Shown here: piece by piece, positions 1 to 64,000 of the stretch | How positions within the stretch are numbered: the first letter of the stretch is position 1 | Layout of the letters: the number at the start of each line of letters is the position of its first letter | Assembly (NCBI RefSeq): GCF_012027395.1 | Contig: NZ_SNUJ01000002.1 | Span: 186,001 to 250,000 of the forward strand | Reading direction: 5' to 3' | DNA from: Thermococcus sp. LS1 | GTDB lineage: Archaea > Methanobacteriota_B > Thermococci > Thermococcales > Thermococcaceae | Length of the DNA: 64,000 bases | Program-made: the position numbers and the translations under genes | Notes under the pieces: model-generated | The model's database searches: none | Told to the model about the DNA's origin: nothing | Seen by the model: the letters and a program-made list of their open reading frames with translations, nothing else

Positions 1-638
1 CTCGGCCTGTCCGAGCTTCTTTGGGCGCCGACGAGTATGACCGGCTTGCCTAAATCCCTGAGCATGAAGCTCAAAGCCGATGCGGTGTAGGCCATCGTAT
101 CCGTTCCGTGGGCTATGATGACGCCGTCCTCGCCGTTGTTCAGCATGCCCGCAACTTCGTGGGCTATCCTGACCCAGTACGCAGGACGCATGTCCTCACT
201 GAGAATGTTCATGAGGAGCTTCGGCGTTATGTTGGCTATTTCAAAAATCTCCGGAACCGCTTTGGCAAGTTCCTCCGCAGTGAAAGCCGGGTGGACGGCG
301 CCGGTCTTGTAGTCTATCCTGCTCGCTATGGTCCCGCCCGTTCCGAGGATAGCAACGTTTGGAAGCTCCGGTCTCTTCGGAAACACTTCCTCGAACTCTA
401 CTTCTTCCCTTGGCTTAGCCTTCTCGATGATTTCAACTGAAACTATCTGGTCAACGAGGATTCCAATGTTGTATCCATTGTCAAGCTTGAGCGTAAGCGT
501 CTCGCCGGTGGAGAGCTCGTAGGGGTTCATGACTATTCCTTCATATATGCTCTCGTTTCCGTTCTCCTTTTCGATTATTCTGACGTAATCTCCAACATTG
601 AGGCCCTTCTCCTGCATAAACCGCTCAACTTTGCGCAT
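1..638 (-). CDS. gatD: Glu-tRNA(Gln) amidotransferase subunit D, partial
   Basis: GatD is the asparaginase-like subunit of the archaeal GatDE enzyme. It releases ammonia from glutamine or asparagine for conversion of Glu-tRNA(Gln) to Gln-tRNA(Gln) in the cytoplasm. About 212 N-terminal residues are present and the rest lies beyond the left edge. The first 90 residues match the small N-terminal domain of GatD. The asparaginase signature GTGGTIAS lies at residues 99-106 and the HGTD motif with catalytic Thr-Asp at 177-180. The ATG start gives the expected N-terminus. gatE is not in view. The gene lies about 100 bp downstream of a small HTH/zinc gene on the same strand but has its own TATA box. 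Confidence 0.95.
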   Translation of the reverse strand, partial: MRKVERFMQEKGLNVGDYVRIIEKENGNESIYEGIVMNPYELSTGETLTLKLDNGYNIGILVDQIVSVEIIEKAKPREEVEFEEVFPKRPELPNVAILGTGGTIASRIDYKTGAVHPAFTAEELAKAVPEIFEIANITPKLLMNILSEDMRPAYWVRIAHEVAGMLNNGEDGVIIAHGTDTMAYTASALSFMLRDLGKPVILVGAQRSSDRP

Positions 639-668
639 AGCCTTTCCCTCCGCCCTATACTGGTGGAA

Positions 669-683
669 GGTTAATATAAACCT
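669..683 (-). promoter_or_regulatory. TATA box for gatD
   Basis: On the minus strand the sequence reads GGTTTATATTAACC about 35-45 bp upstream of the gatD ATG. This fits an archaeal TATA box with a short leader. ATGACA/TGTCAT half sites lie further upstream near 697 and 731-743. Confidence 0.6.
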
Positions 684-744
684 TCGGGCTGAACGAATGA
701 CAATAATCTCCCAAAAATTGGTATAAATCCTGTCATAATGACAA

Positions 745-1035
745 TCACTTAGGTGTTATCTTAAATCTCGGCTCCTCTATCCACTCTGACTTGCACCTCG
801 GACAGCGGGAGGGTATGTTTATCTCCGGCCTGAAGATGAAGCCGCACTTTCTGCACTCGGCGGGCTTTATTAGAAGCACCTTTCCCTCATGCTTGAGGGT
901 CTTTTGTATGGCCTTCAGGTCTTCGAGGATTACCTTCTTCGCCCCTCTGCCGCGGAGTTCTAATGCTACTGCCAGCTCACCCGGTGAGTAATCGCGCTCC
1001 TCCAAAAGCTTTATTATGCGCTGCCTACGAGTCAT
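745..1035 (-). CDS. small HTH protein with C-terminal zinc ribbon (COG3357-like)
   Basis: This 96-residue protein has an N-terminal winged-helix-like segment (TRRQRIIKLLEERDYSPGEL) and a C-terminal zinc ribbon built from CRKC and CPRC. That is the layout of COG3357 predicted archaeal transcriptional regulators. I chose the ATG at 1035 (an adjacent ATG is at 1038) because the longer reading frame upstream runs into the divergent pus10 gene and looks non-coding. A TATA element on this strand at 1062-1069 lies only about 27 bp from the start, so the transcript is probably leaderless. The DNA target is unknown. Confidence 0.8.
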   Translation of the reverse strand: MTRRQRIIKLLEERDYSPGELAVALELRGRGAKKVILEDLKAIQKTLKHEGKVLLIKPAECRKCGFIFRPEINIPSRCPRCKSEWIEEPRFKITPK

Positions 1036-1059
1036 CATCGCGAGATTGTCGAAAAGGTG

Positions 1060-1070
1060 AGATATAAAGC
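1060..1070 (-). promoter_or_regulatory. TATA box for the HTH/zinc gene, leaderless spacing
   Basis: The minus strand reads GCTTTATATC centred near 1065. Archaeal transcription starts about 25 bp downstream of TATA, which places the start almost at the ATG at 1035/1038. The element is too close to the pus10 ATG at 1084 to serve that gene. Confidence 0.5.
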
Positions 1071-1083
1071 TTAGGGTGGGAAC

Positions 1084-2244
1084 ATGATAGTCGAGAAGGC
1101 CGAAAAGGTTCTTGAAGCACATAGCCTCTGCGACCACTGCCTCGGCAGGCTCTTTGCCCGGCTTGGAAGAGGTACTAACGAGGAACGCGGGAAGGCAATA
1201 AGGTTCGTCGTTAACATGGAGCGCTCCGCGAAAGGATTAGAGCCAATAGAAGAGGCTACGAAGTGTGAGCTCTGCAGGAACGTTTTTGAGAGGATTCCCG
1301 AACTCGTTGAACTCATGGAAAATGTGAGCGAAGGGATAGAGTTCGACACTTTTTTAGTCGGTTCCCGCTTCTCCGAGGAGATAAAGGAGATAGAAAAAGT
1401 CCTCTGGGAAGAGTTCGGTATAGACACTGGCGAGCCCATAAACAGAGAATTCAACCGCGAGCTTGGCAAGGCTTTTGGCCTCGCAACTGGAAAGGATACT
1501 TCAAAAACTCCTGATGTTGTTTTCATAGTCGAGCCATATTCGGGGAAGATCGAACTTCAGATAAATCCCCTCTACATTTATGGCCGCTATAGAAAGCTTG
1601 TTAGGGGTATTCCGCAGACGCCCCTCCCGGAATTCGAGGAGAGCGTTGCGTCTATAATCTGCCGTCCATTCTCTAGGGCCGCGAGAGGAAAGTGCGTCTT
1701 TAAGGGCGCCGGCAGGGAGGATGTTGACGTTAGGATGCTCGGCAATGGCAGGCCCTTCATCCTCGAGATAAAAGGTCCAAAGAAAAGGAAGCTCGATCTC
1801 GAGGCTATAGCAAAGGAGATAAACGCGAACGGAAAGGTAGAGGTTCTTGACCTTCGTTTTGTGACCGCTAAGGAGGCTGAGGAAGTTCTCACAAAGAACC
1901 ACCGGAAGGAATACCTCGCCCTGGTTCTCGTCGAAGATGGTGTAACTCCTGAGGAAGCCGAGAAAGTGGCGAGAGAGCTTAGAGGGCTTGAGATACACCA
2001 AAGAACACCTTGGCGCGTGAGGAAGGCAAGAGCCGACAAAGTAAGGGTCAAGAGAGTTCACGAAGCGAAGGCAAGATGGATAGACGAGAAGCACTTTGAG
2101 CTGAGGTTAATCACCGATGGCGGCCTTTACATCAAGGAGCTCATCTCGGGTGATAAAGGAAGAACCAGGCCTTCCGTCAGCGACCTCCTCGGGAAGCCAT
2201 CTTGGTGCGAAAGGTTGGATGTTCTGAACATCCTCGATGAGTGA
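1084..2244 (+). CDS. pus10: tRNA pseudouridine synthase Pus10
   Basis: Archaeal Pus10 makes pseudouridine at tRNA positions 54 and/or 55. The 386-residue protein has an N-terminal zinc site formed by CDHC (residues 16-19) and CELC (61-64), a THUMP-like middle region, and a catalytic domain starting near residue 150. The catalytic segment GREDVDVRMLGNGRPF is at 210-225. By analogy with the GRTD motif of other pseudouridine synthases, Asp213 is the catalytic residue. The start is supported by a GGGTGGG ribosome site 5 nt upstream of the ATG. Genes for L21e, Rpo4, DUF655 and KsgA follow in the same direction, a common archaeal translation cluster. Confidence 0.95.
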   Translation: MIVEKAEKVLEAHSLCDHCLGRLFARLGRGTNEERGKAIRFVVNMERSAKGLEPIEEATKCELCRNVFERIPELVELMENVSEGIEFDTFLVGSRFSEEIKEIEKVLWEEFGIDTGEPINREFNRELGKAFGLATGKDTSKTPDVVFIVEPYSGKIELQINPLYIYGRYRKLVRGIPQTPLPEFEESVASIICRPFSRAARGKCVFKGAGREDVDVRMLGNGRPFILEIKGPKKRKLDLEAIAKEINANGKVEVLDLRFVTAKEAEEVLTKNHRKEYLALVLVEDGVTPEEAEKVARELRGLEIHQRTPWRVRKARADKVRVKRVHEAKARWIDEKHFELRLITDGGLYIKELISGDKGRTRPSVSDLLGKPSWCERLDVLNILDE

Positions 2245-2245
2245 A

Positions 2246-2391
2246 AACTTTATAAACGCTTTTCGCCGATTGGGTAACGAAGCCATAACAGGCTTAGTCT
2301 ATACGCCGAAAAGGTTTGAAAGTCTGAAAAAGCCCTAATGGATGTCTGTATGCCCTTTGCGGGATGGGTAAAAATCTGTGAGGTGATTGGT
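2246..2391 (+). promoter_or_regulatory. promoter and long leader of the rpl21e operon
   Basis: A TATA box (CTTTATAAAC, 2248-2257) begins just after pus10. Transcription from about 2278 would give a leader of roughly 110 nt, long for this genome. The leader can form a small hairpin (AAGCC at 2280-2284 with GGCTT at 2291-2295). There is no known riboswitch signature. The leader ends in GAGGTGATT, the ribosome site for L21e. Confidence 0.5.
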
Positions 2392-2688
2392 ATGGTTCAG
2401 AAGTCCCACAGCTTTAGGAGGAAGACCAGGGGGAAGCTCAGCAAGAAGCCGAGGAGGAGAGGTCTCCCGCCGCTCACCAGGTTCCTCCAGGAGTTTGAGG
2501 TCGGGCAGAAGGTTCACATCGTCATCGAGCCGAGCTACCACAAGGGCATGCCCGACCCGAGGTTCCACGGAAGGACCGGAACCGTTGTCGGCAAGCGTGG
2601 CGACGCCTACGTCGTCCAGATTAGGGACGGCGGCAAGATAAAGACCTTCTTCATCCACCCGGTCCACCTCAGGGCTCAGAAGGGATGA
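2392..2688 (+). CDS. rpl21e: 50S ribosomal protein L21e
   Basis: This 98-residue basic protein matches archaeal/eukaryotic ribosomal protein eL21 in length. The N-terminus ([19 protein letters not shown]) is characteristic of the family, and a KOW/SH3-like core follows ([17 protein letters not shown]). The ATG at 2392 is preferred over the in-frame upstream codons because of the GAGGTGATT ribosome site just before it. The stop overlaps the start of rpoF by 4 bp (ATGA), so the two are probably translationally coupled. Confidence 0.97.
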
Positions 2689-3053
2689 GCATGATAGGAA
2701 GGAAAAAGCTCGAGGAGCGTTATCTTACCATAGCGGAGACCAAAGAGCTCCTCGAGAGGCGTAAGGCCGAGGGTATGGAGGAGAACCCGGAGGAGCCAAT
2801 GTTCTACGAGGCCAGGGTTAGCCTGGAACATGCCGAGCGCTTTGCCAAGCTCAAGCCTGAGCAGGCCGTTGAGCTAAAGGAGAAGCTCATAGGCCTCTTC
2901 GAGTGGCTCGACGAGAGGCTGGCAGCTAAGCTCGTTGACCTCATGCCAGAAGACTACTTCGACATCCGTGTTATCTTTACCAAGGAAGACTACATGCCTA
3001 CCCGGGAAGAGGCTGAGGAGATAATAAAGCTCCTCGACGACTACAGGGAGTGA
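2685..3053 (+). CDS. rpoF: RNA polymerase subunit Rpo4 (RpoF)
   Basis: This 122-residue protein is the archaeal homologue of eukaryotic Rpb4. With Rpo7 it forms the stalk of RNA polymerase, which helps open-complex formation and RNA binding. The all-helical, acidic sequence, the N-terminal [20 protein letters not shown] segment and the C-terminal HRDC-like helices fit the family. Pairing with L21e is typical of euryarchaea. The ATG at 2685 overlaps the rpl21e stop. Met3 at 2691 is an alternative start. A pyrimidine-rich stretch follows the stop. Confidence 0.93.
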
Positions 3054-3092
3054 CTCCTTTCTTTCCCTTTTCTCGACAAAGTATAAAAACTC
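3054..3092 (+). promoter_or_regulatory. T-rich terminator followed by TATA box
   Basis: Immediately after rpoF there is a pyrimidine tract (CTCCTTTCTTTCCCTTTTCTC) typical of archaeal oligo-T termination. It is followed by a TATA box (GTATAAAAAC, 3081-3090) that would drive the DUF655-ksgA pair. Confidence 0.45.
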
Positions 3093-3122
3093 CTGATGGG
3101 TATAATTTCTGGGGGAGAGAAA

Positions 3123-4561
<1,439 letters not shown>

Positions 4562-4591
4562 AAATTAAGGCGGAAAAGGTACAGAATTATC

Positions 4592-5146
4592 TCATTCTTC
4601 TTCCTCTTCGGGGTAATCTCCGAAGAGTGTCACATAGAGCCTTCTCAACTTTTCGTAGTGTCCATTCTCAATCTCCGCCAGCCAAATGAGAGTTGCTCTT
4701 GCTTTTTCATCGGAAGTGTGATCCGCCAGGTAGCTATAAACGTCGTGTGCAATTTTCTCGGTACCCATTAGGTACTCGAGAATATCCCGGAGGTTTCCCT
4801 TAAACACCATCTCCCTAAGACGATCTTCAGACAGCTCAACCTCTAGGGCGGGGGCATTAACCTTAACAACTTCCTCGCCTGGATACATAGTACGGTACAG
4901 TTTTAGCAGTGTTTCGGCGTGTCCCAGGCAGTCTTTATACATACTGAAGAAAAGCTTTGGAACCCGCTCGTCCCAGTTGACCTCTTTGCTCATTGTGTAG
5001 AGCTTGTAGTACATTTCAGCCTCCTTCACTTCCTGATCTATCCAATGAGCCATGAGCTCCTTGGTATTGAGCTGGGAAAGTGCTTCGAGAATTCTTTTAA
5101 ATTTGGCTTTTTCTCTTTCTTTCGTTTTGTAAAGGGGACTGGTCAT
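4592..5146 (-). CDS. ferritin-like (rubrerythrin-type) four-helix protein
   Basis: The 184-residue acidic protein has four predicted helices with the spacing of rubrerythrin/ferritin-like diiron proteins. Possible metal ligands are Glu in DQEVKEAEMYY, His in CLGHAE, Glu in GTEKIAHD, and Glu/His in EIENGHYE. The fourth helix has a clean ExxH, whereas the second helix has CxxH, so one canonical glutamate seems to be replaced by cysteine. There is no C-terminal rubredoxin domain. A role in peroxide or iron handling is inferred only from the fold. The start at 5146 follows GGGAGGG; the frame continues 10 codons upstream without support. Confidence 0.7.
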   Translation of the reverse strand: MTSPLYKTKEREKAKFKRILEALSQLNTKELMAHWIDQEVKEAEMYYKLYTMSKEVNWDERVPKLFFSMYKDCLGHAETLLKLYRTMYPGEEVVKVNAPALEVELSEDRLREMVFKGNLRDILEYLMGTEKIAHDVYSYLADHTSDEKARATLIWLAEIENGHYEKLRRLYVTLFGDYPEEEEE

Positions 5147-5177
5147 AGTTACCCTCCCATATATACTAGGAAGCAAA

Positions 5178-5191
5178 CCGTTTATACTTTT
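5178..5191 (-). promoter_or_regulatory. TATA box for the ferritin-like gene
   Basis: The minus strand reads AAAGTATAAACGG here. Transcription about 25 bp downstream gives a very short leader carrying the GGGAGGG site before the ATG at 5146. Confidence 0.55.
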
Positions 5192-5205
5192 CGATTTGAT
5201 ATCGA

Positions 5206-5219
5206 TTGATTTTTAAGAG
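5206..5219 (+). promoter_or_regulatory. TATA box for the radical SAM gene, leaderless spacing
   Basis: ATTTTTAAGAGG is centred about 27 bp before the ATG at 5240, and no ribosome site precedes that ATG (the upstream bases are CATCCACC). Both facts point to a leaderless mRNA. Confidence 0.45.
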
Positions 5220-5239
5220 GCGCAATCGACTCATCCACC

Positions 5240-6985
5240 ATGATAGTTGCTATCATCGATGGCTATACCGATGAGCCGGCTGGATTGGGTGTTCCCCCGT
5301 ACCTTGGTATATACCCGCGCTACGCCTATGGTGCCATTAAAAAGGCACGTAAAGACGTTAGCGTGTTCTATTTAACCATAGATGACCTTCGGGCAACATT
5401 TGAGGGCGAAAAGGGAGTTGCCACTAAAAACAAGACCCCAAATTTCCCAAAGGCGAGAGAGATACTCGAAAGGGCTGGCGTTATAATCTACATCGGGGGT
5501 CTCCACACTCCGGGTAAGTATCTCTCAGCTGTCCCATCTCAGGTTGAAGAGGTTGCCCGGTTCCTAAAGCCCTTTAAAGGAGTTAAAATACTCGGCGGGC
5601 CAGCTTTCATGGGTTCTGCCCACCAGGGTGGGATAAAGATAACCTCGCGGGAGCTGATGTTGGCTCAGGCGGTCTTTGACCACATTGTTTACGGTGACTT
5701 GGAGGCTTTTCTCTATGATTTCTTCAGGAACCCCAGAGAAGCCGACCCTTTCAGGTTTCGAACCTATGACGAGCTTCGCGATTACGCCCTCCTGGGTGCA
5801 GAGGTCGTAACGCAATTTCCCGACTTTCCAGATTTCGTCATAGTTGAGATTGAGACCCAGCGTGGCTGTCCAAAGGCTATGGGCATAGGCGGCTGCTCCT
5901 TCTGCACGGAGCCTGTGAGATATAGAAAGGTTGAGGACAGACCCATTAAGGATATTGTGAGGGAAGTTGAAGTTCTCTATAACCTTGGCGTGAGGCACTT
6001 CCGCGTTGGCAGGCAGAGCTGCATCTTCTCCTATATGGCAAAGCCGAACGGTCGCGTTCCAATACCCAACCCCCAAGCCATTGAAAAACTCTTCCGAGGA
6101 ATCCGCTTAGTCGCTCCCGACCTAAAAACCCTCCACGTGGACAACGCGAATCCTGCTGTTATAGCCAACTATCCGGAGGAGAGCAGGAGGATAGCGAAGG
6201 CGCTCATCGAGTATGGTACTCCTGGAAACGTCGTGGCCTTCGGACTTGAGAGTGCTGACCCAAAGGTGGCCAAACTCAACAACCTGAACGCCACCGCTGA
6301 GGAAACCTACGAGGCGGTTAAGTTGCTCAATGAAGTTGGGGGAAAGAGGGGCTACAATGGAATGCCATGGCTCCTCCCAGGGATAAACGTACTCTTTGGT
6401 CTTCCGGGAGAGACAAAGAAGAGCTACGAGCTGACTTTCCAGTTTCTCAAAAAGCTCCTCGACGATGGTCTGATGGTCAGGCGCATAAACATACGTCAGG
6501 TGGTTGTCTTCCCCGGAACTCCTCTCTGGCATATGAGAAATAGAGTAAAGACCGAGAAGCACAAGAAGCTCATCCAGCACTACAAGTACAAGATAAGGCA
6601 TGAAATCGATCTTCCGATGCTTAAGAGGGTCGTGCCCGTTGGAACGGTTCTCAGGGACGTTAGGGCTGAGGTTTACGACAACGGCCTTACGTACGGCAGA
6701 CAGATAGGGAGCTATCCACTGATAGTTGGCATTCCTAAAGAAGTCGAGCTCAACAGGTTTTACGATGTTTTAATAGTAGATCACGGCTTTAGAAGCATAA
6801 CAGGCATCCCGGTGCCCATAAATGTGAACCGGGAGAGCCCCAAGGTTCTTCAGTACATTCCTGGTATAGGTAAGAAGAGAGTTGTGAAGATTCTGTCCAG
6901 GAGACCTTTCAGAGATGAAAAGGAATTCTTTAATGTGGTTGGGGATGAGGGAAAAAGAATACTGAAAGATTTAATCAACCTGTAG
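5240..6985 (+). CDS. radical SAM protein with C-terminal helix-hairpin-helix (COG1031)
   Basis: The 581-residue protein matches COG1031, a mainly archaeal radical SAM family of unknown reaction. The iron-sulfur motif is GCPKAMGIGGCSFC (near residues 213-226). Its spacing is CX8CX2C rather than the canonical CX3CX2C, with the last two cysteines as usual. The radical SAM barrel continues through the GVRHFRVGRQ and NVVAFGLESADP segments. The last 60 residues contain a helix-hairpin-helix (IPGIGKKRVVKILSRRPF), which suggests nucleic-acid contact. RNA modification is a guess from that combination. The 3' end overlaps the convergent gene by 11 bp. Confidence 0.85.
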   Translation: MIVAIIDGYTDEPAGLGVPPYLGIYPRYAYGAIKKARKDVSVFYLTIDDLRATFEGEKGVATKNKTPNFPKAREILERAGVIIYIGGLHTPGKYLSAVPSQVEEVARFLKPFKGVKILGGPAFMGSAHQGGIKITSRELMLAQAVFDHIVYGDLEAFLYDFFRNPREADPFRFRTYDELRDYALLGAEVVTQFPDFPDFVIVEIETQRGCPKAMGIGGCSFCTEPVRYRKVEDRPIKDIVREVEVLYNLGVRHFRVGRQSCIFSYMAKPNGRVPIPNPQAIEKLFRGIRLVAPDLKTLHVDNANPAVIANYPEESRRIAKALIEYGTPGNVVAFGLESADPKVAKLNNLNATAEETYEAVKLLNEVGGKRGYNGMPWLLPGINVLFGLPGETKKSYELTFQFLKKLLDDGLMVRRINIRQVVVFPGTPLWHMRNRVKTEKHKKLIQHYKYKIRHEIDLPMLKRVVPVGTVLRDVRAEVYDNGLTYGRQIGSYPLIVGIPKEVELNRFYDVLIVDHGFRSITGIPVPINVNRESPKVLQYIPGIGKKRVVKILSRRPFRDEKEFFNVVGDEGKRILKDLINL

Positions 6986-7754
6986 TGTCTCCTTCTTTTG
7001 GCCATGAGAAGCCTATGATGTTCTCGATAAGCACAACCTCAGCCCTCAAAGTTTCGTCGGTGACACCCTCTATTACCAGCACTCCTTTGCGGGGGGTAAA
7101 TATCCTGTTTTCCGTTGCTCCCTCCGCCGGACCTATCAGAAGCACGACAAGGTGGCCTGGATTCCCTATCTTGCCGCGACCGATATCGATCTTAGTCCAG
7201 AAGTTCAGGTAAGTCTTTCTGTATCTCAGCCACGTCTGGTTGAAAGCGTACTGTTTGGCGGTTACGTTGTCGTAGCCCATTTCGAGGCCCTTAATGTAGT
7301 AGTTTGTTGTGAAGATGTTGGACACCACTCCGGATATCTCGGAGACTGTGAGTGTTCTGTATCTGCAGTCCCCGACATACAGCTGGGGGTTATCTTTACA
7401 GTTATCTACGGAGGGGTCGCCGATGACTATCGTGAAGTACTCATAAAAGCCTCTGATGGTTATATTCAGGTCAACTTCAGGGCTGCCTGTAATGTAGCTC
7501 TCCACGGTAATGTTGAATATCTTGGAGCCCGCTGGGGGGGCAGTTCCCTGCTCGATGAGCTTCTGGTACTGCTCAGCGGTGAGGGCGTAGAACTGAGCAG
7601 AGGGCGTGTATATTACAACGTATTGGGTGGATGCTTTGGGTGGCTTTGGGCTGATGACGTTGTTGAAGTTATGATACGAGTACATTACATAGCTGATTGG
7701 AGCAATGACTATAAGGAGAACTACAAGAACGACTGCGAGCCTCTTTTGATTCAA
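6975..7754 (-). CDS. membrane-anchored extracytoplasmic protein, unknown
   Basis: I do not recognise the family. The 259-residue product has one N-terminal hydrophobic helix (residues 5-26, LAVVLVVLLIVIAPISYVMY) and an otherwise soluble, beta-rich body. It contains several N-glycosylation sequons (NIT, NVT, NQT) and one close cysteine pair (CKDN...GDCR). It is therefore most likely anchored in the membrane facing the S-layer side. The start is a TTG at 7754 preceded by GGGGG at a spacing of 8. It lies 45 bp downstream of the S-layer gene on the same strand and may share its transcript, so a cell-envelope role is plausible but inferred. Confidence 0.65.
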   Translation of the reverse strand: MNQKRLAVVLVVLLIVIAPISYVMYSYHNFNNVISPKPPKASTQYVVIYTPSAQFYALTAEQYQKLIEQGTAPPAGSKIFNITVESYITGSPEVDLNITIRGFYEYFTIVIGDPSVDNCKDNPQLYVGDCRYRTLTVSEISGVVSNIFTTNYYIKGLEMGYDNVTAKQYAFNQTWLRYRKTYLNFWTKIDIGRGKIGNPGHLVVLLIGPAEGATENRIFTPRKGVLVIEGVTDETLRAEVVLIENIIGFSWPKEGDTTG

Positions 7755-7799
7755 GGCTAAAACCCCCAGAAGAGAGAATTAAAAGAGAAGGAAAGGCCT

Positions 7800-9611
7800 T
7801 CAGAGGCCAGCGAGGTACTCCATAAGGGCCTCAGCGGCAGCCTTGGTCTCGTCCCTGGTGGCGCCAGCGACGATGACGACGTCGTAGCCGCCAAGGGCAT
7901 CCTGGATGTACTCGATGTCGCCTGGGCTGTTGTACCAGTCAACCTGGCTGATGCCCTGATCGACGAGGTACTGGGTAACGCTGTTGGCAACCGGACCACC
8001 AACGAGGATGAGGTTGCTTCCTGGGTCGTCAAGGTTGACCTCATAGTCCATGACGGTTATCGGGCTGGTGACCGGCTTGACCATTACCTGGTCGGCGTAG
8101 ATGCCGGCAACGTAGTAGTCGGTGTCAAGGACGTTGTCGCCAACGCTGAGCTCAACCTCGCTGACAGTACCCTCCTTCTCGGTGAGGGCTATGTATGCGT
8201 AGGCAACGACGCGGTCAACGTCGTCGATGGTACCGTTTCCGTCGATGTCGTAGCCGACAGCAGCCTCATTGAGGGTCTTGAGCTCAAACCAGTACTTGAG
8301 GTCGTAGGTGCCGAAGATGTCAACTGGGTTGCCCTCGAGTGTGTCGAGGTTTGTGAGGGTTATGTTGGTTATGTAGGTACCGTCGGTCTTGATGGTCATC
8401 TCCCAGGTCTTGCCGTCGTAGGTGATGGTGCGACCGCTGGTGTAAGTGTCGACGTCAACCTGAGCCTCAATGGAGGCTATGAGGTGGCCGTCGATACCGA
8501 CGAAGGTGTCCCTGAGAGTGAGGATGACTGCGCCGTCTCCGAAGACGTCAACTGGGGTGTCCTTCTCAAGGATCATCTGGTCGCTCTCCTGGCCGGTGAC
8601 GGCGTTCTTAACGACGACAAGGGCCCTCTGGTCGATGATGCTTATGTCAAGGACGGTGACGATCCAGTCAGTGCCCTCGATGGCCTGCGGCTGGCCAACC
8701 TGGTACCAGGCCTGACCCTTATCGAGACCTGCGGTGAAGGTGTCGTTTCCGACGCTGAGGACGTAGTATGTCTCGCCGAAGACGGTGAAGGTTCCACCGG
8801 CAGCGACACCTGGGCTGTAAACACCAACCTGGGTTCCACCATCGGCGGCCATGTTCTCAGCGTCACCGATGTACCAGTCAGTAACAGTTGCAGTCTCAGC
8901 CGGGACGCCCCACTCTGGGTAAGCTGGCCTGACCTCAGTGGTGTATGAGACAGTGTAGTTGTAGAGGACGTAATCAACGAAGACGGTGACGTTGCCCGGA
9001 GTAACTATAAGGTCAGCGTCCTTGGGCGGCCTGCTCTGGTCCCAGGTACTCGGGTCCTTGGAGCTGAGCTGGACGTTCTTGAGAGTGATGTGCCAGTCGA
9101 TGAGCTGCTCGTCGCCGGTCTTGTCCTTGTCGGCGATGGTGGTAGTGACCATGAAGTTGCCCACCCAGTCAGTGTAAGTACCGTTGTAACCAACGCCATT
9201 GTACCAGTAGTCGCCCGGAAGCTCCTCGTACTTGGTTGCCCAGTTCTCGCTACCGTTGATGGTGAGGTTGTGGTCAACAGTCATGGTGTCAAAGTTGTAA
9301 GCGTAGATGGTCCACTCATCGAGGGTGGCGGGTGGGTACTCGGCCTTGATCTTCACGTAAGCGTTCTGGGCCTCGACTTGCTCGGTGGTGTAGAGCAGGC
9401 TTCCAAGGGCAACGGCTATGTCAGCGGCGCTGGCAACGTCCATGGCAGCAGCATTACTTCCAACAACGATTTTAACGTTCGGGGTTCCATCGGCGTTAAC
9501 AAAGAAGTCCTTCGGAATCTCCGGAACGGTCGGCTGGGCACTGGCAAAGCCGACGGTGGCTCCAACCATTGCGGCACCAATTGCAAGGGCCGCGATCTTC
9601 TTCACTTTCAT
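7800..9611 (-). CDS. S-layer protein
   Basis: This 603-residue protein is the surface-layer subunit of Thermococcales. Residues 1-25 are a signal peptide (MKVKKIAALAIGAAMVGATV, then cleavage after ASA). The mature protein is rich in Asp, Thr, Val and Tyr, beta-strand-like, with many NxT/S sequons. The N-terminal region (PNVKIVVGSNAAAMDVASAA) and the C-terminal region (DYEVNLDDPGSNLILVGGPV) match the S-layer N- and C-terminal domains known from Thermococcus, Pyrococcus and methanogens. The start has a strong AAGGAGGTG site at a spacing of 8. A strong promoter with a hairpin leader lies upstream. The product self-assembles into the outer lattice. Confidence 0.92.
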   Translation of the reverse strand: MKVKKIAALAIGAAMVGATVGFASAQPTVPEIPKDFFVNADGTPNVKIVVGSNAAAMDVASAADIAVALGSLLYTTEQVEAQNAYVKIKAEYPPATLDEWTIYAYNFDTMTVDHNLTINGSENWATKYEELPGDYWYNGVGYNGTYTDWVGNFMVTTTIADKDKTGDEQLIDWHITLKNVQLSSKDPSTWDQSRPPKDADLIVTPGNVTVFVDYVLYNYTVSYTTEVRPAYPEWGVPAETATVTDWYIGDAENMAADGGTQVGVYSPGVAAGGTFTVFGETYYVLSVGNDTFTAGLDKGQAWYQVGQPQAIEGTDWIVTVLDISIIDQRALVVVKNAVTGQESDQMILEKDTPVDVFGDGAVILTLRDTFVGIDGHLIASIEAQVDVDTYTSGRTITYDGKTWEMTIKTDGTYITNITLTNLDTLEGNPVDIFGTYDLKYWFELKTLNEAAVGYDIDGNGTIDDVDRVVAYAYIALTEKEGTVSEVELSVGDNVLDTDYYVAGIYADQVMVKPVTSPITVMDYEVNLDDPGSNLILVGGPVANSVTQYLVDQGISQVDWYNSPGDIEYIQDALGGYDVVIVAGATRDETKAAAEALMEYLAGL

Positions 9612-9704
9612 TTCCCAACACCTCCTTGAGTTTGGGCTTACGCCCTAGGATGGTCTAACATGTGTTGTCAATCACTCTCTACCGGATAAGGGTATATATA
9701 CTTT
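9612..9704 (-). promoter_or_regulatory. S-layer promoter and structured leader
   Basis: A near-ideal TATA box (GTATATATAC, about 9692-9702) lies 80-90 bp upstream of the ATG. The inferred leader of about 60 nt carries a GGGC-GCCC hairpin with a four-base loop (9634-9645) and then a strong AAGGAGGTG site. The hairpin could affect mRNA stability, as expected for a very abundant protein. Confidence 0.6.
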
Positions 9705-9810
9705 TCGCTTTCAGACCCTTTCTCTGCTTAAAAAGAGCACGCTAATTGCCGTAAAAATGAAAGGGAGCTTAATTAAATGCCTATAGGGTATTCGCCTTTT
9801 GCCGATAATA

Positions 9811-10635
9811 TCATGGGTTGAGCTTGAACTCGGTGTTCTTTTTCTCCATGATCCGTCTTTTTATGGGCCTTGTAACGAGTTCGTTGACGAAGCTACCCAG
9901 GTCTGTTAGTGTGTTCTGGAGCTCATTGGCTGTGACGTCGATGATCTCGGGCTCCAGGATAGAAATTGCTACTGGAGCGTACTTTGCAGTCAGCTGGACG
10001 AGAGTTTCGAAGGGGGAGAGAAGCTCTGCCGCCAGAAGTCCCTTAAACTTGCCCTCTTCCTCCTGCCCCTGAACGGCGAGCTTGTTTATCCTGCACCCTT
10101 CAATCGTCAGGGCCTTTGCCATCGTGGTTTTTATACCTTCCTCGTTCTCCCCGAAGACTTCTATGACGAAGCGGCAGAGGATGTTCCTGTCTTCGACTAT
10201 AAAGTCCTCGATTTCCTCCCTTGAATAGCCGATTCTTGGTTCTGGGAGGTCGTCGAGCTTTGGATAAACTGCCAGCCCTCCGAACTCTTTCATGAGCTTG
10301 CCCATAAAGAGTGAGACTTCTCCGAGAATTTTCATGAGTCTCTTGGACTCTATCTCCATCTTTCCGGGCCTGAGAACCTCGACGATGGCTGGAGAATATT
10401 TCAAGGCCAATCGGATTACGTTTTCCAGATCTCCGGAAATTCCGGCTTCTATAACTCCGGAATACTTAAGGAGCTCCTCATCTTCGTTTTCCAGCACGTC
10501 TTCGACGTTTACGTATTTGATTTTGACACCCTTCTCGTTTTTGAGGCTCCTGGCGGTCTCCTCCAGAGCCCTTTCTAAAACTTTCTTGTCGTTGCCAAGG
10601 GCTTCTATGTAGAAAATAACCTCAATCTCCGCCAA
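9811..10635 (-). CDS. internally duplicated cytoplasmic protein, unknown
   Basis: I do not recognise the family. The acidic protein of about 274 residues consists of two related halves. The first has LALKYSPAIVEVLRPGKMEI and the second LTAKYAPVAISILEPEIIDV. In each, the motif is followed by a helix ending LGEVSLFMGKLM or LGSFVNELV, so a domain of about 130 residues was duplicated. There are no membrane helices or metal motifs. I favour the TTG start at 10635, which has GGTGGTG 4 nt upstream. An ATG at 10653 would overlap amrS and lacks a site. It lies directly downstream of amrS and is probably in its operon. Confidence 0.7.
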   Translation of the reverse strand: MAEIEVIFYIEALGNDKKVLERALEETARSLKNEKGVKIKYVNVEDVLENEDEELLKYSGVIEAGISGDLENVIRLALKYSPAIVEVLRPGKMEIESKRLMKILGEVSLFMGKLMKEFGGLAVYPKLDDLPEPRIGYSREEIEDFIVEDRNILCRFVIEVFGENEEGIKTTMAKALTIEGCRINKLAVQGQEEEGKFKGLLAAELLSPFETLVQLTAKYAPVAISILEPEIIDVTANELQNTLTDLGSFVNELVTRPIKRRIMEKKNTEFKLNP

Positions 10636-10637
10636 TT

Positions 10638-11684
10638 TCACCACCACATCCAATCATATCGCTTTTTCATGTAAGTACCAACTATCGGAATCGGTTCACC
10701 GCAGTACTCACACTTCCCGTCCTTCACGTGGTACTCGGTGATTTTGAATCCCCAGCGGACTATTAAAGGTTTGCCACACCTCGGGCAGTAGGTGTTCTCC
10801 CCTTCGTGTCCGGGCACGTTGCCAGTATAGACGAACTTCAATCCCTCTTCCTTTGCCACGCGATATGCCATCTCGATGGTCTCGAGCGGTGTTGGCGGAA
10901 GGTGAGTCAGCTTGTAGTGCGGGAAGAAGCGCGAGAAGTGAACGGGCGTATCGTCACCGAGGCTCTCGACGACCCACCGGGCGAAGGCCCTTATCTCCTT
11001 TTCCCGGTCATTCAGCGTCGGGATTATGAGGTAGGTAATCTCGACGTGAATTCCGAATTCTTTCTTGGCTATCTCAGCGATTCTCTTGCTGGGCTCACCG
11101 CTCGGTACGCTGGCTATCTTCATGTAGAACTCATCACTGAAGGCCTTTATGTCAATATTCATAGCGTCAATATACGGCGCCAGTTCCCTGAACGGCTCCT
11201 CGCTGATGTAGCCATTGGTGACGAGGATGTTGTTCAGGCCTTCTCTCCGCGCTATCTTTGCAGTGTCTAGCACAAACTCGTACCAGATTACGGGATCATT
11301 GTAGGTGTACGCTATGCTCTCACAGCCGTAGCGCTTGGCTAATTCAACTACCTCGGGAGGAAAAACGTTCCGTATATATGGGAAGCTCTCATCTGCCTGG
11401 CTTATCTCCCAGTTCTGGCAGTGCTTGCAGTGCATGTTGCAGCCGACGGTTCCGATCGAGAATGCGCAGGAACCAGGCCAGAAATGGAATAGGGGCTTCT
11501 TCTCAACAGGGTCGGATGCCATTGATGAAATCTTTCCATAGTTAAGTGTATAGAGCTTTCCACCCATGTTCTTCCTTATCCTGCAGGAGCCCCCCTGGCC
11601 ATCGTTGATGATGCAGTTAAGCGGGCATAAACGGCATCTCACCCTGCCCCCCTCTAGGGGCTCCCAGTACATCGCTTCTCTCAT
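10638..11684 (-). CDS. amrS: AmmeMemoRadiSam-system radical SAM enzyme AmrS
   Basis: The 348-residue protein is a PflA-type radical SAM enzyme of the AmrS family (COG1180). An N-terminal cysteine region (CRLCPLNCIINDGQGGSC) is followed by the canonical cluster motif CNMHCKHC (CX3CX2C) near residues 82-89. A C-terminal zinc-ribbon-like tail has CPRC and CEYC. Its reaction is unproven. In many genomes it occurs with the AMMECR1 and MEMO proteins, which are not in this window. The start has GGTGATGATAG before the ATG. It lies 26 bp after the deacetylase gene and may be part of the same leftward transcript. Confidence 0.9.
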   Translation of the reverse strand: MREAMYWEPLEGGRVRCRLCPLNCIINDGQGGSCRIRKNMGGKLYTLNYGKISSMASDPVEKKPLFHFWPGSCAFSIGTVGCNMHCKHCQNWEISQADESFPYIRNVFPPEVVELAKRYGCESIAYTYNDPVIWYEFVLDTAKIARREGLNNILVTNGYISEEPFRELAPYIDAMNIDIKAFSDEFYMKIASVPSGEPSKRIAEIAKKEFGIHVEITYLIIPTLNDREKEIRAFARWVVESLGDDTPVHFSRFFPHYKLTHLPPTPLETIEMAYRVAKEEGLKFVYTGNVPGHEGENTYCPRCGKPLIVRWGFKITEYHVKDGKCEYCGEPIPIVGTYMKKRYDWMWW

Positions 11685-11710
11685 CTATCATCACCTAAGG
11701 AGAAGTAGGC

Positions 11711-12433
11711 TTACTTCCGTTTAAGCTTTTGGTATCTATCGTAGTACTCACGCATCGCCAAAAATTCGGCGCCCTGGCTCTTGTAGTAATCGATCAGCTT
11801 TCCGAGTAGCTCTATAGCTTTATCGCCCGTGTTGAATTTACAATCAAACCTTATCTTTTCCTTCTGCATCGGCACGAATTCCCAGGGATGGGCAAAGTAA
11901 ATCTTTGGTTCGCTTAGTTTTGCATGTATGAGCTTCTGGACGCCCCAGGGGAGCCTTATAACGGAAGAAGTCGTCGATGCCGGGACTTCAAGTACGCTTC
12001 CAAAGAACCTGACCCCGTCTCGGTAGCCCTTGTACCTTGCCTTGGAGGAGTCAACTAAGATGCCGTTCTTTTCCAGTATATCATAATAGTAATTTGGGAA
12101 CTGCAGATTGGGTGCCCTGAAGGAGACTACTTCGCCAAACTTCCTGAGAACCTTGAGAGATTTCTCTATGGCCTTTCTTCCTTCGTCTCTGGATAGCTTA
12201 TCCAGCCTCTCGTGGTTGTAGTTGTGGCTGCCTAGCTCGTGACCCTCATCAATCACTCGCCTGACCAACTCTGGAAAGCGCTTCGCCATCTCGGCCGTGA
12301 AAAAGAATGTGGCTCTGATTTTTTTCTCAGCCATAAGGTCCAGAAGCTTTGGCAGGCCTTCCTTCATTCCCCTCGTTGTCGTTAGGTACGGCGGGCAGTC
12401 ATGCTCAACGTCGAAGGTTATCGAAACCAGCAT
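11711..12433 (-). CDS. polysaccharide deacetylase (CE4/NodB fold)
   Basis: This 240-residue enzyme has the NodB-homology motifs. ITFDVEHD (residues 5-12) holds the catalytic Asp, GHELGSHNYNH holds the metal-binding His pair, and RAPN is the third motif. A histidine late in the protein (YFAHPWEF) completes the site. It probably removes N-acetyl groups from a lipid-linked or surface sugar. There is no signal peptide, so it acts in the cytoplasm. The ATG overlaps the stop of the upstream glycosyltransferase (TGATG) and has a GGAGCAG site inside that gene. The three-gene overlap suggests one glycan pathway. Confidence 0.87.
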   Translation of the reverse strand: MLVSITFDVEHDCPPYLTTTRGMKEGLPKLLDLMAEKKIRATFFFTAEMAKRFPELVRRVIDEGHELGSHNYNHERLDKLSRDEGRKAIEKSLKVLRKFGEVVSFRAPNLQFPNYYYDILEKNGILVDSSKARYKGYRDGVRFFGSVLEVPASTTSSVIRLPWGVQKLIHAKLSEPKIYFAHPWEFVPMQKEKIRFDCKFNTGDKAIELLGKLIDYYKSQGAEFLAMREYYDRYQKLKRK

Positions 12434-13656
12434 CAGCTGCTCCTCCTGATGAGTTTGTACAGCAGGTATCTTTTGTCAGTTCCATCGGCACTCTCCATCG
12501 TGACTCTGTAAACCCTCAGGAGCTTTTTAAGTATGATATCCCAGGAGAACTCCTTTTCCGCACGTTTCCTGGCCTCCCTTCCCATCTTTTCTATGAGGTC
12601 CTCGTTCATGAGAACCTGCGCAAGCTTCTGTCCAAGCTCTTCCTCACTGTTTCCAAGGAATCCTGTGACGCCGTCCACTATAAGGTCCGACAACCCGCTC
12701 TCGTTCCTACCAACTATTGTTCTCCCTGTCGCCGACGCCTCGAGACCCACCATCGGGAACGCTTCAAGCATTCCGGGCATCAGCACTATATCTGCCGCCC
12801 AGTAGAACTCCATTACCTTCTCTCTCGGCATGAAGTCGAAGAGCGTTGTGCGTTCGGCCAGTCCAGTTACTTGGAGATTTTCCTCGAGTTTAGGTCTCAT
12901 AACACCGTTTCCGATCGCTATCAGCCGTATCCTCCTCTTGTCGATCCCCGAAAGCTTGATGGCCGAGGAGATGACGAAGGGCAGCCTGTGGGCCTGTTTT
13001 CTCTCCGTCATCCTGCCTATGTAAAAGAGGACTATCTCATCGGAAAGTCCAAGGGCTTTTCTGGCTCTCTCCCTCTCCTCTGGCTCCGGAGGCCTCCATT
13101 TTTCGACATCGATGCCGTTTGGAACGACGACCACTGGCCTACCGTTCAGCTTATTTCCGAGCAGATGCTTCGTGTCCTCGGCCACAGGGGTGCTTACGGC
13201 GATGAAGGAATCGATCCTCCTCAGGTGATACCTTAGCATAGGACCCAGAATCGGATCGATCCTGGGATTCCCGTAGAAGGAGTGGTTCGTGGCAACGACT
13301 GGAACTCCTCGGATACCCTTAGATAGGTTGGCGACGGCTATTGAAAATGGGGAATAGATGCTGTGGACGTGAGTTATATCGAAGTCAACCTCCTTATAGA
13401 ACTTGTTTATCTTCCACAGCTGGCCGGGACCCACGCTGATGTGATGACTCTTCACGTAAATGGACGCTGGGAACCTCCTAACGGGATATGGAAAGCCATC
13501 CCCGTAAGGTTTCAGATGGCGATAGTCATGAGTAATGACATAGGGCTCGTGACCGGCCTTGAGGAGGTTACGGGCGAGCTCATCCATATGGGTCTCGATT
13601 CCACCGATTTTAGGAAAAAACCAGTCGGAGGCTATTGCGATTTTAAGGCTTTCCAT
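12433..13656 (-). CDS. GT4-family glycosyltransferase
   Basis: The 407-residue protein is a GT-B glycosyltransferase of family 4. The N-terminal acceptor domain begins LKIAIASDWFFPKIGGIETH, the usual glycine-rich GGIE motif. The C-terminal nucleotide-sugar domain contains FYIGRMTERKQ and the E-x7-E region of GMLEAFPMVGLEASATG. It transfers a sugar from an NDP-sugar to an unknown acceptor. Similarity to PimB/lipid glycosyltransferases and the flanking flippase-like gene suggest a lipid acceptor at the membrane. The gene overlaps the upstream gene by 25 bp and the downstream deacetylase by 1 bp. Confidence 0.9.
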   Translation of the reverse strand: MESLKIAIASDWFFPKIGGIETHMDELARNLLKAGHEPYVITHDYRHLKPYGDGFPYPVRRFPASIYVKSHHISVGPGQLWKINKFYKEVDFDITHVHSIYSPFSIAVANLSKGIRGVPVVATNHSFYGNPRIDPILGPMLRYHLRRIDSFIAVSTPVAEDTKHLLGNKLNGRPVVVVPNGIDVEKWRPPEPEERERARKALGLSDEIVLFYIGRMTERKQAHRLPFVISSAIKLSGIDKRRIRLIAIGNGVMRPKLEENLQVTGLAERTTLFDFMPREKVMEFYWAADIVLMPGMLEAFPMVGLEASATGRTIVGRNESGLSDLIVDGVTGFLGNSEEELGQKLAQVLMNEDLIEKMGREARKRAEKEFSWDIILKKLLRVYRVTMESADGTDKRYLLYKLIRRSS

Positions 13657-14510
13657 ACCTCTCGCCCTCCGGACGTTAGCAGTACGATGAATCCCACGAG
13701 GCTGCTGAGCACGTAGGAAACGAAACGCTCCAGTAGAGTTATGGAAACTGCGAAGCCTACCGGAATGCCGAAGTGGGTTAGCGTTCCAACAAGACCCCCT
13801 TCGATGATGCCAATGCCCCCGGGAGTAAAGGCCACAAGGCCCAGGAGCAGGTTGGCTATGGAGATAACCGCGATCAGGCTCAAGCTCAGGTCAAATCCAA
13901 AGGCTAGTGTTATGAGCTTGAGCCTTGCGACGTCGAGTATCCAGACGGCGGAGCTGAGAAGGATTCCTGCCAGGGTTATGTTGTGGCGGTCTCTAAGGGA
14001 GAGGATTTTCTTCATCTCCTCCTCGCTCACGGAAGTCTTGAAAATCTTGAGGGAGAGGCTCACGAAGGAGTCCCATTTAATCCATATTGCCGCAACGCCG
14101 GCGATTCCTATCAGGAACAGAACATCCGGCATGGCTGAGAAGTAGAGCATTCCAATCAGAAACAGGACAAAAACTGGCACTGTCTCGAGGATGCGCTCGT
14201 ATATTATACTCACCGTGGATATTCCCACGGGAACCTTGCTCCTCCTGCTTATCCAGGTAATCCTCAGCAGTTCACCGCCGCTGCGACTCATGGGTGTTAT
14301 GTTGTTCATAAATATGGACGCCAGAATGGCTTTTACCAGCTCGAAGAGCGGGACCTCTTTCCCCATGCCCCTGAGGACGAGCTTCCAGCGGATGGCGTAG
14401 AGCACGACGCTTATGTAGTATGTGAAGAGTGCCAGGGCTAAGTAATGCAGGGGAATTTCTCCAATGAGGGTTAGGTACTGCTCAGTTGATGCGGCGATGT
14501 TCTCGAACAT
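13632..14510 (-). CDS. flippase-like membrane protein (LPG synthase TM domain, UPF0104)
   Basis: The 292-residue protein has about eight hydrophobic helices and belongs to the UPF0104 family, related to the flippase domain of lysylphosphatidylglycerol synthase (MprF). Visible family segments are NNITPMSRSGGELLRITWI near residues 67-85 and the proline/glycine-rich FTPGGIGIIEGGLVG near 226-240. It may move a glycosylated lipid across the membrane. As first gene of the deacetylase/GT4 operon it links the two cytoplasmic sugar enzymes to export. The start follows a TATA box about 35 bp upstream. Confidence 0.85.
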   Translation of the reverse strand: MFENIAASTEQYLTLIGEIPLHYLALALFTYYISVVLYAIRWKLVLRGMGKEVPLFELVKAILASIFMNNITPMSRSGGELLRITWISRRSKVPVGISTVSIIYERILETVPVFVLFLIGMLYFSAMPDVLFLIGIAGVAAIWIKWDSFVSLSLKIFKTSVSEEEMKKILSLRDRHNITLAGILLSSAVWILDVARLKLITLAFGFDLSLSLIAVISIANLLLGLVAFTPGGIGIIEGGLVGTLTHFGIPVGFAVSITLLERFVSYVLSSLVGFIVLLTSGGREVWKALKSQ

Positions 14511-14537
14511 GCTCTCGCCAACCTTTACTCACGATGA

Positions 14538-14552
14538 CAGTTTATAAATCTT
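14538..14552 (-). promoter_or_regulatory. TATA box of the glycan operon
   Basis: The minus strand reads GATTTATAAACTG about 35 bp upstream of the flippase-like ATG at 14510. Confidence 0.6.
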
Positions 14553-14600
14553 ATCCGAGTTCTGGGGGTAAGGGAGAAGAACAAAGCGAGGATGCCCACT

Positions 14601-15536
14601 TCAACGGCTATCAAGGTGTTCCCAGCCTAGGGAGGGCATTTCCATCCGTTTTTCCTCAGTGGTAATGAACACTCCGGCTCCTTTATGGACGCTACCTATG
14701 ACTGTGAAGTCGAAATCCAGTTCCTCGGTGTATTCCGGGGGAACAGTGAAAACCAGCTCAAACTCCTCACCGCTAGCAAGGGCTATTTCGAGGGGATCCC
14801 TCCTGAGCAGTTCGGCCACTTCAAAAACCTCCTCCATTATGGGGAGTTTTGAAGCATCTACCTCTATCCTAACACCGCTCATCTCTGCCATGAGGTGGAG
14901 CTCCTTGGCAAGGCCGTCACTGATGTCTATGGCCGCGTTTGCGTAATTTCCTAGCCTAATTCCCTCCTTCACCCTAGCTTTAGGCTCAAGGAGCTTCTCG
15001 TAGAGGATCTCTTTCGTCGAGAGCGAAACGTCGAGATCGTTCTTCCATACGAGGAGTCCTGCCAGCGACCTGCCGATATCCCCGGTGATGCAGACCAAGT
15101 CTCCCGGCTTTGCTCCGCTCCTTGTTAGCAGGCGCCTGGTTCTTCCGAGTGCCATTCCGTCTATTATCAGATCATCTGCCTCGTTGGTATCGGCGCTTAG
15201 GACGGGAATCTCGTAGAACTCAAGGGCCTTTCCTATTCCCTTCGCCACTCCCTCAAGATATAACCCATCAAAGCCTCGGGGAACACCTAAAGAGAAAAGA
15301 AAGCCTATTGGTCTCGCCCCCATAGCCGCGACATCGCTCACGTTCATCGTCACGGCCTTAAAGCCAACCTGTTCAGGCGTCATTATATCTGGAACGTCCG
15401 TCTTCCTCACGAGCATGTCGTTTGTCGCCACCAGCCATTCATCACCGATCCTTAGTGCTCCTGCATCATCGCCGAGTGGCAGATCGCCTTGCTTTTTGAG
15501 ATGTTTCATGAAGAGTTCGATGATTTCGCGCTCCAT
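14601..15536 (-). CDS. thiL: thiamine-monophosphate kinase
   Basis: ThiL phosphorylates thiamine monophosphate to the cofactor thiamine diphosphate using ATP. The 311-residue protein has the ThiL/PurM fold signatures: LGDDAGAL near the N-terminus, the metal-binding TNDMLV, KAVTMNVSDVAAMGARP in the central region, the ITGDIGRS loop, and AIDISDGLAKELHLM. I chose ATG 15536 because GGTG lies 8 nt upstream; ATG 15542 and GTG 15545 lie too close to it. The gene stands alone. Confidence 0.95.
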   Translation of the reverse strand: MEREIIELFMKHLKKQGDLPLGDDAGALRIGDEWLVATNDMLVRKTDVPDIMTPEQVGFKAVTMNVSDVAAMGARPIGFLFSLGVPRGFDGLYLEGVAKGIGKALEFYEIPVLSADTNEADDLIIDGMALGRTRRLLTRSGAKPGDLVCITGDIGRSLAGLLVWKNDLDVSLSTKEILYEKLLEPKARVKEGIRLGNYANAAIDISDGLAKELHLMAEMSGVRIEVDASKLPIMEEVFEVAELLRRDPLEIALASGEEFELVFTVPPEYTEELDFDFTVIGSVHKGAGVFITTEEKRMEMPSLGWEHLDSR

Positions 15537-15616
15537 GGACATCACACCAAGGTTCAGATGGGGTAGTTATTAGGATTGCCTTCGGCATCCGTCGAAGGTT
15601 TGCTAGACAAAGCGAG

Positions 15617-15630
15617 AAATTTATAAATGA
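15617..15630 (+). promoter_or_regulatory. TATA box for the dolichol-kinase-like gene
   Basis: AATTTATAAATG lies about 50 bp upstream of the ATG at 15678. A GGAGGGGG ribosome site at about 15664-15671 completes a standard promoter and leader. Confidence 0.6.
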
Positions 15631-15677
15631 AACCGTGATAATTTGATTAATTCACCCAACTTCGGAGGGGGAATAAG

Positions 15678-16286
15678 ATGTTAAAATATCTGCTGCTTGC
15701 GGTGTTTTTTCCAGTGCTGGCGATAGCGCTGACGAAGAAGCTGGGAGAAGACTATGCGTGGATAAACAGGAAGATAATCCACCTCAGCAGTGTTCCTGCA
15801 ATCCTCATGTTCAGAGAAGGCCTTGTTTCTGGCGTTGAACTTGCTAGTGCCGTCATGGTCTTTGCTATCGTCCAGCTTATAACTCATATAATGAAAAAGG
15901 AGCTCAGCTGGTACCAGATAAGGGACAACTACGGCGAGGTCTTTTACTGCATCATGTTCAGCGCCATGGCGGTCTTTATGGATGTCAACTATGCCTCCGC
16001 AATAATGCTCGTGATGGCCATCAGCGATGGTATCACTGGTGTGCTCAGGTTCTACTATTTCAAAAAGAACGGCTTCAACGTCAAGCTCAGAAAGCACTGG
16101 ATCGGCAGTGTGGGGTACATCCTCAGCGCCCTCATCATAGCCTTTGTAATGTTGCCTGATCTGAACGTTGCCATGAAGTTTGCTTGGTCTGGCATACTGA
16201 TGCTCGCTGAGTATCAGAAAGTCATCGATGATAACGTTGCCGTTCCAGTAGTTGCGGTTCTGATAAAGCCCCTCTTCATGCTTTGA
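15678..16286 (+). CDS. dolichol/phytol-kinase-like membrane protein (COG0170)
   Basis: This 202-residue protein has about six membrane helices and resembles COG0170, the SEC59/CTP-dependent dolichol and phytol kinase group related to CdsA. The signature region near residues 108-122 (LVMAISDGITGVLRFYYF) and the earlier WINRKIIHLSS segment fit. It would phosphorylate a polyprenol or recycle an isoprenoid alcohol with CTP. In this archaeon a role in glycan-carrier dolichol phosphate is reasonable but unproven. A pyrimidine-rich tract follows the stop. Confidence 0.75.
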   Translation: MLKYLLLAVFFPVLAIALTKKLGEDYAWINRKIIHLSSVPAILMFREGLVSGVELASAVMVFAIVQLITHIMKKELSWYQIRDNYGEVFYCIMFSAMAVFMDVNYASAIMLVMAISDGITGVLRFYYFKKNGFNVKLRKHWIGSVGYILSALIIAFVMLPDLNVAMKFAWSGILMLAEYQKVIDDNVAVPVVAVLIKPLFML

Positions 16287-16293
16287 TTTCCTA

Positions 16294-17553
16294 TTACTTT
16301 TTCAAAAATTTCATCAGCGAAGTCTGCTTCGGCTTGTATTCTTCCTTCGGCACTTTCACCTCAACACTCTCCAGCTCGTCTATTCTAGCCTTTCTTATTT
16401 CCTCGGGCAGTCTTATCTCTCCGTACTTTCCGCCTCCACCGGGGATCACTATCAGCTTGCCCTTCCTGTAGGCCCAGACCGCTTTTGCCACATCCTCGTG
16501 AACCTCCGCGAGACTCTCGATAGGCACGTCAACGAGGACTTTAATCTCGCTTCCGAACTCCTTCAAAAAGCGCTCCCAGATGGCCTTCACGGCCTTCGTC
16601 TCGACACCTTTGCCGATTACCATCGCTATTATCTCAGCCAGCGGGGCAAGCCTCAGGTAGGGCGGCCTGTCTTTGGGCCTTTCTTCTGTATCCGCCAGCT
16701 CGAGAATTCTGTCGTGGACACCCTTCTTTATCCTCCCGCCGCACTTGGGACACTTCCATTTGAAGGCTTTGGCTTCCTCTGGTGAATACTTGGCGTAGCA
16801 GCGAGAACAGGCGGTTAAATGGTACTTCCCGAGCCTCGGATCAAGCCCGGCGTTGAGGACTATTCTCCTTCCTCCGCGCTTCAAGATGGCTTTTCTGACC
16901 TCCTCAAAGGTGGCCTCTTTGATATTGAAGCGGTTGAACTCTCTTCCGAGTCGGTGTGGCATCGGTGAGTGGGCGTCTGAATTGCTGAGGTAGGTGAGTC
17001 CGTGATGGGCTTTTATTCTATCTGCCATCTCAGAATCAGCGGAAAGGCCGAGCTCGAGGAAGTGGATTTTGGCCCCCTGATAGGCCTCCTTCAGGCTGTT
17101 GTACTCCTTGTAGAGTGCTGTCCATGGGGTAAAAGCATGGGCCGGGCCGATTAGAACGCCGAGCTCGTTCGCAATGTCAGCTATTTCAGCGGCCGAAAGG
17201 TTGAGGTGCGGCCTTCCCTCGGTGTCGATATCGTTTGAATATGGTCTCAGCGCCTCCCGCATCTCGCGAATGGCATCGATGCTCGGAAAGATGAGAACGT
17301 GGTGGACTCTCTTATTGTCCTCGACCTCCGTCGTTAGCAGAAAGCGGATTCCCTTTCTCTCGTAGGTTCCCTCATCAATCTTTTCGGTGTACTTCAGAAG
17401 CTCCTCCTCCCACTTAGGGTTCAAGATGTCTCCCGTGCCCACCAGACCGAGTCCCTTGAAGCGTGCATTTTCCGCCAGCATCGGAATGGTCATTAGCTTC
17501 GAGACCGCCTTCGAGTACCTCGAGTGAATATGAAGGTCCGCATCAACCAGCAT
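16294..17553 (-). CDS. endonuclease Q
   Basis: EndoQ cleaves DNA 5' of deaminated bases (uracil, hypoxanthine) and abasic sites in Thermococcales repair. The 419-residue protein has an N-terminal PHP domain with metal motifs DADLHIHSRYS (residues 4-14), PAHAF and SNSDAHSP. A zinc finger near 255-280 (CSRC ... CPKC) and a C-terminal domain follow. The last ten residues, QTSLMKFLKK (410-419), form a PCNA-interacting (PIP) box, in line with known EndoQ-PCNA contact. The ATG follows GGTGGTTTC. The gene lies 9 bp after the ClC gene on the same strand. Confidence 0.93.
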   Translation of the reverse strand: MLVDADLHIHSRYSKAVSKLMTIPMLAENARFKGLGLVGTGDILNPKWEEELLKYTEKIDEGTYERKGIRFLLTTEVEDNKRVHHVLIFPSIDAIREMREALRPYSNDIDTEGRPHLNLSAAEIADIANELGVLIGPAHAFTPWTALYKEYNSLKEAYQGAKIHFLELGLSADSEMADRIKAHHGLTYLSNSDAHSPMPHRLGREFNRFNIKEATFEEVRKAILKRGGRRIVLNAGLDPRLGKYHLTACSRCYAKYSPEEAKAFKWKCPKCGGRIKKGVHDRILELADTEERPKDRPPYLRLAPLAEIIAMVIGKGVETKAVKAIWERFLKEFGSEIKVLVDVPIESLAEVHEDVAKAVWAYRKGKLIVIPGGGGKYGEIRLPEEIRKARIDELESVEVKVPKEEYKPKQTSLMKFLKK

Positions 17554-17562
17554 GAAACCACC

Positions 17563-19284
17563 TCAGTCTATGTACATACCCTCCAGTCCGCGGTAGTAGG
17601 CGCGGTATATGTCCCTTTTGGTGACGACTCCGACGAGCTTCCTGCTCTGTGGGCTTTCCAAAACAGGAAGGAGGTTCTGGTCGTAGGTCATCAGCTTCTC
17701 AAAGGCATCCTCCGCTGTTTCCGTTGGATATGTAACACCGTAGGCCCTGTTCGTGAAGCGCTTCACGCGCATTCTCTTGAGGGAAATCGGCTTCTTCAGA
17801 ATGTCCTTTATCCCAATGACACCAACGACCTCGAGGTTGTCATTAACGACGGGGAAGCAGTCGTGGCCGGTTTCACCTATCAGGTGCTCGACGTCGAGGA
17901 GTGTCTGGTTCTCGTGGACGTAAACGGGCTCGCGCGTCATTATCTCGCTGACCGAAATGGTTTCGAGGATTACCGGCCTTCCTGTTCTGACGCGGTAACC
18001 TTTCCTGCGGAGCTTAAGGGTGTATATAGACTCTTCCCTGAGGAAGAACCTCGCGGTCAGGAAGCCTATCGTCGCGGAGGTCATTACAGGGGGCAGGACG
18101 GCGTAGCTCCTCGTTAGCTCGGTCACCATGAGTATCTGCGTCAGTGGCGCCTGCGTCATCCCACTGAAGAAGGCAGCCATTCCAGCGAGGGCGTAAACAG
18201 TGGGATTTGGCTCCAGCGCTGGCAGGATTAGCTTTACCAGCTGGCCGAAGGCGGCGCCGAACATCGTCCCAATGTAGAGACTCGGCGCGAAAACACCACC
18301 GCTCTGGCCAGAGCCTATGGTCAGTGCGGTTGCAAGCATCTTTGTGAGCCCGAGAACTATGAGGAGCCATATCGCCAGCTCGCCGTAGAAGGCCATCCTC
18401 ATGCCCTCGTAGCCTATGCCGAATATCCCGTAAGCTGGAAAGAGCATTCCAAGGAAGCCAACGCCGATGCCGCCGATGAGGGGTTTTGAGAGTTCGGGGA
18501 GCTTCGACTCGCTGAACCTGTCAACGACGGAGTAGAGGAAGCGGGCGTAGAATGCCGCAAGGAGGCCGAGGAGGAGACCTAGGAAGAAGAAGAGCGGCAG
18601 TTCTGGGAGCGTGTGACCTATTTTGTCTGGAATGTCTATTTCAACCGCCCTGTTGAGCACTGCCAGAGTGACCGCGTTGCCTGTTACGGCCGCTATAAAG
18701 ATTGGCACGAGGTTTATCGAGAACGCCCCCATGTAAACAACCTCAAGGGCGAACATAGCTCCCGCAAGAGGCGTGTTGAAGGTCCCTGCTATCCCTGCGG
18801 CTAAGCCGCAGGTGACGAGGAGCTTCTTCATTTCCTTTGAGAGATTGAATCTGCGAGCGAGGAGGGAGGTAAGCGAGGCCCCGATGAATCCTATTGGGCC
18901 TTCCCTTCCTACGCTTCCGCCTGAGCCAATTGTTATCGCCGTTGCGACGGTCTTGATGACCGCAAAAGCTCCGGGGATGTTGCCGCCCTTGAAGATCACC
19001 GCCTCTATAACTTCGGGAATGCCGTTGCCTTTTATGTCGGGGTATTTAACGATGAAGAAGCTAACTACGAGGGCTCCCAGGGTTGGTAGGAGGATGTAGC
19101 CCAGGTTGAAGTCTCCCACTTGGTAGGACACCTTCGGCAGCAACCAGACAAAGAAAAACTCGTGGACGAGCCCGATTAGAATCCTGAATGCAATCGCCCC
19201 AATACCCCCAGCTAAGCCAGCAAGTATCGAGAACGCTATTACACCTCCCCACTTCTTGATGTAGCGCCCGTTTTCTGAGGCCAT
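17563..19284 (-). CDS. ClC-family anion channel/transporter with C-terminal CBS pair
   Basis: The 573-residue membrane protein has the ClC signatures: GNGIPEV (usual GSGIP), GREGP carrying the external gating glutamate, FNTPLAGAMFALEV, and GSGQSGGVFAPS. A conserved Tyr in TRSYAVLPP corresponds to the central anion-site tyrosine. The C-terminal 130 residues hold two CBS motifs, which usually bind adenine nucleotides. The position of the internal proton glutamate (second Glu in IIEEM of the E. coli protein) is Val here, as in ClC channels. The ATG at 19284 is preferred over the adjacent TTG at 19287. Confidence 0.9.
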   Translation of the reverse strand: MASENGRYIKKWGGVIAFSILAGLAGGIGAIAFRILIGLVHEFFFVWLLPKVSYQVGDFNLGYILLPTLGALVVSFFIVKYPDIKGNGIPEVIEAVIFKGGNIPGAFAVIKTVATAITIGSGGSVGREGPIGFIGASLTSLLARRFNLSKEMKKLLVTCGLAAGIAGTFNTPLAGAMFALEVVYMGAFSINLVPIFIAAVTGNAVTLAVLNRAVEIDIPDKIGHTLPELPLFFFLGLLLGLLAAFYARFLYSVVDRFSESKLPELSKPLIGGIGVGFLGMLFPAYGIFGIGYEGMRMAFYGELAIWLLIVLGLTKMLATALTIGSGQSGGVFAPSLYIGTMFGAAFGQLVKLILPALEPNPTVYALAGMAAFFSGMTQAPLTQILMVTELTRSYAVLPPVMTSATIGFLTARFFLREESIYTLKLRRKGYRVRTGRPVILETISVSEIMTREPVYVHENQTLLDVEHLIGETGHDCFPVVNDNLEVVGVIGIKDILKKPISLKRMRVKRFTNRAYGVTYPTETAEDAFEKLMTYDQNLLPVLESPQSRKLVGVVTKRDIYRAYYRGLEGMYID

Positions 19285-19315
19285 CAATGGTAGTAAGTAT
19301 CACCAATAAAAAGCT

Positions 19316-19329
19316 TAAGCTTTTATACC
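19316..19329 (+). promoter_or_regulatory. TATA box for the 19358 gene
   Basis: AGCTTTTATACC lies about 35 bp before the ATG at 19358, with GGTGG immediately upstream of the start. Confidence 0.5.
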
Positions 19330-19357
19330 TCCTCGAGAACTTCCTTCGGTGGAAACT

Positions 19358-19828
19358 ATGAAGGTTGAAGGATTCGTCGCTTCCCTCAGAAACGCCGAGA
19401 CAATCGGCGAGCTGTTCAAGATACTCCAGGAGAAGGGCGCCCCCATAGTTGAGCTCGACGGTCAGAGGTTTCTGATAGTCGTTGAGGGGGACTTCGAGGG
19501 GAGGAAGTTCTGGACCGAGATAAACGGCGAAAAAGCTAATCAGGCTCTCGGAGATGCCATGCTCAACTCCTCGAGCTTCCCCTTCAAGTGCAAGCGCCCG
19601 TACACGGGCGGAAACGTCATCTTCGTGAACTTTGACGACATCGAGGTTGATGACTTCCTCGTTGCCTATCGTGAGGAGGGATACGGCGTCTTCTACCGCG
19701 TGAAAGGCGGAAAGGCCGAGGAGATAACCGCTGAGGAATATGAAAAGCTCAAGACCGAGATGCCCGAGTTCAAGATAAAGTCCATGAGCGAAGAGCAGAT
19801 GGACATGATGGGAGCCTTCTTCGGCTGA
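19358..19828 (+). CDS. small acidic cytoplasmic protein, unknown
   Basis: I do not recognise this 156-residue acidic protein. It has no signal peptide or membrane helix. It appears to be an alpha/beta protein with a central segment FKCKRPYTGGNVIFVNFDD and a Met/Glu-rich C-terminus. One cysteine is present. The ATG at 19358 is chosen because GGTGGAAACT precedes it; the frame continues three codons upstream to a GTG inside that site. The gene stands alone between two leftward transporter genes and has its own TATA box. Confidence 0.7.
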   Translation: MKVEGFVASLRNAETIGELFKILQEKGAPIVELDGQRFLIVVEGDFEGRKFWTEINGEKANQALGDAMLNSSSFPFKCKRPYTGGNVIFVNFDDIEVDDFLVAYREEGYGVFYRVKGGKAEEITAEEYEKLKTEMPEFKIKSMSEEQMDMMGAFFG

Positions 19829-19841
19829 AAAAATTGAAGGC

Positions 19842-21161
19842 TCAAGAAGAGCCTTTAATCTCCTTTATCTTTCTGTGCGTCGTCTGTATCCTCTCGACCT
19901 TTTGGGCTGCCTTGACGTTTCTGGCCTCTTCTATCTCCCTCTTGAAGGCCCACTTTAGGAGGGGCGGCGTTATGAGTACTGAGACGGTTATGAATATCAG
20001 CGTGGCCGCTATGAACTCTGGTGCATGCTGCTGGCTTATTGCCCCTCCATGTATCGCCACCATCAGGTCAACAAGCGCCACTTCGGTTCTGGGGACGGAG
20101 CCAATTCCCATCTGGAGGGACATCCAGAAGTTCTCCCTGGTAAAGAGGAACTCCCTTCCGCGGCCCCAGGCGGTAATCCATGCTCCGATGCCCCTACCGA
20201 AGATCTTTCCGAAGACTGCAACGGTAGTGAGAACAGCGGCGAGAACGAGGGCCTGGGCGTTCTCGAAGACTGTAAGATTTAGCATTGCTCCCGTGTGGAC
20301 GAAGAAGAACGGTATGAGCAGGCCGTAGCCTATGGCCCTAACGTCTTCCATCAGGCGCTTTCCTTCTGGGAGCTTTGAGAGGACGAGTCCCATCATAAAA
20401 GCTCCTTCGATTGCAGCTGCGAACCAGCCTTCTGCCAAAGCCGCGAAGAGGAACATCACGCCAAGAACCATCCCAAGAATGCCCTTCTCGACATGCAGCT
20501 TTTCCGCGAACTTGATGTAGTAGTCAACGAGGAACCACCAGATAACGCCCGTTATTATGAAGAAGGCCACAATCTTAGCGCTTAACTCAATAAGACTGCC
20601 CGTTCCGACTGCGAAGATTACCAGCGCTATGCCAAGGAAGTCGTCCATCACGCTCGCGCTCAGTGATGCCGCTCCAACTTCGCTCTTCAGCACGCCCAAG
20701 TCCATCATGACACGGACGGTGAGACCTATGCTCGTGGCCGTGAGCAGAACGCCGCCTGCGAAGGCCTCCCTGCTGTCGTAGCCCATCTCCATGAGGGCAA
20801 ACCAGCCAAGAACGAGCGGGACGAAGACGCCAAGAAGAGTCGAAACTGTGGCGGTGAGGCCCGTCTTCTTCAACTGCTCGAGGTCTGCATCGAGGGCACC
20901 GAGAAAGAGCAGAAATATTATACCCAGCTTGGCGAGGAAGTTGGAGACGACTGTCAGGTCTGTGGTGAATTCCTCGCCGCTGACTATTGGGAGGTACTGG
21001 GGAGCAACTATGCCGAAGTAGACGAGGTTTCCGAGAATCATTCCCATGAGCAGCTCTCCGAGGACTCCTGGTAGTTCATAGCGCTCGATTATGCTGTCTC
21101 CTATCTTCGCCAGGATGAGCGAGAGACCTATCGCGAACAGCAGCCATGTCACTGTTTCCAT
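19842..21161 (-). CDS. CPA2-type sodium/proton antiporter
   Basis: The 439-residue protein has about twelve membrane helices and matches the KefB/NapA (CPA2) family. The pattern LPGVLGELLMGMILGN (helix 2) and the paired aspartates in SASVMDDFLGIAL (near residue 170) are diagnostic. The Asp-Asp pair is the ion-binding site of electrogenic Na+/H+ antiporters such as NapA. The C-terminal tail of about 30 residues is basic and cytoplasmic, with no TrkA-N domain. It follows a CBS protein gene with a 13-bp overlap, so the CBS protein probably regulates it. Confidence 0.9.
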   Translation of the reverse strand: METVTWLLFAIGLSLILAKIGDSIIERYELPGVLGELLMGMILGNLVYFGIVAPQYLPIVSGEEFTTDLTVVSNFLAKLGIIFLLFLGALDADLEQLKKTGLTATVSTLLGVFVPLVLGWFALMEMGYDSREAFAGGVLLTATSIGLTVRVMMDLGVLKSEVGAASLSASVMDDFLGIALVIFAVGTGSLIELSAKIVAFFIITGVIWWFLVDYYIKFAEKLHVEKGILGMVLGVMFLFAALAEGWFAAAIEGAFMMGLVLSKLPEGKRLMEDVRAIGYGLLIPFFFVHTGAMLNLTVFENAQALVLAAVLTTVAVFGKIFGRGIGAWITAWGRGREFLFTRENFWMSLQMGIGSVPRTEVALVDLMVAIHGGAISQQHAPEFIAATLIFITVSVLITPPLLKWAFKREIEEARNVKAAQKVERIQTTHRKIKEIKGSS

Positions 21162-21643
21162 TGGGCACCACCTACCCTGAGCAGTCTAAGTAGCTCGTCA
21201 ATCAGTATGCGAAGACTCACTTCTCCGACCAGCTTTCCGTCCTTTACCACAGCCAGCACCTGAATCCTGTACTTGCGCATCTTCATGAGGGCTTCAAGTA
21301 CCGTCGCGTCTTCTTCTATGGTGAGCACGTGCCTCTCGGCTATATCCTCTGCCTTCGTCGCCCCGCCCAGCATAGAGCGCATCGTCCTGCTGGTCATTCC
21401 GAGCTTGAACTTGTGGGCCTCTGGCGGCAGGAGGACATCTATCACATCGATGTAGCGGATGATACCCACGAGCTTCATGCTCTCCTTGTTCTCGACGACC
21501 CAGACGTGGTGCCTTGTCCTCAGTATCTTGAGTACGCTCATCAGGTCAGCATCAGCGGTAACGACTGGCATGGTTTCGAACTTGGGCATTATATCGGTCA
21601 GCTTGAGTGAGTGAAACCTCTCGAGGGCTGACTCGACGTTCAT
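21149..21643 (-). CDS. stand-alone CBS-pair protein
   Basis: This 164-residue protein is two CBS motifs. The first covers about residues 15-75 (MPVVTADADLMSVLKILRTR ... LVGIIRYIDVIDVL) and the second about 100-155 (HVLTIEEDATVLEALMKMRK ... KLVGEVSLRILIDEL). CBS pairs bind AMP, ATP, SAM or similar ligands. It is the first gene of a two-gene operon, and its end overlaps the antiporter start by 13 bp, so a regulatory role on that antiporter is likely. ATG 21643 follows GGTGGTGGTC. The in-frame GTG codons further up belong to the ribosome site. Confidence 0.88.
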   Translation of the reverse strand: MNVESALERFHSLKLTDIMPKFETMPVVTADADLMSVLKILRTRHHVWVVENKESMKLVGIIRYIDVIDVLLPPEAHKFKLGMTSRTMRSMLGGATKAEDIAERHVLTIEEDATVLEALMKMRKYRIQVLAVVKDGKLVGEVSLRILIDELLRLLRVGGAQWKQ

Positions 21644-21707
21644 GACCACCACCAATTCTGAAAGATGAAAAAAGTTCTATTTAAGGCTTTGTGGGTCTAG
21701 AGGGGCA

Positions 21708-21926
21708 TTGGGGAAACGTTTAGAACATTGTACCAAAAGACAACTAAAGCTCCACCGCTTCCTCAACCAGCAGGAACTGGCAGAAAAGCCTTTCGGCACC
21801 ATAATAACTGTGCTCGCCTCTGTCATTGTGGAAACGCTCTGGGTTCCCTTCCTCAGGGAGCGGCTTCTCGAGGTAAGGAGCATTGAGAAAGAGATGAGGG
21901 AGGCCGGCTACAGGCCTTCCTCCTAA
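21708..21926 (+). CDS. possible small membrane-associated protein
   Basis: A 72-codon frame lies between the divergent CBS gene and the convergent speB gene. It starts with TTG, two bases after GAGGGG, which is tight. A TATA-like element (TCTATTTAAGG, near 21677-21687) lies upstream. The product is basic at the N-terminus and has a hydrophobic stretch (FGTIITVLASVIVETLWVPF), then a charged tail. The reading frame fills the gap and ends 2 bp before the speB stop. I do not recognise it; it may be real or chance. Confidence 0.4.
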   Translation: MGKRLEHCTKRQLKLHRFLNQQELAEKPFGTIITVLASVIVETLWVPFLRERLLEVRSIEKEMREAGYRPSS

Positions 21927-21928
21927 CC

Positions 21929-22792
21929 CTATAGCCCCTTCCCCATAGCCCCAATGAAGTAGAAGAGCAGCTTTGCCGCTGTGAGTGCAGTTACATCCCC
22001 CAGTTCGGTTCCGGCGACTTCCATGATATCGAAGCCAGCAATTTTCTTGTTTTCTGCCAGCCACTTGATAGCCTCGATGACGTCCCAGAAGGCCAAGCCG
22101 CCAGCTTCGGGTGTTCCAGTTGATGGAACGAGCGGGATGTCGAAAACGTCGATATCGATGGATAGGTAAACCGGCTCCGGCAGGGGCTTCACGAGTTCGA
22201 CGAATGCATCGAAATCGTAGTCCCTGGCGTGAACCCAGGCGATGCCGTTCTCTTCGGCGTACTCGACTTCCTCCTTTGTCCCGCTCCTTATGCCAAACAT
22301 TGCCTCCTTGACGCCGAGTTCGCTTATTCTTCTGGCAACGCAGGCGTGGTTGTAGGGGTTGTCCTCGTACTGGTCGCGAAGATCGAGGTGGGCATCGAAG
22401 ACAACGTAGCTTGCCGGCTTCAGTGCTTTCACTGGACCGAGGGTTATTGAATGCTCACCGCCGAGGGTTATCGGTATCGCTTCCGGATTCACTCTTTTCA
22501 GCTCCTCGATGGTCTCCCTAACACGCTCGGCAGTTTCTTTTGCATCGCCTGCTATGACCGCGACATCTCCTATATCGGCTATTGGAAGCTCGGCTATGTC
22601 TACGTCATAGTCAAGGATGTAGCTCTCGAGGTTGAGCGTAGCGTGCCTTATGAGTGTGGGCCCGAATCTTGTTCCCGGCTTGAAGCTCGTGGTTCCGTCA
22701 AAGGGGACACCGAGGAGGACGAATTTTGCTTCTTCGGGCTCAACGAGGGGGAATTCGAGCTTGAGTGTTTCGTAAGTGTAGAGGAAGTCCAT
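21929..22792 (-). CDS. speB: SpeB-type ureohydrolase (agmatine or aminopropylagmatine)
   Basis: This 287-residue enzyme belongs to the arginase/agmatinase family. The manganese-binding motifs are GGEHS (near residue 109), DAHLD (near 131-135) and SIDIDVFD (near 209-216), followed by the family GTPEAGGL. In Thermococcus kodakarensis the homologue hydrolyses N1-aminopropylagmatine to spermidine and urea, so that substrate is likely. The neighbouring gene is aIF5A, whose modification uses spermidine. The gene is 75 bp downstream of aIF5A on the same strand. Confidence 0.92.
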   Translation of the reverse strand: MDFLYTYETLKLEFPLVEPEEAKFVLLGVPFDGTTSFKPGTRFGPTLIRHATLNLESYILDYDVDIAELPIADIGDVAVIAGDAKETAERVRETIEELKRVNPEAIPITLGGEHSITLGPVKALKPASYVVFDAHLDLRDQYEDNPYNHACVARRISELGVKEAMFGIRSGTKEEVEYAEENGIAWVHARDYDFDAFVELVKPLPEPVYLSIDIDVFDIPLVPSTGTPEAGGLAFWDVIEAIKWLAENKKIAGFDIMEVAGTELGDVTALTAAKLLFYFIGAMGKGL

Positions 22793-22867
22793 ATCCTCAC
22801 CTCCGGAGAGAATTAAATAAGCTGTTTAAAAGGTTGCGCAGAAATGGAAGGAAAGACGAGAAGAGAA

Positions 22868-23278
22868 TCACTCGCCCTTTATCTTCATGATCTTGATCCT
22901 GCCAAGGGTCTCCCAGTACTCGACGTTGATGCCCTCCTTGAGCTGGTCCTTGACCTCGTCGGCGACGCCGGTCTCGATCGGAACGTCGTAGAGCTCGTAG
23001 GTCTCCATGTCCATAATCTGGACGGTGTCTGGAGTCATGGCGATGATCTGGGCGGTCCTCTTGTCAATGATCGGAACGTCAACTTCAGCGCTGGTGGGCT
23101 TAACGATGCTCCTGACCTTGCCGTCAAAGATGCCAACGGCCTCGATCCTAGCCTTGGCTGAACCGTGCTTGCCCGGTGAGGAAACGGTTATGTTGGCTAT
23201 CCTGCAGGGCTCTCCATCGATGAGGATGTACCTTCCCGGCTTGAGCTTGCTAACCTGAACCTTGGTCTTGTCTCCCAT
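22868..23278 (-). CDS. eif5A: translation factor aIF5A
   Basis: aIF5A relieves ribosome stalling and helps termination. It needs a (deoxy)hypusine made from spermidine on a loop lysine. The 136-residue protein has the loop SPGKHGSAK (near residues 34-42), whose Lys is the modification site, in an N-terminal SH3-like domain, followed by an OB-fold domain (KIMKIKGE end). The length is typical. A TATA-like TTTTTTAAAG lies about 40-50 bp upstream. It is followed by the polyamine gene speB, a functional pairing. Confidence 0.96.
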
Positions 23279-23353
23279 TTTTCAGACCTCCATAAGCGTT
23301 CTAAGGGGGATTGGGAAGGGTCTTTAAAAAATTTTTGAATAAGGGAAAAGACC

Positions 23354-24733
23354 TCAGCGCCTGCTCTTCAGCAGCATGCTGTTCATAAACACCGGAACGA
23401 AGAGGACGAGGCCAAGCAGTGCACCTATCTTCACGGTGGTGGCTGGTGCTCTGATGGCGTAGTAAAGGGTCATCAGGCCGGCGAGGAAGAGCACTCCTAT
23501 AACTGCAGCTACTATTCCGTTGTTGCGGGTCAGCTCCGATGAGAGGAGCGGGTAAGCTTCTACTGCAGCTATGAGCGCCCCGACGCTGAAGGGCACAACG
23601 AGGAACATCGTCCTGATGTCCCCCACCATCATGACGCCGGCTAGTATCATGCCGAGGACGGCTACAAACGTGAGGCTTTTGTTCCTGTCCAACTGCATGA
23701 CCTCGGAGAGTATCTGACTGCCCATCTCAATGAGGACTATTATCGTAGTCAGGCCAGCGAAGTACAGCGAGAGCATGAGGAGATAGATTAACCTGTCGGC
23801 GTGGGCTATGTTGCCCCTGAGAACCTCCGGAATGGAGTAGAAGACCTCAATGGAATCCATTGGGCTCTTCTCGCTGTTGATGGTGTACTCTTTAAGATCC
23901 TGGAACTTGAGATAAAGGTTCATAGACTCTTCCGCGGGGATGTTTGGGTTCTGGAAGGCCTTTCCAAATCCCTGATAGGCCGCACCGAGGGAGTAGGCAA
24001 CGGTAAATGCGGCCGCGAAGCTGAGGATTATCTGAAGTATGAACACTATGCCAAGAACCTTCTTGAGGTCGAGCTCTTCGGGAGTGAAACTTCCTATCAC
24101 GTAGTAGACTCCAGCACCAAGGCCAAAGGAAACAAGCACGGAAACGAGCATGTAGAGGACTCCTCTGAATGTCAGGGACTGGTCAAATGAAGTTATCGAT
24201 GACACTGCCATCTTCATGTACTGGACGGCCTGTGGGGCTGTGACGGTGCTGAGAGCCTGGTTCCTAACAAGGATCGCCGAGACTATGGCGAATAGCATGA
24301 AGAGGATAGACACGACAGAGATGAACTCTAGGGTTTTGCCCTTCGCCATCAGGAGAAGAATTACGGAGAGTATGATTGTGCCAACTGCAATAACTGGGAC
24401 GTATTTTGCTCCGATTCCAAAGATGTACACGAGGCTGTAGGCGGAGTAGTAGGTAGTTATGCCGAGCATTATCAGAAGAAACATCACCAGGGTGAAGATC
24501 AGCGCTGGGGTTCTCGCTATCTTAAAAAACAGCTCGTAGATGAGGTACCTCGTCCGCTTGGTGCTCTCAGCTTCGCTGTAAATCAAGAACAGCGCTATCA
24601 GCATCGGAATCAGCGAGATCAGAAAGCCCTTCAGTCCGAAGGTTATATAGTATTTAGGCAAAACAAGGAAGTTCCATATCCCAAGAACATAGCCCGTTAT
24701 TAAGAACGCCATAAGGACGCTTATTTTCCTCAT
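23354..24733 (-). CDS. divergent NSS-family (LeuT-fold) transporter
   Basis: The 459-residue protein has about twelve membrane helices. Two segments match the neurotransmitter:sodium symporter family. In helix 1, GIWNFLVLP aligns with LeuT GLGNFLRFP and keeps the Asn of the Na1 site. In helix 8, FAGLTTIIVLIEMGSQILSE aligns with FAGLTSSIAIMQ and keeps Ala and Thr of the Na2 site. The Arg of the LeuT outer gate is Val here and the following Gly is Trp, so substrate and coupling may differ. The substrate is unknown, perhaps an amino acid. The start follows GGGGGTG. Confidence 0.72.
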   Translation of the reverse strand: MRKISVLMAFLITGYVLGIWNFLVLPKYYITFGLKGFLISLIPMLIALFLIYSEAESTKRTRYLIYELFFKIARTPALIFTLVMFLLIMLGITTYYSAYSLVYIFGIGAKYVPVIAVGTIILSVILLLMAKGKTLEFISVVSILFMLFAIVSAILVRNQALSTVTAPQAVQYMKMAVSSITSFDQSLTFRGVLYMLVSVLVSFGLGAGVYYVIGSFTPEELDLKKVLGIVFILQIILSFAAAFTVAYSLGAAYQGFGKAFQNPNIPAEESMNLYLKFQDLKEYTINSEKSPMDSIEVFYSIPEVLRGNIAHADRLIYLLMLSLYFAGLTTIIVLIEMGSQILSEVMQLDRNKSLTFVAVLGMILAGVMMVGDIRTMFLVVPFSVGALIAAVEAYPLLSSELTRNNGIVAAVIGVLFLAGLMTLYYAIRAPATTVKIGALLGLVLFVPVFMNSMLLKSRR

Positions 24734-24841
24734 CGAATTACACCCCCGCGGAGATAGTTTCTAGTTGGAGTTGTTTCAAGAGGCCTAAAAGAATTAAACA
24801 TCGGCAAAATATAAAAACATTATGTCGCTCTTCTACCCTTT

Positions 24842-26567
<1,726 letters not shown>

Positions 26568-26593
26568 GGTAACACCCGAGAGAACCTTGGCGA

Positions 26594-26606
26594 AGTTATA
26601 TATAAG
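26594..26606 (+). promoter_or_regulatory. TATA box for the phosphoesterase gene, leaderless spacing
   Basis: GTTATATATAAGCC is centred about 27 bp before the ATG at 26627 and no ribosome site precedes the ATG. Transcription should start at or near the start codon. Confidence 0.6.
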
Positions 26607-26626
26607 CCCTGCTCCTAATTCCTAAG

Positions 26627-27205
26627 ATGCCCATCAGACTCCCAACCTTCCGGAAAAAGGTACTGGAGCTGCTCGCGTCATCCGACGAAGTCAAAGTCAT
26701 GCACGTAAGCGATACTCCGGAGAGTTCCTACCGCTTCATTGAAGAGCTCATCGAGAAGACGAAACCGAACTACCTGATACACACCGGAGATTTTGCGGAC
26801 AACATAAAGCTCGAGAGAAGGCCCGAGTTGAAGCCCCTCTATCGGGAGGCGCTTAGAAAACTCGCAGGAATTTTAAAGGGCTCTGATGCAGTAATCTACG
26901 TTGTTCCTGGCAACGAAGACGATCCGGAGATAGTACGCGAGTTTTTCGGAGAGAGCATCGTCGAACCGGGGAGCATCGTGGAGATAGAGGGCTTCCGCTT
27001 CGCCTTGGGTCATACTTGGAAAGACGTCGTCAGCCTTGAAGCTGACTTTAGGCTCTACGGTCACAACTTCAAGCTGATTGGGAGGGGCTTGAACGGTGTT
27101 CTTGGGGTTAACTTTGTCTTACTCCCGAGTAGGAGGACTTACCGGGTGAAATATCCGTTGGGAACAGATTTTGATAGGGGTTACAAACTTTGGAGGGGTA
27201 TGTGA
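26627..27205 (+). CDS. calcineurin-like metallophosphoesterase
   Basis: The 192-residue protein has the metallophosphoesterase motifs in order: HVSD (residues 25-28) in place of DxH, HTGDFAD (near 46-52), PGNED (near 89-93), GHTW (near 125) and YGHNF (near 144). This places it in the YfcE/MJ0936-like group of small phosphodiesterases. The usual first Asp of DxH is replaced by the HVSD arrangement, so activity needs testing. The stop overlaps the next gene (TGATG). Confidence 0.8.
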   Translation: MPIRLPTFRKKVLELLASSDEVKVMHVSDTPESSYRFIEELIEKTKPNYLIHTGDFADNIKLERRPELKPLYREALRKLAGILKGSDAVIYVVPGNEDDPEIVREFFGESIVEPGSIVEIEGFRFALGHTWKDVVSLEADFRLYGHNFKLIGRGLNGVLGVNFVLLPSRRTYRVKYPLGTDFDRGYKLWRGM

Positions 27206-28167
27206 TGAGGTTCCTGCGTTTTGGGCCCTCGATAGTGTTTTTAAGAACTAAGGACGTCGGGGCTTTAAAGTCCCGTCTCGGCGAGATTTTTGGCGTTGAA
27301 GAGATATCCACCGATGATGCGATACGTGAGAGCAATGAGTTTGAGACCGTAGTCTTCGTCACAGACGAGTGGAAGAAGGAGACTATTCCGCCGGAGACGG
27401 CTTTTCTCATCGATAGACACTCTGCTGTTGTCTTGAGCGAGGTCATAAACCGAGCCCTCCCTGTGGAGAAAGTCCACATAGAGAGTACCATGATAATGAT
27501 ACGCATACCTGCCAACGTTAAAGAAGGCCTCAAACTGCTCGCGGAGAAATACGACGGGGAGATAATGGACATCAAAACGGCACTCGACAAGGGGGAAGCG
27601 GGGGACACAATAATAGCAGTAACGGAGAAGAAGCTCAACTCCCCAATAGGGCCGGAGGATATAAAGGGAGCCGTTCTCATAAAGAAGGACTTTCTCAGCG
27701 TTTATCGCGAACTCAGCATAGACGCTCCGGTACTGCTGATGAAGTTAATGCCGGAGTGGAAGGACATCACAATAAAAATCTACGACACAGACAAGCGCTA
27801 CGATGAGAACATAGAGAGGCTCATGATGGTCATAGAAGACCTCGACCTGGGATTCATAGTTGCGGAGGGCTGGGACTGGGACTACCCGAGGCCGTTTATG
27901 CGCGTTCCAATCTATAAGCTCAAGCTGTTGACGTGGGAAGACCCCCTCAGGGTGAAGTTCCTACTGAAGGGGCTTGAGTACGTGGGCTACCAGAGGCTGT
28001 GCGACATAGATGTCTTTCTTGAGGGTAAGAAAATAAGCTGGGTAAGTGTTTCAAAGGGCTTGGAGAAGTTCGAACTCGCAAAAAAAGCGAGGGAAGAGCT
28101 CGAATCCCTGCTAAGCGATGAAGTTAGGGGGAGGCTTAAGGTCCTTGATGAGGTACTGACTCGGTAA
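27205..28167 (+). CDS. conserved-looking cytoplasmic protein, unknown
   Basis: I do not recognise this 320-residue protein. It is soluble, lacks cysteine clusters and appears alpha/beta, with a repeated pattern of strands and charged helices. Notable segments are VHIESTMIMIRIPANVKEGL in the centre and EGWDWDYPRPFMRVPIYKLK in the C-terminal half. The ATG at 27205 shares its A with the phosphoesterase stop, so the two are coupled. Its 3' end overlaps the convergent DUF257 gene by 32 bp, an unusually long tail overlap. Confidence 0.75.
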   Translation: MRFLRFGPSIVFLRTKDVGALKSRLGEIFGVEEISTDDAIRESNEFETVVFVTDEWKKETIPPETAFLIDRHSAVVLSEVINRALPVEKVHIESTMIMIRIPANVKEGLKLLAEKYDGEIMDIKTALDKGEAGDTIIAVTEKKLNSPIGPEDIKGAVLIKKDFLSVYRELSIDAPVLLMKLMPEWKDITIKIYDTDKRYDENIERLMMVIEDLDLGFIVAEGWDWDYPRPFMRVPIYKLKLLTWEDPLRVKFLLKGLEYVGYQRLCDIDVFLEGKKISWVSVSKGLEKFELAKKAREELESLLSDEVRGRLKVLDEVLTR

Positions 28168-28807
28168 CATAGTCCATGGGCACAAGTATCTCGACTCCCT
28201 GTTCTTCGGGTTTTATGCTCTTCTTGATTTTTACCAATATGCCGTTGGAGCACTCTACCGAGATAACCCTCGTGGAGAGCTCCTCCACCTGAGCTCGTGC
28301 ACGCTTGCTGATCAGGCTGGGGTTGATGAAATAAACAGCGATTCTCTGGGGGACGTTGAGGAAGGATCTGAGAAGATCCATGAGAAACATCTCATCTCTA
28401 ATCCCGGCACTGCTCTTTACAATGAGCTCCTCCAACCCAAGGACAAGCAGCACAGTTTTAGAGTGGGAACTGAGGTACCTGCGGAACGTATCCCGGTACT
28501 TTCTAATGTAAACCCTCTCGTCGTGGGACACATCAATGTGCGCTATTATGTTTCCTGTTCTTAGCTTACCCCCACCTTTTATGACGTCAAGATTGTCTAG
28601 ATCAACATCAATGCCGACGCTCTTAAGGTCTTGGACAACAATTGCCAGCCGGTCAAATCCGTCTAGGATCAGAACGTTCATACCTTCTTCCTGTGCGGAC
28701 TTGAGGACACCATAGAAAATAAGATGAAGCGGTGAACATGACGACAGTTCGATGGTTACGGTTTCTCCCATTTCGAACGATCTCACGAAATCTTCCAGAG
28801 CTTTCAT
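28136..28807 (-). CDS. DUF257 family protein
   Basis: DUF257 is a family largely confined to Pyrococcus and Thermococcus and distantly resembles RecA/KaiC-like ATPases without a clear P-loop. This 223-residue copy shows alternating hydrophobic strands (NVLILDGFDRLAIVVQDLKS, TVLLVLGLEELIVKSS) and no membrane segments. The ATG overlaps the stop of a second DUF257 gene immediately upstream (ATGA). The function is unknown. Confidence 0.75.
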   Translation of the reverse strand: MKALEDFVRSFEMGETVTIELSSCSPLHLIFYGVLKSAQEEGMNVLILDGFDRLAIVVQDLKSVGIDVDLDNLDVIKGGGKLRTGNIIAHIDVSHDERVYIRKYRDTFRRYLSSHSKTVLLVLGLEELIVKSSAGIRDEMFLMDLLRSFLNVPQRIAVYFINPSLISKRARAQVEELSTRVISVECSNGILVKIKKSIKPEEQGVEILVPMDYVTESVPHQGP

Positions 28808-29433
28808 GGTACCACCTCCAAACCAACGAACTCCGGATGAACATGCTTAAGAATCTCGGCTTTCCTTCCGCCCTCCTTGAGCTCAAGGATAATTGGGAGG
28901 TAAAACTCCAGCTTCTCGAAAGTTTCGGGCCTTAGTACCCCTACATTGGCAAAGATAACACTGCAGAATCTCCTCTTGATACGGGTTTTCATAACGAGCT
29001 CAATAAAGAACCTGCTCAGGTCGTAGGGGTTGTTCTCCCAGATTGATAAGAGCTTTCCGGCCCCGAGGAAGAAAATCATGGTCTCCGGAGTCGCAATCTC
29101 TTCCATTTTCTTGGCGAACTCTCGAGCAAAGATGGATACATCGTTGAATGGATTGATGGTTGATACGACCCTTCCCTCCTGGGCGATGCCCCCGATTCTA
29201 ACCGTGGGTATGTCCCTCAAGAAAGCGACGTCCCTGCCGCTCAATGTAAGGAGTGTAGTGAAAACGTGGAACGTGCTGAAAGAATCTGCAATAATCATGT
29301 TCTCTCCCTTTTCAAGCGCATACCTGACGGCACTGTAAAACAGGAGCTCCGGATGGTCGGTTGGGAGGTATCTAACTAAAATTGTATCTCCTAGAGTAAG
29401 GGGTTCCAGAAACCTATCGATTCTCAATTTCAT
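28804..29433 (-). CDS. DUF257 family protein, second copy
   Basis: This 209-residue paralogue of the following gene shares the layout of a short strand at DTILVRYLPTDHPELLFYSA, then ENMIIADSFSTFHVFTTLL and TMIFFLGAGKLLSIWE. The pair form a translationally coupled two-gene operon. The ATG at 29433 has GGAGGGG 6 nt upstream; a TTG one codon earlier is less likely. No catalytic motif is evident. Confidence 0.75.
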   Translation of the reverse strand: MKLRIDRFLEPLTLGDTILVRYLPTDHPELLFYSAVRYALEKGENMIIADSFSTFHVFTTLLTLSGRDVAFLRDIPTVRIGGIAQEGRVVSTINPFNDVSIFAREFAKKMEEIATPETMIFFLGAGKLLSIWENNPYDLSRFFIELVMKTRIKRRFCSVIFANVGVLRPETFEKLEFYLPIILELKEGGRKAEILKHVHPEFVGLEVVP

Positions 29434-29493
29434 CAATGACCCCTCCTAGTTTAACTACTTTATCTTTGTGACCATATCGGATAAAAACCTTCC

Positions 29494-30423
29494 CTAAAGC
29501 TTCCTGAGCTTTGCCACGAAGAAGCCGCTGGTTCCGTGTCTGTCTGGATAGAAACGCCTTGCCTTCTTTATTTCATCACTCAGTTCAACTCCAAAAGGAG
29601 CGGTTAGAGCCGGCTCCCCGTATCTGAGGGGCAGAAGCTCGACGTCAAAGCTGTCCAGAACCCACTGAATCACAAACTCGTTCTCTTCCGGCTCGAGGGA
29701 GCAGGTGGAGTAGACAAGTATTCCGCCCGGTTTGAGGTTTTCGAGGGCGACCTTAATCATCTGCATCTGTAGCCCCTGGCAGAACTTTATATCCTCCATG
29801 GTCCTGTTGGACTTACGCTCCGGGTTTTTGTGGATTGTGCCTGAGCCGGTACAGGGAGCGTCGAGGAGTATCTTGTCGAACTCCACTCCAAGCTCACCTA
29901 TGTGAAGCGAGGACTTGTGGATGAGAACTGTGTTGGTGACGCCGAGGCGCGAGAGGTTAAGGCGCGTCTCCTTAAGTCTCTCCTCACCGACGTCGAAGGC
30001 GTAAATGATGCCCTCGTTTTTCATCAGCTGGGCCATGTAGCTCGTCTTACCTCCGGGAGCGGCCGCCATGTCGGCGACAACTTCACCCGGTTTAGGGTCA
30101 AGGGCAACGGGGGGATACATCGAACTGGCCTCCTGAATGTAGAGCAGTCCGCTCAGGTATTCGGGCGTTGAAGTTATCGAGAAGGGCTCCCGCGTAAGGC
30201 AGAAGCCTTCCCGAGCCCACGGAACGCGCCTGAACTGGAAGCCCTTCTTGTTGAGGAGTTTTGTGAGCTTGGGAACCTCTATCCTGAGGGTGTTTACGCG
30301 AAAACACCTCGGTAGGGGCCTTTCCATGGCCTCGGCTATCGCTAAGGCCCTCTCACCCCATAGCTGATAATACCTTTCGGCGAAGGTCTTGGAGTAGCCG
30401 AGGCTGAAGAGTTTCTGGAGCAT
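29494..30423 (-). CDS. NSUN/Trm4-type RNA m5C methyltransferase
   Basis: The 309-residue enzyme methylates cytosine C5 in RNA with S-adenosylmethionine. It has the SAM-binding motif DMAAAPGGKTSYMAQL (near residues 118-133), the DAPCTGSG motif (near 190) with the release cysteine, and the catalytic STCSLEPEENE motif (near 243). There is no PUA domain. Similar Pyrococcus enzymes act on tRNA position 48, so tRNA is the likely substrate. A TATA-like GGTTTAAAATCC lies upstream. Confidence 0.9.
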   Translation of the reverse strand: MLQKLFSLGYSKTFAERYYQLWGERALAIAEAMERPLPRCFRVNTLRIEVPKLTKLLNKKGFQFRRVPWAREGFCLTREPFSITSTPEYLSGLLYIQEASSMYPPVALDPKPGEVVADMAAAPGGKTSYMAQLMKNEGIIYAFDVGEERLKETRLNLSRLGVTNTVLIHKSSLHIGELGVEFDKILLDAPCTGSGTIHKNPERKSNRTMEDIKFCQGLQMQMIKVALENLKPGGILVYSTCSLEPEENEFVIQWVLDSFDVELLPLRYGEPALTAPFGVELSDEIKKARRFYPDRHGTSGFFVAKLRKL

Positions 30424-30495
30424 GACTAAAGTTAGAATGAGGATTTTAAACCTTAACCCCTAGAAACAAAGGAAGAAATGGTCAAAAATAGGAGG

Positions 30496-31443
30496 TCAAA
30501 CCTTAATTCCGCCCATAACCAGGGCCATCGCGGCCTTCTGGGCGTGTAAGCGGTTCTCGGCCTGGTCGAAGACGACGCTGTTGGGGCCGTCGATGACGTC
30601 GTCAGTAACTTCCTCTCCCCTGTGGGCCGGGAGGCAGTGCATGAATATGTAATCCGGCTTGGCGTGTTTGACGAGCTCCTTGTTGACCTGGAACGGCATG
30701 AAGACCTTCCTCCTCTCCTCGGCCTCGGCCTCCTGCCCCATGCTGGCCCAGACGTCGGTGTAGATAACATCGGCGTCCTTAACGGCCTTGACCGGGTCGT
30801 GGAGGAGCTCAAACGAGCCGCCGCTCTCGGCCGCGTTCTGTTCGGCCCACTTGATGACCCTCTCGTCTGGCTCGTAGCCCTCTGGAGTTGCAACGACGAC
30901 GTGAGCACCAAGCTTGGTTCCGGCTATCATGAGGGAGTGGGCCATGTTGTTACCATCGCCGACGTAGACAATCTTGAGGCCCGCTATGCGGCCTTTCTTC
31001 TCGAGAATAGTCTGATAATCGGCCAGAGCCTGGCAGGGGTGGCTGAAGTCGGAGAGACCGTTGATGACCGGAACATCCGCGTACTTGGCGAGGTCAACGA
31101 CGTCCTGGTGGTCGAAAACACGGGCCATTATTCCGTCCACATAGCGGCTGAGAACGCGCGCGGTGTCGGCTATGGTCTCGCCCCTCCTCAGCTGGAGGTC
31201 GTTGGCGTTGAGGTAGAGACCGTAGCCGCCGAGCTGGTAGATTCCAACCTCGAAGGAAATCCTCGTCCTGGTCGAGGGCTTCTGGAATATCATGGCGAGG
31301 GTCTTGCCCTCAAGAACGCGGTGCGGCTTGCCGATCTTGTTCCATATCTTCATCATTTCGGCGGTTTTGAGAATGGTCTCAATCTCCTCCCTCGTGAAGT
31401 CCTGGAGGCAGAGAATATCTCTTCCAGCTAAGCTAACCACCAT
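30496..31443 (-). CDS. argF: ornithine carbamoyltransferase
   Basis: The enzyme joins carbamoyl phosphate and ornithine to citrulline. The 315-residue length matches the Pyrococcus furiosus enzyme. The carbamoyl-phosphate loop PSTRTRISFEV (near residues 55-65), HQDVVDLAKY, HPCQALADYQT and HCLPAHRGEEVTDDV motifs are all present. The start MVVSLAGRDILCLQDF is the family N-terminus, and GGTGATGCAC precedes it, so upstream in-frame GTG/ATG codons are rejected. No other arginine genes are adjacent. Confidence 0.96.
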   Translation of the reverse strand: MVVSLAGRDILCLQDFTREEIETILKTAEMMKIWNKIGKPHRVLEGKTLAMIFQKPSTRTRISFEVGIYQLGGYGLYLNANDLQLRRGETIADTARVLSRYVDGIMARVFDHQDVVDLAKYADVPVINGLSDFSHPCQALADYQTILEKKGRIAGLKIVYVGDGNNMAHSLMIAGTKLGAHVVVATPEGYEPDERVIKWAEQNAAESGGSFELLHDPVKAVKDADVIYTDVWASMGQEAEAEERRKVFMPFQVNKELVKHAKPDYIFMHCLPAHRGEEVTDDVIDGPNSVVFDQAENRLHAQKAAMALVMGGIKV

Positions 31444-31677
31444 GTGCATCACCGTTTAAAGCTGGCGCTCGGTTTTAATAACCCTTTCGTCGAATAAATC
31501 TGCTTCCAGCTGAAATCTTTTGAGCATTAACGCTCGGGAGCTTTCCAAACGTAATGGACATTAATGGATTACTTATGCCATCGGTGTCTTTCCGAGGGAA
31601 ATGTGTCCAAAAATTTATGGTTCGAAGTAGAAAGCCTTTTATAAGATTGAAACCACAAATACCTTGAGGTGTAGCTC
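31444..31677. promoter_or_regulatory. divergent promoter region of argF and DUF996 gene
   Basis: A TATA-like TTATTAAAACC on the minus strand near argF and CTTTTATAAG (31636-31645) on the plus strand serve the two divergent genes. The middle holds a small GAGC-GCTC hairpin and no recognisable gene. Confidence 0.4.
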
Positions 31678-32181
31678 ATGGGGGAGCTTAGCAATGCCAA
31701 AATCCTCGGTGGGGTTGGCGCCCTGCTGGGTATCGTGGGACTTGGCTTTATAGGCTTCATACTGAAGCTGCTGGCCGTGAAGAATATATCCGAGGCTACG
31801 GGGAACGAGGAGATATTCAGCAAGTACCTCTGGGCGGCGATCTTAAACATAATAGCTGGCTTAATACTGTTCGCGGCGTTCCTCCCAATGATGGGCGGCC
31901 ACGAGAAGATTGGCATGGCATCGTTCGGTATAGGCGGCATAATAGCGGTTGTCCTGATGATCGTCGGAGTCTGGTTCATGAAGCAGAGCTACGACATGAT
32001 AGCAGAGGAAACCGGTGTTGGCATGTTCCACACTGTGGCACTTCTCTACATAGCCGGCGCAATCCTGCTGCTGATAATGATAGGAGCCCTGCTGATAGTC
32101 ATAGCGGCCATCCTTGAGGTTGTGGCCTTCTTCTCCCTCCCGGACGAGGTTCCGGGGAAGGAGACTACCATGGCCCTCTGA
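31678..32181 (+). CDS. DUF996 membrane protein
   Basis: This 167-residue protein has four or five hydrophobic helices and resembles DUF996 proteins, small archaeal membrane proteins of unknown role. The Gly-rich first helix (KILGGVGALLGIVGLGFIGF) is followed by a short charged loop and further helices. The ATG follows GAGGTGTAGCTC. A pyrimidine-rich tract (TTTCCTTTTTCTT) after the stop probably terminates transcription. Confidence 0.7.
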   Translation: MGELSNAKILGGVGALLGIVGLGFIGFILKLLAVKNISEATGNEEIFSKYLWAAILNIIAGLILFAAFLPMMGGHEKIGMASFGIGGIIAVVLMIVGVWFMKQSYDMIAEETGVGMFHTVALLYIAGAILLLIMIGALLIVIAAILEVVAFFSLPDEVPGKETTMAL

Positions 32182-32265
32182 TTTCCTTTTTCTTAATACT
32201 TTGATCCCAGTATCTTCTCGAGTAAACCTAATAAACCTGAAGCGGTTTTACCTTCGGTGGCGCTC

Positions 32266-33003
32266 ATGGGGGATGGAATCAAGGTCAGGCTTGTCAATTA
32301 TACGAAAAAACCCCTCGAAACTGTCACCTGGGCAGCACTGATAAGCTACTGGAACGAATGGGAAACGGAAGCTTTCGAGAGACTGGGCGAAAAAGACGTT
32401 GAGATGCATCTCCCCAGGATTCTCGGCTATGGTCACGAGTCGATTCTTGAACACGCGGTTCTGACGTTCGCGATAGAGGGCTGTTCTCGTGTGTGCAGCC
32501 ATCAGCTTGTCCGCCACAGGATAGCTAGCTACACCCAGCAGTCTATGAGGTACATCAAGATAAATCCCAGGGATGTTGAAGAGACCTTTGTTATCCCGGA
32601 AAGCGTTAAGAGAAACCCAGAACTCTACGAGAAATGGAAGAAACTTATGAGGGAGACGATTCAACTATACGAGGAAACCTACAAAGCTGGGATCCACCAG
32701 GAGGACGCGCGCTTCATCCTTCCCCAGGCGGTGAGGACCAAAATCGTCGTAACCATGAACCTTCGCGAGCTAAAGCACTTCCTCGGCCTTAGAGCCTGTG
32801 AGCGGGCCCAGTGGGAGATAAGGGATGTCGCCTGGAAGATGCTGGAAGAGATCGCCAAGAACGAAGAGCTGAGGCCGATAATCAGGTGGGCCAAGCTCGG
32901 GCCGAGGTGCGTTCAGCTTGGCTACTGTCCCGAGGGCGAACTCATGCCGCCAGGCTGCTGGAAGAGGACGAGAGAGAAGTGGAAAGAAGTGGCTCTGGGG
33001 TGA
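32266..33003 (+). CDS. thyX: FAD-dependent thymidylate synthase ThyX
   Basis: ThyX methylates dUMP to dTMP using methylene folate (or an archaeal equivalent) and FAD/NADPH. The 245-residue protein contains the diagnostic RHRxxSxxxxSxR motif as RHRIASYTQQSMR (near residues 81-93). It also has the substrate-binding YGHESILEH segment and the C-terminal RACERAQWEIR. The ATG at 32266 has GGTGGCGCTC just upstream; the longer frame from 32257 is unlikely. Confidence 0.95.
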   Translation: MGDGIKVRLVNYTKKPLETVTWAALISYWNEWETEAFERLGEKDVEMHLPRILGYGHESILEHAVLTFAIEGCSRVCSHQLVRHRIASYTQQSMRYIKINPRDVEETFVIPESVKRNPELYEKWKKLMRETIQLYEETYKAGIHQEDARFILPQAVRTKIVVTMNLRELKHFLGLRACERAQWEIRDVAWKMLEEIAKNEELRPIIRWAKLGPRCVQLGYCPEGELMPPGCWKRTREKWKEVALG

Positions 33004-33053
33004 AACCCCCGTTAAATTTCTTTTACAGGGTCAGCTCTTGGTGGGTGAAGCTT

Positions 33054-33710
33054 ATGAGTGATGAGAGGAGGAGTATAACCGACGTTATACGGGAAGAGAT
33101 AATGAGGAGGCCCTTTGTGAGGGAGTGCATGAGCTTGGGAATTGTTAACTATAGCGCCCTTGCGAGACTTCTTGCTGAGGAGCTTGATCTTGATTCTTCG
33201 ATTCCTGCCATTAAAATGGCACTGATAAGACTCGGCGAAGAGCTCAAAAAAGAAAAATCCCTCTTGGAAGGCAGGGTTAGGGAGGTTATCGGGAACAGCA
33301 TCATAGAGTTACAGTCAGATGTGAGCGTGATAACGGTTTCAAAGGAGAGCATTACAGGAGTTATAAAAGATATCTCCGAGATAATGAGTGAGTCACGATT
33401 CTTCCAACTGACCCAAGGGAGAGAAACATTTACAATCGTTATTGCAAGTGAAGATGAGGAAAAAGTGTGTCACTTGGTGGGAGAAACCGTCAGCATACTG
33501 AGGGATCAAACGGCACTCACCATAATAAGCCCAGGGAGAATAATTGAAACTCCTGGTGTAGTGACCTTCATGACATCAGCACTCTCATCAAACGGGATAA
33601 ATATAACTCAAGTGATTTCCTGCTACAAAGACACGATCTTTGTAATTGACCGAAAAGACGCCCCAAGGGCATACCAAATTCTGGAAGAGCTGATAAGAAG
33701 GATGCGGTAA
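33054..33710 (+). CDS. ACT-domain regulator (COG2150-like)
   Basis: The 218-residue protein has an N-terminal helical region (DVIREEIMRRPFVRECMSLG) and a C-terminal ACT-like domain (ALTIISPGRIIETPGVVTFM ... NGINITQVISCYKDTIFVID). This is the architecture of COG2150, predicted regulators of amino-acid metabolism. ACT domains bind amino acids. The start at 33054 follows GGTGAAG; the frame extends far upstream inside thyX but that part is not coding. An NhaC-family transporter gene follows 158 bp downstream, perhaps under its control. Confidence 0.75.
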   Translation: MSDERRSITDVIREEIMRRPFVRECMSLGIVNYSALARLLAEELDLDSSIPAIKMALIRLGEELKKEKSLLEGRVREVIGNSIIELQSDVSVITVSKESITGVIKDISEIMSESRFFQLTQGRETFTIVIASEDEEKVCHLVGETVSILRDQTALTIISPGRIIETPGVVTFMTSALSSNGINITQVISCYKDTIFVIDRKDAPRAYQILEELIRRMR

Positions 33711-33867
33711 ATCGTTCTAAATAAACTGTTTCAAATATAACAAAACTTGACTATTTTGAAATATTTGTTACAGAAAACATAAAAACGTTTCGATTATTCC
33801 TCGAGTGCTTCCATTTCAGGACTTGCAGGATAGCGGATGGTTGTTGGCACTGTAAGGGGGGATGGCC
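33711..33867 (+). promoter_or_regulatory. AT-rich promoter region of the NhaC-family gene
   Basis: This gap is AT-rich, with several TATA-like stretches (TAAATAAACTG, GAAATATTTG, ACATAAAAACG). AAATATTT is itself palindromic. The last part contains a GGGGGG ribosome site. No gene is seen. Confidence 0.4.
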
Positions 33868-35499
33868 ATGTCAGACTTTGGAGTGCTCTCACTCTTGCCG
33901 CCTCTGGTGGCTATAGGCTTGGCAATACTCACCAAAAGGGTCCTATTCGCTTTGTTTTTTGGAGTGTGGGTAGGTGGACTTCTGGTTGCAGGTGGAGATC
34001 CAATAGGTGCAACTACTGAAACACTGAAGTGGATAGTCTTCAACATAGCTTCAGCATGGGAAGAAGACGGCCAGGTCATGACCGATCTGTGGAACACTAG
34101 AATACTGTTGTTCGACGCACTCATTGGTGCCGGTGTCGCACTTATATACAAAGCGGGTGGAATGAACGCCATCGCCAAAGCCGTAACTCGGAAGGTCAAG
34201 ACTAGCAGGGCCGCTTCATTGATGGCGGCTATCTTTGGTACCATAATATTCTTCGACGACTACACGAACACAATCATTGTCGGAAACACCATGAGGCCCA
34301 TCACTGACAGGGCAAGAGTTTCAAGGGAGTTCCTGGCTTACGCTGACGATTCCACCGCCGCTCCGGTGGCAGTTCTGGCCGTGGTTTCAACGTGGATAGG
34401 CTACGAGCTTGGACTCCTAAAGGACGCCATAGCAAGTGTGGGCGAAAACATAAGCGCTTACTCGGCTTGGTTCGCGAGCTGGCCTTACAGGTTTTATCCA
34501 ATCCTCGCGGTCATCCTTGTCTACCTTGTAGCAGCTACCCACAGGCACTACGGTCCGATGTTGAAGGCAGAGTACAGAGCCAGAAAGGAGGGTAAAGTGC
34601 TCCGCGACGGCGCCCAGCCGATGATGACCACCGAGGTCGATGTTGGAATGCCTATAGGGGGCAAGGAAAGCGTCTGGGTATTCATACTACCCGTCCTAGC
34701 ACTGGTTCTCATGACCTTCCTCGGCCTGTGGATTACCGGAGGTGGAAGTGCTGCCTATGCAGAGGGAGGATTCCAGAAGGTTCTGTCGAATGCAGACTCG
34801 ACGTGGGCCCTCGTGTGGGGTTCGTTCTCAATGGTCATAGTTGCAATGGCGCTCGTCTTGGCTATGAGGATAATGACCCTTGAAGATGTCGAGCACACCT
34901 TGGTCGCAGGAATGAAGCAGATGCATTTCGCCATGATGATACTCATCCTCGCGTGGAGCATCAAGAGTGCCTGCGACGCCGTCGGAACTGCTGACTACAT
35001 AGTCAGGGTGGCCTCAAACGTGCTCTCCCCTGGACTGGTTCCCTTCGTCATCTTTGTGGTGGCAGCGTTCATATCGTTCACGACTGGAACGAGCTGGGGA
35101 ACCTTCGCGATAATGATGCCTATAGCGGTTCCGCTCTCCTACCAGCTCAGCGGAAGCTTTGGCCCGATTGTTTACGCCAGCATTGCCTCAGTCTTTGCGG
35201 GTGGAGTATTTGGTGACCACTGCTCCCCGATCAGTGACACAACCATCATGAGCTCGATGTTCTCTGGCTGCGACCATATCGACCATGTGAACACTCAGAT
35301 ACCCTATGCCCTCACCGCAGGTGTCGTTGGTGCAGTGATGCTTCTGCTCTTCGCCGCCGGACTAAGGAACGGCTGGGTGCTACTGGCGATAGCGGTGCTC
35401 CTTCTTGTGGTGCTTCACCGTGTCCTCAGCGAGTGGTACGGCAGACGGGCGGGTATCCCACACGGCAAGGTTCCCATCTATATCGTAGAGGAAAGCTGA
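33868..35499 (+). CDS. NhaC-family Na+/H+ antiporter or amino-acid transporter
   Basis: The 543-residue protein has about twelve membrane helices and matches the NhaC/ArcD-like superfamily. Diagnostic segments are FFDDYTNTIIVGNTMRPITD (near residues 130-150) and SFTTGTSWGTFAIMMPIAVP (near 408-427). A third is FGDHCSPISDTTIMSSMFSG, with conserved Asp, His and Ser. It exchanges sodium for protons or for an organic cation or amino acid. The ATG at 33868 is preferred because GGGGGG lies 6 nt away; the ATG at 33862 directly abuts it. The preceding ACT gene hints at an amino-acid link. Confidence 0.85.
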   Translation: MSDFGVLSLLPPLVAIGLAILTKRVLFALFFGVWVGGLLVAGGDPIGATTETLKWIVFNIASAWEEDGQVMTDLWNTRILLFDALIGAGVALIYKAGGMNAIAKAVTRKVKTSRAASLMAAIFGTIIFFDDYTNTIIVGNTMRPITDRARVSREFLAYADDSTAAPVAVLAVVSTWIGYELGLLKDAIASVGENISAYSAWFASWPYRFYPILAVILVYLVAATHRHYGPMLKAEYRARKEGKVLRDGAQPMMTTEVDVGMPIGGKESVWVFILPVLALVLMTFLGLWITGGGSAAYAEGGFQKVLSNADSTWALVWGSFSMVIVAMALVLAMRIMTLEDVEHTLVAGMKQMHFAMMILILAWSIKSACDAVGTADYIVRVASNVLSPGLVPFVIFVVAAFISFTTGTSWGTFAIMMPIAVPLSYQLSGSFGPIVYASIASVFAGGVFGDHCSPISDTTIMSSMFSGCDHIDHVNTQIPYALTAGVVGAVMLLLFAAGLRNGWVLLAIAVLLLVVLHRVLSEWYGRRAGIPHGKVPIYIVEES

Positions 35500-35520
35500 T
35501 TTTTCTATTTCTTTTTGTGT
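35500..35520 (+). terminator. T-rich terminator after the NhaC gene
   Basis: TTTTTCTATTTCTTTTTGTG follows the stop, the typical oligo-T archaeal terminator. Confidence 0.5.
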
Positions 35521-35604
35521 ATGCAGTCGTTGACGGGTTCCAAACCAACGGTTTAAGAAATCCTTTTTATGCCTTCTTCTCTACGAATCCTCGGTGAGGA
35601 CACT

Positions 35605-36300
35605 GTGAAAACGAAAAGCTGGGAAGTAGAAATACTTCATCCATGGGAGAGTCTCGAAGTAATCCTCAGCGAGCCTGAAAAAACGCTTCCGTTCTTCCCA
35701 TACTTCGAGAGCATCAGCGGGGATACCGTCAGGTTCAAGGTACCACGCTTCATCTTCGACTTCGGCTACGAGTTCAAGCTTGCCGTTGGATTCCGGAAAA
35801 TGGGTGCAGTATATACCTTCACCGGCGATAAGGGAGTACTCACCGTTACTTTCGAGATGATTGGGAACAAACTTAAGATCACTGCCAGCTGGTCGGGCTT
35901 TGGCGAGATGTTCATGGGAAAGCCTCTGGAGATCTTTGCCAAGGGCATAGCCGAGGCCATACGTGACTTCTGCAACGCTCAGGCAGCCTGTCCGGTAGTG
36001 GCGATAGCAGGAGAGGAAGGTATTGTAGAGCATATAACTCCTGAAACAGCCCCCGCTTTAATAAAAAGGATTTCGTGGGAACTGCAAGGGCAGGATTTTA
36101 CCATTGAGGGAGTATCTGAGGATGGGACGATACTATCGGCAACGGTGAAAAATGGCTATCTTGTACAGCTTGCGGTTAGGGACGCCCAAGGAATGGAGAC
36201 GACGATAGAAGCTGAGGTTCCCGTACTGGAGCTCACGTCTGAACTCTTTGAGGGACTACCTCTCCGTGAAAAGTTCAAAATAAAGGTGGAAAGGCTTTAG
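35605..36300 (+). CDS. SRPBCC/START-like protein, unknown
   Basis: This soluble 231-residue protein seems to have a helix-grip (SRPBCC) fold in its first 140 residues. Strands such as VRFKVPRFIFDFGYEFKLAV and GVLTVTFEMIGNKLKITASW precede a long helix (MFMGKPLEIFAKGIAEAIRD). Such folds bind hydrophobic ligands; none is known here. The C-terminal 90 residues are a separate small domain. I chose a GTG start at 35605 because GGTGAG lies 6 nt upstream, and a TATA-like TTTTTATGCC is near 35565. The gene overlaps the convergent HIT gene by 4 bp. Confidence 0.65.
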   Translation: MKTKSWEVEILHPWESLEVILSEPEKTLPFFPYFESISGDTVRFKVPRFIFDFGYEFKLAVGFRKMGAVYTFTGDKGVLTVTFEMIGNKLKITASWSGFGEMFMGKPLEIFAKGIAEAIRDFCNAQAACPVVAIAGEEGIVEHITPETAPALIKRISWELQGQDFTIEGVSEDGTILSATVKNGYLVQLAVRDAQGMETTIEAEVPVLELTSELFEGLPLREKFKIKVERL

Positions 36301-36800
36301 GGCTTTTCTTCTTCTCTTAGAACTTCTTCCAGAGCTTTCTTCAGTTCGTCGTAGGCTTCTTCGAGTGACTCTGGAATTACTTTAGTGTCAGCTATGACGG
36401 GCATGAAGTTCGTATCACCGTTCCACCTCGGCACGATGTGGAGGTGCACGTGGTCATCTATGCCCGCCCCTGCAACGCGGCCAATGTTCACGCCCATGTT
36501 GAAACCGTGGGGATCCATAGCTTTCTTCAGGGCCTTTATCATGATCTGGGAGAGCTTCATAATCTCGAGGAGCTCCTCATCTGTTAGCTCTTCCCACTTT
36601 CCGACATGCCTGTAAGGAGCGATCATGACGTGACCCGGATTGTAGGGGTAGTTGTTCATTATTATGAAGCTGTGCTTTCCGCGGTAGAGTATGAGCCTCT
36701 CCCTGTCGCGGTTCTCCTTCGGGAAGTCGCAGAATATACATCCATCATGCTTGGGTGAGCGTATGTACTCTATCCTCCAGGGTGCCCACAGGACTTTCAT
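36297..36800 (-). CDS. HIT-family nucleotide hydrolase or phosphorylase
   Basis: The 167-residue protein has the histidine-triad motif HVHLHIVPRW (near residues 117-126) with the central catalytic His. An N-terminal CIFC pair, usual in zinc-binding Fhit/Ap4A-phosphorylase-like members, lies near residue 21. RNPYNPGHVMIAPYRH-type residues are seen as YPYNPGHVMIAPYRH. It probably acts on dinucleoside polyphosphates or AMP-linked compounds. The gene is single, and the promoter is shared with the divergent apgM. Confidence 0.9.
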   Translation of the reverse strand: MKVLWAPWRIEYIRSPKHDGCIFCDFPKENRDRERLILYRGKHSFIIMNNYPYNPGHVMIAPYRHVGKWEELTDEELLEIMKLSQIMIKALKKAMDPHGFNMGVNIGRVAGAGIDDHVHLHIVPRWNGDTNFMPVIADTKVIPESLEEAYDELKKALEEVLREEEKP

Positions 36801-36931
36801 TCCTTCACCTCCAGTGGGAGAAACGGGATATGGTTAAAAGCTTTTTTGAACAATCTGGCATGCAGTCCAGGGTTCAGAAGCGCCCAACAAAGCTTTTAAC
36901 GGTTGGCCGCTAATCACTCCCGGTGATAGAC

Positions 36932-38164
36932 ATGAAGAGGAAGGGACTTCTGATAATCCTCGATGGCCTCGGAGACAGACCAATCAAAGAGTTCAGTGGA
37001 AAGACCCCGCTTGAGTACGCTAATACACCGAACATGGACAGGCTCGCCAAGATGGGAATCCTTGGCCAGCAGGACCCGATAAAGCCGGGCCAGCCAGCCG
37101 GCAGCGACACCGCTCACCTCTCGATATTTGGCTACGATCCATACAAGGTATACCGCGGCAGGGGTTTCCTCGAGGCGCTGGGAGTTGGCCTCGACCTTGA
37201 CGAGGACGACCTCGCTTTCAGGGTTAACTTCGCCACCATCGAGAACGGCATCATCACCGACAGGAGAGCCGGAAGAATAAGCACGGAGGAAGCCCACGAG
37301 CTCGCCAAGGCCATTCAGGAGAACGTCAAACTGCCTGTTGACTTCATCTTCGTTGGGGCGACCGGCCACAGGGCCGTTCTGGTGCTCAAGGGCATGGCCG
37401 CCGGCTATAGAGTCGGCGAGAACGACCCCCACGAGGCCGGAAAGCCGCCCCATGAGTTCACCTACGAGGATGATGAGAGCAAGAAGGTGGCAGAAATCCT
37501 CAAGGAGTTCGTGAGGCAGGCCCACGAGGTTCTCGAAAAGCACCCGATAAACGAGAAGAGGAGGAAAGAGGGCAAGCCGGTAGCGAACTACCTCCTCGTC
37601 AGGGGCGCGGGAACTTATCCGGACATACCGATGAAGTTCACCGAGCAGTGGAAGGTTAAGGCCGCGGCAGTCGTCGCCGTCTCCCTCGTCAAGGGCGTCG
37701 CAAGGGCGATAGGCTTTGACATATACACGCCCGAAGGAGCGACCGGAGAATACAACACCGATGCGATAGCCAAAGCCAAGAAGGTCGTTGAACTCCTCAA
37801 GGACTACGACTTCGTGTTCCTCCACTTCAAACCTACCGATGCTGCCGGCCACGACAACAACCCGAAGCTCAAGGCTCAAATGGTAGAGAAGGCCGACGAG
37901 ATGATAGGCTACATCATCGACAACATCGATCTCGAGGAGGTTGTCATAGCAATAACCGGCGACCACTCAACTCCATGCGAGGTTATGAATCATAGCGGCG
38001 ACCCGGTTCCGCTCCTCATCGCCGGCGGTGGCGTCAGGGCCGACCACACTGAGGCCTTCGGCGAGCGCGAGTGCATGCGCGGTGGAATAGGCAGGGTGAA
38101 GGGTCACGACATAGTGTCTATGATGATGGATCTCATGAACCGCTCCGAGAAGTTCGGAGCCTGA
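36932..38164 (+). CDS. apgM: cofactor-independent phosphoglycerate mutase (archaeal)
   Basis: ApgM interconverts 3- and 2-phosphoglycerate with a metal-bound phosphoserine intermediate. The 410-residue protein is in the archaeal alkaline-phosphatase-like family. Visible motifs are LLIILDGLGDRP (metal Asp), AGSDTAHLSIFGYDP (catalytic Ser), HFKPTDAAGHDN and ITGDHSTPCEVMNHSGDPVP. The ATG at 36932 follows GGTGATAGAC. A TATA element (CTTTTAACGG) is upstream. It is a glycolysis/gluconeogenesis gene and stands alone. Confidence 0.95.
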   Translation: MKRKGLLIILDGLGDRPIKEFSGKTPLEYANTPNMDRLAKMGILGQQDPIKPGQPAGSDTAHLSIFGYDPYKVYRGRGFLEALGVGLDLDEDDLAFRVNFATIENGIITDRRAGRISTEEAHELAKAIQENVKLPVDFIFVGATGHRAVLVLKGMAAGYRVGENDPHEAGKPPHEFTYEDDESKKVAEILKEFVRQAHEVLEKHPINEKRRKEGKPVANYLLVRGAGTYPDIPMKFTEQWKVKAAAVVAVSLVKGVARAIGFDIYTPEGATGEYNTDAIAKAKKVVELLKDYDFVFLHFKPTDAAGHDNNPKLKAQMVEKADEMIGYIIDNIDLEEVVIAITGDHSTPCEVMNHSGDPVPLLIAGGGVRADHTEAFGERECMRGGIGRVKGHDIVSMMMDLMNRSEKFGA

Positions 38165-38272
38165 ACTCTTTTCCTCTTTTCTCTTCCGTGTCGCTTGAAA
38201 TGAACTTCATTTTAACGTTCAAATGAAAAACTTAATAAGATTCCGGGACGAACCCCCAAAATAGGTGATAGT
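38165..38272 (+). promoter_or_regulatory. terminator of apgM and promoter of the aldo-keto reductase operon
   Basis: A pyrimidine-rich tract follows apgM. Then come a 13-bp palindrome (AATGAACTTCATT, near 38198-38211) and a TATA-like AACTTAATAAGAT about 40 bp before the GTG start. The palindrome could be an operator, but only one copy is seen. Confidence 0.4.
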
Positions 38273-39109
38273 GTGAAGAGAGTTCCGGTTTTTAACGACC
38301 TCAAGAGGATAGGAAGTGACAGAGTTACTGCTATAGGCATAGGTACGTGGGGCATCGGCGGCTACGAGAGCCCTGATTACTCGCGAGATAAGGAGAGCAT
38401 CGAAGCTCTCAAGCATGGTCTCGAGCTGGGCATCAACCTCATTGACACGGCGGAGTTCTACGGTGCCGGTCACAGCGAGGAGCTAGTGAGAGAAGCGATA
38501 AGGGAGTTTGAGAGGGACGATATATTTATCATCAGCAAAGTATGGCCGACGAACTTCGGATACGAAAGCGCGAAGAAGGCCGCCAGAGCGAGCGCCAAGA
38601 GACTCGGCACCTACATAGACCTCTACCTTCTCCACTGGCCCAGCGACAGCTTTGAGAAAATCAGGAAGACGCTTCACGCCTTGGAGGAGCTCGTTGATGA
38701 AGGATTAATCCGCTACATAGGAGTGAGCAACTTCGACCTTGAACTTCTCAAGCGCTCCCAGGAAGTCATGAGGAAGTACGAGATAGCCGCCAACGAGGTG
38801 AAGTACTCCCTCAGAGACCGCTGGCCAGAGACAAGCGGCCTGCTCGACTACATGAAGCGCGAGAAGATTGCCCTGATAGCCTACACGCCGCTCGAGAAGG
38901 GTTCCCTCGCAAGGAACGAGTGCCTGGCAAAAATTGGTGAGAGATATGGAAAAACCGCCGCTCAGGTCGCTCTGAACTACCTCATCTGGGAGGATAACGT
39001 CATAGCCATCCCGAAGGCCGGGAGTAAAGCCCACCTTGAAGAGAACTTTGGAGCCATGGGCTGGAGGCTCTCGAAGGAAGACCGTGAAAAGGCCCGGAGG
39101 TGCGTCTGA
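38273..39109 (+). CDS. aldo-keto reductase
   Basis: The 278-residue enzyme has the AKR barrel signatures: GINLIDTAEFYGAGHSEELV (catalytic Asp and Tyr), the catalytic Lys in IISKVW, and the active-site His in YLLHWPSD. IRYIGVSNF and the NADPH-binding IAIPKAGSKAHLEEN are also present. It reduces aldehydes or ketones. The GTG start follows GGTGATA. Its stop overlaps the start of the tungsten oxidoreductase gene (TGATG), so aldehyde metabolism is a likely shared theme. Confidence 0.92.
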   Translation: MKRVPVFNDLKRIGSDRVTAIGIGTWGIGGYESPDYSRDKESIEALKHGLELGINLIDTAEFYGAGHSEELVREAIREFERDDIFIISKVWPTNFGYESAKKAARASAKRLGTYIDLYLLHWPSDSFEKIRKTLHALEELVDEGLIRYIGVSNFDLELLKRSQEVMRKYEIAANEVKYSLRDRWPETSGLLDYMKREKIALIAYTPLEKGSLARNECLAKIGERYGKTAAQVALNYLIWEDNVIAIPKAGSKAHLEENFGAMGWRLSKEDREKARRCV

Positions 39110-40974
39110 TGTATGGCTACCACAACAGGATAGCACGCGTGAACCTGAGTAAAGGTAAAGTAACCTATGAGAAGCTCGACGACGAGACGATTAGAAAGTT
39201 CATAGGAGGAAAGGGGCTTGGCTACTACATCATCTACCGGGAGGTTCCGCCGGGAACCGATCCGCTCAGCCCGTCGAACAAGCTCGTCTTCGCTCCAGGA
39301 GGAATGACAGGCTTAGTCCCGGGCTCGAGTAAGGTCATAGCCGTGAGCAAGAGCCCCGAGACTGGGTTAATAAGCGACTCCAGCGGTGGAGACGCCTTCG
39401 GGCCCAAGCTCAAGGGCCATTTCGATGCCCTGATAATCGAGGGGAAGGCGGAAGAGCCAGTCTACCTCTACATCCATGATGGCGAGGTCGAGATAAGGGA
39501 CGCTAAAGGCCTATGGGGCAGGGGAACCTACGAAGTTGCTAAGGAAATCTGGAAGGAGCACCCAAAGGCCAGCATGGCCATGATAGGGCCAGCTGGAGAA
39601 AAAACTGCCAGGATAGCGAACATAATCTACGACACCGAGAGGGCCAGTGGAAGGGGCGGTCTTGGAGCGGTCATGGGCAGCAAGAACCTCAAAGCCGTTG
39701 TAGTTGAGCCCGGCGAGAAGCCGAAGGTGGCCAATCCGGAGGAGTACAAGAAGCTCTGGGAGAGCTTTTACAACGAGTTCGCCACCAATCCGAAGTACGG
39801 GCACACGAGGAACTACGGAACCACCGATGCCCTCAGGAGCTCGGCGAGCCTCGGCATGAGTCCTGCCTACAACTTCTCGAGGCCTTACATCCCGGACGAG
39901 CTGGCGAGCAAATTAGCGGGCGACGAGGTCAAGAAGTACGAGATCGAGCCGGAGTGGTACATCCACGGCAAGAGCTGTCCGATAAAGTGCGCTCGCTACG
40001 TTGAGGTCGAATATAAGGGGAGGAGAATCCGCGTAAAGCCAGAATACGAGAGCATAGCCATGCTCGGAGCAGCAACAGGAGTCTTCAACTTCCCAGCTGT
40101 TGCGTACTTCAACTGGCTTGCCAACAACCTTGGGCTGGACAGCATCGCCGCTGGAAATACCATAGCCTGGCTCTTCGAGATGGTCGAGAGGGGCCTAATC
40201 GGCGAGGACGAGATAGGCTTCCCCGTTAAAGGCTGGGGTGACGAAGAGGCCGAAGAAAGACTTCTCAGGCTCATGGCCGAGAGGAAGGGCATCGGTGCGA
40301 TCCTTGCCGATGGAGTAAAGCGCGCCTGCGAAAGGCTCGGAAGGGGCTGCGAGTTTGCAGTCCACGTCAAGGGCATGGAGTCACCGGCCTGGGACCCGCG
40401 TGGAAGGAGAACCTACGCCCTGAGCTACGCCACAGCCGACGTCGGAGCGAGCCACTTGAGGGGCTGGCCAAGGCCGCATCAGCTGCCCAACCAGGGGCCA
40501 GCTAAGGAGCTCGTGCCGTCCCTTATCGAGGGCAGGGACGAGAGCTACATCACCGACATGCTCGGTGTCTGTAAGTTTGTGCCCTACAGGATGGAAGACC
40601 TAGCGAGGCTCTACAGCATCGTCACTGGCGAGGAGTGGACGGTCGAGAGGCTGAGGAAAGTTGCCCAAGCGGTGGAGAGCATCGCCAGAATCCACGACGC
40701 CCTCGACTGGGTCACGCCGCCGTACGACGACACCATACCGCCGCGCTGGTGGGAGCCTGAGCCAGAGGGGCCAGCGGAAGGCAACGCGGCCTTCATTGAT
40801 TACAACGACTTTCTTGAGGCCAGAAGGGAGTTCTACAGGCTGAGAGGCTGGCACGAGGAGCTTGGCGTCCCGCTACCTGAGACGATGGAAGAGCTTGGCT
40901 ATCCTGAGTTCAAGGAAGATGCGGAAAGGGCCCTTGAGACGGTGAGGAAAAGGATGGACTTCAGCCGGCCTTGA
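39109..40974 (+). CDS. tungsten-containing aldehyde:ferredoxin oxidoreductase family protein (WOR type)
   Basis: The 621-residue protein belongs to the AOR family, which oxidises aldehydes to acids and reduces ferredoxin with a tungstopterin and an Fe-S cluster. It begins MYGYHNRIARVNLSKGKV as in the family, and contains FIGGKGLGYY, GPAGEKTARIANIIYDTERA and GLGAVMGSKNLKAV for the pterin domains. The cluster region reads GKSCPIKC at residues 287-294, with the last cysteine probably Cys488. The first cysteine of CX2CX3C is Gly287. Which of the five Pyrococcus enzymes it equals is uncertain; WOR4 is plausible since that protein is also reported to deviate here. The ATG at 39109 overlaps the upstream stop. 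Confidence 0.88.
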   Translation: MYGYHNRIARVNLSKGKVTYEKLDDETIRKFIGGKGLGYYIIYREVPPGTDPLSPSNKLVFAPGGMTGLVPGSSKVIAVSKSPETGLISDSSGGDAFGPKLKGHFDALIIEGKAEEPVYLYIHDGEVEIRDAKGLWGRGTYEVAKEIWKEHPKASMAMIGPAGEKTARIANIIYDTERASGRGGLGAVMGSKNLKAVVVEPGEKPKVANPEEYKKLWESFYNEFATNPKYGHTRNYGTTDALRSSASLGMSPAYNFSRPYIPDELASKLAGDEVKKYEIEPEWYIHGKSCPIKCARYVEVEYKGRRIRVKPEYESIAMLGAATGVFNFPAVAYFNWLANNLGLDSIAAGNTIAWLFEMVERGLIGEDEIGFPVKGWGDEEAEERLLRLMAERKGIGAILADGVKRACERLGRGCEFAVHVKGMESPAWDPRGRRTYALSYATADVGASHLRGWPRPHQLPNQGPAKELVPSLIEGRDESYITDMLGVCKFVPYRMEDLARLYSIVTGEEWTVERLRKVAQAVESIARIHDALDWVTPPYDDTIPPRWWEPEPEGPAEGNAAFIDYNDFLEARREFYRLRGWHEELGVPLPETMEELGYPEFKEDAERALETVRKRMDFSRP

Positions 40975-41347
40975 GCCACCCCGTGAGGCCGATAAGGACT
41001 AAGTCAAAGAAGAAGCTCGCGAGGAAGAGCAGGACGAGGGGCCTTTTGATTTCCCTCTTCTTCCTTATTAGCAGAAGTGGAATCGAGACCAGCGCTGTGA
41101 AGATTAAGGAGGCCAGCAGAATCACCGCCAGTATTCCTACCGGGTCGGGCAGGTGCCTATCGATGCCGAGACTATCTATTACGGCGGCACTCACGAACGT
41201 GAAGTAGAACGATGATGGGATGAGGAATAGGCCGTAAAGAATCACCGCAATGAGGTCAGCCTTTTTCCGAGGCATCTCATCGTAGATAACGGGCAGAAGG
41301 AAGAGCAGCCCGTAGACCACCAGAGGGGTGATGATTATCTCTATCAT
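40961..41347 (-). CDS. four-helix membrane protein, unknown
   Basis: I do not recognise this 128-residue protein. It has four hydrophobic segments separated by short charged loops (EMPRKKAD, RKKREIKRP). The ATG at 41347 has GGAGTG 6 nt upstream; codons before that are in a non-coding leader. The 3' end overlaps the convergent WOR gene by 14 bp. A TATA-like AAATATTATAAG lies on this strand near 41398. Confidence 0.65.
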   Translation of the reverse strand: MIEIIITPLVVYGLLFLLPVIYDEMPRKKADLIAVILYGLFLIPSSFYFTFVSAAVIDSLGIDRHLPDPVGILAVILLASLIFTALVSIPLLLIRKKREIKRPLVLLFLASFFFDLVLIGLTGWLKAG

Positions 41348-41434
41348 CGGCAACACTCCGTTGGTTATGTTACCATTACACACTAATCAAGTTGTCTTAT
41401 AATATTTTTGTCTTCTTGAAGAGTAGTTAAAGTT

Positions 41435-41853
41435 TCAGTCTCCCGTCGTGTTCCACACCCTTCCGCAGGTGGTGATAACATCATCGACGACGCTCCCATT
41501 TGCGGGCTCAAACTCGATAACGCGCCAGTCGGTCGTGTTGATGACGACGCGGTAGTAGGTTCCGTTGACCGAATAGCAGGTGATGCCAATACATTCTATC
41601 GTATAGTTGGCGTAAACGATGGCCGTTGCAGTGCCGTTGGGCCAGGAGCAGAGGGTAATACCGGTGCATCGCCAGTCCGGATTGTGTTGGTAGCAATAGC
41701 CTAGGGCAGTTGTGGTTATATTGTCGATGAACTATCCTCGGGAGAAAGCGGACTCTGGAAGGCTTCGCTTGGCGTTTTGTGATGAAGGTAAATCCCCATG
41801 AGCAGGATTGTCACAACTATAACCAAAGTCAGTACCTTCTTCGTTGAACCCAC
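41435..41853 (-). pseudogene. frameshifted gene for a secreted, cysteine-rich glycoprotein
   Basis: Two reading frames join to one sensible protein. The first (GTG at 41853 or ACG at 41844, to a TAA at 41716-41718) encodes a signal peptide, KKVLTLVIVVTILLMGIYL, and about 20 more residues. The second, in the -1 frame, opens at about 41731 and runs to the TGA at 41435-41437. It encodes about 98 residues with six cysteines (GYCYQ, WRCTG, TLCSW, IECIG, ITCYS, TTCGR) and seven NxT/S sequons. One missing base in the overlap explains the break. The natural ATG also seems to be ACG, since GGTGGG lies 4 nt before ACGAAGAAG. Homologues are not known to me. Confirming the break needs other strains. Confidence 0.65.
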
Positions 41854-41913
41854 CGCAGGATTTACGGCAGAACTTTTTAATAAGATTTACTCAAAAAGAA
41901 TGTAGTGAGGGAT

Positions 41914-42639
41914 TCACCCCTTCAAAAACGCCTCTACAAGGTTCCTTGTCTCGTTGAATGCCTCGAGCGGGATTCCCTTTGGCAGGCCGCCGATCTCTCC
42001 CTTGACGTCCTTGAGGACGCCCTCGCCAGCGCCGAGGAACATCCCCTCGCTGACTATTCCGCGGAAGTTCGCCGGTGGGAGCAGGGCAACGGCAACGCGG
42101 TTGCCCTCCTTAACGGTGAGGTCGTTGGTGACCACAGTTATTGCCCTCTCGCCGATGTTGACGTTCGTAACCAAAAGCCTGTCCGCGTTGGGGTGCTTCC
42201 CGACGCTCATGACCTCGCCGACCCTTATGTCCACCGCTATGACCGGATCGTTTATCTTACCTAATGCTAGGCGCTTGTCAAGGTTGAGGATAGTGTTGAG
42301 GAAAAACCTGATTTTTGCCACAGCCTCCTCAACCTTCTCGCGCTCGCTCTTGTCGGCCAGGCTGAGGAACTTGTGGTGCCAGTCGTCTCCACCAAGAGCC
42401 TCGATTATGCCATTGGCCTTCTCCTTCAGAGCCTGCATCTGCGGCGTCTCTATGAGTTCCTTCGGCTCGATGTAGGAGTAGCGCATGGCCTGTATCTCAG
42501 GGATCATCTCCTTGGCAAGCTGGATGGCCTTCTTCTTGTCCCACTTGCCCTTGAACTTTGCTCCCTCAATCGTCTTCAGGAACAGCTCCACGCTCTTCTC
42601 CGCCACCAGTAAGCGGTAGTCCTTGCTCGTGTCCCACAT
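41914..42639 (-). CDS. EMAPII/MetRS-beta-like tRNA-binding protein
   Basis: The 241-residue protein has a helical N-terminal half and a C-terminal OB-fold tRNA-binding domain. The OB part is [20 protein letters not shown] (near residues 134-153) through [20 protein letters not shown] and [11 protein letters not shown], as in EMAPII, Arc1p and the MetRS C-terminus. It probably binds tRNA or assists an aminoacyl-tRNA synthetase. The ATG at 42639 has GGAGGGTGAAG upstream. The gene overlaps the end of the upstream TPR gene by 74 bp. Confidence 0.85.
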
Positions 42640-43684
42640 CTTCTTCACCCTCCAGAGCTTTCAGAACGCGGTTCTTAATGCTTTCGTCCCTTATTCCCTC
42701 GGCTATAGAGCGGGCCTTCGCTTCGTCTCCCCAGCGTGCGTAGGCGAGCGCAACCTCGCCGAGGAGCTCCGAGGCCTTTTTATCGTCTCGGATAACCCCC
42801 GCGATTATCAGCGGCTCCTCGAGGAAGCCTATGCGAAGGAACCTCCTTGCGATGCGCTCCAGCTCGGCGTCTGTCGGTCTGAACTTGCCCACGAAGACTA
42901 TTTCAAGGGCGTCGTCGAAGACCCTCCTCCCGAGTCTCGGCTGCTCGTGGAGGAAGAGCCAGTAGGCAAGCTCGAGCATCGAAATGGCCCGGCTCTCCAG
43001 CGGGAGGAAGCGCATCATTTCTATCGCCAGCTCGACTTCACCCTTCTCAAGGAGCTCCTCAACTGCAGCCTTACCCCGCTTGAGGACGTCCCTTATCAGC
43101 TCTATTTTGTCCTCCAGGTGCTTGGCCTGGAGCTTGAAGAATATCGACGTGTAAACGTCCCTCGCCAGCTCGTAGAATTCAATGGCTATCTGGTTTGGAA
43201 TCTCGTCCGCGCTCTTCTCTATGAGCCTCGCTATTCTTATCAGGGAAGAAGTCGCGGCGGAGGAGAGCCCCCTTGAGGCCTGGAGGAGCTCAACCGCTTC
43301 CCTGAAGAGTCTGAGCGCGTCTTTATACCTATCGGAGAGAACGAGGTTTCTCGCTATCCCCGCTAGAGCCTCTCCCCGTATCCTCGGGGAGTCTATAGAG
43401 TTTGCCAGCTCGATGGCCTTTTCAAAGTATACCTCTCCATCGCGATCCCTATCAAGTGTGTACAGTGCCCTTCCCAAAAGGGAGTATGCCAGCGCCCTCT
43501 CCGGGGTGGCGCTTATAGACTCGAAGGTGTCGAGCATGTTTGCGAGAACCTCATCCCTCGGGAAGGCTGTTAGAATCTCGGTTAGGGCAACAAGCCTCTT
43601 TATTGGATTCTCTATCCCCAGGGCGCTTCTGAGGGCACCCTTGTAATCTCCCTTTGATAGGTAAAGCTCCACCGCCTCCGCCAC
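42566..43684 (-). CDS. TPR-like alpha-solenoid protein
   Basis: The 372-residue protein is built of helical repeats of about 35 residues, for example [20 protein letters not shown] and [20 protein letters not shown]. This is a Thermococcales-type TPR-like solenoid; a shorter relative is at 58886. Such proteins are scaffolds and the partner is unknown. A GTG start at 43684 with GGTGG five bases upstream is preferred. The tail [20 protein letters not shown] looks like low-complexity read-through inside the next gene. Confidence 0.7.
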
Positions 43685-43734
43685 GAGAACCACCGACCGC
43701 TAAGAATGGGAAACCAAAGTAAAAAAGGCTATCG

Positions 43735-44061
43735 CTAACCCTTTACCTTTCTGTCCCACTGTTCGAGCATCATGTCAAGGGCAAGCAGACTGTTGAGTCT
43801 AAGGCGAACTTTCTTATTCTCCCAGTCTATCGAGCCCTTGAACTCATTAAGGAGATCAAACACCTTCTCTGCTTCTTTCGTCGGCAGGTTCCTGCCGTAG
43901 AACTCCTCACCGCAGCTCGGACACTTGAAGACGAACTCTTCAAAAGCCTCCATGAACCCATCCTTATCGCTGAAAATCTCCCGAGCGTTCTCCATCGGGA
44001 GCATCTGTCCAATGAGCTCGGCCCAGTCAAGAGTTGCTCCACAGAGCGGGCACTTGGCCAT
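43735..44061 (-). CDS. small double-zinc-knuckle protein, unknown
   Basis: The 108-residue protein has CPLC (near residue 4) and CPSC (near 47) as a split zinc site, and otherwise acidic helices. It is similar to archaeal zinc-ribbon proteins of unknown role. The ATG at 44061 has GGAGGGTTG upstream and overlaps the DHH gene stop. It is the last gene of the leftward cluster that begins with rpl37ae. Confidence 0.7.
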   Translation of the reverse strand: MAKCPLCGATLDWAELIGQMLPMENAREIFSDKDGFMEAFEEFVFKCPSCGEEFYGRNLPTKEAEKVFDLLNEFKGSIDWENKKVRLRLNSLLALDMMLEQWDRKVKG

Positions 44062-44063
44062 TT

Positions 44064-45050
44064 TCAACCCTCCAGATTTCTCAAAAATTTCTCTATTTCT
44101 TTCAAAATCAGCTTAATCCCCTCATCGAGGTTGGCTTTGCCGTTGGCTCCCGCGGCCCCGGCGTGACCGCCACCGGAGCCCTCTATAATCGGCCCGACTT
44201 TTTCCATGATCTTACCTAGGTGCAGGCCCTTCTTCACGAGGCTCTCCTTCGCCCTCGCAGAAATTCTAACGCCCTTCTTCTCGCTTCCAACTATTGCTAT
44301 ATCCGCGCCAAGCTGGATGAATGTCTTGCATGCCAGGGACTCGTAGGCCGAAACCTTGGAGACGGCGATTATATACTTCCGGAATTTCCTTATCTCCAGC
44401 CTCTGACAGGCCTTTAACACGGCCATCCTCTTGGCCTGGTCAATGTTCTCATCGCTAACCGGGGCAACAAGCTGGAATATCTCTCCCATCTGAATTGGGA
44501 ACCTCTCCAGAATCTCGCTCACGGTTTTGAAGGTTTTAGCATTGGAATATCGGAATGTCGCTGTGTCGGTGACTATTCCCGCCAAGAGAGCCTTAGCTGA
44601 GGTCTCGTCATAAAAGCCGAGATATTTAAACAGCTCCCAGACGATTTCAGCGGTCGAAGTTCTTGAGGAATCAACAATCATTATATTGGCCCTTATCGGA
44701 TTCTCTTTCTCGGCGTGGTGGTCTATCACGATTATGAACTTGTCCTTGGGAATTTCAATAGGTTCGAGCTGCTCAATCGAGGACGTGTCAAATATCACCA
44801 CGACGTCCTCGCGAACCTGTGGATCCTTCTCGATGGGAACGGGAGAAAGAGTCAGAAGCCTTTTGGTGTAGGAGGATATGCTTTGAGCCACGCCGATTCT
44901 GACATCCTCTATTCCAGTGGATTTAAGGTAGAGGGCGAAGGCTATCGCCGAGCCGAGGGAGTCCGGGTCAGCGTTGTGGTGGCAGAGCAGGAGGAAGGAC
45001 TTGTCCCTTGAGCTCTGCAGGAAGCGCTTAAGCTTGATCTTTCCCTTCAT
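44064..45050 (-). CDS. DHH-DHHA1 phosphoesterase
   Basis: The 328-residue protein has the DHH-family motifs CHHNADPDSLGSA (residues 23-35), VVIFDTSS, IDHHAEKEN (the DHH motif) and the DHHA1 motif GSGGGHAGAAGA near 300. Such proteins are manganese-dependent nucleases or phosphodiesterases (NrnA, GdpP, RecJ-like). Without extra domains it could degrade oligoribonucleotides, pAp or cyclic di-nucleotides. That last option matters given the SAVED and CARF genes nearby, but it is inference. It overlaps the DUF3194 gene by 23 bp. Confidence 0.88.
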   Translation of the reverse strand: MKGKIKLKRFLQSSRDKSFLLLCHHNADPDSLGSAIAFALYLKSTGIEDVRIGVAQSISSYTKRLLTLSPVPIEKDPQVREDVVVIFDTSSIEQLEPIEIPKDKFIIVIDHHAEKENPIRANIMIVDSSRTSTAEIVWELFKYLGFYDETSAKALLAGIVTDTATFRYSNAKTFKTVSEILERFPIQMGEIFQLVAPVSDENIDQAKRMAVLKACQRLEIRKFRKYIIAVSKVSAYESLACKTFIQLGADIAIVGSEKKGVRISARAKESLVKKGLHLGKIMEKVGPIIEGSGGGHAGAAGANGKANLDEGIKLILKEIEKFLRNLEG

Positions 45051-45360
45051 TGGCTATCTCCCTCAGCTTCCTCTCAACAACTTCGTAGGCCCTCTCGACG
45101 GCCTCGTCGATGAGCTTATCAACGTCCACCTTGACGAAGATTGGAACCTCCAGATAAACCTCAATCTCAAGATCGAGGGTCTCATCTCTGTTTATCCTCA
45201 TCGTAACCTCAATGTCCTTGACCTCGCTCCTCGTGAGGTGGTCGAAGACGTAGTCTATTATCGTCTCCTGGGCCAGTTCGCCTATCTCGATGAGCTGTTC
45301 CTCGTTCAGCTCTGGAAGACCTATGTGGATAACCCTCTTTCCGCTGCTTCCCTCGTCCAT
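45028..45360 (-). CDS. DUF3194 family protein
   Basis: This 110-residue acidic protein has the pattern of DUF3194, an archaeal family often found directly after prefoldin beta. It is alpha/beta with ETLDLEIEVYLEVPIFVKVD in the centre. No function is known. The ATG at 45360 has GGGGTGGTAGC upstream, whereas the longer frame from 45369 does not. Confidence 0.7.
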   Translation of the reverse strand: MDEGSSGKRVIHIGLPELNEEQLIEIGELAQETIIDYVFDHLTRSEVKDIEVTMRINRDETLDLEIEVYLEVPIFVKVDVDKLIDEAVERAYEVVERKLREIANEGKDQA

Positions 45361-45389
45361 CGCTACCACCCCAAAGGAAAGAGAAGAGG

Positions 45390-45740
45390 TCAGCCGGCGG
45401 TAGGCCTTAGAGCGGCCTGTATTTTCTGGGTGAGCTCCTTGAGCTTCTCGTTGAGCTTCTTCTCTTGCCTCTCGAGGGCGTTGAGCCTAACTTCGAGGGT
45501 CTCAACTTTCTCCTTCAGTTCCTCGAGGGCCTTGGCCTTGTCGGTCTTAACGATGAGCGTTCCAACGGTCTTGTAGATGACGGTTCCATCCTCAACCTTC
45601 TCGATTTCCTCCAGAGCCTTCTTTGCCTCGGTGAGCTCGAGCTGGACCTTCTGCTTCTGCTGGATGACGAGCTGGAGCTGCTGCTGGTAGCTCTCAAGCT
45701 GTCCCAACATAGCCTGAACCTGCGGCGGAATGTTCTGCAT
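45390..45740 (-). CDS. pfdB: prefoldin subunit beta
   Basis: Prefoldin captures unfolded proteins for the thermosome. The 116-residue protein has two long coiled-coil helices flanking a beta hairpin (DGTVIYKTVGTLIVKTD, near residues 51-67), and the N-terminus MQNIPPQVQAMLGQLESYQQ is that of Pyrococcus prefoldin beta. The ATG at 45740 is therefore chosen; the 3-codon extension is rejected. It sits in a conserved archaeal cluster with KEOPS, Brix and ribosomal protein genes. Confidence 0.95.
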   Translation of the reverse strand: MQNIPPQVQAMLGQLESYQQQLQLVIQQKQKVQLELTEAKKALEEIEKVEDGTVIYKTVGTLIVKTDKAKALEELKEKVETLEVRLNALERQEKKLNEKLKELTQKIQAALRPTAG

Positions 45741-45803
45741 GACAAACACCTCCGTAATCGTAATGTCGGGTTAGAATAAGGGCGGGGCTTTAAATAGTTT
45801 AGG

Positions 45804-46082
45804 CTAAACTTCCAGAGAATCCATAGCGACCTTAATCCAGCGGAGGTAGGAGTTGAGGGTTCCCCTCAGGGCGGAGTTGTCCTTCGCCAGAAACCTGATT
45901 ATCAGCCTGTTTCCTTCGAGGAGGAAATCGATCCTGCTCCTCCTGTAGGGGACGCTCTCGTGCTCGTAAAGGACACTCTCATAAACTACTCTGGCCGTCT
46001 CCTCGTCGGGGAGTTCCAGTTCAATCACTCCCTCGATTGGCCAGGCCTCTTCCTTATTCCCAGCGCCTCCTTGTAGTCCCAT
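45804..46082 (-). CDS. pcc1: KEOPS subunit Pcc1
   Basis: Pcc1 is the dimerising subunit of the KEOPS complex, which adds threonylcarbamoyl to A37 of tRNAs. The core VIELELPDEETARVVYESVL and the C-terminal LIIRFLAKDNSALRGTLNSY match the family. The start is uncertain: an ATG at 46082 gives 92 residues, and a GTG at 46028 overlapping the Brix stop gives 74. The family (about 82 residues) lies in between. Either way the gene is coupled to the upstream Brix gene. Confidence 0.85.
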   Translation of the reverse strand: MGLQGGAGNKEEAWPIEGVIELELPDEETARVVYESVLYEHESVPYRRSRIDFLLEGNRLIIRFLAKDNSALRGTLNSYLRWIKVAMDSLEV

Positions 46083-46666
46083 CTCCTGCCGTCCTCCATT
46101 ATCCATATCTTGACGCTTATGAGCGGGCCGACGGCCCTCTCCTTGGATACGTCGAGGCGGTAGAAGTTGACCGCCATTCCGCGCGGGTGTCTCTCGATGA
46201 CGCCGAGAACGTCTGTATTGTATCTGTCAGCTATACCTAGAAGGGAGCGCTCCTTTCTGGGAACGAACTTCCCGCCGGTCAGCTCAGCGAAGGCCTGCGC
46301 GAAGGCGACGTGATCGAGGCCGACGCGTTTGGCGGTGGTGACGATGAAGGGCATCTCCTCGCGTATGGGCCTTATGTTTCTGAAGCCTATCTCGCGCTGG
46401 AGCTTTATGCCGTGGAGGTAGAGGTAGCCGAGGTAGCCCCAGTCGTCGGGGTCGACCTTGATGAAGGTCATCTTTAACGGGTTGCCTTTCCAGACGTTGA
46501 CAATGAGAAGCCTCTCGTAGTTCCTGTCGTAGGCCTCCATGAGAAGGTCTTGGATGGTCTTCTTACCCCTCGTCAGGTAGAGGGAGTTGGGGAACACCCT
46601 CTCCAGGTCGTGCCCGAAGCTCCTCGTCCTCCTGGTGGGTCTGTGTGAAGTCGTTATCAGCATCAT
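46025..46666 (-). CDS. Brix-domain ribosome biogenesis protein
   Basis: The 213-residue protein is an archaeal Brix/Imp4-like factor, thought to bind rRNA during large-subunit assembly. The N-terminus LITTSHRPTRRTRSFGHDLE is the family signature. The central VNVWKGNPLKMTFIKVD and the C-terminal segment fit. The start is ATG 46666 or 46663; GTGAGG lies just upstream. Its stop overlaps the pcc1 coding region. Confidence 0.9.
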   Translation of the reverse strand: MMLITTSHRPTRRTRSFGHDLERVFPNSLYLTRGKKTIQDLLMEAYDRNYERLLIVNVWKGNPLKMTFIKVDPDDWGYLGYLYLHGIKLQREIGFRNIRPIREEMPFIVTTAKRVGLDHVAFAQAFAELTGGKFVPRKERSLLGIADRYNTDVLGVIERHPRGMAVNFYRLDVSKERAVGPLISVKIWIMEDGRRWDYKEALGIRKRPGQSRE

Positions 46667-46721
46667 GGCCCTCACTCAAAACTCGGTTGATTGGATAAAA
46701 GCCTTTCGAAATTGGAAAGAA

Positions 46722-46871
46722 TCAGATTGCCTTTACGCGCCTGGCCACCCTGGGCCTGGGCTTGTAGAGTATCTTGCTGCCGCAGTAGGGGCAGCGAACC
46801 TCTCTGGTGTTCTCGAGGTCGAGCTCGACCTCCTTTCCGCATTTCGCACAGCGGTAAACGGCCATCACCAT
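46722..46871 (-). CDS. rpoP: RNA polymerase subunit Rpo12 (RpoP)
   Basis: This 49-residue protein is the archaeal homologue of Rpb12, a zinc-binding polymerase subunit. Minus-strand translation gives MVMAVYRCAKCGKEVELDL, then a second pair in VRCPYCGSKILYKPRP and a basic end. The four cysteines bind zinc. The ATG at 46871 has GGTGATAACT just upstream. It sits between L37Ae and Brix, the usual archaeal order. Confidence 0.95.
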   Translation of the reverse strand: MVMAVYRCAKCGKEVELDLENTREVRCPYCGSKILYKPRPRVARRVKAI

Positions 46872-46905
46872 AGTTATCACCCTAAACTAAGCAAAGGAAA
46901 GGGAA

Positions 46906-47166
46906 TCAGGCCTTCGAAGAGGTAACCCTCTTCGCGACCTTTCCTGCTGGAGTAACTGGCAGGTAAGCGCCACCAGCGAACGTTGCTCCGCACTTCTGGC
47001 ACTGCCATATGCCGGTGCTTATCCTCCTGACGGCCTTCCTTCCGCAGACCGGGCAGACGTGCTTCTGCTTCATCTTGGCCTCAACGGCCGCGACCCTTCT
47101 TCTGATCTTGAGACCGTACCTCGGACCGAACCTTCCGGCTGAACCGACCTTAGTAGTCCTTCCCAT
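46906..47166 (-). CDS. rpl37ae: 50S ribosomal protein L37Ae
   Basis: This 86-residue basic zinc protein is ribosomal protein eL43 (L37Ae). [20 protein letters not shown] starts the family sequence, and the zinc finger is CPVC (near 39-42) with CQKC (near 57-60). The ATG at 47166 has GGGGTGATGCTC upstream. It is the first gene of the leftward cluster, driven by a TATA box near 47226. Confidence 0.97.
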
Positions 47167-47220
47167 GAGCATCACCCCTAATTATCAGCAATTTTCACGA
47201 CTGAAGGGTTTTTCCGGGGA

Positions 47221-47233
47221 CGTTTTATAAACC
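47221..47233 (-). promoter_or_regulatory. TATA box of the rpl37ae cluster
   Basis: The minus strand reads GGTTTATAAAACG, about 55-65 bp upstream of the rpl37ae ATG. Confidence 0.6.
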
Positions 47234-47278
47234 TTTGCATATACCTGGACACCGAGCGGGCTTATTCCTAATAAATCT

Positions 47279-47536
47279 TTTGCCCTTCAAACTTTGAAGG
47301 GCAAAGTTTGATCAAAACGTTCATACGTGAGAGACTGAAGGATCTTGTAACTTAAATCCACTTATAACATCTGGCACTAATGGATTTGTACGTCCATGGT
47401 AGGGTGAATGAGTTAAATAGCTTCAAAATGCATGATGGCAAGTTTGTGGGGTTTCAGTTTTTCTTGGAGTCATCTGGACGTTGTTTAAGACGTACAAACT
47501 TTGATCAAACTTTCACTTGGCAAAAGTTTGTATAGG
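47279..47536. repeat. inverted-repeat-bounded 260-bp AT-rich segment
   Basis: The left end is a perfect 13-bp inverted repeat (TTTGCCCTTCAAA, 1-bp spacer, TTTGAAGGGCAAA, 47279-47305) running into AAAGTTTGATCAAA. The right end (about 47492-47536) carries the same 14-mer in inverse orientation and, further out, CAAACTTTTGCC on the complementary strand. The two ends therefore form imperfect terminal inverted repeats around about 190 bp of non-coding sequence. No transposase is present, so a small non-autonomous (MITE-like) element is one reading. A paired regulatory site is another. Confidence 0.5.
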
Positions 47537-47692
47537 GGGCCTTTGGGAGTGTCGGCCCCCTGGGGGTCCCGAGGTCATCGCAACCCAATACTCCTCGGGC
47601 AGGAGGAAATGCGATAATAGTGATAAAAAGGTTGCTGAACAATAGAGTGCAGTCTTTTACTCTAGCTTCTTTTCGTTCATCCTAAGATGAAA
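47534..47692 (+). ncRNA. candidate structured RNA (GC-rich hairpins plus pseudoknot)
   Basis: A GC-rich island stands out in AT-rich surroundings. GGGGGCC (about 47535) pairs with GGCCCCC (about 47554) around a 12-nt loop. CCCGAGG pairs with CCTCGGG around an 18-nt loop (about 47568-47599). The loop sequence ATCGCA is complementary to TGCGAT at about 47610, a possible pseudoknot. Two further hairpins follow (TAGAGT/ACTCTA and TTCATC/GATGAA). It matches no family I know. The strand is assumed, since the hairpins fold on either strand and no clear promoter is seen. Confidence 0.4.
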
Positions 47693-47705
47693 ACTCAATT
47701 CTAAA

Positions 47706-47770
47706 AAATTTATATACAAAAATAAAATAAAGAAAATCTACTCACAATAAGAGGAAAAACTTATAAAGAC
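47706..47770 (+). promoter_or_regulatory. promoter region of the secreted-protein gene
   Basis: TTTATATAC (about 47709) and ACTTATAAAG (about 47759-47768) are TATA-like. The second lies about 25 bp before the ATG at 47788, with no ribosome site, so a leaderless transcript is likely. Confidence 0.45.
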
Positions 47771-47781
47771 ACGTTGTCTAA

Positions 47782-48993
47782 ATGATAATGCAAAAACTTA
47801 ATAGGGTGAGCAACTTGCGATGGAAGCCGCTGCTAGCAGTCCTGATAGGACTGCTTATGATTGGAGTGACGGCCAGAATTGGAATTGCTGGAGATTCCTA
47901 CCTCCAGCAGAGGGATACGCCAAAGGAAACCATCTCGTTAGGTATTATACATACTATTTCTCCGGAACAGGCTGAGAAGTTGCTCAAGGAAGGACAGCTT
48001 ATTTTAGTGGACTCCCATGGCCTTGAGGTGCTTAAAGATGCGAAACTTCTTCCATATATCATTAGATTTGGTAACGACACGGTATACGCAGTCAAGATTC
48101 TCCCTAGAGGAAGATTTTTTATATATGCTGCTCCAGAAGAATATGTCGCAAAGGACATAAAAAAGTTCAAAGAAGAGGCACTAGCGGAGTTCAGGAAGAC
48201 TTATTTTGTTGAATATACGGTTCCAATAGAAATTCCCGTTGACTATTCCTGGAGGACAATGGCAAATGGAAAAGTTATCTCAAATTTTTCAGCAGAATCC
48301 GTTTCCACTTCAACGGATGCATATCTTGAGAGCAAGATAACCTGGACATCTGGTGATGAGTGGTATCCACGTGGTAGGTTACAGTTAGTCTACCTGGTTT
48401 ACAAGTTGGCGGACATGAATCCTGACTACGACTGGCGTGTCGTTGACATGCAGACGTATGTTTATGCCGGCCGTTATCTTTGGGGTTCAAAGCAGAACTC
48501 AAACAGGGTTCAAAAAATACAGCCTAACTCAGCGGGCATACTACCAATACGCAATTGGGAGTTTGAGAAGATCACAATCCAAGTCGACACAAGACCTGAT
48601 GGGAATAGCGTCTTTTCGCTAGATTCATTTAAACCATCATATAATATTGATTATTATAACGAAGAACATTCTCAGACACTTCAGTATACCTTGGGCAATG
48701 GGGGAGCAAGTGTCACGATTACTAACATACTTAAAGCCGTCAAAATCACCGTTGATAATACCGGGGAGAATTGGGTTCGCTGGACTTACAAATTTAACAG
48801 AGATCTCGGAGTTGGGGATGAATGGGTCAATGTAGAGCCAGGATACATGTTTTCACTGAGAATTCCAAACAAACACGTCGAGGCTAGTCAGAAATTTACA
48901 ATAACCGTCAATTGGGTCGATAACATACCTCTCTCTCCAGACATTCATGCATCAAATACCCTAGTCTATTATTGGGACTGGAGCATAAATTAG
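47782..48993 (+). CDS. AT-rich secreted protein, unknown
   Basis: I do not recognise this 403-residue protein. Residues 15-36 form a signal peptide (KPLLAVLIGLLMIGVTARIG, cleavage near GIAG). The mature protein is acidic and beta-rich with many Tyr, Trp and Asn and few cysteines. It has a fragment resembling a dockable domain, SGDEWYPRGRLQLVYLVYKL, and ends in VNWVDNIPLSPDIHASNTLV. Codon use is AT-rich compared with neighbours. The start is ATG 47782 or, at leaderless spacing, 47788. Its position beside inverted repeats suggests recent acquisition. Confidence 0.65.
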   Translation: MIMQKLNRVSNLRWKPLLAVLIGLLMIGVTARIGIAGDSYLQQRDTPKETISLGIIHTISPEQAEKLLKEGQLILVDSHGLEVLKDAKLLPYIIRFGNDTVYAVKILPRGRFFIYAAPEEYVAKDIKKFKEEALAEFRKTYFVEYTVPIEIPVDYSWRTMANGKVISNFSAESVSTSTDAYLESKITWTSGDEWYPRGRLQLVYLVYKLADMNPDYDWRVVDMQTYVYAGRYLWGSKQNSNRVQKIQPNSAGILPIRNWEFEKITIQVDTRPDGNSVFSLDSFKPSYNIDYYNEEHSQTLQYTLGNGGASVTITNILKAVKITVDNTGENWVRWTYKFNRDLGVGDEWVNVEPGYMFSLRIPNKHVEASQKFTITVNWVDNIPLSPDIHASNTLVYYWDWSIN

Positions 48994-49127
48994 CATCCCT
49001 TTGGATTCATATTTTTGTTACAAGAGGATACTAGTGAATCGGTTGATTAGATGCATCCTATTTATCTTTTATCTTTATGATGCCAAAGCCTTATAACTCC
49101 ACTCCCAACTTCAATTAGGTGCGAGGC

Positions 49128-49628
49128 ATGCCCGGAACGATCAGCAAGATAGTTCACTTCCGCGATGAAGAGGAGTTCCTTGAGGACATGATGGAGATAG
49201 TGGAGAGGTTCACGTATCTGGCGAGCCGCTACGGCCACAACGTCATAGAGGGTATTCTTCTCTGGGACTACATAGGTATCCAGGACGAGGAGGGAGTTAA
49301 GATATTCCGTGTTGGCGAGTTTCCCTACTTCGAGGGCACGCTGAAGCTCGACCTCGAGACGCTCAGGATAATGGAGCGCTACTTCGATGAGATGGAGAGC
49401 AAGTGGGACGAGCTCCGCGTGGAGGACATCGCATACTTCGTGGAGATGCTGAACGAGGCTCTTGGGAGGGAGATAGTCTTCTATGAGGCCTACGACCTTG
49501 GTCTCGACAGGAACACGGCCTACATAATACTCAACCTCCTGAACCTACAGTACCTTGAGAGCGTCGTTGAAGGCACGGACAGGGAGATATTCGAGGAAGC
49601 TGTTCAAATGCTCATGAAGTATATTTGA
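49128..49628 (+). CDS. small acidic cytoplasmic protein, unknown
   Basis: I do not recognise this 166-residue acidic, helical protein. It lacks signal peptide, membrane helix and cysteines. Segments such as RVEDIAYFVEMLNEALGREI suggest an all-alpha fold. The ATG at 49128 has GGTGCGAGGC upstream; TATA-like CCTTATAACTCC lies about 35 bp before that. It is followed by two rightward genes. Confidence 0.7.
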   Translation: MPGTISKIVHFRDEEEFLEDMMEIVERFTYLASRYGHNVIEGILLWDYIGIQDEEGVKIFRVGEFPYFEGTLKLDLETLRIMERYFDEMESKWDELRVEDIAYFVEMLNEALGREIVFYEAYDLGLDRNTAYIILNLLNLQYLESVVEGTDREIFEEAVQMLMKYI

Positions 49629-49681
49629 TTCAATGATTACAGAATTATGTAATTATGCAATTGCAAAATGAGGTGGTGGCT

Positions 49682-49939
49682 GTGCTCTTCAAAAAGAGGG
49701 GCGTCTTCACTGAAGAGGATGCGAGAAAGGTCATAGAGATAGCGAGCAGTGAGAATGTCAAGGAGATAATAGTCATGGCCGAAAGCGTAACCGAGGAGGC
49801 CAAGAGGCGCCTCTGGGACTACGCGAGAGGAGTCCAGCTCATGGCCGACATGACAGGCGAAGATAGAAGCGTGCGTGTTGAGATACTCGAGGGCTATGTT
49901 AGCGAGCACGTGAAGGGAATCGACCTCGATGAGGTGTGA
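49682..49939 (+). CDS. small cytoplasmic protein, unknown
   Basis: An 85-residue acidic protein of unknown family. A GTG start at 49682 is chosen because GGTGGTGGCT lies directly upstream; the in-frame ATG at 49655 lacks a site. The content is one long helix region (EEDARKVIEIASSENVKEII). It lies 2 bp upstream of queE and is probably co-translated with it. Confidence 0.65.
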   Translation: MLFKKRGVFTEEDARKVIEIASSENVKEIIVMAESVTEEAKRRLWDYARGVQLMADMTGEDRSVRVEILEGYVSEHVKGIDLDEV

Positions 49940-49941
49940 GC

Positions 49942-50703
49942 ATGAAACTCATAATGGCCGAGGTGTTCAACAGCTGGCAGGGGGAAGGAGGGAGCGTTGA
50001 GGGTTCTGCCTTTGGACGGAGGCAGATATTCGTAAGATTCGCCGGCTGCGACCTTAACTGTATCTGGTGCGACTCGAAGGAGTTCATAGATGCCTCCAAG
50101 GTCTTGCGGTGGCGCTATGAGGTGGAACCTTTCACCGGAAAGTTCGAATACAAGCCTAACCCGGCGAGCTTGGATGAGGTAGTCGATGCCATTCTGAGGC
50201 TTGACACGGGGGATATACATTCCATAAGCTACACCGGCGGCGAGCCAACGCTTCAGGTCAGGCCGCTCAAGGCCCTCATGGAGAGGATGCACGAGCTCGG
50301 CTTTTCAAACTTCCTTGAGACCCACGGTAGTCTTCCAGAGCTGATTAAGGAAGTAGCTCATCTCACAGACTACGCCAGTGTCGACATAAAGGACGAGACC
50401 GCTAAAGCTACGGCCGACTGGAAAGCTCTCGTTCTCCGTGAGGTAGAGAGCATCAGAATCCTGAAGGAAGCCGGCGCAGAGACCTACGCCAAGCTCGTGG
50501 TGACAAAGGACACAAAGATAGAGAACGTCCGCTGGTATGCCTCCCTCCTGAAAGGCCTCGCACCACTTGTTATCCAGCCAAGGGAGCCGATCGAGATAAG
50601 CCAGGAGAGACTCATGGAACTCTACCACGAGACGGCAAAGATTATGGGCAAAAAGAACGTCGGTTTGAGCTTCCAGGTGCATAAGTACTTTGGGATATTA
50701 TAA
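49942..50703 (+). CDS. queE: 7-carboxy-7-deazaguanine synthase QueE-like radical SAM enzyme
   Basis: QueE makes 7-carboxy-7-deazaguanine, a precursor of archaeosine in tRNA. The 253-residue protein has the QueE start MAEVFNSWQGEGGSVEGSAF, the cluster motif CDLNCIWCD (CX3CX2C, near residues 36-43), and SYTGGEPTLQ (near 95). The ATG at 49942 has GAGGTGTGAGC upstream. Other archaeosine genes are not in the window. Confidence 0.92.
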   Translation: MKLIMAEVFNSWQGEGGSVEGSAFGRRQIFVRFAGCDLNCIWCDSKEFIDASKVLRWRYEVEPFTGKFEYKPNPASLDEVVDAILRLDTGDIHSISYTGGEPTLQVRPLKALMERMHELGFSNFLETHGSLPELIKEVAHLTDYASVDIKDETAKATADWKALVLREVESIRILKEAGAETYAKLVVTKDTKIENVRWYASLLKGLAPLVIQPREPIEISQERLMELYHETAKIMGKKNVGLSFQVHKYFGIL

Positions 50704-50751
50704 AAAAATTTATAAATCTCGAATTACATAATTCAAGGATTGGGAAGGGTC

Positions 50752-51963
50752 ATGACTTCAAATCATTGTCAAGAATGTGAAAACTGTGCATTCACAACAA
50801 GAGCATTAGTTTGGCTAGCTAGACAAAGTAATACTTTCCAGTACCTTATAAAAATTGCCATATATTTTATATTTTTCTGGGGTTTGGGAGTGTTACTGAT
50901 TATGATATTGCACCATAACACCACTTTTTCTGAAAAAATGCCCTATACACACGTTAATCCAATTTATTTTGGGTTTGTAGGGGCAATTTGGGAAGCTTTA
51001 AAAATTTTTGTATATAACAGTATTAGTATGCCTCCAACATTTATGCCAAAAACTAATAGTGTTCTGATTGTGTTAACATCGAAATCTATCCCAAGAAGCA
51101 AAAATATAATTGACTTATCACTATGTGATTACCCTGGGAGAAACGTTTTTATTCATGAGTTTAAAAACAAAGATAGTCCTGTGAAATCAGTAGAATGCTT
51201 GATGGAATTTATTAGGACATTTATCGAAACAAAATTAACAGTTAATTTAGCATATTACAAATTATATAATACTGCTTTTGCATTTATAATTGGTAGGATG
51301 ATGTATCTCAGAGGCTATGATCATAAAGTGTATCATAGATGGGGATGTATATTCTCTTCAAGATACAAAGATCAAGAGCATAAAAAGTCCCGCAAATTTG
51401 ATGAGATTGTGAGTGTCTTAAACAGATCTTTCTTGATAAGTCTCGAAGTTCTTAAAGCAAATAATGGTGAGATCAGTAGCGAAAAGATCCCAATAGGCAA
51501 ATTTTTGTCTATCCAAGATATTTTGCAGGAGATTATTGATTTTATTAATAACACGGGAGGATACTCTGAGAAAACAATGATACTTCTAGATTCGACTATG
51601 ACTGAGCTTTCAAGAGAGGCTCTTTGTAAGCTAATAGATAGTGATGTTATCGAAAAAGTGATTATACTGAGAGCCAAGGTGAAAGACTCAAGGTATAGGG
51701 ATAAATTGTATTCGCATGAGGTATCAGCAATAGCTATATTATTTGAGCAAGTGTTGGATGAGGTATACAGAACGTATTCCACAATGAGCACACCTGACTT
51801 CTCTATTAATATTGCATTTAAAACTCCCTCTGCAATAGCTCATTATATCGGATATAATGCATCACATGTAAATTACAAGGTTTTTATGTTCGATGTTGAT
51901 TCCGGAGAATACACAAATGTTTACAAAATTAAAGGTAACAACATAATCCCAGATGATATATAA
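50752..51963 (+). CDS. predicted two-helix membrane SAVED-domain protein
   Basis: SAVED domains are fused CARF-like pairs that sense cyclic oligonucleotides in CBASS and some CRISPR systems. This 403-residue protein has a cysteine-rich start (residues 6-12), a strong membrane helix at 31-53 and a weaker one at 69-88. Two CARF-like halves follow. The first has VLIVLTSKS (104-112) and YNTAFAFIIGRMMYLRGYDH (172-191). The second has KTMILLDSTMTE (274-285) and the typical SAVED end TPSAIAHYIGYNASHVNYKV (358-377), then FMFDVDSGEYTNVYKI. The gene is AT-rich and isolated, with no cyclase beside it. The ATG at 50752 follows GGGAAGGGTC. Function is inferred from pattern only. Confidence 0.6.
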   Translation: MTSNHCQECENCAFTTRALVWLARQSNTFQYLIKIAIYFIFFWGLGVLLIMILHHNTTFSEKMPYTHVNPIYFGFVGAIWEALKIFVYNSISMPPTFMPKTNSVLIVLTSKSIPRSKNIIDLSLCDYPGRNVFIHEFKNKDSPVKSVECLMEFIRTFIETKLTVNLAYYKLYNTAFAFIIGRMMYLRGYDHKVYHRWGCIFSSRYKDQEHKKSRKFDEIVSVLNRSFLISLEVLKANNGEISSEKIPIGKFLSIQDILQEIIDFINNTGGYSEKTMILLDSTMTELSREALCKLIDSDVIEKVIILRAKVKDSRYRDKLYSHEVSAIAILFEQVLDEVYRTYSTMSTPDFSINIAFKTPSAIAHYIGYNASHVNYKVFMFDVDSGEYTNVYKIKGNNIIPDDI

Positions 51964-52075
51964 CAATAATAAAAACGTTAGAGGCGATGATGACATTGGC
52001 CTTTGGGGTTAGTGATGCCCGGGATCGACGGCCTGAGCCAAAAACTTTTAACCTTTAACTTCCTCCCAATTTCTG

Positions 52076-53107
52076 GTGGTAATAATCGAGGTCCTCAAGT
52101 GCGAGCACTGCGGCGCTCCGCTCGAGACGACGCCGGAGGATATAATAGTCGTCTGCCCCTACTGCGGCTATCCGAACGCCTATGATGAAGTCTTCGCAGA
52201 GGATAACGTCTTCTTCGTGGAGAGCCTTCCAAAGAAGGAAATCCTGCGCCTATTCTGGGAGAGGGTTGAGAAGGACAAAGACTTCCTCGGACTCCGGAGA
52301 AAGATAAAGATTGCGAAGGTTGAGGGAGTTTACGTTCCCCTCTGGTTCGGCAAGGTGGAGGGAAGAGGGTACGTCCGCTTCATGGACTACGAAAGAAAGG
52401 GCAACAAAAAGAGGAAAGTCGTGAAGTACCACGAGTTCGAGGACGATTCAGTCGTCTGTATTCCTGCCAGGAGAAGCGTTTACGACATAGCCGTCGAGGC
52501 ATTGGCAGAGAAATTCGAGCGCGGCGGATACATTACGTTCAAGGAGCTCAGAAACACGCTCAAATATATGATGGGGGTTAGACCGATCAAAGAATTAACG
52601 CCCGAGAAGTGGGAGGGTCTTAAGCTGGAGTTCCTGAACACTGATTTTGGTAAGGAGCAGGCCAGAGTAGCGCTGCTTGACAGAGCCTCGGATCTGGCCA
52701 AAGAACGTCACGTTCCCAAGGACAAGCCCCTGAAGGCCTTTGCCTTTGGCGGTGACGTTGAAGAGGTTGCCCTTGTCTTCTACCCGCTCTGGAAGGTCTA
52801 CTGCGACTTAGAGGGTGGAACGTATTTCGTGGCCTATGACGGCAGTAAGGGGAGGGAAGTTATAGCGCTGGAGCCCGTCAGGATATGGCGTAAGGTAGCT
52901 TACTTGGCCACGGCCCTATTGGGGGTTGGAATTGCGGCTTTCTTCTCCATGTTCTACGGAAACTTAGCTTACTGGGACGTGGTTGCCCACGCCAGACAGG
53001 GTGCTCTGGGTATGCTGGTCCTTCCGGGTCTTGGGGCTTACTTTGGCTACGAGCTTGCGAGGGGGTACGGAAGGAAGATGGCGCGCGATGTGAGGGTTGA
53101 GAGATGA
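52076..53107 (+). CDS. zinc-ribbon membrane protein, unknown
   Basis: The 343-residue protein starts with a zinc ribbon (CEHC and CPYC, near residues 9-31). A large soluble region follows, and two membrane helices near 280-330 (YLATALLGVGIAAFFSMFYG and GALGMLVLPGLGAYFGYELA). The ribbon resembles TFIIB-type fingers but no DNA-binding domain follows. The start is a GTG at 52076; GGTGG overlaps it. Its end overlaps the next, related gene by 4 bp, so the pair probably work together at the membrane. Confidence 0.7.
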   Translation: MVIIEVLKCEHCGAPLETTPEDIIVVCPYCGYPNAYDEVFAEDNVFFVESLPKKEILRLFWERVEKDKDFLGLRRKIKIAKVEGVYVPLWFGKVEGRGYVRFMDYERKGNKKRKVVKYHEFEDDSVVCIPARRSVYDIAVEALAEKFERGGYITFKELRNTLKYMMGVRPIKELTPEKWEGLKLEFLNTDFGKEQARVALLDRASDLAKERHVPKDKPLKAFAFGGDVEEVALVFYPLWKVYCDLEGGTYFVAYDGSKGREVIALEPVRIWRKVAYLATALLGVGIAAFFSMFYGNLAYWDVVAHARQGALGMLVLPGLGAYFGYELARGYGRKMARDVRVER

Positions 53108-54051
53108 AAGTCAAATGTCCTAACTGCGGAGCGGAGTTTGAGAGTGAGGAAGCTGGAATAGTCACCTGCCCCTACTGCGGCTTCCAAATCAAGCTCGGTG
53201 AAGCTAAGACCTTCACCTACGACCTAAAGGTCGAAAACCCCTGGAGGCCTTTAAGCTCGTTCATCAGACTCCAGAGGCTCTCGCCCAATGACGTCGAGTG
53301 GAATGCAAGAATCCTGGAGCGAGAACTGTTGTACATTCCCTTCTACGTCTTCTTTGTGAAGGCCGAAGGGCTTGCCCACAGCGGTGGACTCTCGACGGCC
53401 GATGGGCGAGTTGAGTTCTTCAACTACGTTACCGTTCCAGCCGCTGATGGCTTTGACGAGCTTATTAACTACCCGTTGCCGACGAGGGGCAGGCGCTACT
53501 TCGATGGAAATGTGAGGGGAAGGCTTGTCGAGAAGAGCCTCAATGAGGGAGATGCTGAGAAGAGGCTGAAGAAAGAGATACGCGAGCTGCTGAAGATGGA
53601 AGCCAAACGCTATTTCCACTGGAGAAGCGTGAGCATGGGCATGCCGACCTTCGAGCTCCAGTTCGACGGCCTCGTTTACTATCCCATCTGGAAGCTGAAG
53701 TACAAGTACGGCCCCTTCACCTACCGCGCCTATGTTGATGGCGCCGACGGCAGAATTCCCTATGCAGAGTTTCCCATCTCTTTCACGAAGAGAGTTATTA
53801 ATGCCCTCCTCGGGTTCGGTCTCCTCGCATCGGGCTTCTTCTTCGGGAGATTCTTCATGCCCTATGGAGCCACTGCAGTTCTTGGCTCCATGGCAGGGGC
53901 GCTCTTCGGAGCGTGGCCGTCCTTAAAGCGAGCCTTCCGCTTCCACGGGAAGGCCAGCGAGCACAGGCTTTTGAGCGAAGTCGCTGAGGATTTCGCTCCG
54001 GAGGAAGAGGCTTTTGGTACGATAAGGCGCTTCCTGAAGGCCCACTTCTAA
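53104..54051 (+). CDS. zinc-ribbon membrane protein, paralogue
   Basis: This 315-residue protein resembles its upstream neighbour. It starts with a zinc ribbon (CPNC and CPYC, residues 5-25), has a large soluble region (including GLVYYPIWKLKYKYGPFTYR), and two hydrophobic helices near 235-275. The ATG overlaps the upstream stop (ATGA). Members of this arrangement are widespread in Thermococcales as proteins of unknown function. Confidence 0.7.
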   Translation: MKVKCPNCGAEFESEEAGIVTCPYCGFQIKLGEAKTFTYDLKVENPWRPLSSFIRLQRLSPNDVEWNARILERELLYIPFYVFFVKAEGLAHSGGLSTADGRVEFFNYVTVPAADGFDELINYPLPTRGRRYFDGNVRGRLVEKSLNEGDAEKRLKKEIRELLKMEAKRYFHWRSVSMGMPTFELQFDGLVYYPIWKLKYKYGPFTYRAYVDGADGRIPYAEFPISFTKRVINALLGFGLLASGFFFGRFFMPYGATAVLGSMAGALFGAWPSLKRAFRFHGKASEHRLLSEVAEDFAPEEEAFGTIRRFLKAHF

Positions 54052-54119
54052 GCCGTCAAATTTTTAAATCCCCACTATTTTAGTAACCGACGGGAAGATT
54101 AATGAGGGGAGGTGAACGC

Positions 54120-55442
54120 ATGCCGGTCATCGAGGAGGTCGCGAAGGTTTCCTTCGAGAGGGTCGGCATGCACTCCCATATAAGGGGCCTTGGCCTCGAC
54201 GAGAACGGAAAGGCGAAGTTCATGGCCGACGGCATGGTGGGGCAGGTTAAAGCGAGAGAAGCGGCTGGAATTGCCGTCGAGCTCATCAAGCGCGGAAAGC
54301 TCGCTGGAAAGGGAATCCTCCTTGTTGGTCCAACCGGGAGCGGTAAGACGGCAATAGCCATGGGAATAGCGAGGGAGCTCGGCGAAGATGTGCCCTTTGT
54401 CCAGATCGCCGGAAGTGAGATTTACTCCGCCGAGGTCAAGAAGACCGAGTTCCTGAAGCAGGCCCTCAGGAGGGCCATAGGCGTTAGAATCAGTGAGGAG
54501 AGGAAGGTTTACGAGGGTGAAGTCAAGGAGATTGAAGTCAGAAAGACGAGGCATCCGTTCAACCCGTACGTGGAGATTCCGGAGAGCGTGATAATAACGC
54601 TCCGCACGAAGGACGACGAGAAGACCATAAGGGCCGGCAGGGAGATAGCCTACCAGCTCATGGAGCTGGGCGTTGAAGAGGGCGACGTCATACAGATAGA
54701 CGCTGAGACGGGCAGGATTTCAAAGCTCGGAACTGTCAAGGAGGAGGAAGGCCTCTTCTTCAAGAGAAAGGTCAACCTGCCGAGCGGCCCGGTGCTCAAG
54801 ATAAAGGAGTTCACTTACACCGTCACGCTCCACGACCTCGATGTTGCGAACGCGAGGGGAAACATCTTCGGACTGCTCTTTAGCTCTGGGGCAGAGATAA
54901 GCGACGACATCAGAGAGAAGGTCGACGAAATGGTCAAGAAGTGGATTGAGGACGGCAAGGCGACGCTTGTCCCGGGAGTGCTCTTCATCGACGAGGTTCA
55001 CATGCTCGACATTGAGGCCTTCTCGTTCCTCGCGAGGGCCATGGAGAGCGAGTTAGCACCGATACTGATACTGGCCACCAACCGCGGAAGGACGAAGATT
55101 AGAGGAACGGACCTCGAGGCCCCGCACGGCATACCGATAGATATGCTCGACAGGCTGCTCATAATCAACACCGAGCCCTACAAGAGGGACGAAATCCGCG
55201 AGATAGTCAAGATTCGTGCAAGGGAAGAGAAGATTGACATAAGCGAGGAGGCGATTGAGTACCTGGCAGAGCTCGGCGAGAAGACCAGCTTGCGCTATGC
55301 CGTCCAGCTGCTCGCTCCCGCCAGTGTCTTAGCGAGGGGCGGAAGGGTGGAGAGAGAGCACGTAGAAAAAGCTAAAGAGTACTTCGCCGACCTCAGGAGA
55401 AGCATAGAGTTCGTCGAGAAGCTGGAAGGAATGCTCCAGTGA
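54120..55442 (+). CDS. TIP49/RuvB-like AAA+ helicase
   Basis: This 440-residue protein is the archaeal homologue of eukaryotic RuvBL1/2 (TIP49, pontin/reptin), AAA+ ATPases of chromatin and RNP assembly. Walker A is GPTGSGKTA (near residues 70-78) and Walker B is LFIDEVHML (near 288-296). Between them lies the OB-like insertion domain (near 120-240). The sensor residues in ATNRG are present. The ATG at 54120 has GGGGAGGTGAACGC upstream. It is adjacent to, but convergent with, the PIN gene, 4 bp apart. Confidence 0.93.
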   Translation: MPVIEEVAKVSFERVGMHSHIRGLGLDENGKAKFMADGMVGQVKAREAAGIAVELIKRGKLAGKGILLVGPTGSGKTAIAMGIARELGEDVPFVQIAGSEIYSAEVKKTEFLKQALRRAIGVRISEERKVYEGEVKEIEVRKTRHPFNPYVEIPESVIITLRTKDDEKTIRAGREIAYQLMELGVEEGDVIQIDAETGRISKLGTVKEEEGLFFKRKVNLPSGPVLKIKEFTYTVTLHDLDVANARGNIFGLLFSSGAEISDDIREKVDEMVKKWIEDGKATLVPGVLFIDEVHMLDIEAFSFLARAMESELAPILILATNRGRTKIRGTDLEAPHGIPIDMLDRLLIINTEPYKRDEIREIVKIRAREEKIDISEEAIEYLAELGEKTSLRYAVQLLAPASVLARGGRVEREHVEKAKEYFADLRRSIEFVEKLEGMLQ

Positions 55443-55446
55443 TTCC

Positions 55447-56451
55447 TTATCTTCTCTTCTCCCCCATTGTCTCTATGAGCCTTCTGCACAGCTTGATGTG
55501 GAACATGAACTCGTGGTAGTTTCTGTTCTGCTCCGGGAAGATTACCTTCAGCTCGTTGAGCCCCCGCTTGCCGCCAAATTCCCCGAAGATTGTAACCCCG
55601 TTTACCTCGACGACGCCAAAAACAGCGGCGAGGTTGAAGATGAGCGTCCTCAGCTGGTAGGCTGAAACTTCGTGCCTCCCGAGCTCTGCCGTTGGATATT
55701 CGAAGAGGAAGTACTCCAGCCCTTCTATCTTGGCCACATCCGTTATCGCTATGTCCGCCGTCAGGAAGACGAGGAGGGTCGGTGTCATCTCGTCGTAGCG
55801 CTTGAGGGACTTGATAATGATCTCGTCGTTGTTGTGGGCGAGCTCATTGACGCTTTCTGCTATGATTATCCTGTCTTTCAGCCTCTCAAACTCTTTTAGG
55901 GCAATGTATGCAGCCTTTCGAGACTTCTTGACGCGCCGGTTGCTGAACTCTTTGAGCAGGTGGGCGTTCTTGACTGCTTTCCTCATCTCGCTCAGCTGAC
56001 CGTGGCGGTATTTGTAGTTCATTGAGTTCTCTATCTCCTTTTGCACCCCCTCTGCGACGACTATCTGGTAGCCGTCGAGCGGCCGGAAGCCCGAGATAAA
56101 GCGGTGGTAGAAGAGATTAGTGTCGGGAGCGAAGGCAACCCCTTTGCGGAGGTACTTGTAAAGCTCGAGGCTCTTCATGAACTCGTTTATGTTGTCGTAG
56201 CGCAGGATTCCAGCCGAGATGAATGCCTCGTAGAAGTCGCTGTATGTCGGCAGTTCGTAGGATAGGTGTTCTGGAACGGCCTCGTTGAACTCATGGCGGT
56301 CAACTAAAACGTCCAGTTTGTAGCCTTTCTCGCTTGGTTCTGCCCTGAATAGGGGAAGTTCGTAGAGGGGGTAGCTTACCACTATCTCTGGCAAGATATT
56401 GATGAGCACCTGAAGCTCGGGCTTCTCGATTATTTCATAGCTCGACGACAT
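55447..56451 (-). CDS. PIN-domain ribonuclease with N-terminal extension
   Basis: The 334-residue protein has about 100 N-terminal residues of unknown fold, then a PIN domain. The acidic site is complete: Asp110 in APDTNLFYH, Glu139 in EGVQKEIEN, Asp209 in NNDEIIIKS and Asp233/Asp238 in TADIAITDVA. PIN domains cut RNA with metal. The ATG at 56451 follows GGTGATGGG and lies 17 bp inside the CARF gene, so the two are co-translated. The C-terminal 80 residues (VSAYQLRTLIFNLAAVFGVV) are extra. The CARF partner suggests ligand control. Confidence 0.8.
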   Translation of the reverse strand: MSSSYEIIEKPELQVLINILPEIVVSYPLYELPLFRAEPSEKGYKLDVLVDRHEFNEAVPEHLSYELPTYSDFYEAFISAGILRYDNINEFMKSLELYKYLRKGVAFAPDTNLFYHRFISGFRPLDGYQIVVAEGVQKEIENSMNYKYRHGQLSEMRKAVKNAHLLKEFSNRRVKKSRKAAYIALKEFERLKDRIIIAESVNELAHNNDEIIIKSLKRYDEMTPTLLVFLTADIAITDVAKIEGLEYFLFEYPTAELGRHEVSAYQLRTLIFNLAAVFGVVEVNGVTIFGEFGGKRGLNELKVIFPEQNRNYHEFMFHIKLCRRLIETMGEKRR

Positions 56452-56929
56452 TCCCATCACCGAGGAAGTTCTTGAGGCGCTGCATATGCTTCGGGATCAT
56501 CATATAGGGCCTGTCCGGAAAATCCATGTCCAGCAGGGCCATGTAGATTATCCTGTCGACCGGAAAATCCCTTATCTGAACCACTGCTGCCGTTGCGAGG
56601 GCCTTCCTTCCCGAGGTTATGTCGAGCCCGATAGTGTATCCCTCTTCTTCAAGCCTCTGGAAGAGCTCCTTGAACTTCTTATCTGCCTCGAGAAAGCTGT
56701 TGTTGGGTATCACGACGGTCTCTATCTCAGGGTTGAAGTTGTAGGCCTGCGAGATAACCTTTATGGCCTCCACAACTTTGGGCAGCTTTTTCCGGTAGAC
56801 TTCCTCCGTAAAGATGAAGACCTTTCTTGGCTTCCTGTTCCTTGAAACAACGGCATAGTAGGTGTTTACGAGCGCCCATTCCGAGCGACCGAGCAAAGTT
56901 ACGTAGGCTATCTTTCTCGGATTTATCAT
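56435..56929 (-). CDS. stand-alone CARF-domain protein
   Basis: The 164-residue protein is a single CARF-like Rossmann domain. The first strand and ligand motif read IAYVTLLGRSEWALVNTYYA (residues 7-26), like the ATLGRSPE motif of CRISPR Csx1/Csm6 proteins. The second motif is DITSGRKALATAAVVQIRD (103-121), like DITGGTKP. CARF domains bind cyclic oligoadenylates. No effector is fused, but a PIN nuclease gene follows with 17-bp overlap. The ATG at 56929 overlaps the membrane-gene stop (ATGA) and has GGGGG 8 nt upstream; an ATG at 56944 is the alternative. Confidence 0.75.
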   Translation of the reverse strand: MINPRKIAYVTLLGRSEWALVNTYYAVVSRNRKPRKVFIFTEEVYRKKLPKVVEAIKVISQAYNFNPEIETVVIPNNSFLEADKKFKELFQRLEEEGYTIGLDITSGRKALATAAVVQIRDFPVDRIIYMALLDMDFPDRPYMMIPKHMQRLKNFLGDGNVVEL

Positions 56930-57378
56930 GCAAAATTCCCCCATGCGAAGGCGATTACTCCGTAGACGAACGCCATCAGAAATGGTCTAAGGGTTATCTT
57001 CCCCTCAACGGCTTTATGGGCAAGAGTGAATGGCACAAGCGGGAGGATGAAATACTCCACGCCGTAGGTTTCTATCCCGAGGCCTCCGAGGATAAAGAGA
57101 ATGAGCAGAGCTTCGAAAACACCCGCTGGGAGTGTCAGTACTGTAAGGAGAACTAAATCCGCAGTTTTATCTTTCTCTTTTATGCCCGGGATCGCGACAA
57201 TCCAGAGGAGGAAAACCAGAACGAGGAAGTGGAGCAGGAGTTCCTCGAATGTGACATCTATCAGCGGCTCGCCCTTGGCGGGCAGGTAGTAGAACCAGGC
57301 CGCTCCAAAGGAATAAACAAGGGACATCAGGATAGACACTCCCCACTTCATTCGAGGGAAGCCTTTCTCATTCTCCAT
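56926..57378 (-). CDS. four-helix membrane protein, unknown, coupled to CARF
   Basis: I do not recognise this 150-residue protein. It has four clear membrane helices (near 12-30, 48-66, 75-97 and 103-149 in two parts). Short charged loops separate them (GIKEKDKTAD, HKAVEGKI). The ATG at 57378 follows GGTGGAAGC. Its stop overlaps the CARF start by 4 bp, so the membrane, CARF and PIN genes form one coupled unit. It could be a sensor or membrane effector of that unit. Confidence 0.7.
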   Translation of the reverse strand: MENEKGFPRMKWGVSILMSLVYSFGAAWFYYLPAKGEPLIDVTFEELLLHFLVLVFLLWIVAIPGIKEKDKTADLVLLTVLTLPAGVFEALLILFILGGLGIETYGVEYFILPLVPFTLAHKAVEGKITLRPFLMAFVYGVIAFAWGNFA

Positions 57379-57387
57379 GCTTCCACC

Positions 57388-57849
57388 TCATTCAACTAAC
57401 AGCATCCCGTACAAAACGCTTTCGGAGAAGTCTATCTCCACCAGCCTGCTGATCTCTATGCCGATAGCATCTACCGACGGTCTCACTTTCGTTGGCATCC
57501 TGCAGGGCTCTCCCCTCTCAAAGGGGCAGTCGTCACAGAGGTTGCAGCTGCCGGGGAAGAGTGCCATCGCGTACATCTTGCCCTCCCTGAAGAGCTCCTC
57601 TTCGCGCTTGAGAAGGTGCAGGATGGCCTTTCTCTTCTCGGCTTCAAAATCGTCCATGTCAATTTCAAACTTTATGATGAGAGCCTTTCTGAAGTGGCTC
57701 ACCCACTCCCTGGCTTCCCTCCAGTCCGGGACATGCGGGGGACAGCTCGGCCTCTTCCCGTACATGGGACAGGTCATGCACTTCCAGACGGGTCTTGGTG
57801 AAACAACTATCTCACCCGCGTTAATTTCTCTCTCCCAGAGCACCCTCAT
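57388..57849 (-). CDS. DUF2284 cysteine-rich metal-binding protein
   Basis: This 153-residue protein matches DUF2284 (COG5423), predicted metal-binding proteins. It has ten cysteines in two groups: CMTCPMYGKRPSCPPH (near 24-39) and CNLCDDCPFERGEPC (near 101-115). The pattern suggests Fe-S clusters or zinc and a redox role. The ATG is at 57849. It is 9 bp upstream of the membrane-CARF-PIN unit and may share its transcript, though its family is common outside such contexts. Confidence 0.8.
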   Translation of the reverse strand: MRVLWEREINAGEIVVSPRPVWKCMTCPMYGKRPSCPPHVPDWREAREWVSHFRKALIIKFEIDMDDFEAEKRKAILHLLKREEELFREGKMYAMALFPGSCNLCDDCPFERGEPCRMPTKVRPSVDAIGIEISRLVEIDFSESVLYGMLLVE

Positions 57850-57971
57850 AGAGCATCGAATGTGATACTCTTGGGAGACTTAAAACCTTAGCCGTAAGGT
57901 GGTGGACTGCTGTTGTCATTAACAAATCTTTGGGCCAAAACATTTTTACGTTTGAAAACCTATTCACTGAC

Positions 57972-58529
57972 ATGAGGATAGCCGCGCTCGTGCTGGTTTC
58001 GGTTTTACTGCTCTCAGCCGGTGGGTGTCTATCCCCCAATAACGAAGATGGGGGTGTGAGAATGGATTTGGAGATAGGCTCTGTCTTCCACAACGGGGAT
58101 TTCATCCCGGTGGAATTCACCTGCGACGGAGAAAACGTAAACCCACCGATATTCATTGGCCACATCGACCCAAGGGCCAAGAGCCTTGTGATTATAGTTG
58201 ATGATCCCGACGCTCCCGGAGGGACCTTCACTCACTGGATAGCCTGGAACATCCCTCCGCTCGGCGAGATACAAAGAGGCGTCCCACCAATGGGAGAAGT
58301 CGATGCCCCAATCCACGTCGTCCAGGGAGTGAATGACTTCGGAAAGATAGGTTATAGTGGACCATGTCCACCGAGGGGACACGGGGTGCACCACTATCAC
58401 TTCAAGGTCTATGCTCTTGACACGGAACTCAACCTCAAGCCCGGGGCAACGAGAAGAGAGTTGGAAAAGGCCATGGAGGGTCACGTTATCCAGTGGGGAG
58501 AGCTGGTAGGCCTCTACGAAAGAAAATAA
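57972..58529 (+). CDS. PEBP/YbhB-family lipoprotein
   Basis: The 185-residue protein belongs to the PEBP (RKIP, YbhB/YbcL) family. It has a lipoprotein signal (VLLLSAGGC, cysteine near residue 19). The PEBP motifs DPDAPGGTFTHWIAWNIPP and GYSGPCPPRGHGVHHYHFKV are both clear. It is exported and attached to the membrane by its lipid. The family binds anionic or phospholipid ligands; the role here is unknown. ATG 57972 is chosen because it begins the signal peptide; the frame extends 14 codons upstream. Confidence 0.85.
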   Translation: MRIAALVLVSVLLLSAGGCLSPNNEDGGVRMDLEIGSVFHNGDFIPVEFTCDGENVNPPIFIGHIDPRAKSLVIIVDDPDAPGGTFTHWIAWNIPPLGEIQRGVPPMGEVDAPIHVVQGVNDFGKIGYSGPCPPRGHGVHHYHFKVYALDTELNLKPGATRRELEKAMEGHVIQWGELVGLYERK

Positions 58530-58532
58530 AAG

Positions 58533-58784
58533 TCATGGGTAGAGCAGTTTCACCACGAGATTTATTGCACTCTGAAGTGCGGACAGGAAGTTCAGGGTAA
58601 AGAATATCCAATCTCCTATTATATAGGAGTATATCGTCAGCAGTGTTGCCGCTACAACGTAGATTACGATAAACTTCAGGTTCAACGGGCAGTGCTTTTT
58701 CTTCACGGTCTCGATGGTTTGAGGTAGCCACGAGCTGACCAGCAGTAGCATTCCCAGGAGTCCTATTATCTCTCCACCGTTCAT
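58533..58784 (-). CDS. PQ-loop (SemiSWEET-like) membrane protein
   Basis: This 83-residue protein has three helices with the PQ motif SSWLPQTIETVKKK in the first, as in PQ-loop/SemiSWEET proteins, which move sugars or other small solutes as dimers. The second and third helices are LKFIVIYVVAATLLTIYSYI and WIFFTLNFLSALQSAINLVV. It is convergent with the PEBP gene, 3 bp apart. The transported solute is unknown. Confidence 0.8.
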   Translation of the reverse strand: MNGGEIIGLLGMLLLVSSWLPQTIETVKKKHCPLNLKFIVIYVVAATLLTIYSYIIGDWIFFTLNFLSALQSAINLVVKLLYP

Positions 58785-58885
58785 TTTCTCTCACCCGACC
58801 GGGAAACGGGCGAGCCTAAAAAAGCCTTGTGGATGGATAGATGTTAAAACTGAGGAGTAGAAACTCAGAAATAGACAGGTTTAAG

Positions 58886-59350
58886 CTAAAGCTGGCTCGC
58901 GAGCCTTGACATAGCCCAGGTTTTAACGTCCTCATCGAGTATGCCGTTGATGATCTCCATGGCCTCAGAGACCTTACCAGCCTTGGCAAGTGCTAAAGCT
59001 ACCTCTGCCTCAACCTTGGAGCGGTTCGAGAGGTCGGTTATGTACTTGGATATCCTCATGGCTTCCTCAGGTTTTCCCATGTTCAGGAACTCAAAGGCAA
59101 GGCTCATTAGTGCCTTGGTACTCTCCTCGTGGTTGTCTATATCGAGGGCGGCTTTTACTGCCCTCTCCAGCGCCTCTCTATACTCTGCCCCCCTCTTTGC
59201 CAACTCGATCGCGATGTGGGAGAAAGCCTTCGAGCGGATGGCCTTGTCGGGTATTCCATCCGCCATCTTGAAGGCCTCTTCGATATTTCCCGAGTTGACG
59301 AGCTTGAGAACCGCCTCGTAGAGCGCCCGAGAGCGATACCACTCCTGCAT
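58886..59350 (-). CDS. short TPR-like helical-repeat protein
   Basis: The 154-residue protein consists of about four helical repeats of 33 residues. Examples are EEAFKMADGIPDKAIRSKAF, PEEAMRISKYITDLSNRSKV and VSEAMEIINGILDEDVKTWA. It is related to the larger solenoid at 42566-43684. Such proteins are probably adaptors. The ATG at 59350 has GGGGATAATC upstream. The gene is single. Confidence 0.7.
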   Translation of the reverse strand: MQEWYRSRALYEAVLKLVNSGNIEEAFKMADGIPDKAIRSKAFSHIAIELAKRGAEYREALERAVKAALDIDNHEESTKALMSLAFEFLNMGKPEEAMRISKYITDLSNRSKVEAEVALALAKAGKVSEAMEIINGILDEDVKTWAMSRLASQL

Positions 59351-59442
59351 GATTATCCCCAAAACTTTTGGGCCTTGGAGGATTTAAGCTTTCCGCGGTT
59401 AAGGTTTATAACCTCCCACGAGAATTGGGGACAGGTGAGAAA

Positions 59443-60060
59443 ATGAGAAAACTGTCAGTGCTGCTCCTGTTCATCATAATGGTCTCCACGCTCTCCTACG
59501 CTTTAGCTGAGACCCAGATAGACCCCAGCAAAATTCACTTCTACATGTACGGCATGGCCACCTGTCCCCATTGCCAGAACATGAAGAAAGTCATCCCCGA
59601 GATTTACGGCCCGGATAGCTTGACATACTATGAGCTCGTGAACAATGAGGAGAACCAGAAGCTCTTCGGCGAGCAGTACAAATACACCGGCATTATGGGA
59701 GTTCCTGCGATAGCAATAACCTACAACGGAACCCTCTACGCGATAATCGAGGGAGAGTTTAACGTCTCGGCGACACCCAAGATAATAGAGGCCGCCATGG
59801 AGAACAACGGGCTTATCCTCTTTGTTGCCGGCCAGGCTTACATCATTAAGAATGAGACAATCATACAGAAGCTCCAGACTATATATGTCGAGCACAGGCT
59901 TCCCGAGGTAGATACAACTGAGACTTCAGAGATTACAACCTCCACGCCGTCCGGAGATGAAACCACAAGCACAAACGAAAACAACGATAAAGTCTGCGGT
60001 CCTGGAATAATGGCCGTTCTCGTGGTAGTTCCCCTCGTTCTCCTGAGGAGAAGGCGCTGA
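59443..60060 (+). CDS. surface thioredoxin-fold protein with CGP-CTERM tail
   Basis: The 205-residue protein has a signal peptide (residues 1-21, MRKLSVLLLFIIMVSTLSYA), a thioredoxin-like domain with CPHC at 41-44 (active-site pair) and MGVPAIAI as the cis-Pro loop. A Thr/Ser-rich linker follows, then a C-terminal Cys-Gly-Pro followed by a hydrophobic helix and four arginines. The last part is the CGP-CTERM sorting signal of Thermococcaceae, so the protein is presented outside the membrane. CcdA (next gene) could keep it reduced. The ATG at 59443 follows GGTGAGAAA. Confidence 0.88.
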   Translation: MRKLSVLLLFIIMVSTLSYALAETQIDPSKIHFYMYGMATCPHCQNMKKVIPEIYGPDSLTYYELVNNEENQKLFGEQYKYTGIMGVPAIAITYNGTLYAIIEGEFNVSATPKIIEAAMENNGLILFVAGQAYIIKNETIIQKLQTIYVEHRLPEVDTTETSEITTSTPSGDETTSTNENNDKVCGPGIMAVLVVVPLVLLRRRR

Positions 60061-60122
60061 CCTTTTGTTCTCAACTTTTAGTTTTAGAAAGTCACAAAAA
60101 GCCATGGGCTGAAGTGACTACC

Positions 60123-60851
60123 ATGAGGAGTGAAGTAAAGGCGCTGGCTATCATCCTCCTGGCTTCCTTTGGAATAAGCTCCTTAGCACTCTGGGCACTC
60201 GACTTAACTCACTTCATCCCGCAGTTCTTCACGCTCGCAATGAGTGACTCCATAAACCCGTGCACCTTCGTCATCTACACCATGCTGCTCATAGCACTCT
60301 CCGTTAGAGAGATTTCACGGAGGAGGCTCTACATCGTTGGGGCATCATTCATAGCGGCCGTCTACATCTCGTACTATCTTCTGGGCGTTGGCCTTCTCTA
60401 CTTCGCTGGCCGCCTGCCTCTCTGGGCTGCCGGCGTTGCGGCCATAATCTTCGGCCTTTATACTATCGTCACTGGGTTAATGGAGAAGTCAAGGGTTTTC
60501 GGCAAGAGCGACCTCAGGAAGAAGATATTCAGCAGCGACGCAACGCTCCTAGGAGCTTTCACCCTCGGCGTCATAGTGTCGACGACTCTCCTTCCCTGCT
60601 CTGCCGGGAGCTATCTTGTCTATGCGATAATAATCTCAAAGAGCGGAAAAACGCTCGCCTTTCTCCTGCTTGCTCTCTACAACCTCGTCTTCGTGCTTCC
60701 GCTGGTGGTCATACTGCTGGCGATGGGAAGCGTCACAGAGAGTAAGCGCTTCTCCCAGGCGATGGTGAGGCACAGCAGGGAGCTGTCCGTGATAGCGGGG
60801 ATACTGCTCATAGCGATAGGGATCTGGGTTCTCACGGGGGCCTCACTGTAG
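60123..60851 (+). CDS. ccdA: CcdA-like disulfide electron carrier
   Basis: This 242-residue protein has six membrane helices of the CcdA/DsbD-gamma family. It has one conserved cysteine in SINPC (residue 47) and one in LLPCSAG (159), which carry electrons from cytoplasmic thioredoxin to outside. It follows the surface thioredoxin gene by 62 bp and meets a cytoplasmic thioredoxin-fold gene, so the three form a plausible relay. The ATG at 60123 follows GAAGTGA. The 3' end overlaps the convergent gene by 9 bp. Confidence 0.9.
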   Translation: MRSEVKALAIILLASFGISSLALWALDLTHFIPQFFTLAMSDSINPCTFVIYTMLLIALSVREISRRRLYIVGASFIAAVYISYYLLGVGLLYFAGRLPLWAAGVAAIIFGLYTIVTGLMEKSRVFGKSDLRKKIFSSDATLLGAFTLGVIVSTTLLPCSAGSYLVYAIIISKSGKTLAFLLLALYNLVFVLPLVVILLAMGSVTESKRFSQAMVRHSRELSVIAGILLIAIGIWVLTGASL

Positions 60852-61193
60852 GCCTAACAGTGTCCCTACTTTTCTTTCAAACTCCCTAAAGTTCGGAACA
60901 CCAATGAACTCAACGCGGTTGTTTATTAGTATCGTTGGAGTGCCAAGGATGTTGTGCTCCATAGCCTTTCTCTGTCCCTCGGGCGTTGCGACGCTCAGCT
61001 CCTTAGCTACCACTCCCTCGTACTTCCTCTCGAGCTCCCTTGCCATCTGGACTGCTATAGGACAATAGGGACATCCTGGGGCGGTGATAACCTCAATGAC
61101 GACCTTAGGCCCTTTTGGCCTGACCTCTATCATCCCAGCCCTCTTCATCAGCTCGAGCATCTTTTTTCTCCTAATCATCTCCAGCTCGTCCAT
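60843..61193 (-). CDS. cytoplasmic thioredoxin/glutaredoxin-fold protein
   Basis: The 116-residue protein has an N-terminal helix (about 35 residues) and a thioredoxin fold with the active site CPYC (near residues 41-44). GTPTILINNR (near 83) is the cis-Pro loop. No signal peptide is present. It may pass electrons to CcdA. ATG 61193 has GGGAGGGGCC upstream; the frame goes on 4 codons further without support. Confidence 0.85.
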   Translation of the reverse strand: MDELEMIRRKKMLELMKRAGMIEVRPKGPKVVIEVITAPGCPYCPIAVQMARELERKYEGVVAKELSVATPEGQRKAMEHNILGTPTILINNRVEFIGVPNFREFERKVGTLLGLQ

Positions 61194-61253
61194 GGCCCCT
61201 CCCAAGATGAATGGAAGAAGAGTGAGTTTAAAAAGAAATCTTTGAAGGAAAAT

Positions 61254-61826
61254 TCAATCGACCGCGCTTAGGTGAATAGCAAGCAGCAGGGCGAAGATTA
61301 TGGCAAGGAGTATGTGCACCTTCTTCCAGTACCTCAGTATCTTGACGAACTTCTTGGCCATGGCACTGTCGTGCTTCTTTGCAGCTACTGTTACTTTGCC
61401 GTGAATGTAGCGTCCAACAAAGCCGCTGACGTTCAGCAGAACAAGTGTTATGGCCATGCTGAGACCGGTTATTCCAGCGAGGCCTGAGTAATTATCGCAC
61501 GAGAAGAAGTGAACGAACACCAAAAGGGTACCTGTTATTGTGAGGACATGGTGAATGGTGATGGGGTAAATCGGTCCAAACACCGTCACGTAAGGCTGCT
61601 CAGGCTTTATCTCGAAGCCCCACTCGCTCGATTTCTTGTGGATTATCAGAAGTTTCCGCTTGGTTAGGGAGTAATAAACTACTCCAGTAGCAATCATCGC
61701 CACACCGACTACGGCGAAGGCGGTGTAGCCAGCCTCGTATTCGTCTCCTTCCCCTTCGTACTCGTCGGCAAGAACGAGTGGAGCCAAAAGGAGAATTAAA
61801 AGAACCAAAGCGAGGGCCCGCTTCAT
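61254..61826 (-). CDS. probable b-type cytochrome membrane protein
   Basis: The 190-residue protein has a signal peptide (residues 1-20), an acidic linker, and about five membrane helices. Histidines occur at intervals inside helices: IHHVLTITGTLLVFVHFF (near 92-109), YIHGK (near 142) and VHILLAIIFALLLAIHL (near 171-187). Such spacing fits bis-histidine heme coordination, as in cytochrome b561/ferric-reductase-like proteins. The family was not recognised with certainty. Adjacent redox genes support an electron-transfer role. Confidence 0.6.
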   Translation of the reverse strand: MKRALALVLLILLLAPLVLADEYEGEGDEYEAGYTAFAVVGVAMIATGVVYYSLTKRKLLIIHKKSSEWGFEIKPEQPYVTVFGPIYPITIHHVLTITGTLLVFVHFFSCDNYSGLAGITGLSMAITLVLLNVSGFVGRYIHGKVTVAAKKHDSAMAKKFVKILRYWKKVHILLAIIFALLLAIHLSAVD

Positions 61827-61837
61827 CAGGCTTCACC

Positions 61838-62653
61838 TCAGAAAGCTCCGCTTCCTAACCCACATATCTTCGCGAAGGGACAGACGGCACAGTCCTCTGT
61901 GTACTGCTTGAGGTAGGGCTCACCCTTCACGGCCTTCGTTATCTCCTTGGCTTTTTCCATGGCCTCGTCCTCTCCTTCAAGAACGAGCGTTACGCTGCCC
62001 TCGGCTCCACCGGCACCTCCAGCAGCGATTGGTATTGCCTCAACGCCGGCAAGTATTCTGTATGCCTCAACCTCCGTCACTGGGTGAGCATGGGGAATTG
62101 GAACGAGAGCCGCGTAGAGGCCCGTACCCCAGTCGAAGGAATATATGCCAGTGAGCTTGGCACTCTCCTCCACGGGCGTGGGAACGAACTTCTCCAGGCT
62201 TATGGGCGTTATCGTAAAGACTCCCTTGGTTATCGTCCAGCCGAAGGTCTTGCCTATTGTTCCTCCGTCTGGGGCGGCGGCAAAGACGGCCACGTTCCAG
62301 TTTATGTCTATCGCGTTTCCGCCCTTGATGAAGATGTCCTTCGGTCCCATCTCTCTCAGGGCTTCTATCGGCTCGCCCTCGAAGGGCTTCCCCTTATAGA
62401 GGACGAGGTGCTTCGGCCAGGTATCCTTGGGGGTAACGCACGTCCTGCCTTTGCTTATTATTCCAACGGTCCACTTCTCCTTTTCGATTTTCTCCCCGAG
62501 GAGCTCCTCGGCTATGTAGGCTGCGGTTGTTCCAGTCGCGATGTAGACAAAGCCGTGCTTAAGGGCGTGCTGGACCTCTTCCATGGCCACTACCGCTTTG
62601 GCTATCAACCTCTTGCTCTCGGGGGGAGTGAGGGTTACAAGTGCCCTTTTCAT
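61838..62653 (-). CDS. conserved-looking protein with C-terminal cysteine cluster, unknown
   Basis: I do not recognise this 271-residue protein. It is soluble and alpha/beta, with a glycine-rich segment VYIATGTTAAYIAEELLGEK (near residues 36-55) and FIKGGNAIDINWN (near 107-119). The C-terminus has DCAVCPFAKICG, a CX2CX5C motif that could bind Fe-S or zinc. The ATG at 62653 has GGGTGATTCTC upstream. A 34-codon longer frame overlaps the regulator gene and is rejected. It lies 71 bp after the HTH regulator on the same strand. Confidence 0.65.
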   Translation of the reverse strand: MKRALVTLTPPESKRLIAKAVVAMEEVQHALKHGFVYIATGTTAAYIAEELLGEKIEKEKWTVGIISKGRTCVTPKDTWPKHLVLYKGKPFEGEPIEALREMGPKDIFIKGGNAIDINWNVAVFAAAPDGGTIGKTFGWTITKGVFTITPISLEKFVPTPVEESAKLTGIYSFDWGTGLYAALVPIPHAHPVTEVEAYRILAGVEAIPIAAGGAGGAEGSVTLVLEGEDEAMEKAKEITKAVKGEPYLKQYTEDCAVCPFAKICGLGSGAF

Positions 62654-62724
62654 GAGAATCACCCGGTTAAGATACACGTCGAAACATATTAAATGTTGTG
62701 TTAGTCTCGGCTGTAAACTTTCGG

Positions 62725-63111
62725 CTAACCGAACAGTTCCAGGCAGATCCTGCACTGGGCAGGGTTCAACTCGGGATCAATTTGGGAGTGGAAAGAACAG
62801 ACGTAACCCTTGCCCAGCATCTCCAGCGAAATTTGAACTAGCATCGAGTGGATTTCGTACTCGGTAGGTCTCTTCCTGATTATCTCCTCGGCGAGCTTTT
62901 TGAGGTCATCATCTATGTCTGGGAATTGGGCGACGTCTATTAAAGCTCCCCTGTCCATCCTCAGATATCGAGAAACGGCAGACTGGGTAATGTGCAAAAG
63001 CTCCGCTATCTGTGTCTGTTTGAGTCCCTTCTCCCTGAGTATCTCTACAAGTCTGCGCCTCAGCGAGGGATAGACATAGCGTGAAGCAACTTCGAAAGCA
63101 TTCGTTTTCAT
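62725..63111 (-). CDS. HTH transcriptional regulator with C-terminal cysteines (COG2522-like)
   Basis: The 128-residue protein has a helix-turn-helix (LKQTQIAELLHITQSAVSRY, near residues 30-49) and a C-terminal cysteine group (VCSFH ... QCRICLELFG). This is the architecture of COG2522 archaeal regulators. The three cysteines could sense redox, metal or nitric oxide. The ATG at 63111 lies close to a TATA element near 63138-63148 on this strand. A divergent gene (hcp) and two palindromes follow upstream, so self- and hcp-regulation is likely, by inference. Confidence 0.8.
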   Translation of the reverse strand: MKTNAFEVASRYVYPSLRRRLVEILREKGLKQTQIAELLHITQSAVSRYLRMDRGALIDVAQFPDIDDDLKKLAEEIIRKRPTEYEIHSMLVQISLEMLGKGYVCSFHSQIDPELNPAQCRICLELFG

Positions 63112-63232
63112 GTATCCCTATATGACGCACGGAATATTTAAGACTTTTGGTCGAATTTTGGCCAAGCCTCAGGTTGGATTAAACGGACATTTTCTTTGTC
63201 ATAACTCGTGGTTCTCTAGAGATTACAATGTA

Positions 63233-63246
63233 ATGACACGTGTCAT
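63233..63246. promoter_or_regulatory. operator-like palindrome, copy 1
   Basis: ATGACACGTGTCAT is a perfect 14-bp palindrome. A TATA-like element on the plus strand begins within its last bases, so a bound repressor would block the promoter. Confidence 0.55.
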
Positions 63247-63424
63247 ATATACTTTGGGAGAGCGGGAAAGTCGAAAACATTTAATTCAAAAATTAGAACA
63301 TGATGTAACAGTTAATGCAATCATACGTCCCGAATATTTTCTTTCCAGCTATGTAAATATGGCCTTTTAGGTTAAGAAACCGCAAACTTTTTATGAAGGT
63401 ATCTTCATCTATAACTCGAAGTAT

Positions 63425-63438
63425 ATGACATGTGTCAT
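63425..63438. promoter_or_regulatory. operator-like palindrome, copy 2
   Basis: ATGACATGTGTCAT matches copy 1 at 13 of 14 positions and lies just before the hcp ribosome site. The repeat of an almost identical palindrome in a promoter region is strong evidence of a regulator site. Confidence 0.55.
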
Positions 63439-63451
63439 AGGAGGGATCGTG

Positions 63452-64000
63452 ATGAAGTTGTCTGGAGGTGTTGGAATGCTCTGCAACCAGTGTTCGATGA
63501 GCCTGAGTGGTGGCTGTACCGTTAGGGGCGTGTGCGGAAAAGACCCCGACTTGAACTCCCTTCAGGAAGCGTTGCTCTATGGAATAAAGGGCACCGCCGC
63601 CTACTACTACCACGCGCTCGAGGTTGGCTATGACAATCCAGAGATTGGCCATTTCCTTGCCGAGGCACTATACTCTACCCTGACGAACGTCAATTTCGAC
63701 AAAAACCGCTTCCTTGGACTCATCCTTGAGAACGGAAGGATTCACCTAGAGGCCATGAAGCTCCTAGACAGAGCCTATGTGGAGACCTTCGGCAGGCCAG
63801 AGCCGGTAGAGGTCCCCACTGGAACTGCTGAGGGACATGGTATATTAGTCACCGGCCACAGCTACAAGGCACTCTACGAGCTCCTGAGGCAGATAGAGGA
63901 GATGGGGCTGGAAGATGAAATTAAGGTGTACACCCACGCCGAAATGTTTCCCGCTCATGCATATCCAGAGCTGAGGAAGTTCAAGTCTCTCTACGGCAAC
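63452..64000 (+). CDS. hcp: hybrid-cluster protein (hydroxylamine reductase), partial
   Basis: Hcp holds a hybrid Fe-S-O cluster and reduces hydroxylamine or nitric oxide. About 183 N-terminal residues are in the window and the rest lies beyond the right edge. The N-terminal cubane motif is complete: CNQCSMSLSGGCTVRGVC (CX2CX7CX5C, residues 11-28). ALLYGIKGTAAYYYHALEVG is the family first helix bundle. The ATG at 63452 follows GGAGGG at a spacing of 7. Two operator-like palindromes lie upstream and an HTH regulator is divergent. Confidence 0.93.
   Translation, partial: MKLSGGVGMLCNQCSMSLSGGCTVRGVCGKDPDLNSLQEALLYGIKGTAAYYYHALEVGYDNPEIGHFLAEALYSTLTNVNFDKNRFLGLILENGRIHLEAMKLLDRAYVETFGRPEPVEVPTGTAEGHGILVTGHSYKALYELLRQIEEMGLEDEIKVYTHAEMFPAHAYPELRKFKSLYGN

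What the first reader, a model, noticed from the sequence alone, without database searches (positions are those of the whole stretch)
55447..57378. A coupled membrane - CARF - PIN three-gene unit outside any CRISPR locus
Seen: three leftward genes overlap by 4 and 17 bp. They encode a four-helix membrane protein, a single CARF-like domain (LLGRSEW and DITSGRKA motifs) and a PIN nuclease with a full set of acidic residues. Known: CARF domains bind cyclic oligoadenylates and switch on RNases in type III CRISPR systems. Inference: the CARF protein may sense a nucleotide signal and control the separate PIN nuclease, with the membrane protein as sensor or second effector. It may belong to a host stress or defence pathway rather than to CRISPR. 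I know of no description of this trio.
Basis: partly seen in the sequence, partly recalled or inferred. Interest (0 to 1): 0.85.

Follow-up and report, generated by a model that had tools for sequence, protein, structure and literature searches.

The report
Split CARF–PIN RNase switch outside CRISPR
Heat-loving archaea inherit, beside the same neighbouring gene, a two-gene sensor-plus-RNase pair built like a CRISPR effector cut in two, and the host of this stretch lacks the CRISPR enzyme that normally makes the sensor's signal, so the pair probably answers to some other signal that is still unknown.

Summary
Three overlapping leftward genes encode a membrane protein, a CARF protein and a PIN nuclease. 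The CARF protein matches a catalogued family (PADLOC CARF_m1, E 6e-79); all 50 listed structure matches of its model are CARF proteins. The PIN model matches the PIN half of SiRe_0806, a CARF-PIN protein solved with cA4; the CARF model matches its other half. The pair is a one-chain CARF-PIN effector encoded as two genes.

The pair is in 65 of 74 good family genomes, adjacent in 79 of 79 genomes with both genes, and its PIN tree follows the genera. The gene just upstream is a seven-cysteine DUF2284 protein (77 of 80). The membrane gene is in 24 of 94 and decayed in one more. The window's genome has no Cas10 or mCpol hit and no SMODS hit above cut-off; 40 of 65 good pair-bearing genomes lack Cas10. 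Fused CARF-PIN paralogues sit within 20 kb of Cas10 in 16 of 18 genomes and lie on the other side of a fully supported branch.

Likely mechanism (inferred): a CARF dimer binds a non-CRISPR nucleotide or RNA signal and switches the partner PIN RNase. New variant of a known kind; ligand unknown.

The parts
57388..57849 (-). DUF2284 predicted metal-binding protein, 153 aa, seven invariant cysteines; first gene of the run
   Evidence: Pfam PF10050 E 1.7e-34; upstream of CARF on the same strand in 77 of 80 family genomes that have the CARF gene; cysteines invariant in 18 aligned sequences
56926..57378 (-). Small hydrophobic membrane protein, 150 aa; lineage-restricted gene between DUF2284 and CARF
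   Evidence: ORF; four hydrophobic segments; in 24 of 94 family genomes, one genus only; no family over a cut-off (best Pfam hit Bax1-I 11.5 bits against 34.1; none)
56435..56929 (-). Stand-alone CARF protein, 164 aa from ATG 56929 (frame open to an upstream ATG at 56944)
   Evidence: PADLOC PDLC01971 CARF_m1 E 6e-79; AlphaFold2 pLDDT 88.2, pTM 0.85; the 50 listed Foldseek rows are CARF proteins; VIA-align Z 15.9, rmsd 2.5, 141 aligned, to SiRe_0806
55447..56451 (-). PIN-domain nuclease, 334 aa from ATG 56451 (frame open to GTG 56460)
   Evidence: Pfam PIN_4 E 2.4e-5, over cut-off; PADLOC CARF_m1 CARF_PIN E 3.2e-16; AlphaFold2 pLDDT 88.7, pTM 0.88; VIA-align Z 15.9, rmsd 4.0, 243 aligned, to SiRe_0806 residues 150-418
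57879..57885 (-). Possible TATA box (TTTTAAG on the minus strand) 30-36 bases upstream of the DUF2284 start
   Evidence: Read by eye; TATA-like T-rich words can be seen upstream in several of the 17 loci printed there; not tested statistically

Best explanation
The unit is a split, CRISPR-independent version of the CARF-PIN effector. The CARF protein forms a dimer that binds a nucleotide or RNA-end signal in the usual CARF pocket; it assembles with the PIN protein made from the next, overlapping gene, and ligand binding switches the PIN's metal-dependent RNase on (or off). The pair is a vertically inherited part of the chromosome of this archaeal family, probably made as one transcript with DUF2284, a cysteine-rich, perhaps iron-sulphur protein that may report redox or metal stress. 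Shown by sequence and models: the CARF and PIN folds, the intact acidic set, the match of the two proteins to the two halves of one solved CARF-PIN protein, the inheritance pattern, and presence without Cas10. Inferred: dimer and complex formation, the direction of control, RNA as substrate, the ligand, one transcript, a host stress role, and the part played by DUF2284.
For: CARF model: the 50 listed Foldseek rows are CARF proteins; Z 15.9 to SiRe_0806 residues 1-143, tied with Cdn1 and Card1. PIN model: the five best Foldseek rows are SiRe_0806 (best E 2.6e-7); Z 15.9 over 243 residues, model 1-328 on chain 150-418, next other protein 9.9. A fused PADLOC profile aligns with both proteins, CARF on 3-146 and PIN on 219-442 of 465. 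Pair adjacent, same strand, in 79 of 79 family genomes where both genes are found; in 65 of 74 good genomes. PIN tree of 26 family sequences: each of the four genera with two or more rows is one clade. No Cas10 hit in the own genome or in 40 of 65 good genomes with the pair. Fused paralogues lie within 20 kb of Cas10 in 16 of 18 genomes; split pairs do in 1 of the 14 genomes where both are on one contig. Same pair in Archaeoglobus, Methanomicrobiales and an Asgard MAG. No match in the viral contigs (CARF patterns), plasmids (CARF) or phages (PIN).
Against: No ligand, complex or RNase activity was tested. Motif I differs from that of the Cas10-linked relatives: GR[S/T]xW replaces GTS or GTT, so the ligand may not be a cOA. 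DUF2284 is in 74 of 74 good genomes, including all nine that lack the pair, and was not found in the nine loci outside the family, so its functional link is weak. The pair is dispensable: absent from genus g12 and G019, and the PIN gene is broken by an insert in G100. One split pair (G014) does lie 15 kb from Cas10. One distant locus has McrBC genes upstream, which leans towards defence rather than housekeeping.
Confidence: 0.62

Rival explanations
1. It is an ordinary type III CRISPR effector in two pieces, driven by cOA from Cas10 and simply encoded away from the CRISPR locus.
For: Motif II (DIT-x-GRK) is shared with the Cas10-linked fused paralogues and with the ring nuclease Sso2081. 25 of 65 good genomes with the pair do carry Cas10. 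In G014 the pair is 15 kb from Cas10.
Against: The own genome and 40 of 65 good pair-bearing genomes have no Cas10 palm hit. Cas10 is not enriched with the pair (25 of 65 with, 6 of 9 without; Fisher p 0.15, odds ratio 0.31). Split (32) and fused (11) CARF domains lie on opposite sides of a 100/100 branch. Of 29 Cas10 genomes with a split pair, 14 have both on one contig and 1 of those is within 20 kb.
Confidence: 0.15
2. The CARF protein is a stand-alone ring nuclease or ligand-clearing enzyme, and the PIN protein acts independently of it.
For: The best sequence-profile match among solved structures is the ring nuclease Sso2081, E 3.9e-6. Ser11, Gly104 and Lys106 of Sso2081 align with conserved residues here.
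Against: The NCBIfam Crn1 model scores 18.1 against a cut-off of 125. Crn1 has been placed in CARF7 and CARF_m13, not CARF_m1 (PMC12409355 passage). Thr10 of Sso2081 is Arg here. The PIN protein's best structural match is to a protein in which the PIN is fused to a CARF.
Confidence: 0.1
3. A toxin-antitoxin pair, with PIN as toxin and CARF as neutralising partner.
For: Overlapping genes; PIN fold like VapC (one search lists VapC and FitAB entries at Z 7.0 to 7.8).
Against: Single copy in the own genome, tree that follows the genera, no plasmid or phage match; CARF is a sensor fold and precedes the nuclease as in the fused protein. Absence of both in G019, and an intact CARF beside a broken PIN in G100, do not decide.
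Confidence: 0.08
4. A constitutive RNA-processing enzyme in which CARF is only a dimerisation or substrate-binding subunit (for example for broken tRNA), not a switch.
For: Widespread in the family and non-mobile. A CARF outside CRISPR, that of RtcR, binds tRNA halves ending in cyclic phosphate (PMC7790460, summary and passages read).
Against: Absence from a whole genus and the broken PIN gene in G100 argue against an essential processing step. CARF domains of known function mostly act as switches (recalled).
Confidence: 0.15

Closest known systems
SiRe_0806 (Sulfolobus islandicus CARF-PIN protein; PDB 9jxw, and 9jxx with cA4)
   Same: CARF model matches residues 1-143 and PIN model residues 150-418, each at Z 15.9
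   Different: One chain there, two genes here; identity in the aligned parts only 15-21 per cent; no SiRe_0806 paper was found, so I know it only from the PDB titles
CARF_m1 CARF-PIN fusions of PADLOC (PDLC01973, PDLC01068)
   Same: Same CARF sub-family; the three fused proteins tested (L126, L130, L134) match PDLC01973 at E 3.2e-198 or better; motif II DIT-x-GRK shared
   Different: Fused; within 20 kb of Cas10 in 16 of 18 genomes; patchy; motif I GTS or GTT instead of GR[S/T]xW; other side of a 100/100 branch
CARF_m1 stand-alone CARF (PADLOC PDLC01971)
   Same: The window's CARF is a member, E 6e-79
   Different: The catalogue entry as shown gives no partner or function; the PIN partner, DUF2284 neighbour and inheritance are from this work. 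The 2020 classification paper (gkaa635) is not held and may describe them
RtcR CARF (RNA repair operon regulator)
   Same: A CARF that works outside CRISPR and answers to broken tRNA (PMC7790460, summary and passages)
   Different: RtcR is a transcription activator with AAA+ and HTH domains, not an RNase partner
Crn1/Sso2081 ring nuclease
   Same: Stand-alone CARF of similar size; several ligand-site residues align
   Different: Fails the Crn1 model cut-off; Thr10 replaced by Arg

Membership tests
CARF superfamily, sub-family CARF_m1 | Match to the sub-family's own profile | tested here: met
   PDLC01971, E 6e-79, residues 12-165 of 169 on 2-155 of 156
CARF superfamily, sub-family CARF_m1 | Rossmann-like CARF fold | tested here: met
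   Model pLDDT 88.2; the 50 listed Foldseek rows are CARF proteins; Z 15.9, rmsd 2.5, 141 aligned
CARF superfamily, sub-family CARF_m1 | Glycine/lysine ligand motif after the fifth strand (T-x-G-R-K) | tested here: met
   T105, G107, R108, K109 invariant in 27 sequences from several archaeal groups
CARF superfamily, sub-family CARF_m1 | Binding of a nucleotide ligand | not testable with these tools
   Needs protein
PIN-domain nucleases | PIN fold | tested here: met
   PIN_4 25.1 bits vs cut-off 21.9; the VIA rows after SiRe_0806 are PIN domains or PIN-containing proteins by title or recall
PIN-domain nucleases | Acidic catalytic set | tested here: met
   D110, E139, D209, D233, D238 invariant in 24 sequences (A5; numbering from the ATG at 56451); which of them bind metal is recalled, not computed
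PIN-domain nucleases | Nuclease activity | not testable with these tools
   Needs protein
Type III CRISPR CARF-PIN effector | CARF and PIN in one chain | tested here: not met
   Two overlapping genes in the window; separate adjacent genes in 79 of 79 family genomes with both
Type III CRISPR CARF-PIN effector | Encoded with a type III locus (Cas10) | tested here: not met
   No Cas10 palm hit in the own genome; in relatives 1 of 14 measurable split pairs within 20 kb of Cas10, 15 more on other contigs
Crn1 ring nuclease | NCBIfam equivalog cut-off | tested here: not met
   18.1 bits vs 125
Crn1 ring nuclease | Helical insert carrying Tyr133 | tested here: inconclusive
   Model has no helix of four or more residues after 120, but residues 131-164 are its weakest part
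VapBC-type toxin-antitoxin | DNA-binding antitoxin as partner (recalled definition) | tested here: not met
   The partner is a lone CARF domain without a DNA-binding domain in family scans or model

The most novel reading that the evidence does not exclude
An endogenous archaeal signalling pathway, independent of CRISPR, in which a so far unknown synthase or an RNA-damage product provides a nucleotide signal that a CARF subunit reads to control a PIN RNase in trans. DUF2284, a cysteine-rich, perhaps iron-sulphur protein, couples it to redox or metal state, and a HAD phosphatase (beside the pair in Archaeoglobus and Methanomicrobiales) ends the signal. Type III CRISPR's CARF-PIN effectors and this pair would be two branches of one older sensor-nuclease module.
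Probability: 0.3. Interest if true: 0.85.

Novelty: new variant of a known kind. Interest (0 to 1): 0.6.

Why it matters
CARF domains are known mainly as readers of signals made by type III CRISPR. Here a CARF with its second ligand motif intact has stayed paired with a nuclease across most of an archaeal family, and in 40 of 65 good genomes without Cas10, while its Cas10-linked fused cousins are patchy. If it works as proposed, there is a nucleotide or RNA-end signal in these archaea that is not made by CRISPR, and the pair gives a direct handle for finding it: two small proteins from a hyperthermophile, in a group for which genetic tools exist (recalled).

Tried and rejected
Membrane protein as a core part: rejected, 24 of 94 genomes, decayed in G096, no match in the nine loci outside the family. 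DUF2284 as a necessary part: not accepted, because it is in all 74 good family genomes even without the pair and was not found in the distant loci. TIP49 as a partner: it faces the PIN gene tail to tail, and lies far away in the one g11 and one g13 genome checked. Other signal makers: mCpol no hit in the own genome; SMODS in the own genome only a 20.8-bit hit below the 26.5 cut-off in a 485-aa frame, probably the CCA-adding enzyme (inference), and 1 of 94 family genomes over the cut-off, at 26.7 bits. Other synthase families were not searched. Mobile origin: no match in viral contigs, plasmids (CARF only) or phages (PIN only). Sequence match of the PIN protein to solved structures: none for the single protein or the profile, so the SiRe_0806 link rests on fold and on the PADLOC fused profile; the CARF profile reaches SiRe_0806 only at E 0.063. 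TAL-effector rows were set aside as repeat artefacts. DUF2284 literature: two papers listed, one passage read, a selenoprotein table row. PMC12669027 (passages) names PIN-family RNases among cOA effectors but says nothing on this pair in the passages seen.

Caveats. I think g12, which lacks the pair, is Pyrococcus, but no call names it. The genome-contig scan used two short peptide patterns, so its 32 loci are a lower bound. The trees used part of what I had: 26 of the family CARF and PIN genes, 6 of 7 distant CARFs (3 distant PINs), and 11 of 18 fused paralogues (12 were fetched; L129, whose frame is only 346 aa, was left out). They are unrooted. E. coli rings in the Cas10 and SMODS control genomes, so those searches lean towards false positives. 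CARF as the kind of each structure row was judged from titles and recall.

Full report
WHAT IS THERE. On the minus strand the window holds, in order of transcription, DUF2284 (57849-57388), a 150-aa membrane protein (57378-56926), a CARF protein (56929-56435) and a PIN nuclease (56451-55447). A TIP49-family ATPase gene on the plus strand ends 4 bp short of the end of the PIN gene.

CARF IDENTITY. Pfam has no match and NCBIfam none over its cut-off. PADLOC puts the protein in CARF_m1, a stand-alone CARF family, at E 6e-79. The AlphaFold2 model from 27 sequences (pLDDT 88.2, pTM 0.85) gives 51 Foldseek matches at E 0.001 or better; the 50 listed are all CARF proteins. It reaches Z 15.9 against SiRe_0806, Cdn1 and Card1.

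PIN IDENTITY. Pfam PIN_4 scores over its cut-off. D110, E139, D209, D233 and D238 (from ATG 56451) are invariant in 24 sequences from Thermococcaceae, Archaeoglobus, Methanomicrobiales and an Asgard MAG. The model (pLDDT 88.7, pTM 0.88) matches SiRe_0806 over nearly its whole length, residues 1-328 on chain residues 150-418, Z 15.9 at rmsd 4.0; the next other protein, an ordinary PIN domain, is at 9.9. SiRe_0806 was solved with cA4 (PDB titles); no paper on it was found. So the two window proteins correspond to the two halves of one known protein type. Independently, PADLOC's fused CARF-PIN profile aligns with both: CARF on positions 3-146, PIN on 219-442 of 465.

DISTRIBUTION. Of 94 genomes of the family, 80 have the split CARF and 80 the PIN; 79 have both, adjacent and on one strand in all 79 (the odd two, G016 and G105, are cut by contig ends). 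Among 74 good genomes, 65 have the pair; the nine without are the eight good genomes of genus g12 and G019. In G019 DUF2284 and TIP49 lie 82 bases apart with nothing between them, as if the pair had dropped out. DUF2284 is upstream of CARF on the same strand in 77 of 80 genomes (distance between aligned parts -20 to 170 bases without the membrane gene, n = 54; 440 to 469 with it, n = 23); in two of the other three the contig breaks there, and in one, G083, the pair lies in another neighbourhood. The membrane gene is in 24 of 94, one genus only; G096 keeps a decayed piece of it. In a PIN tree of 26 family sequences each of the four genera with two or more rows is one clade, which fits vertical inheritance.

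OUTSIDE THE FAMILY. A pattern scan of the 84,980-species collection gave 32 loci: 23 in Thermococcus, Thermococcaceae or Thermococci records and nine in Methanoculleus, Methanofollis, other Methanomicrobiales, Archaeoglobus and Helarchaeota. In seven of these nine the CARF gene is directly upstream of PIN; in the other two, both Archaeoglobus, the PIN frame is shortened and no CARF was found. None of the nine showed DUF2284 or the membrane gene. A HAD_2-type hydrolase follows the PIN gene directly or after one gene in six of the nine, and lies about 6.5 kb away in a seventh; L164 shows none, and L169 ends inside the PIN gene.

RELATION TO CRISPR. The own genome has no Cas10 palm hit, and 40 of the 65 good genomes with the pair have none. 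Cas10 is in 25 of 65 with the pair and 6 of 9 without (Fisher p 0.15). Fused CARF-PIN paralogues occur in 18 genomes, all 18 with Cas10 and 16 with it within 20 kb; of the other two, one is 947 kb away and one is on another contig. Of 29 genomes with both Cas10 and the split CARF, 14 have both on one contig, and in 1 of these (G014) they are within 20 kb (15.3 kb); in 15 the contigs differ and the distance is unknown. Eleven fused and 32 split CARF domains separate on one branch with 100/100 support (unrooted). Motif II is shared (DIT-x-GRK in most fused rows), but motif I is GTS or GTT in the fused and GR[S/T]xW in the split proteins. In Sso2081, Thr10, Ser11 and Gly104 hold phosphate and Lys106 matters for cA4 (PMC10018336 passages); these align with Arg15, Ser16, Gly107 and Lys109 here.

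MECHANISM. Best reading: a CARF dimer binds a nucleotide-like ligand and works the PIN RNase in a two-protein complex. The folds, the intact acidic set, the fused relative and the adjacency are shown; the complex, the control and the ligand are inferred. Because the own genome has no Cas10 or mCpol hit and no SMODS hit above cut-off, its signal is probably not made by one of these synthases; other synthase families were not searched. RtcR shows that CARF domains outside CRISPR can read broken tRNA (PMC7790460, summary and passages). The 2014 CARF survey already saw stress response as a theme of CARF proteins and counted two CARF families associated with PIN (PMC4012209, section 7 and passages). 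DUF2284 has seven invariant cysteines, C24, C27, C36, C102, C105, C108 and C116, which suggests iron-sulphur binding (inference), so a redox or metal link is possible but unproved.

NOVELTY. CARF-PIN effectors and the CARF_m1 family are known. What appears new is the two-gene, vertically kept, Cas10-independent form and its neighbours. The paper searches behind that statement were made, in an open-access library that lacks the 2020 CARF classification; that paper may describe this family.

Noticed in passing
L163 3909-7495 (Archaeoglobus MAG): An AAA_5 (McrB-like) gene and an McrC gene (PF10117 E 2.4e-62) run straight into the CARF-PIN-HAD genes with overlapping ends, hinting at a defence island.
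   Followed up: partly
L168 4597-6602 and L167 623-2714 (Archaeoglobus): PIN copies without a CARF found beside them, shortened at the N end, followed by a protein with no Pfam match (L168 5297-5944) and a HAD hydrolase.
   Followed up: partly
L104 about 7570-8510 (genome G100): The PIN gene is interrupted by an insert whose reading frame looks like a transposase (by eye), while CARF and DUF2284 stay open.
   Followed up: partly
L098, L099, L100, L113 upstream of DUF2284: A HAD-like hydrolase, 27-35 per cent identical in parts to the HAD beside the distant pairs, lies just upstream of DUF2284 in g11 and g15.
   Followed up: partly
L119-L124 (genus g12): In the genus lacking the pair, DUF2284 is followed by a different small protein gene that looks membrane-bound (by eye) and sits in another neighbourhood.
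   Followed up: no
window 48001-52000: GC content falls to 0.40-0.46, against about 0.50-0.54 in the stretches on either side, possibly an acquired segment.
   Followed up: no
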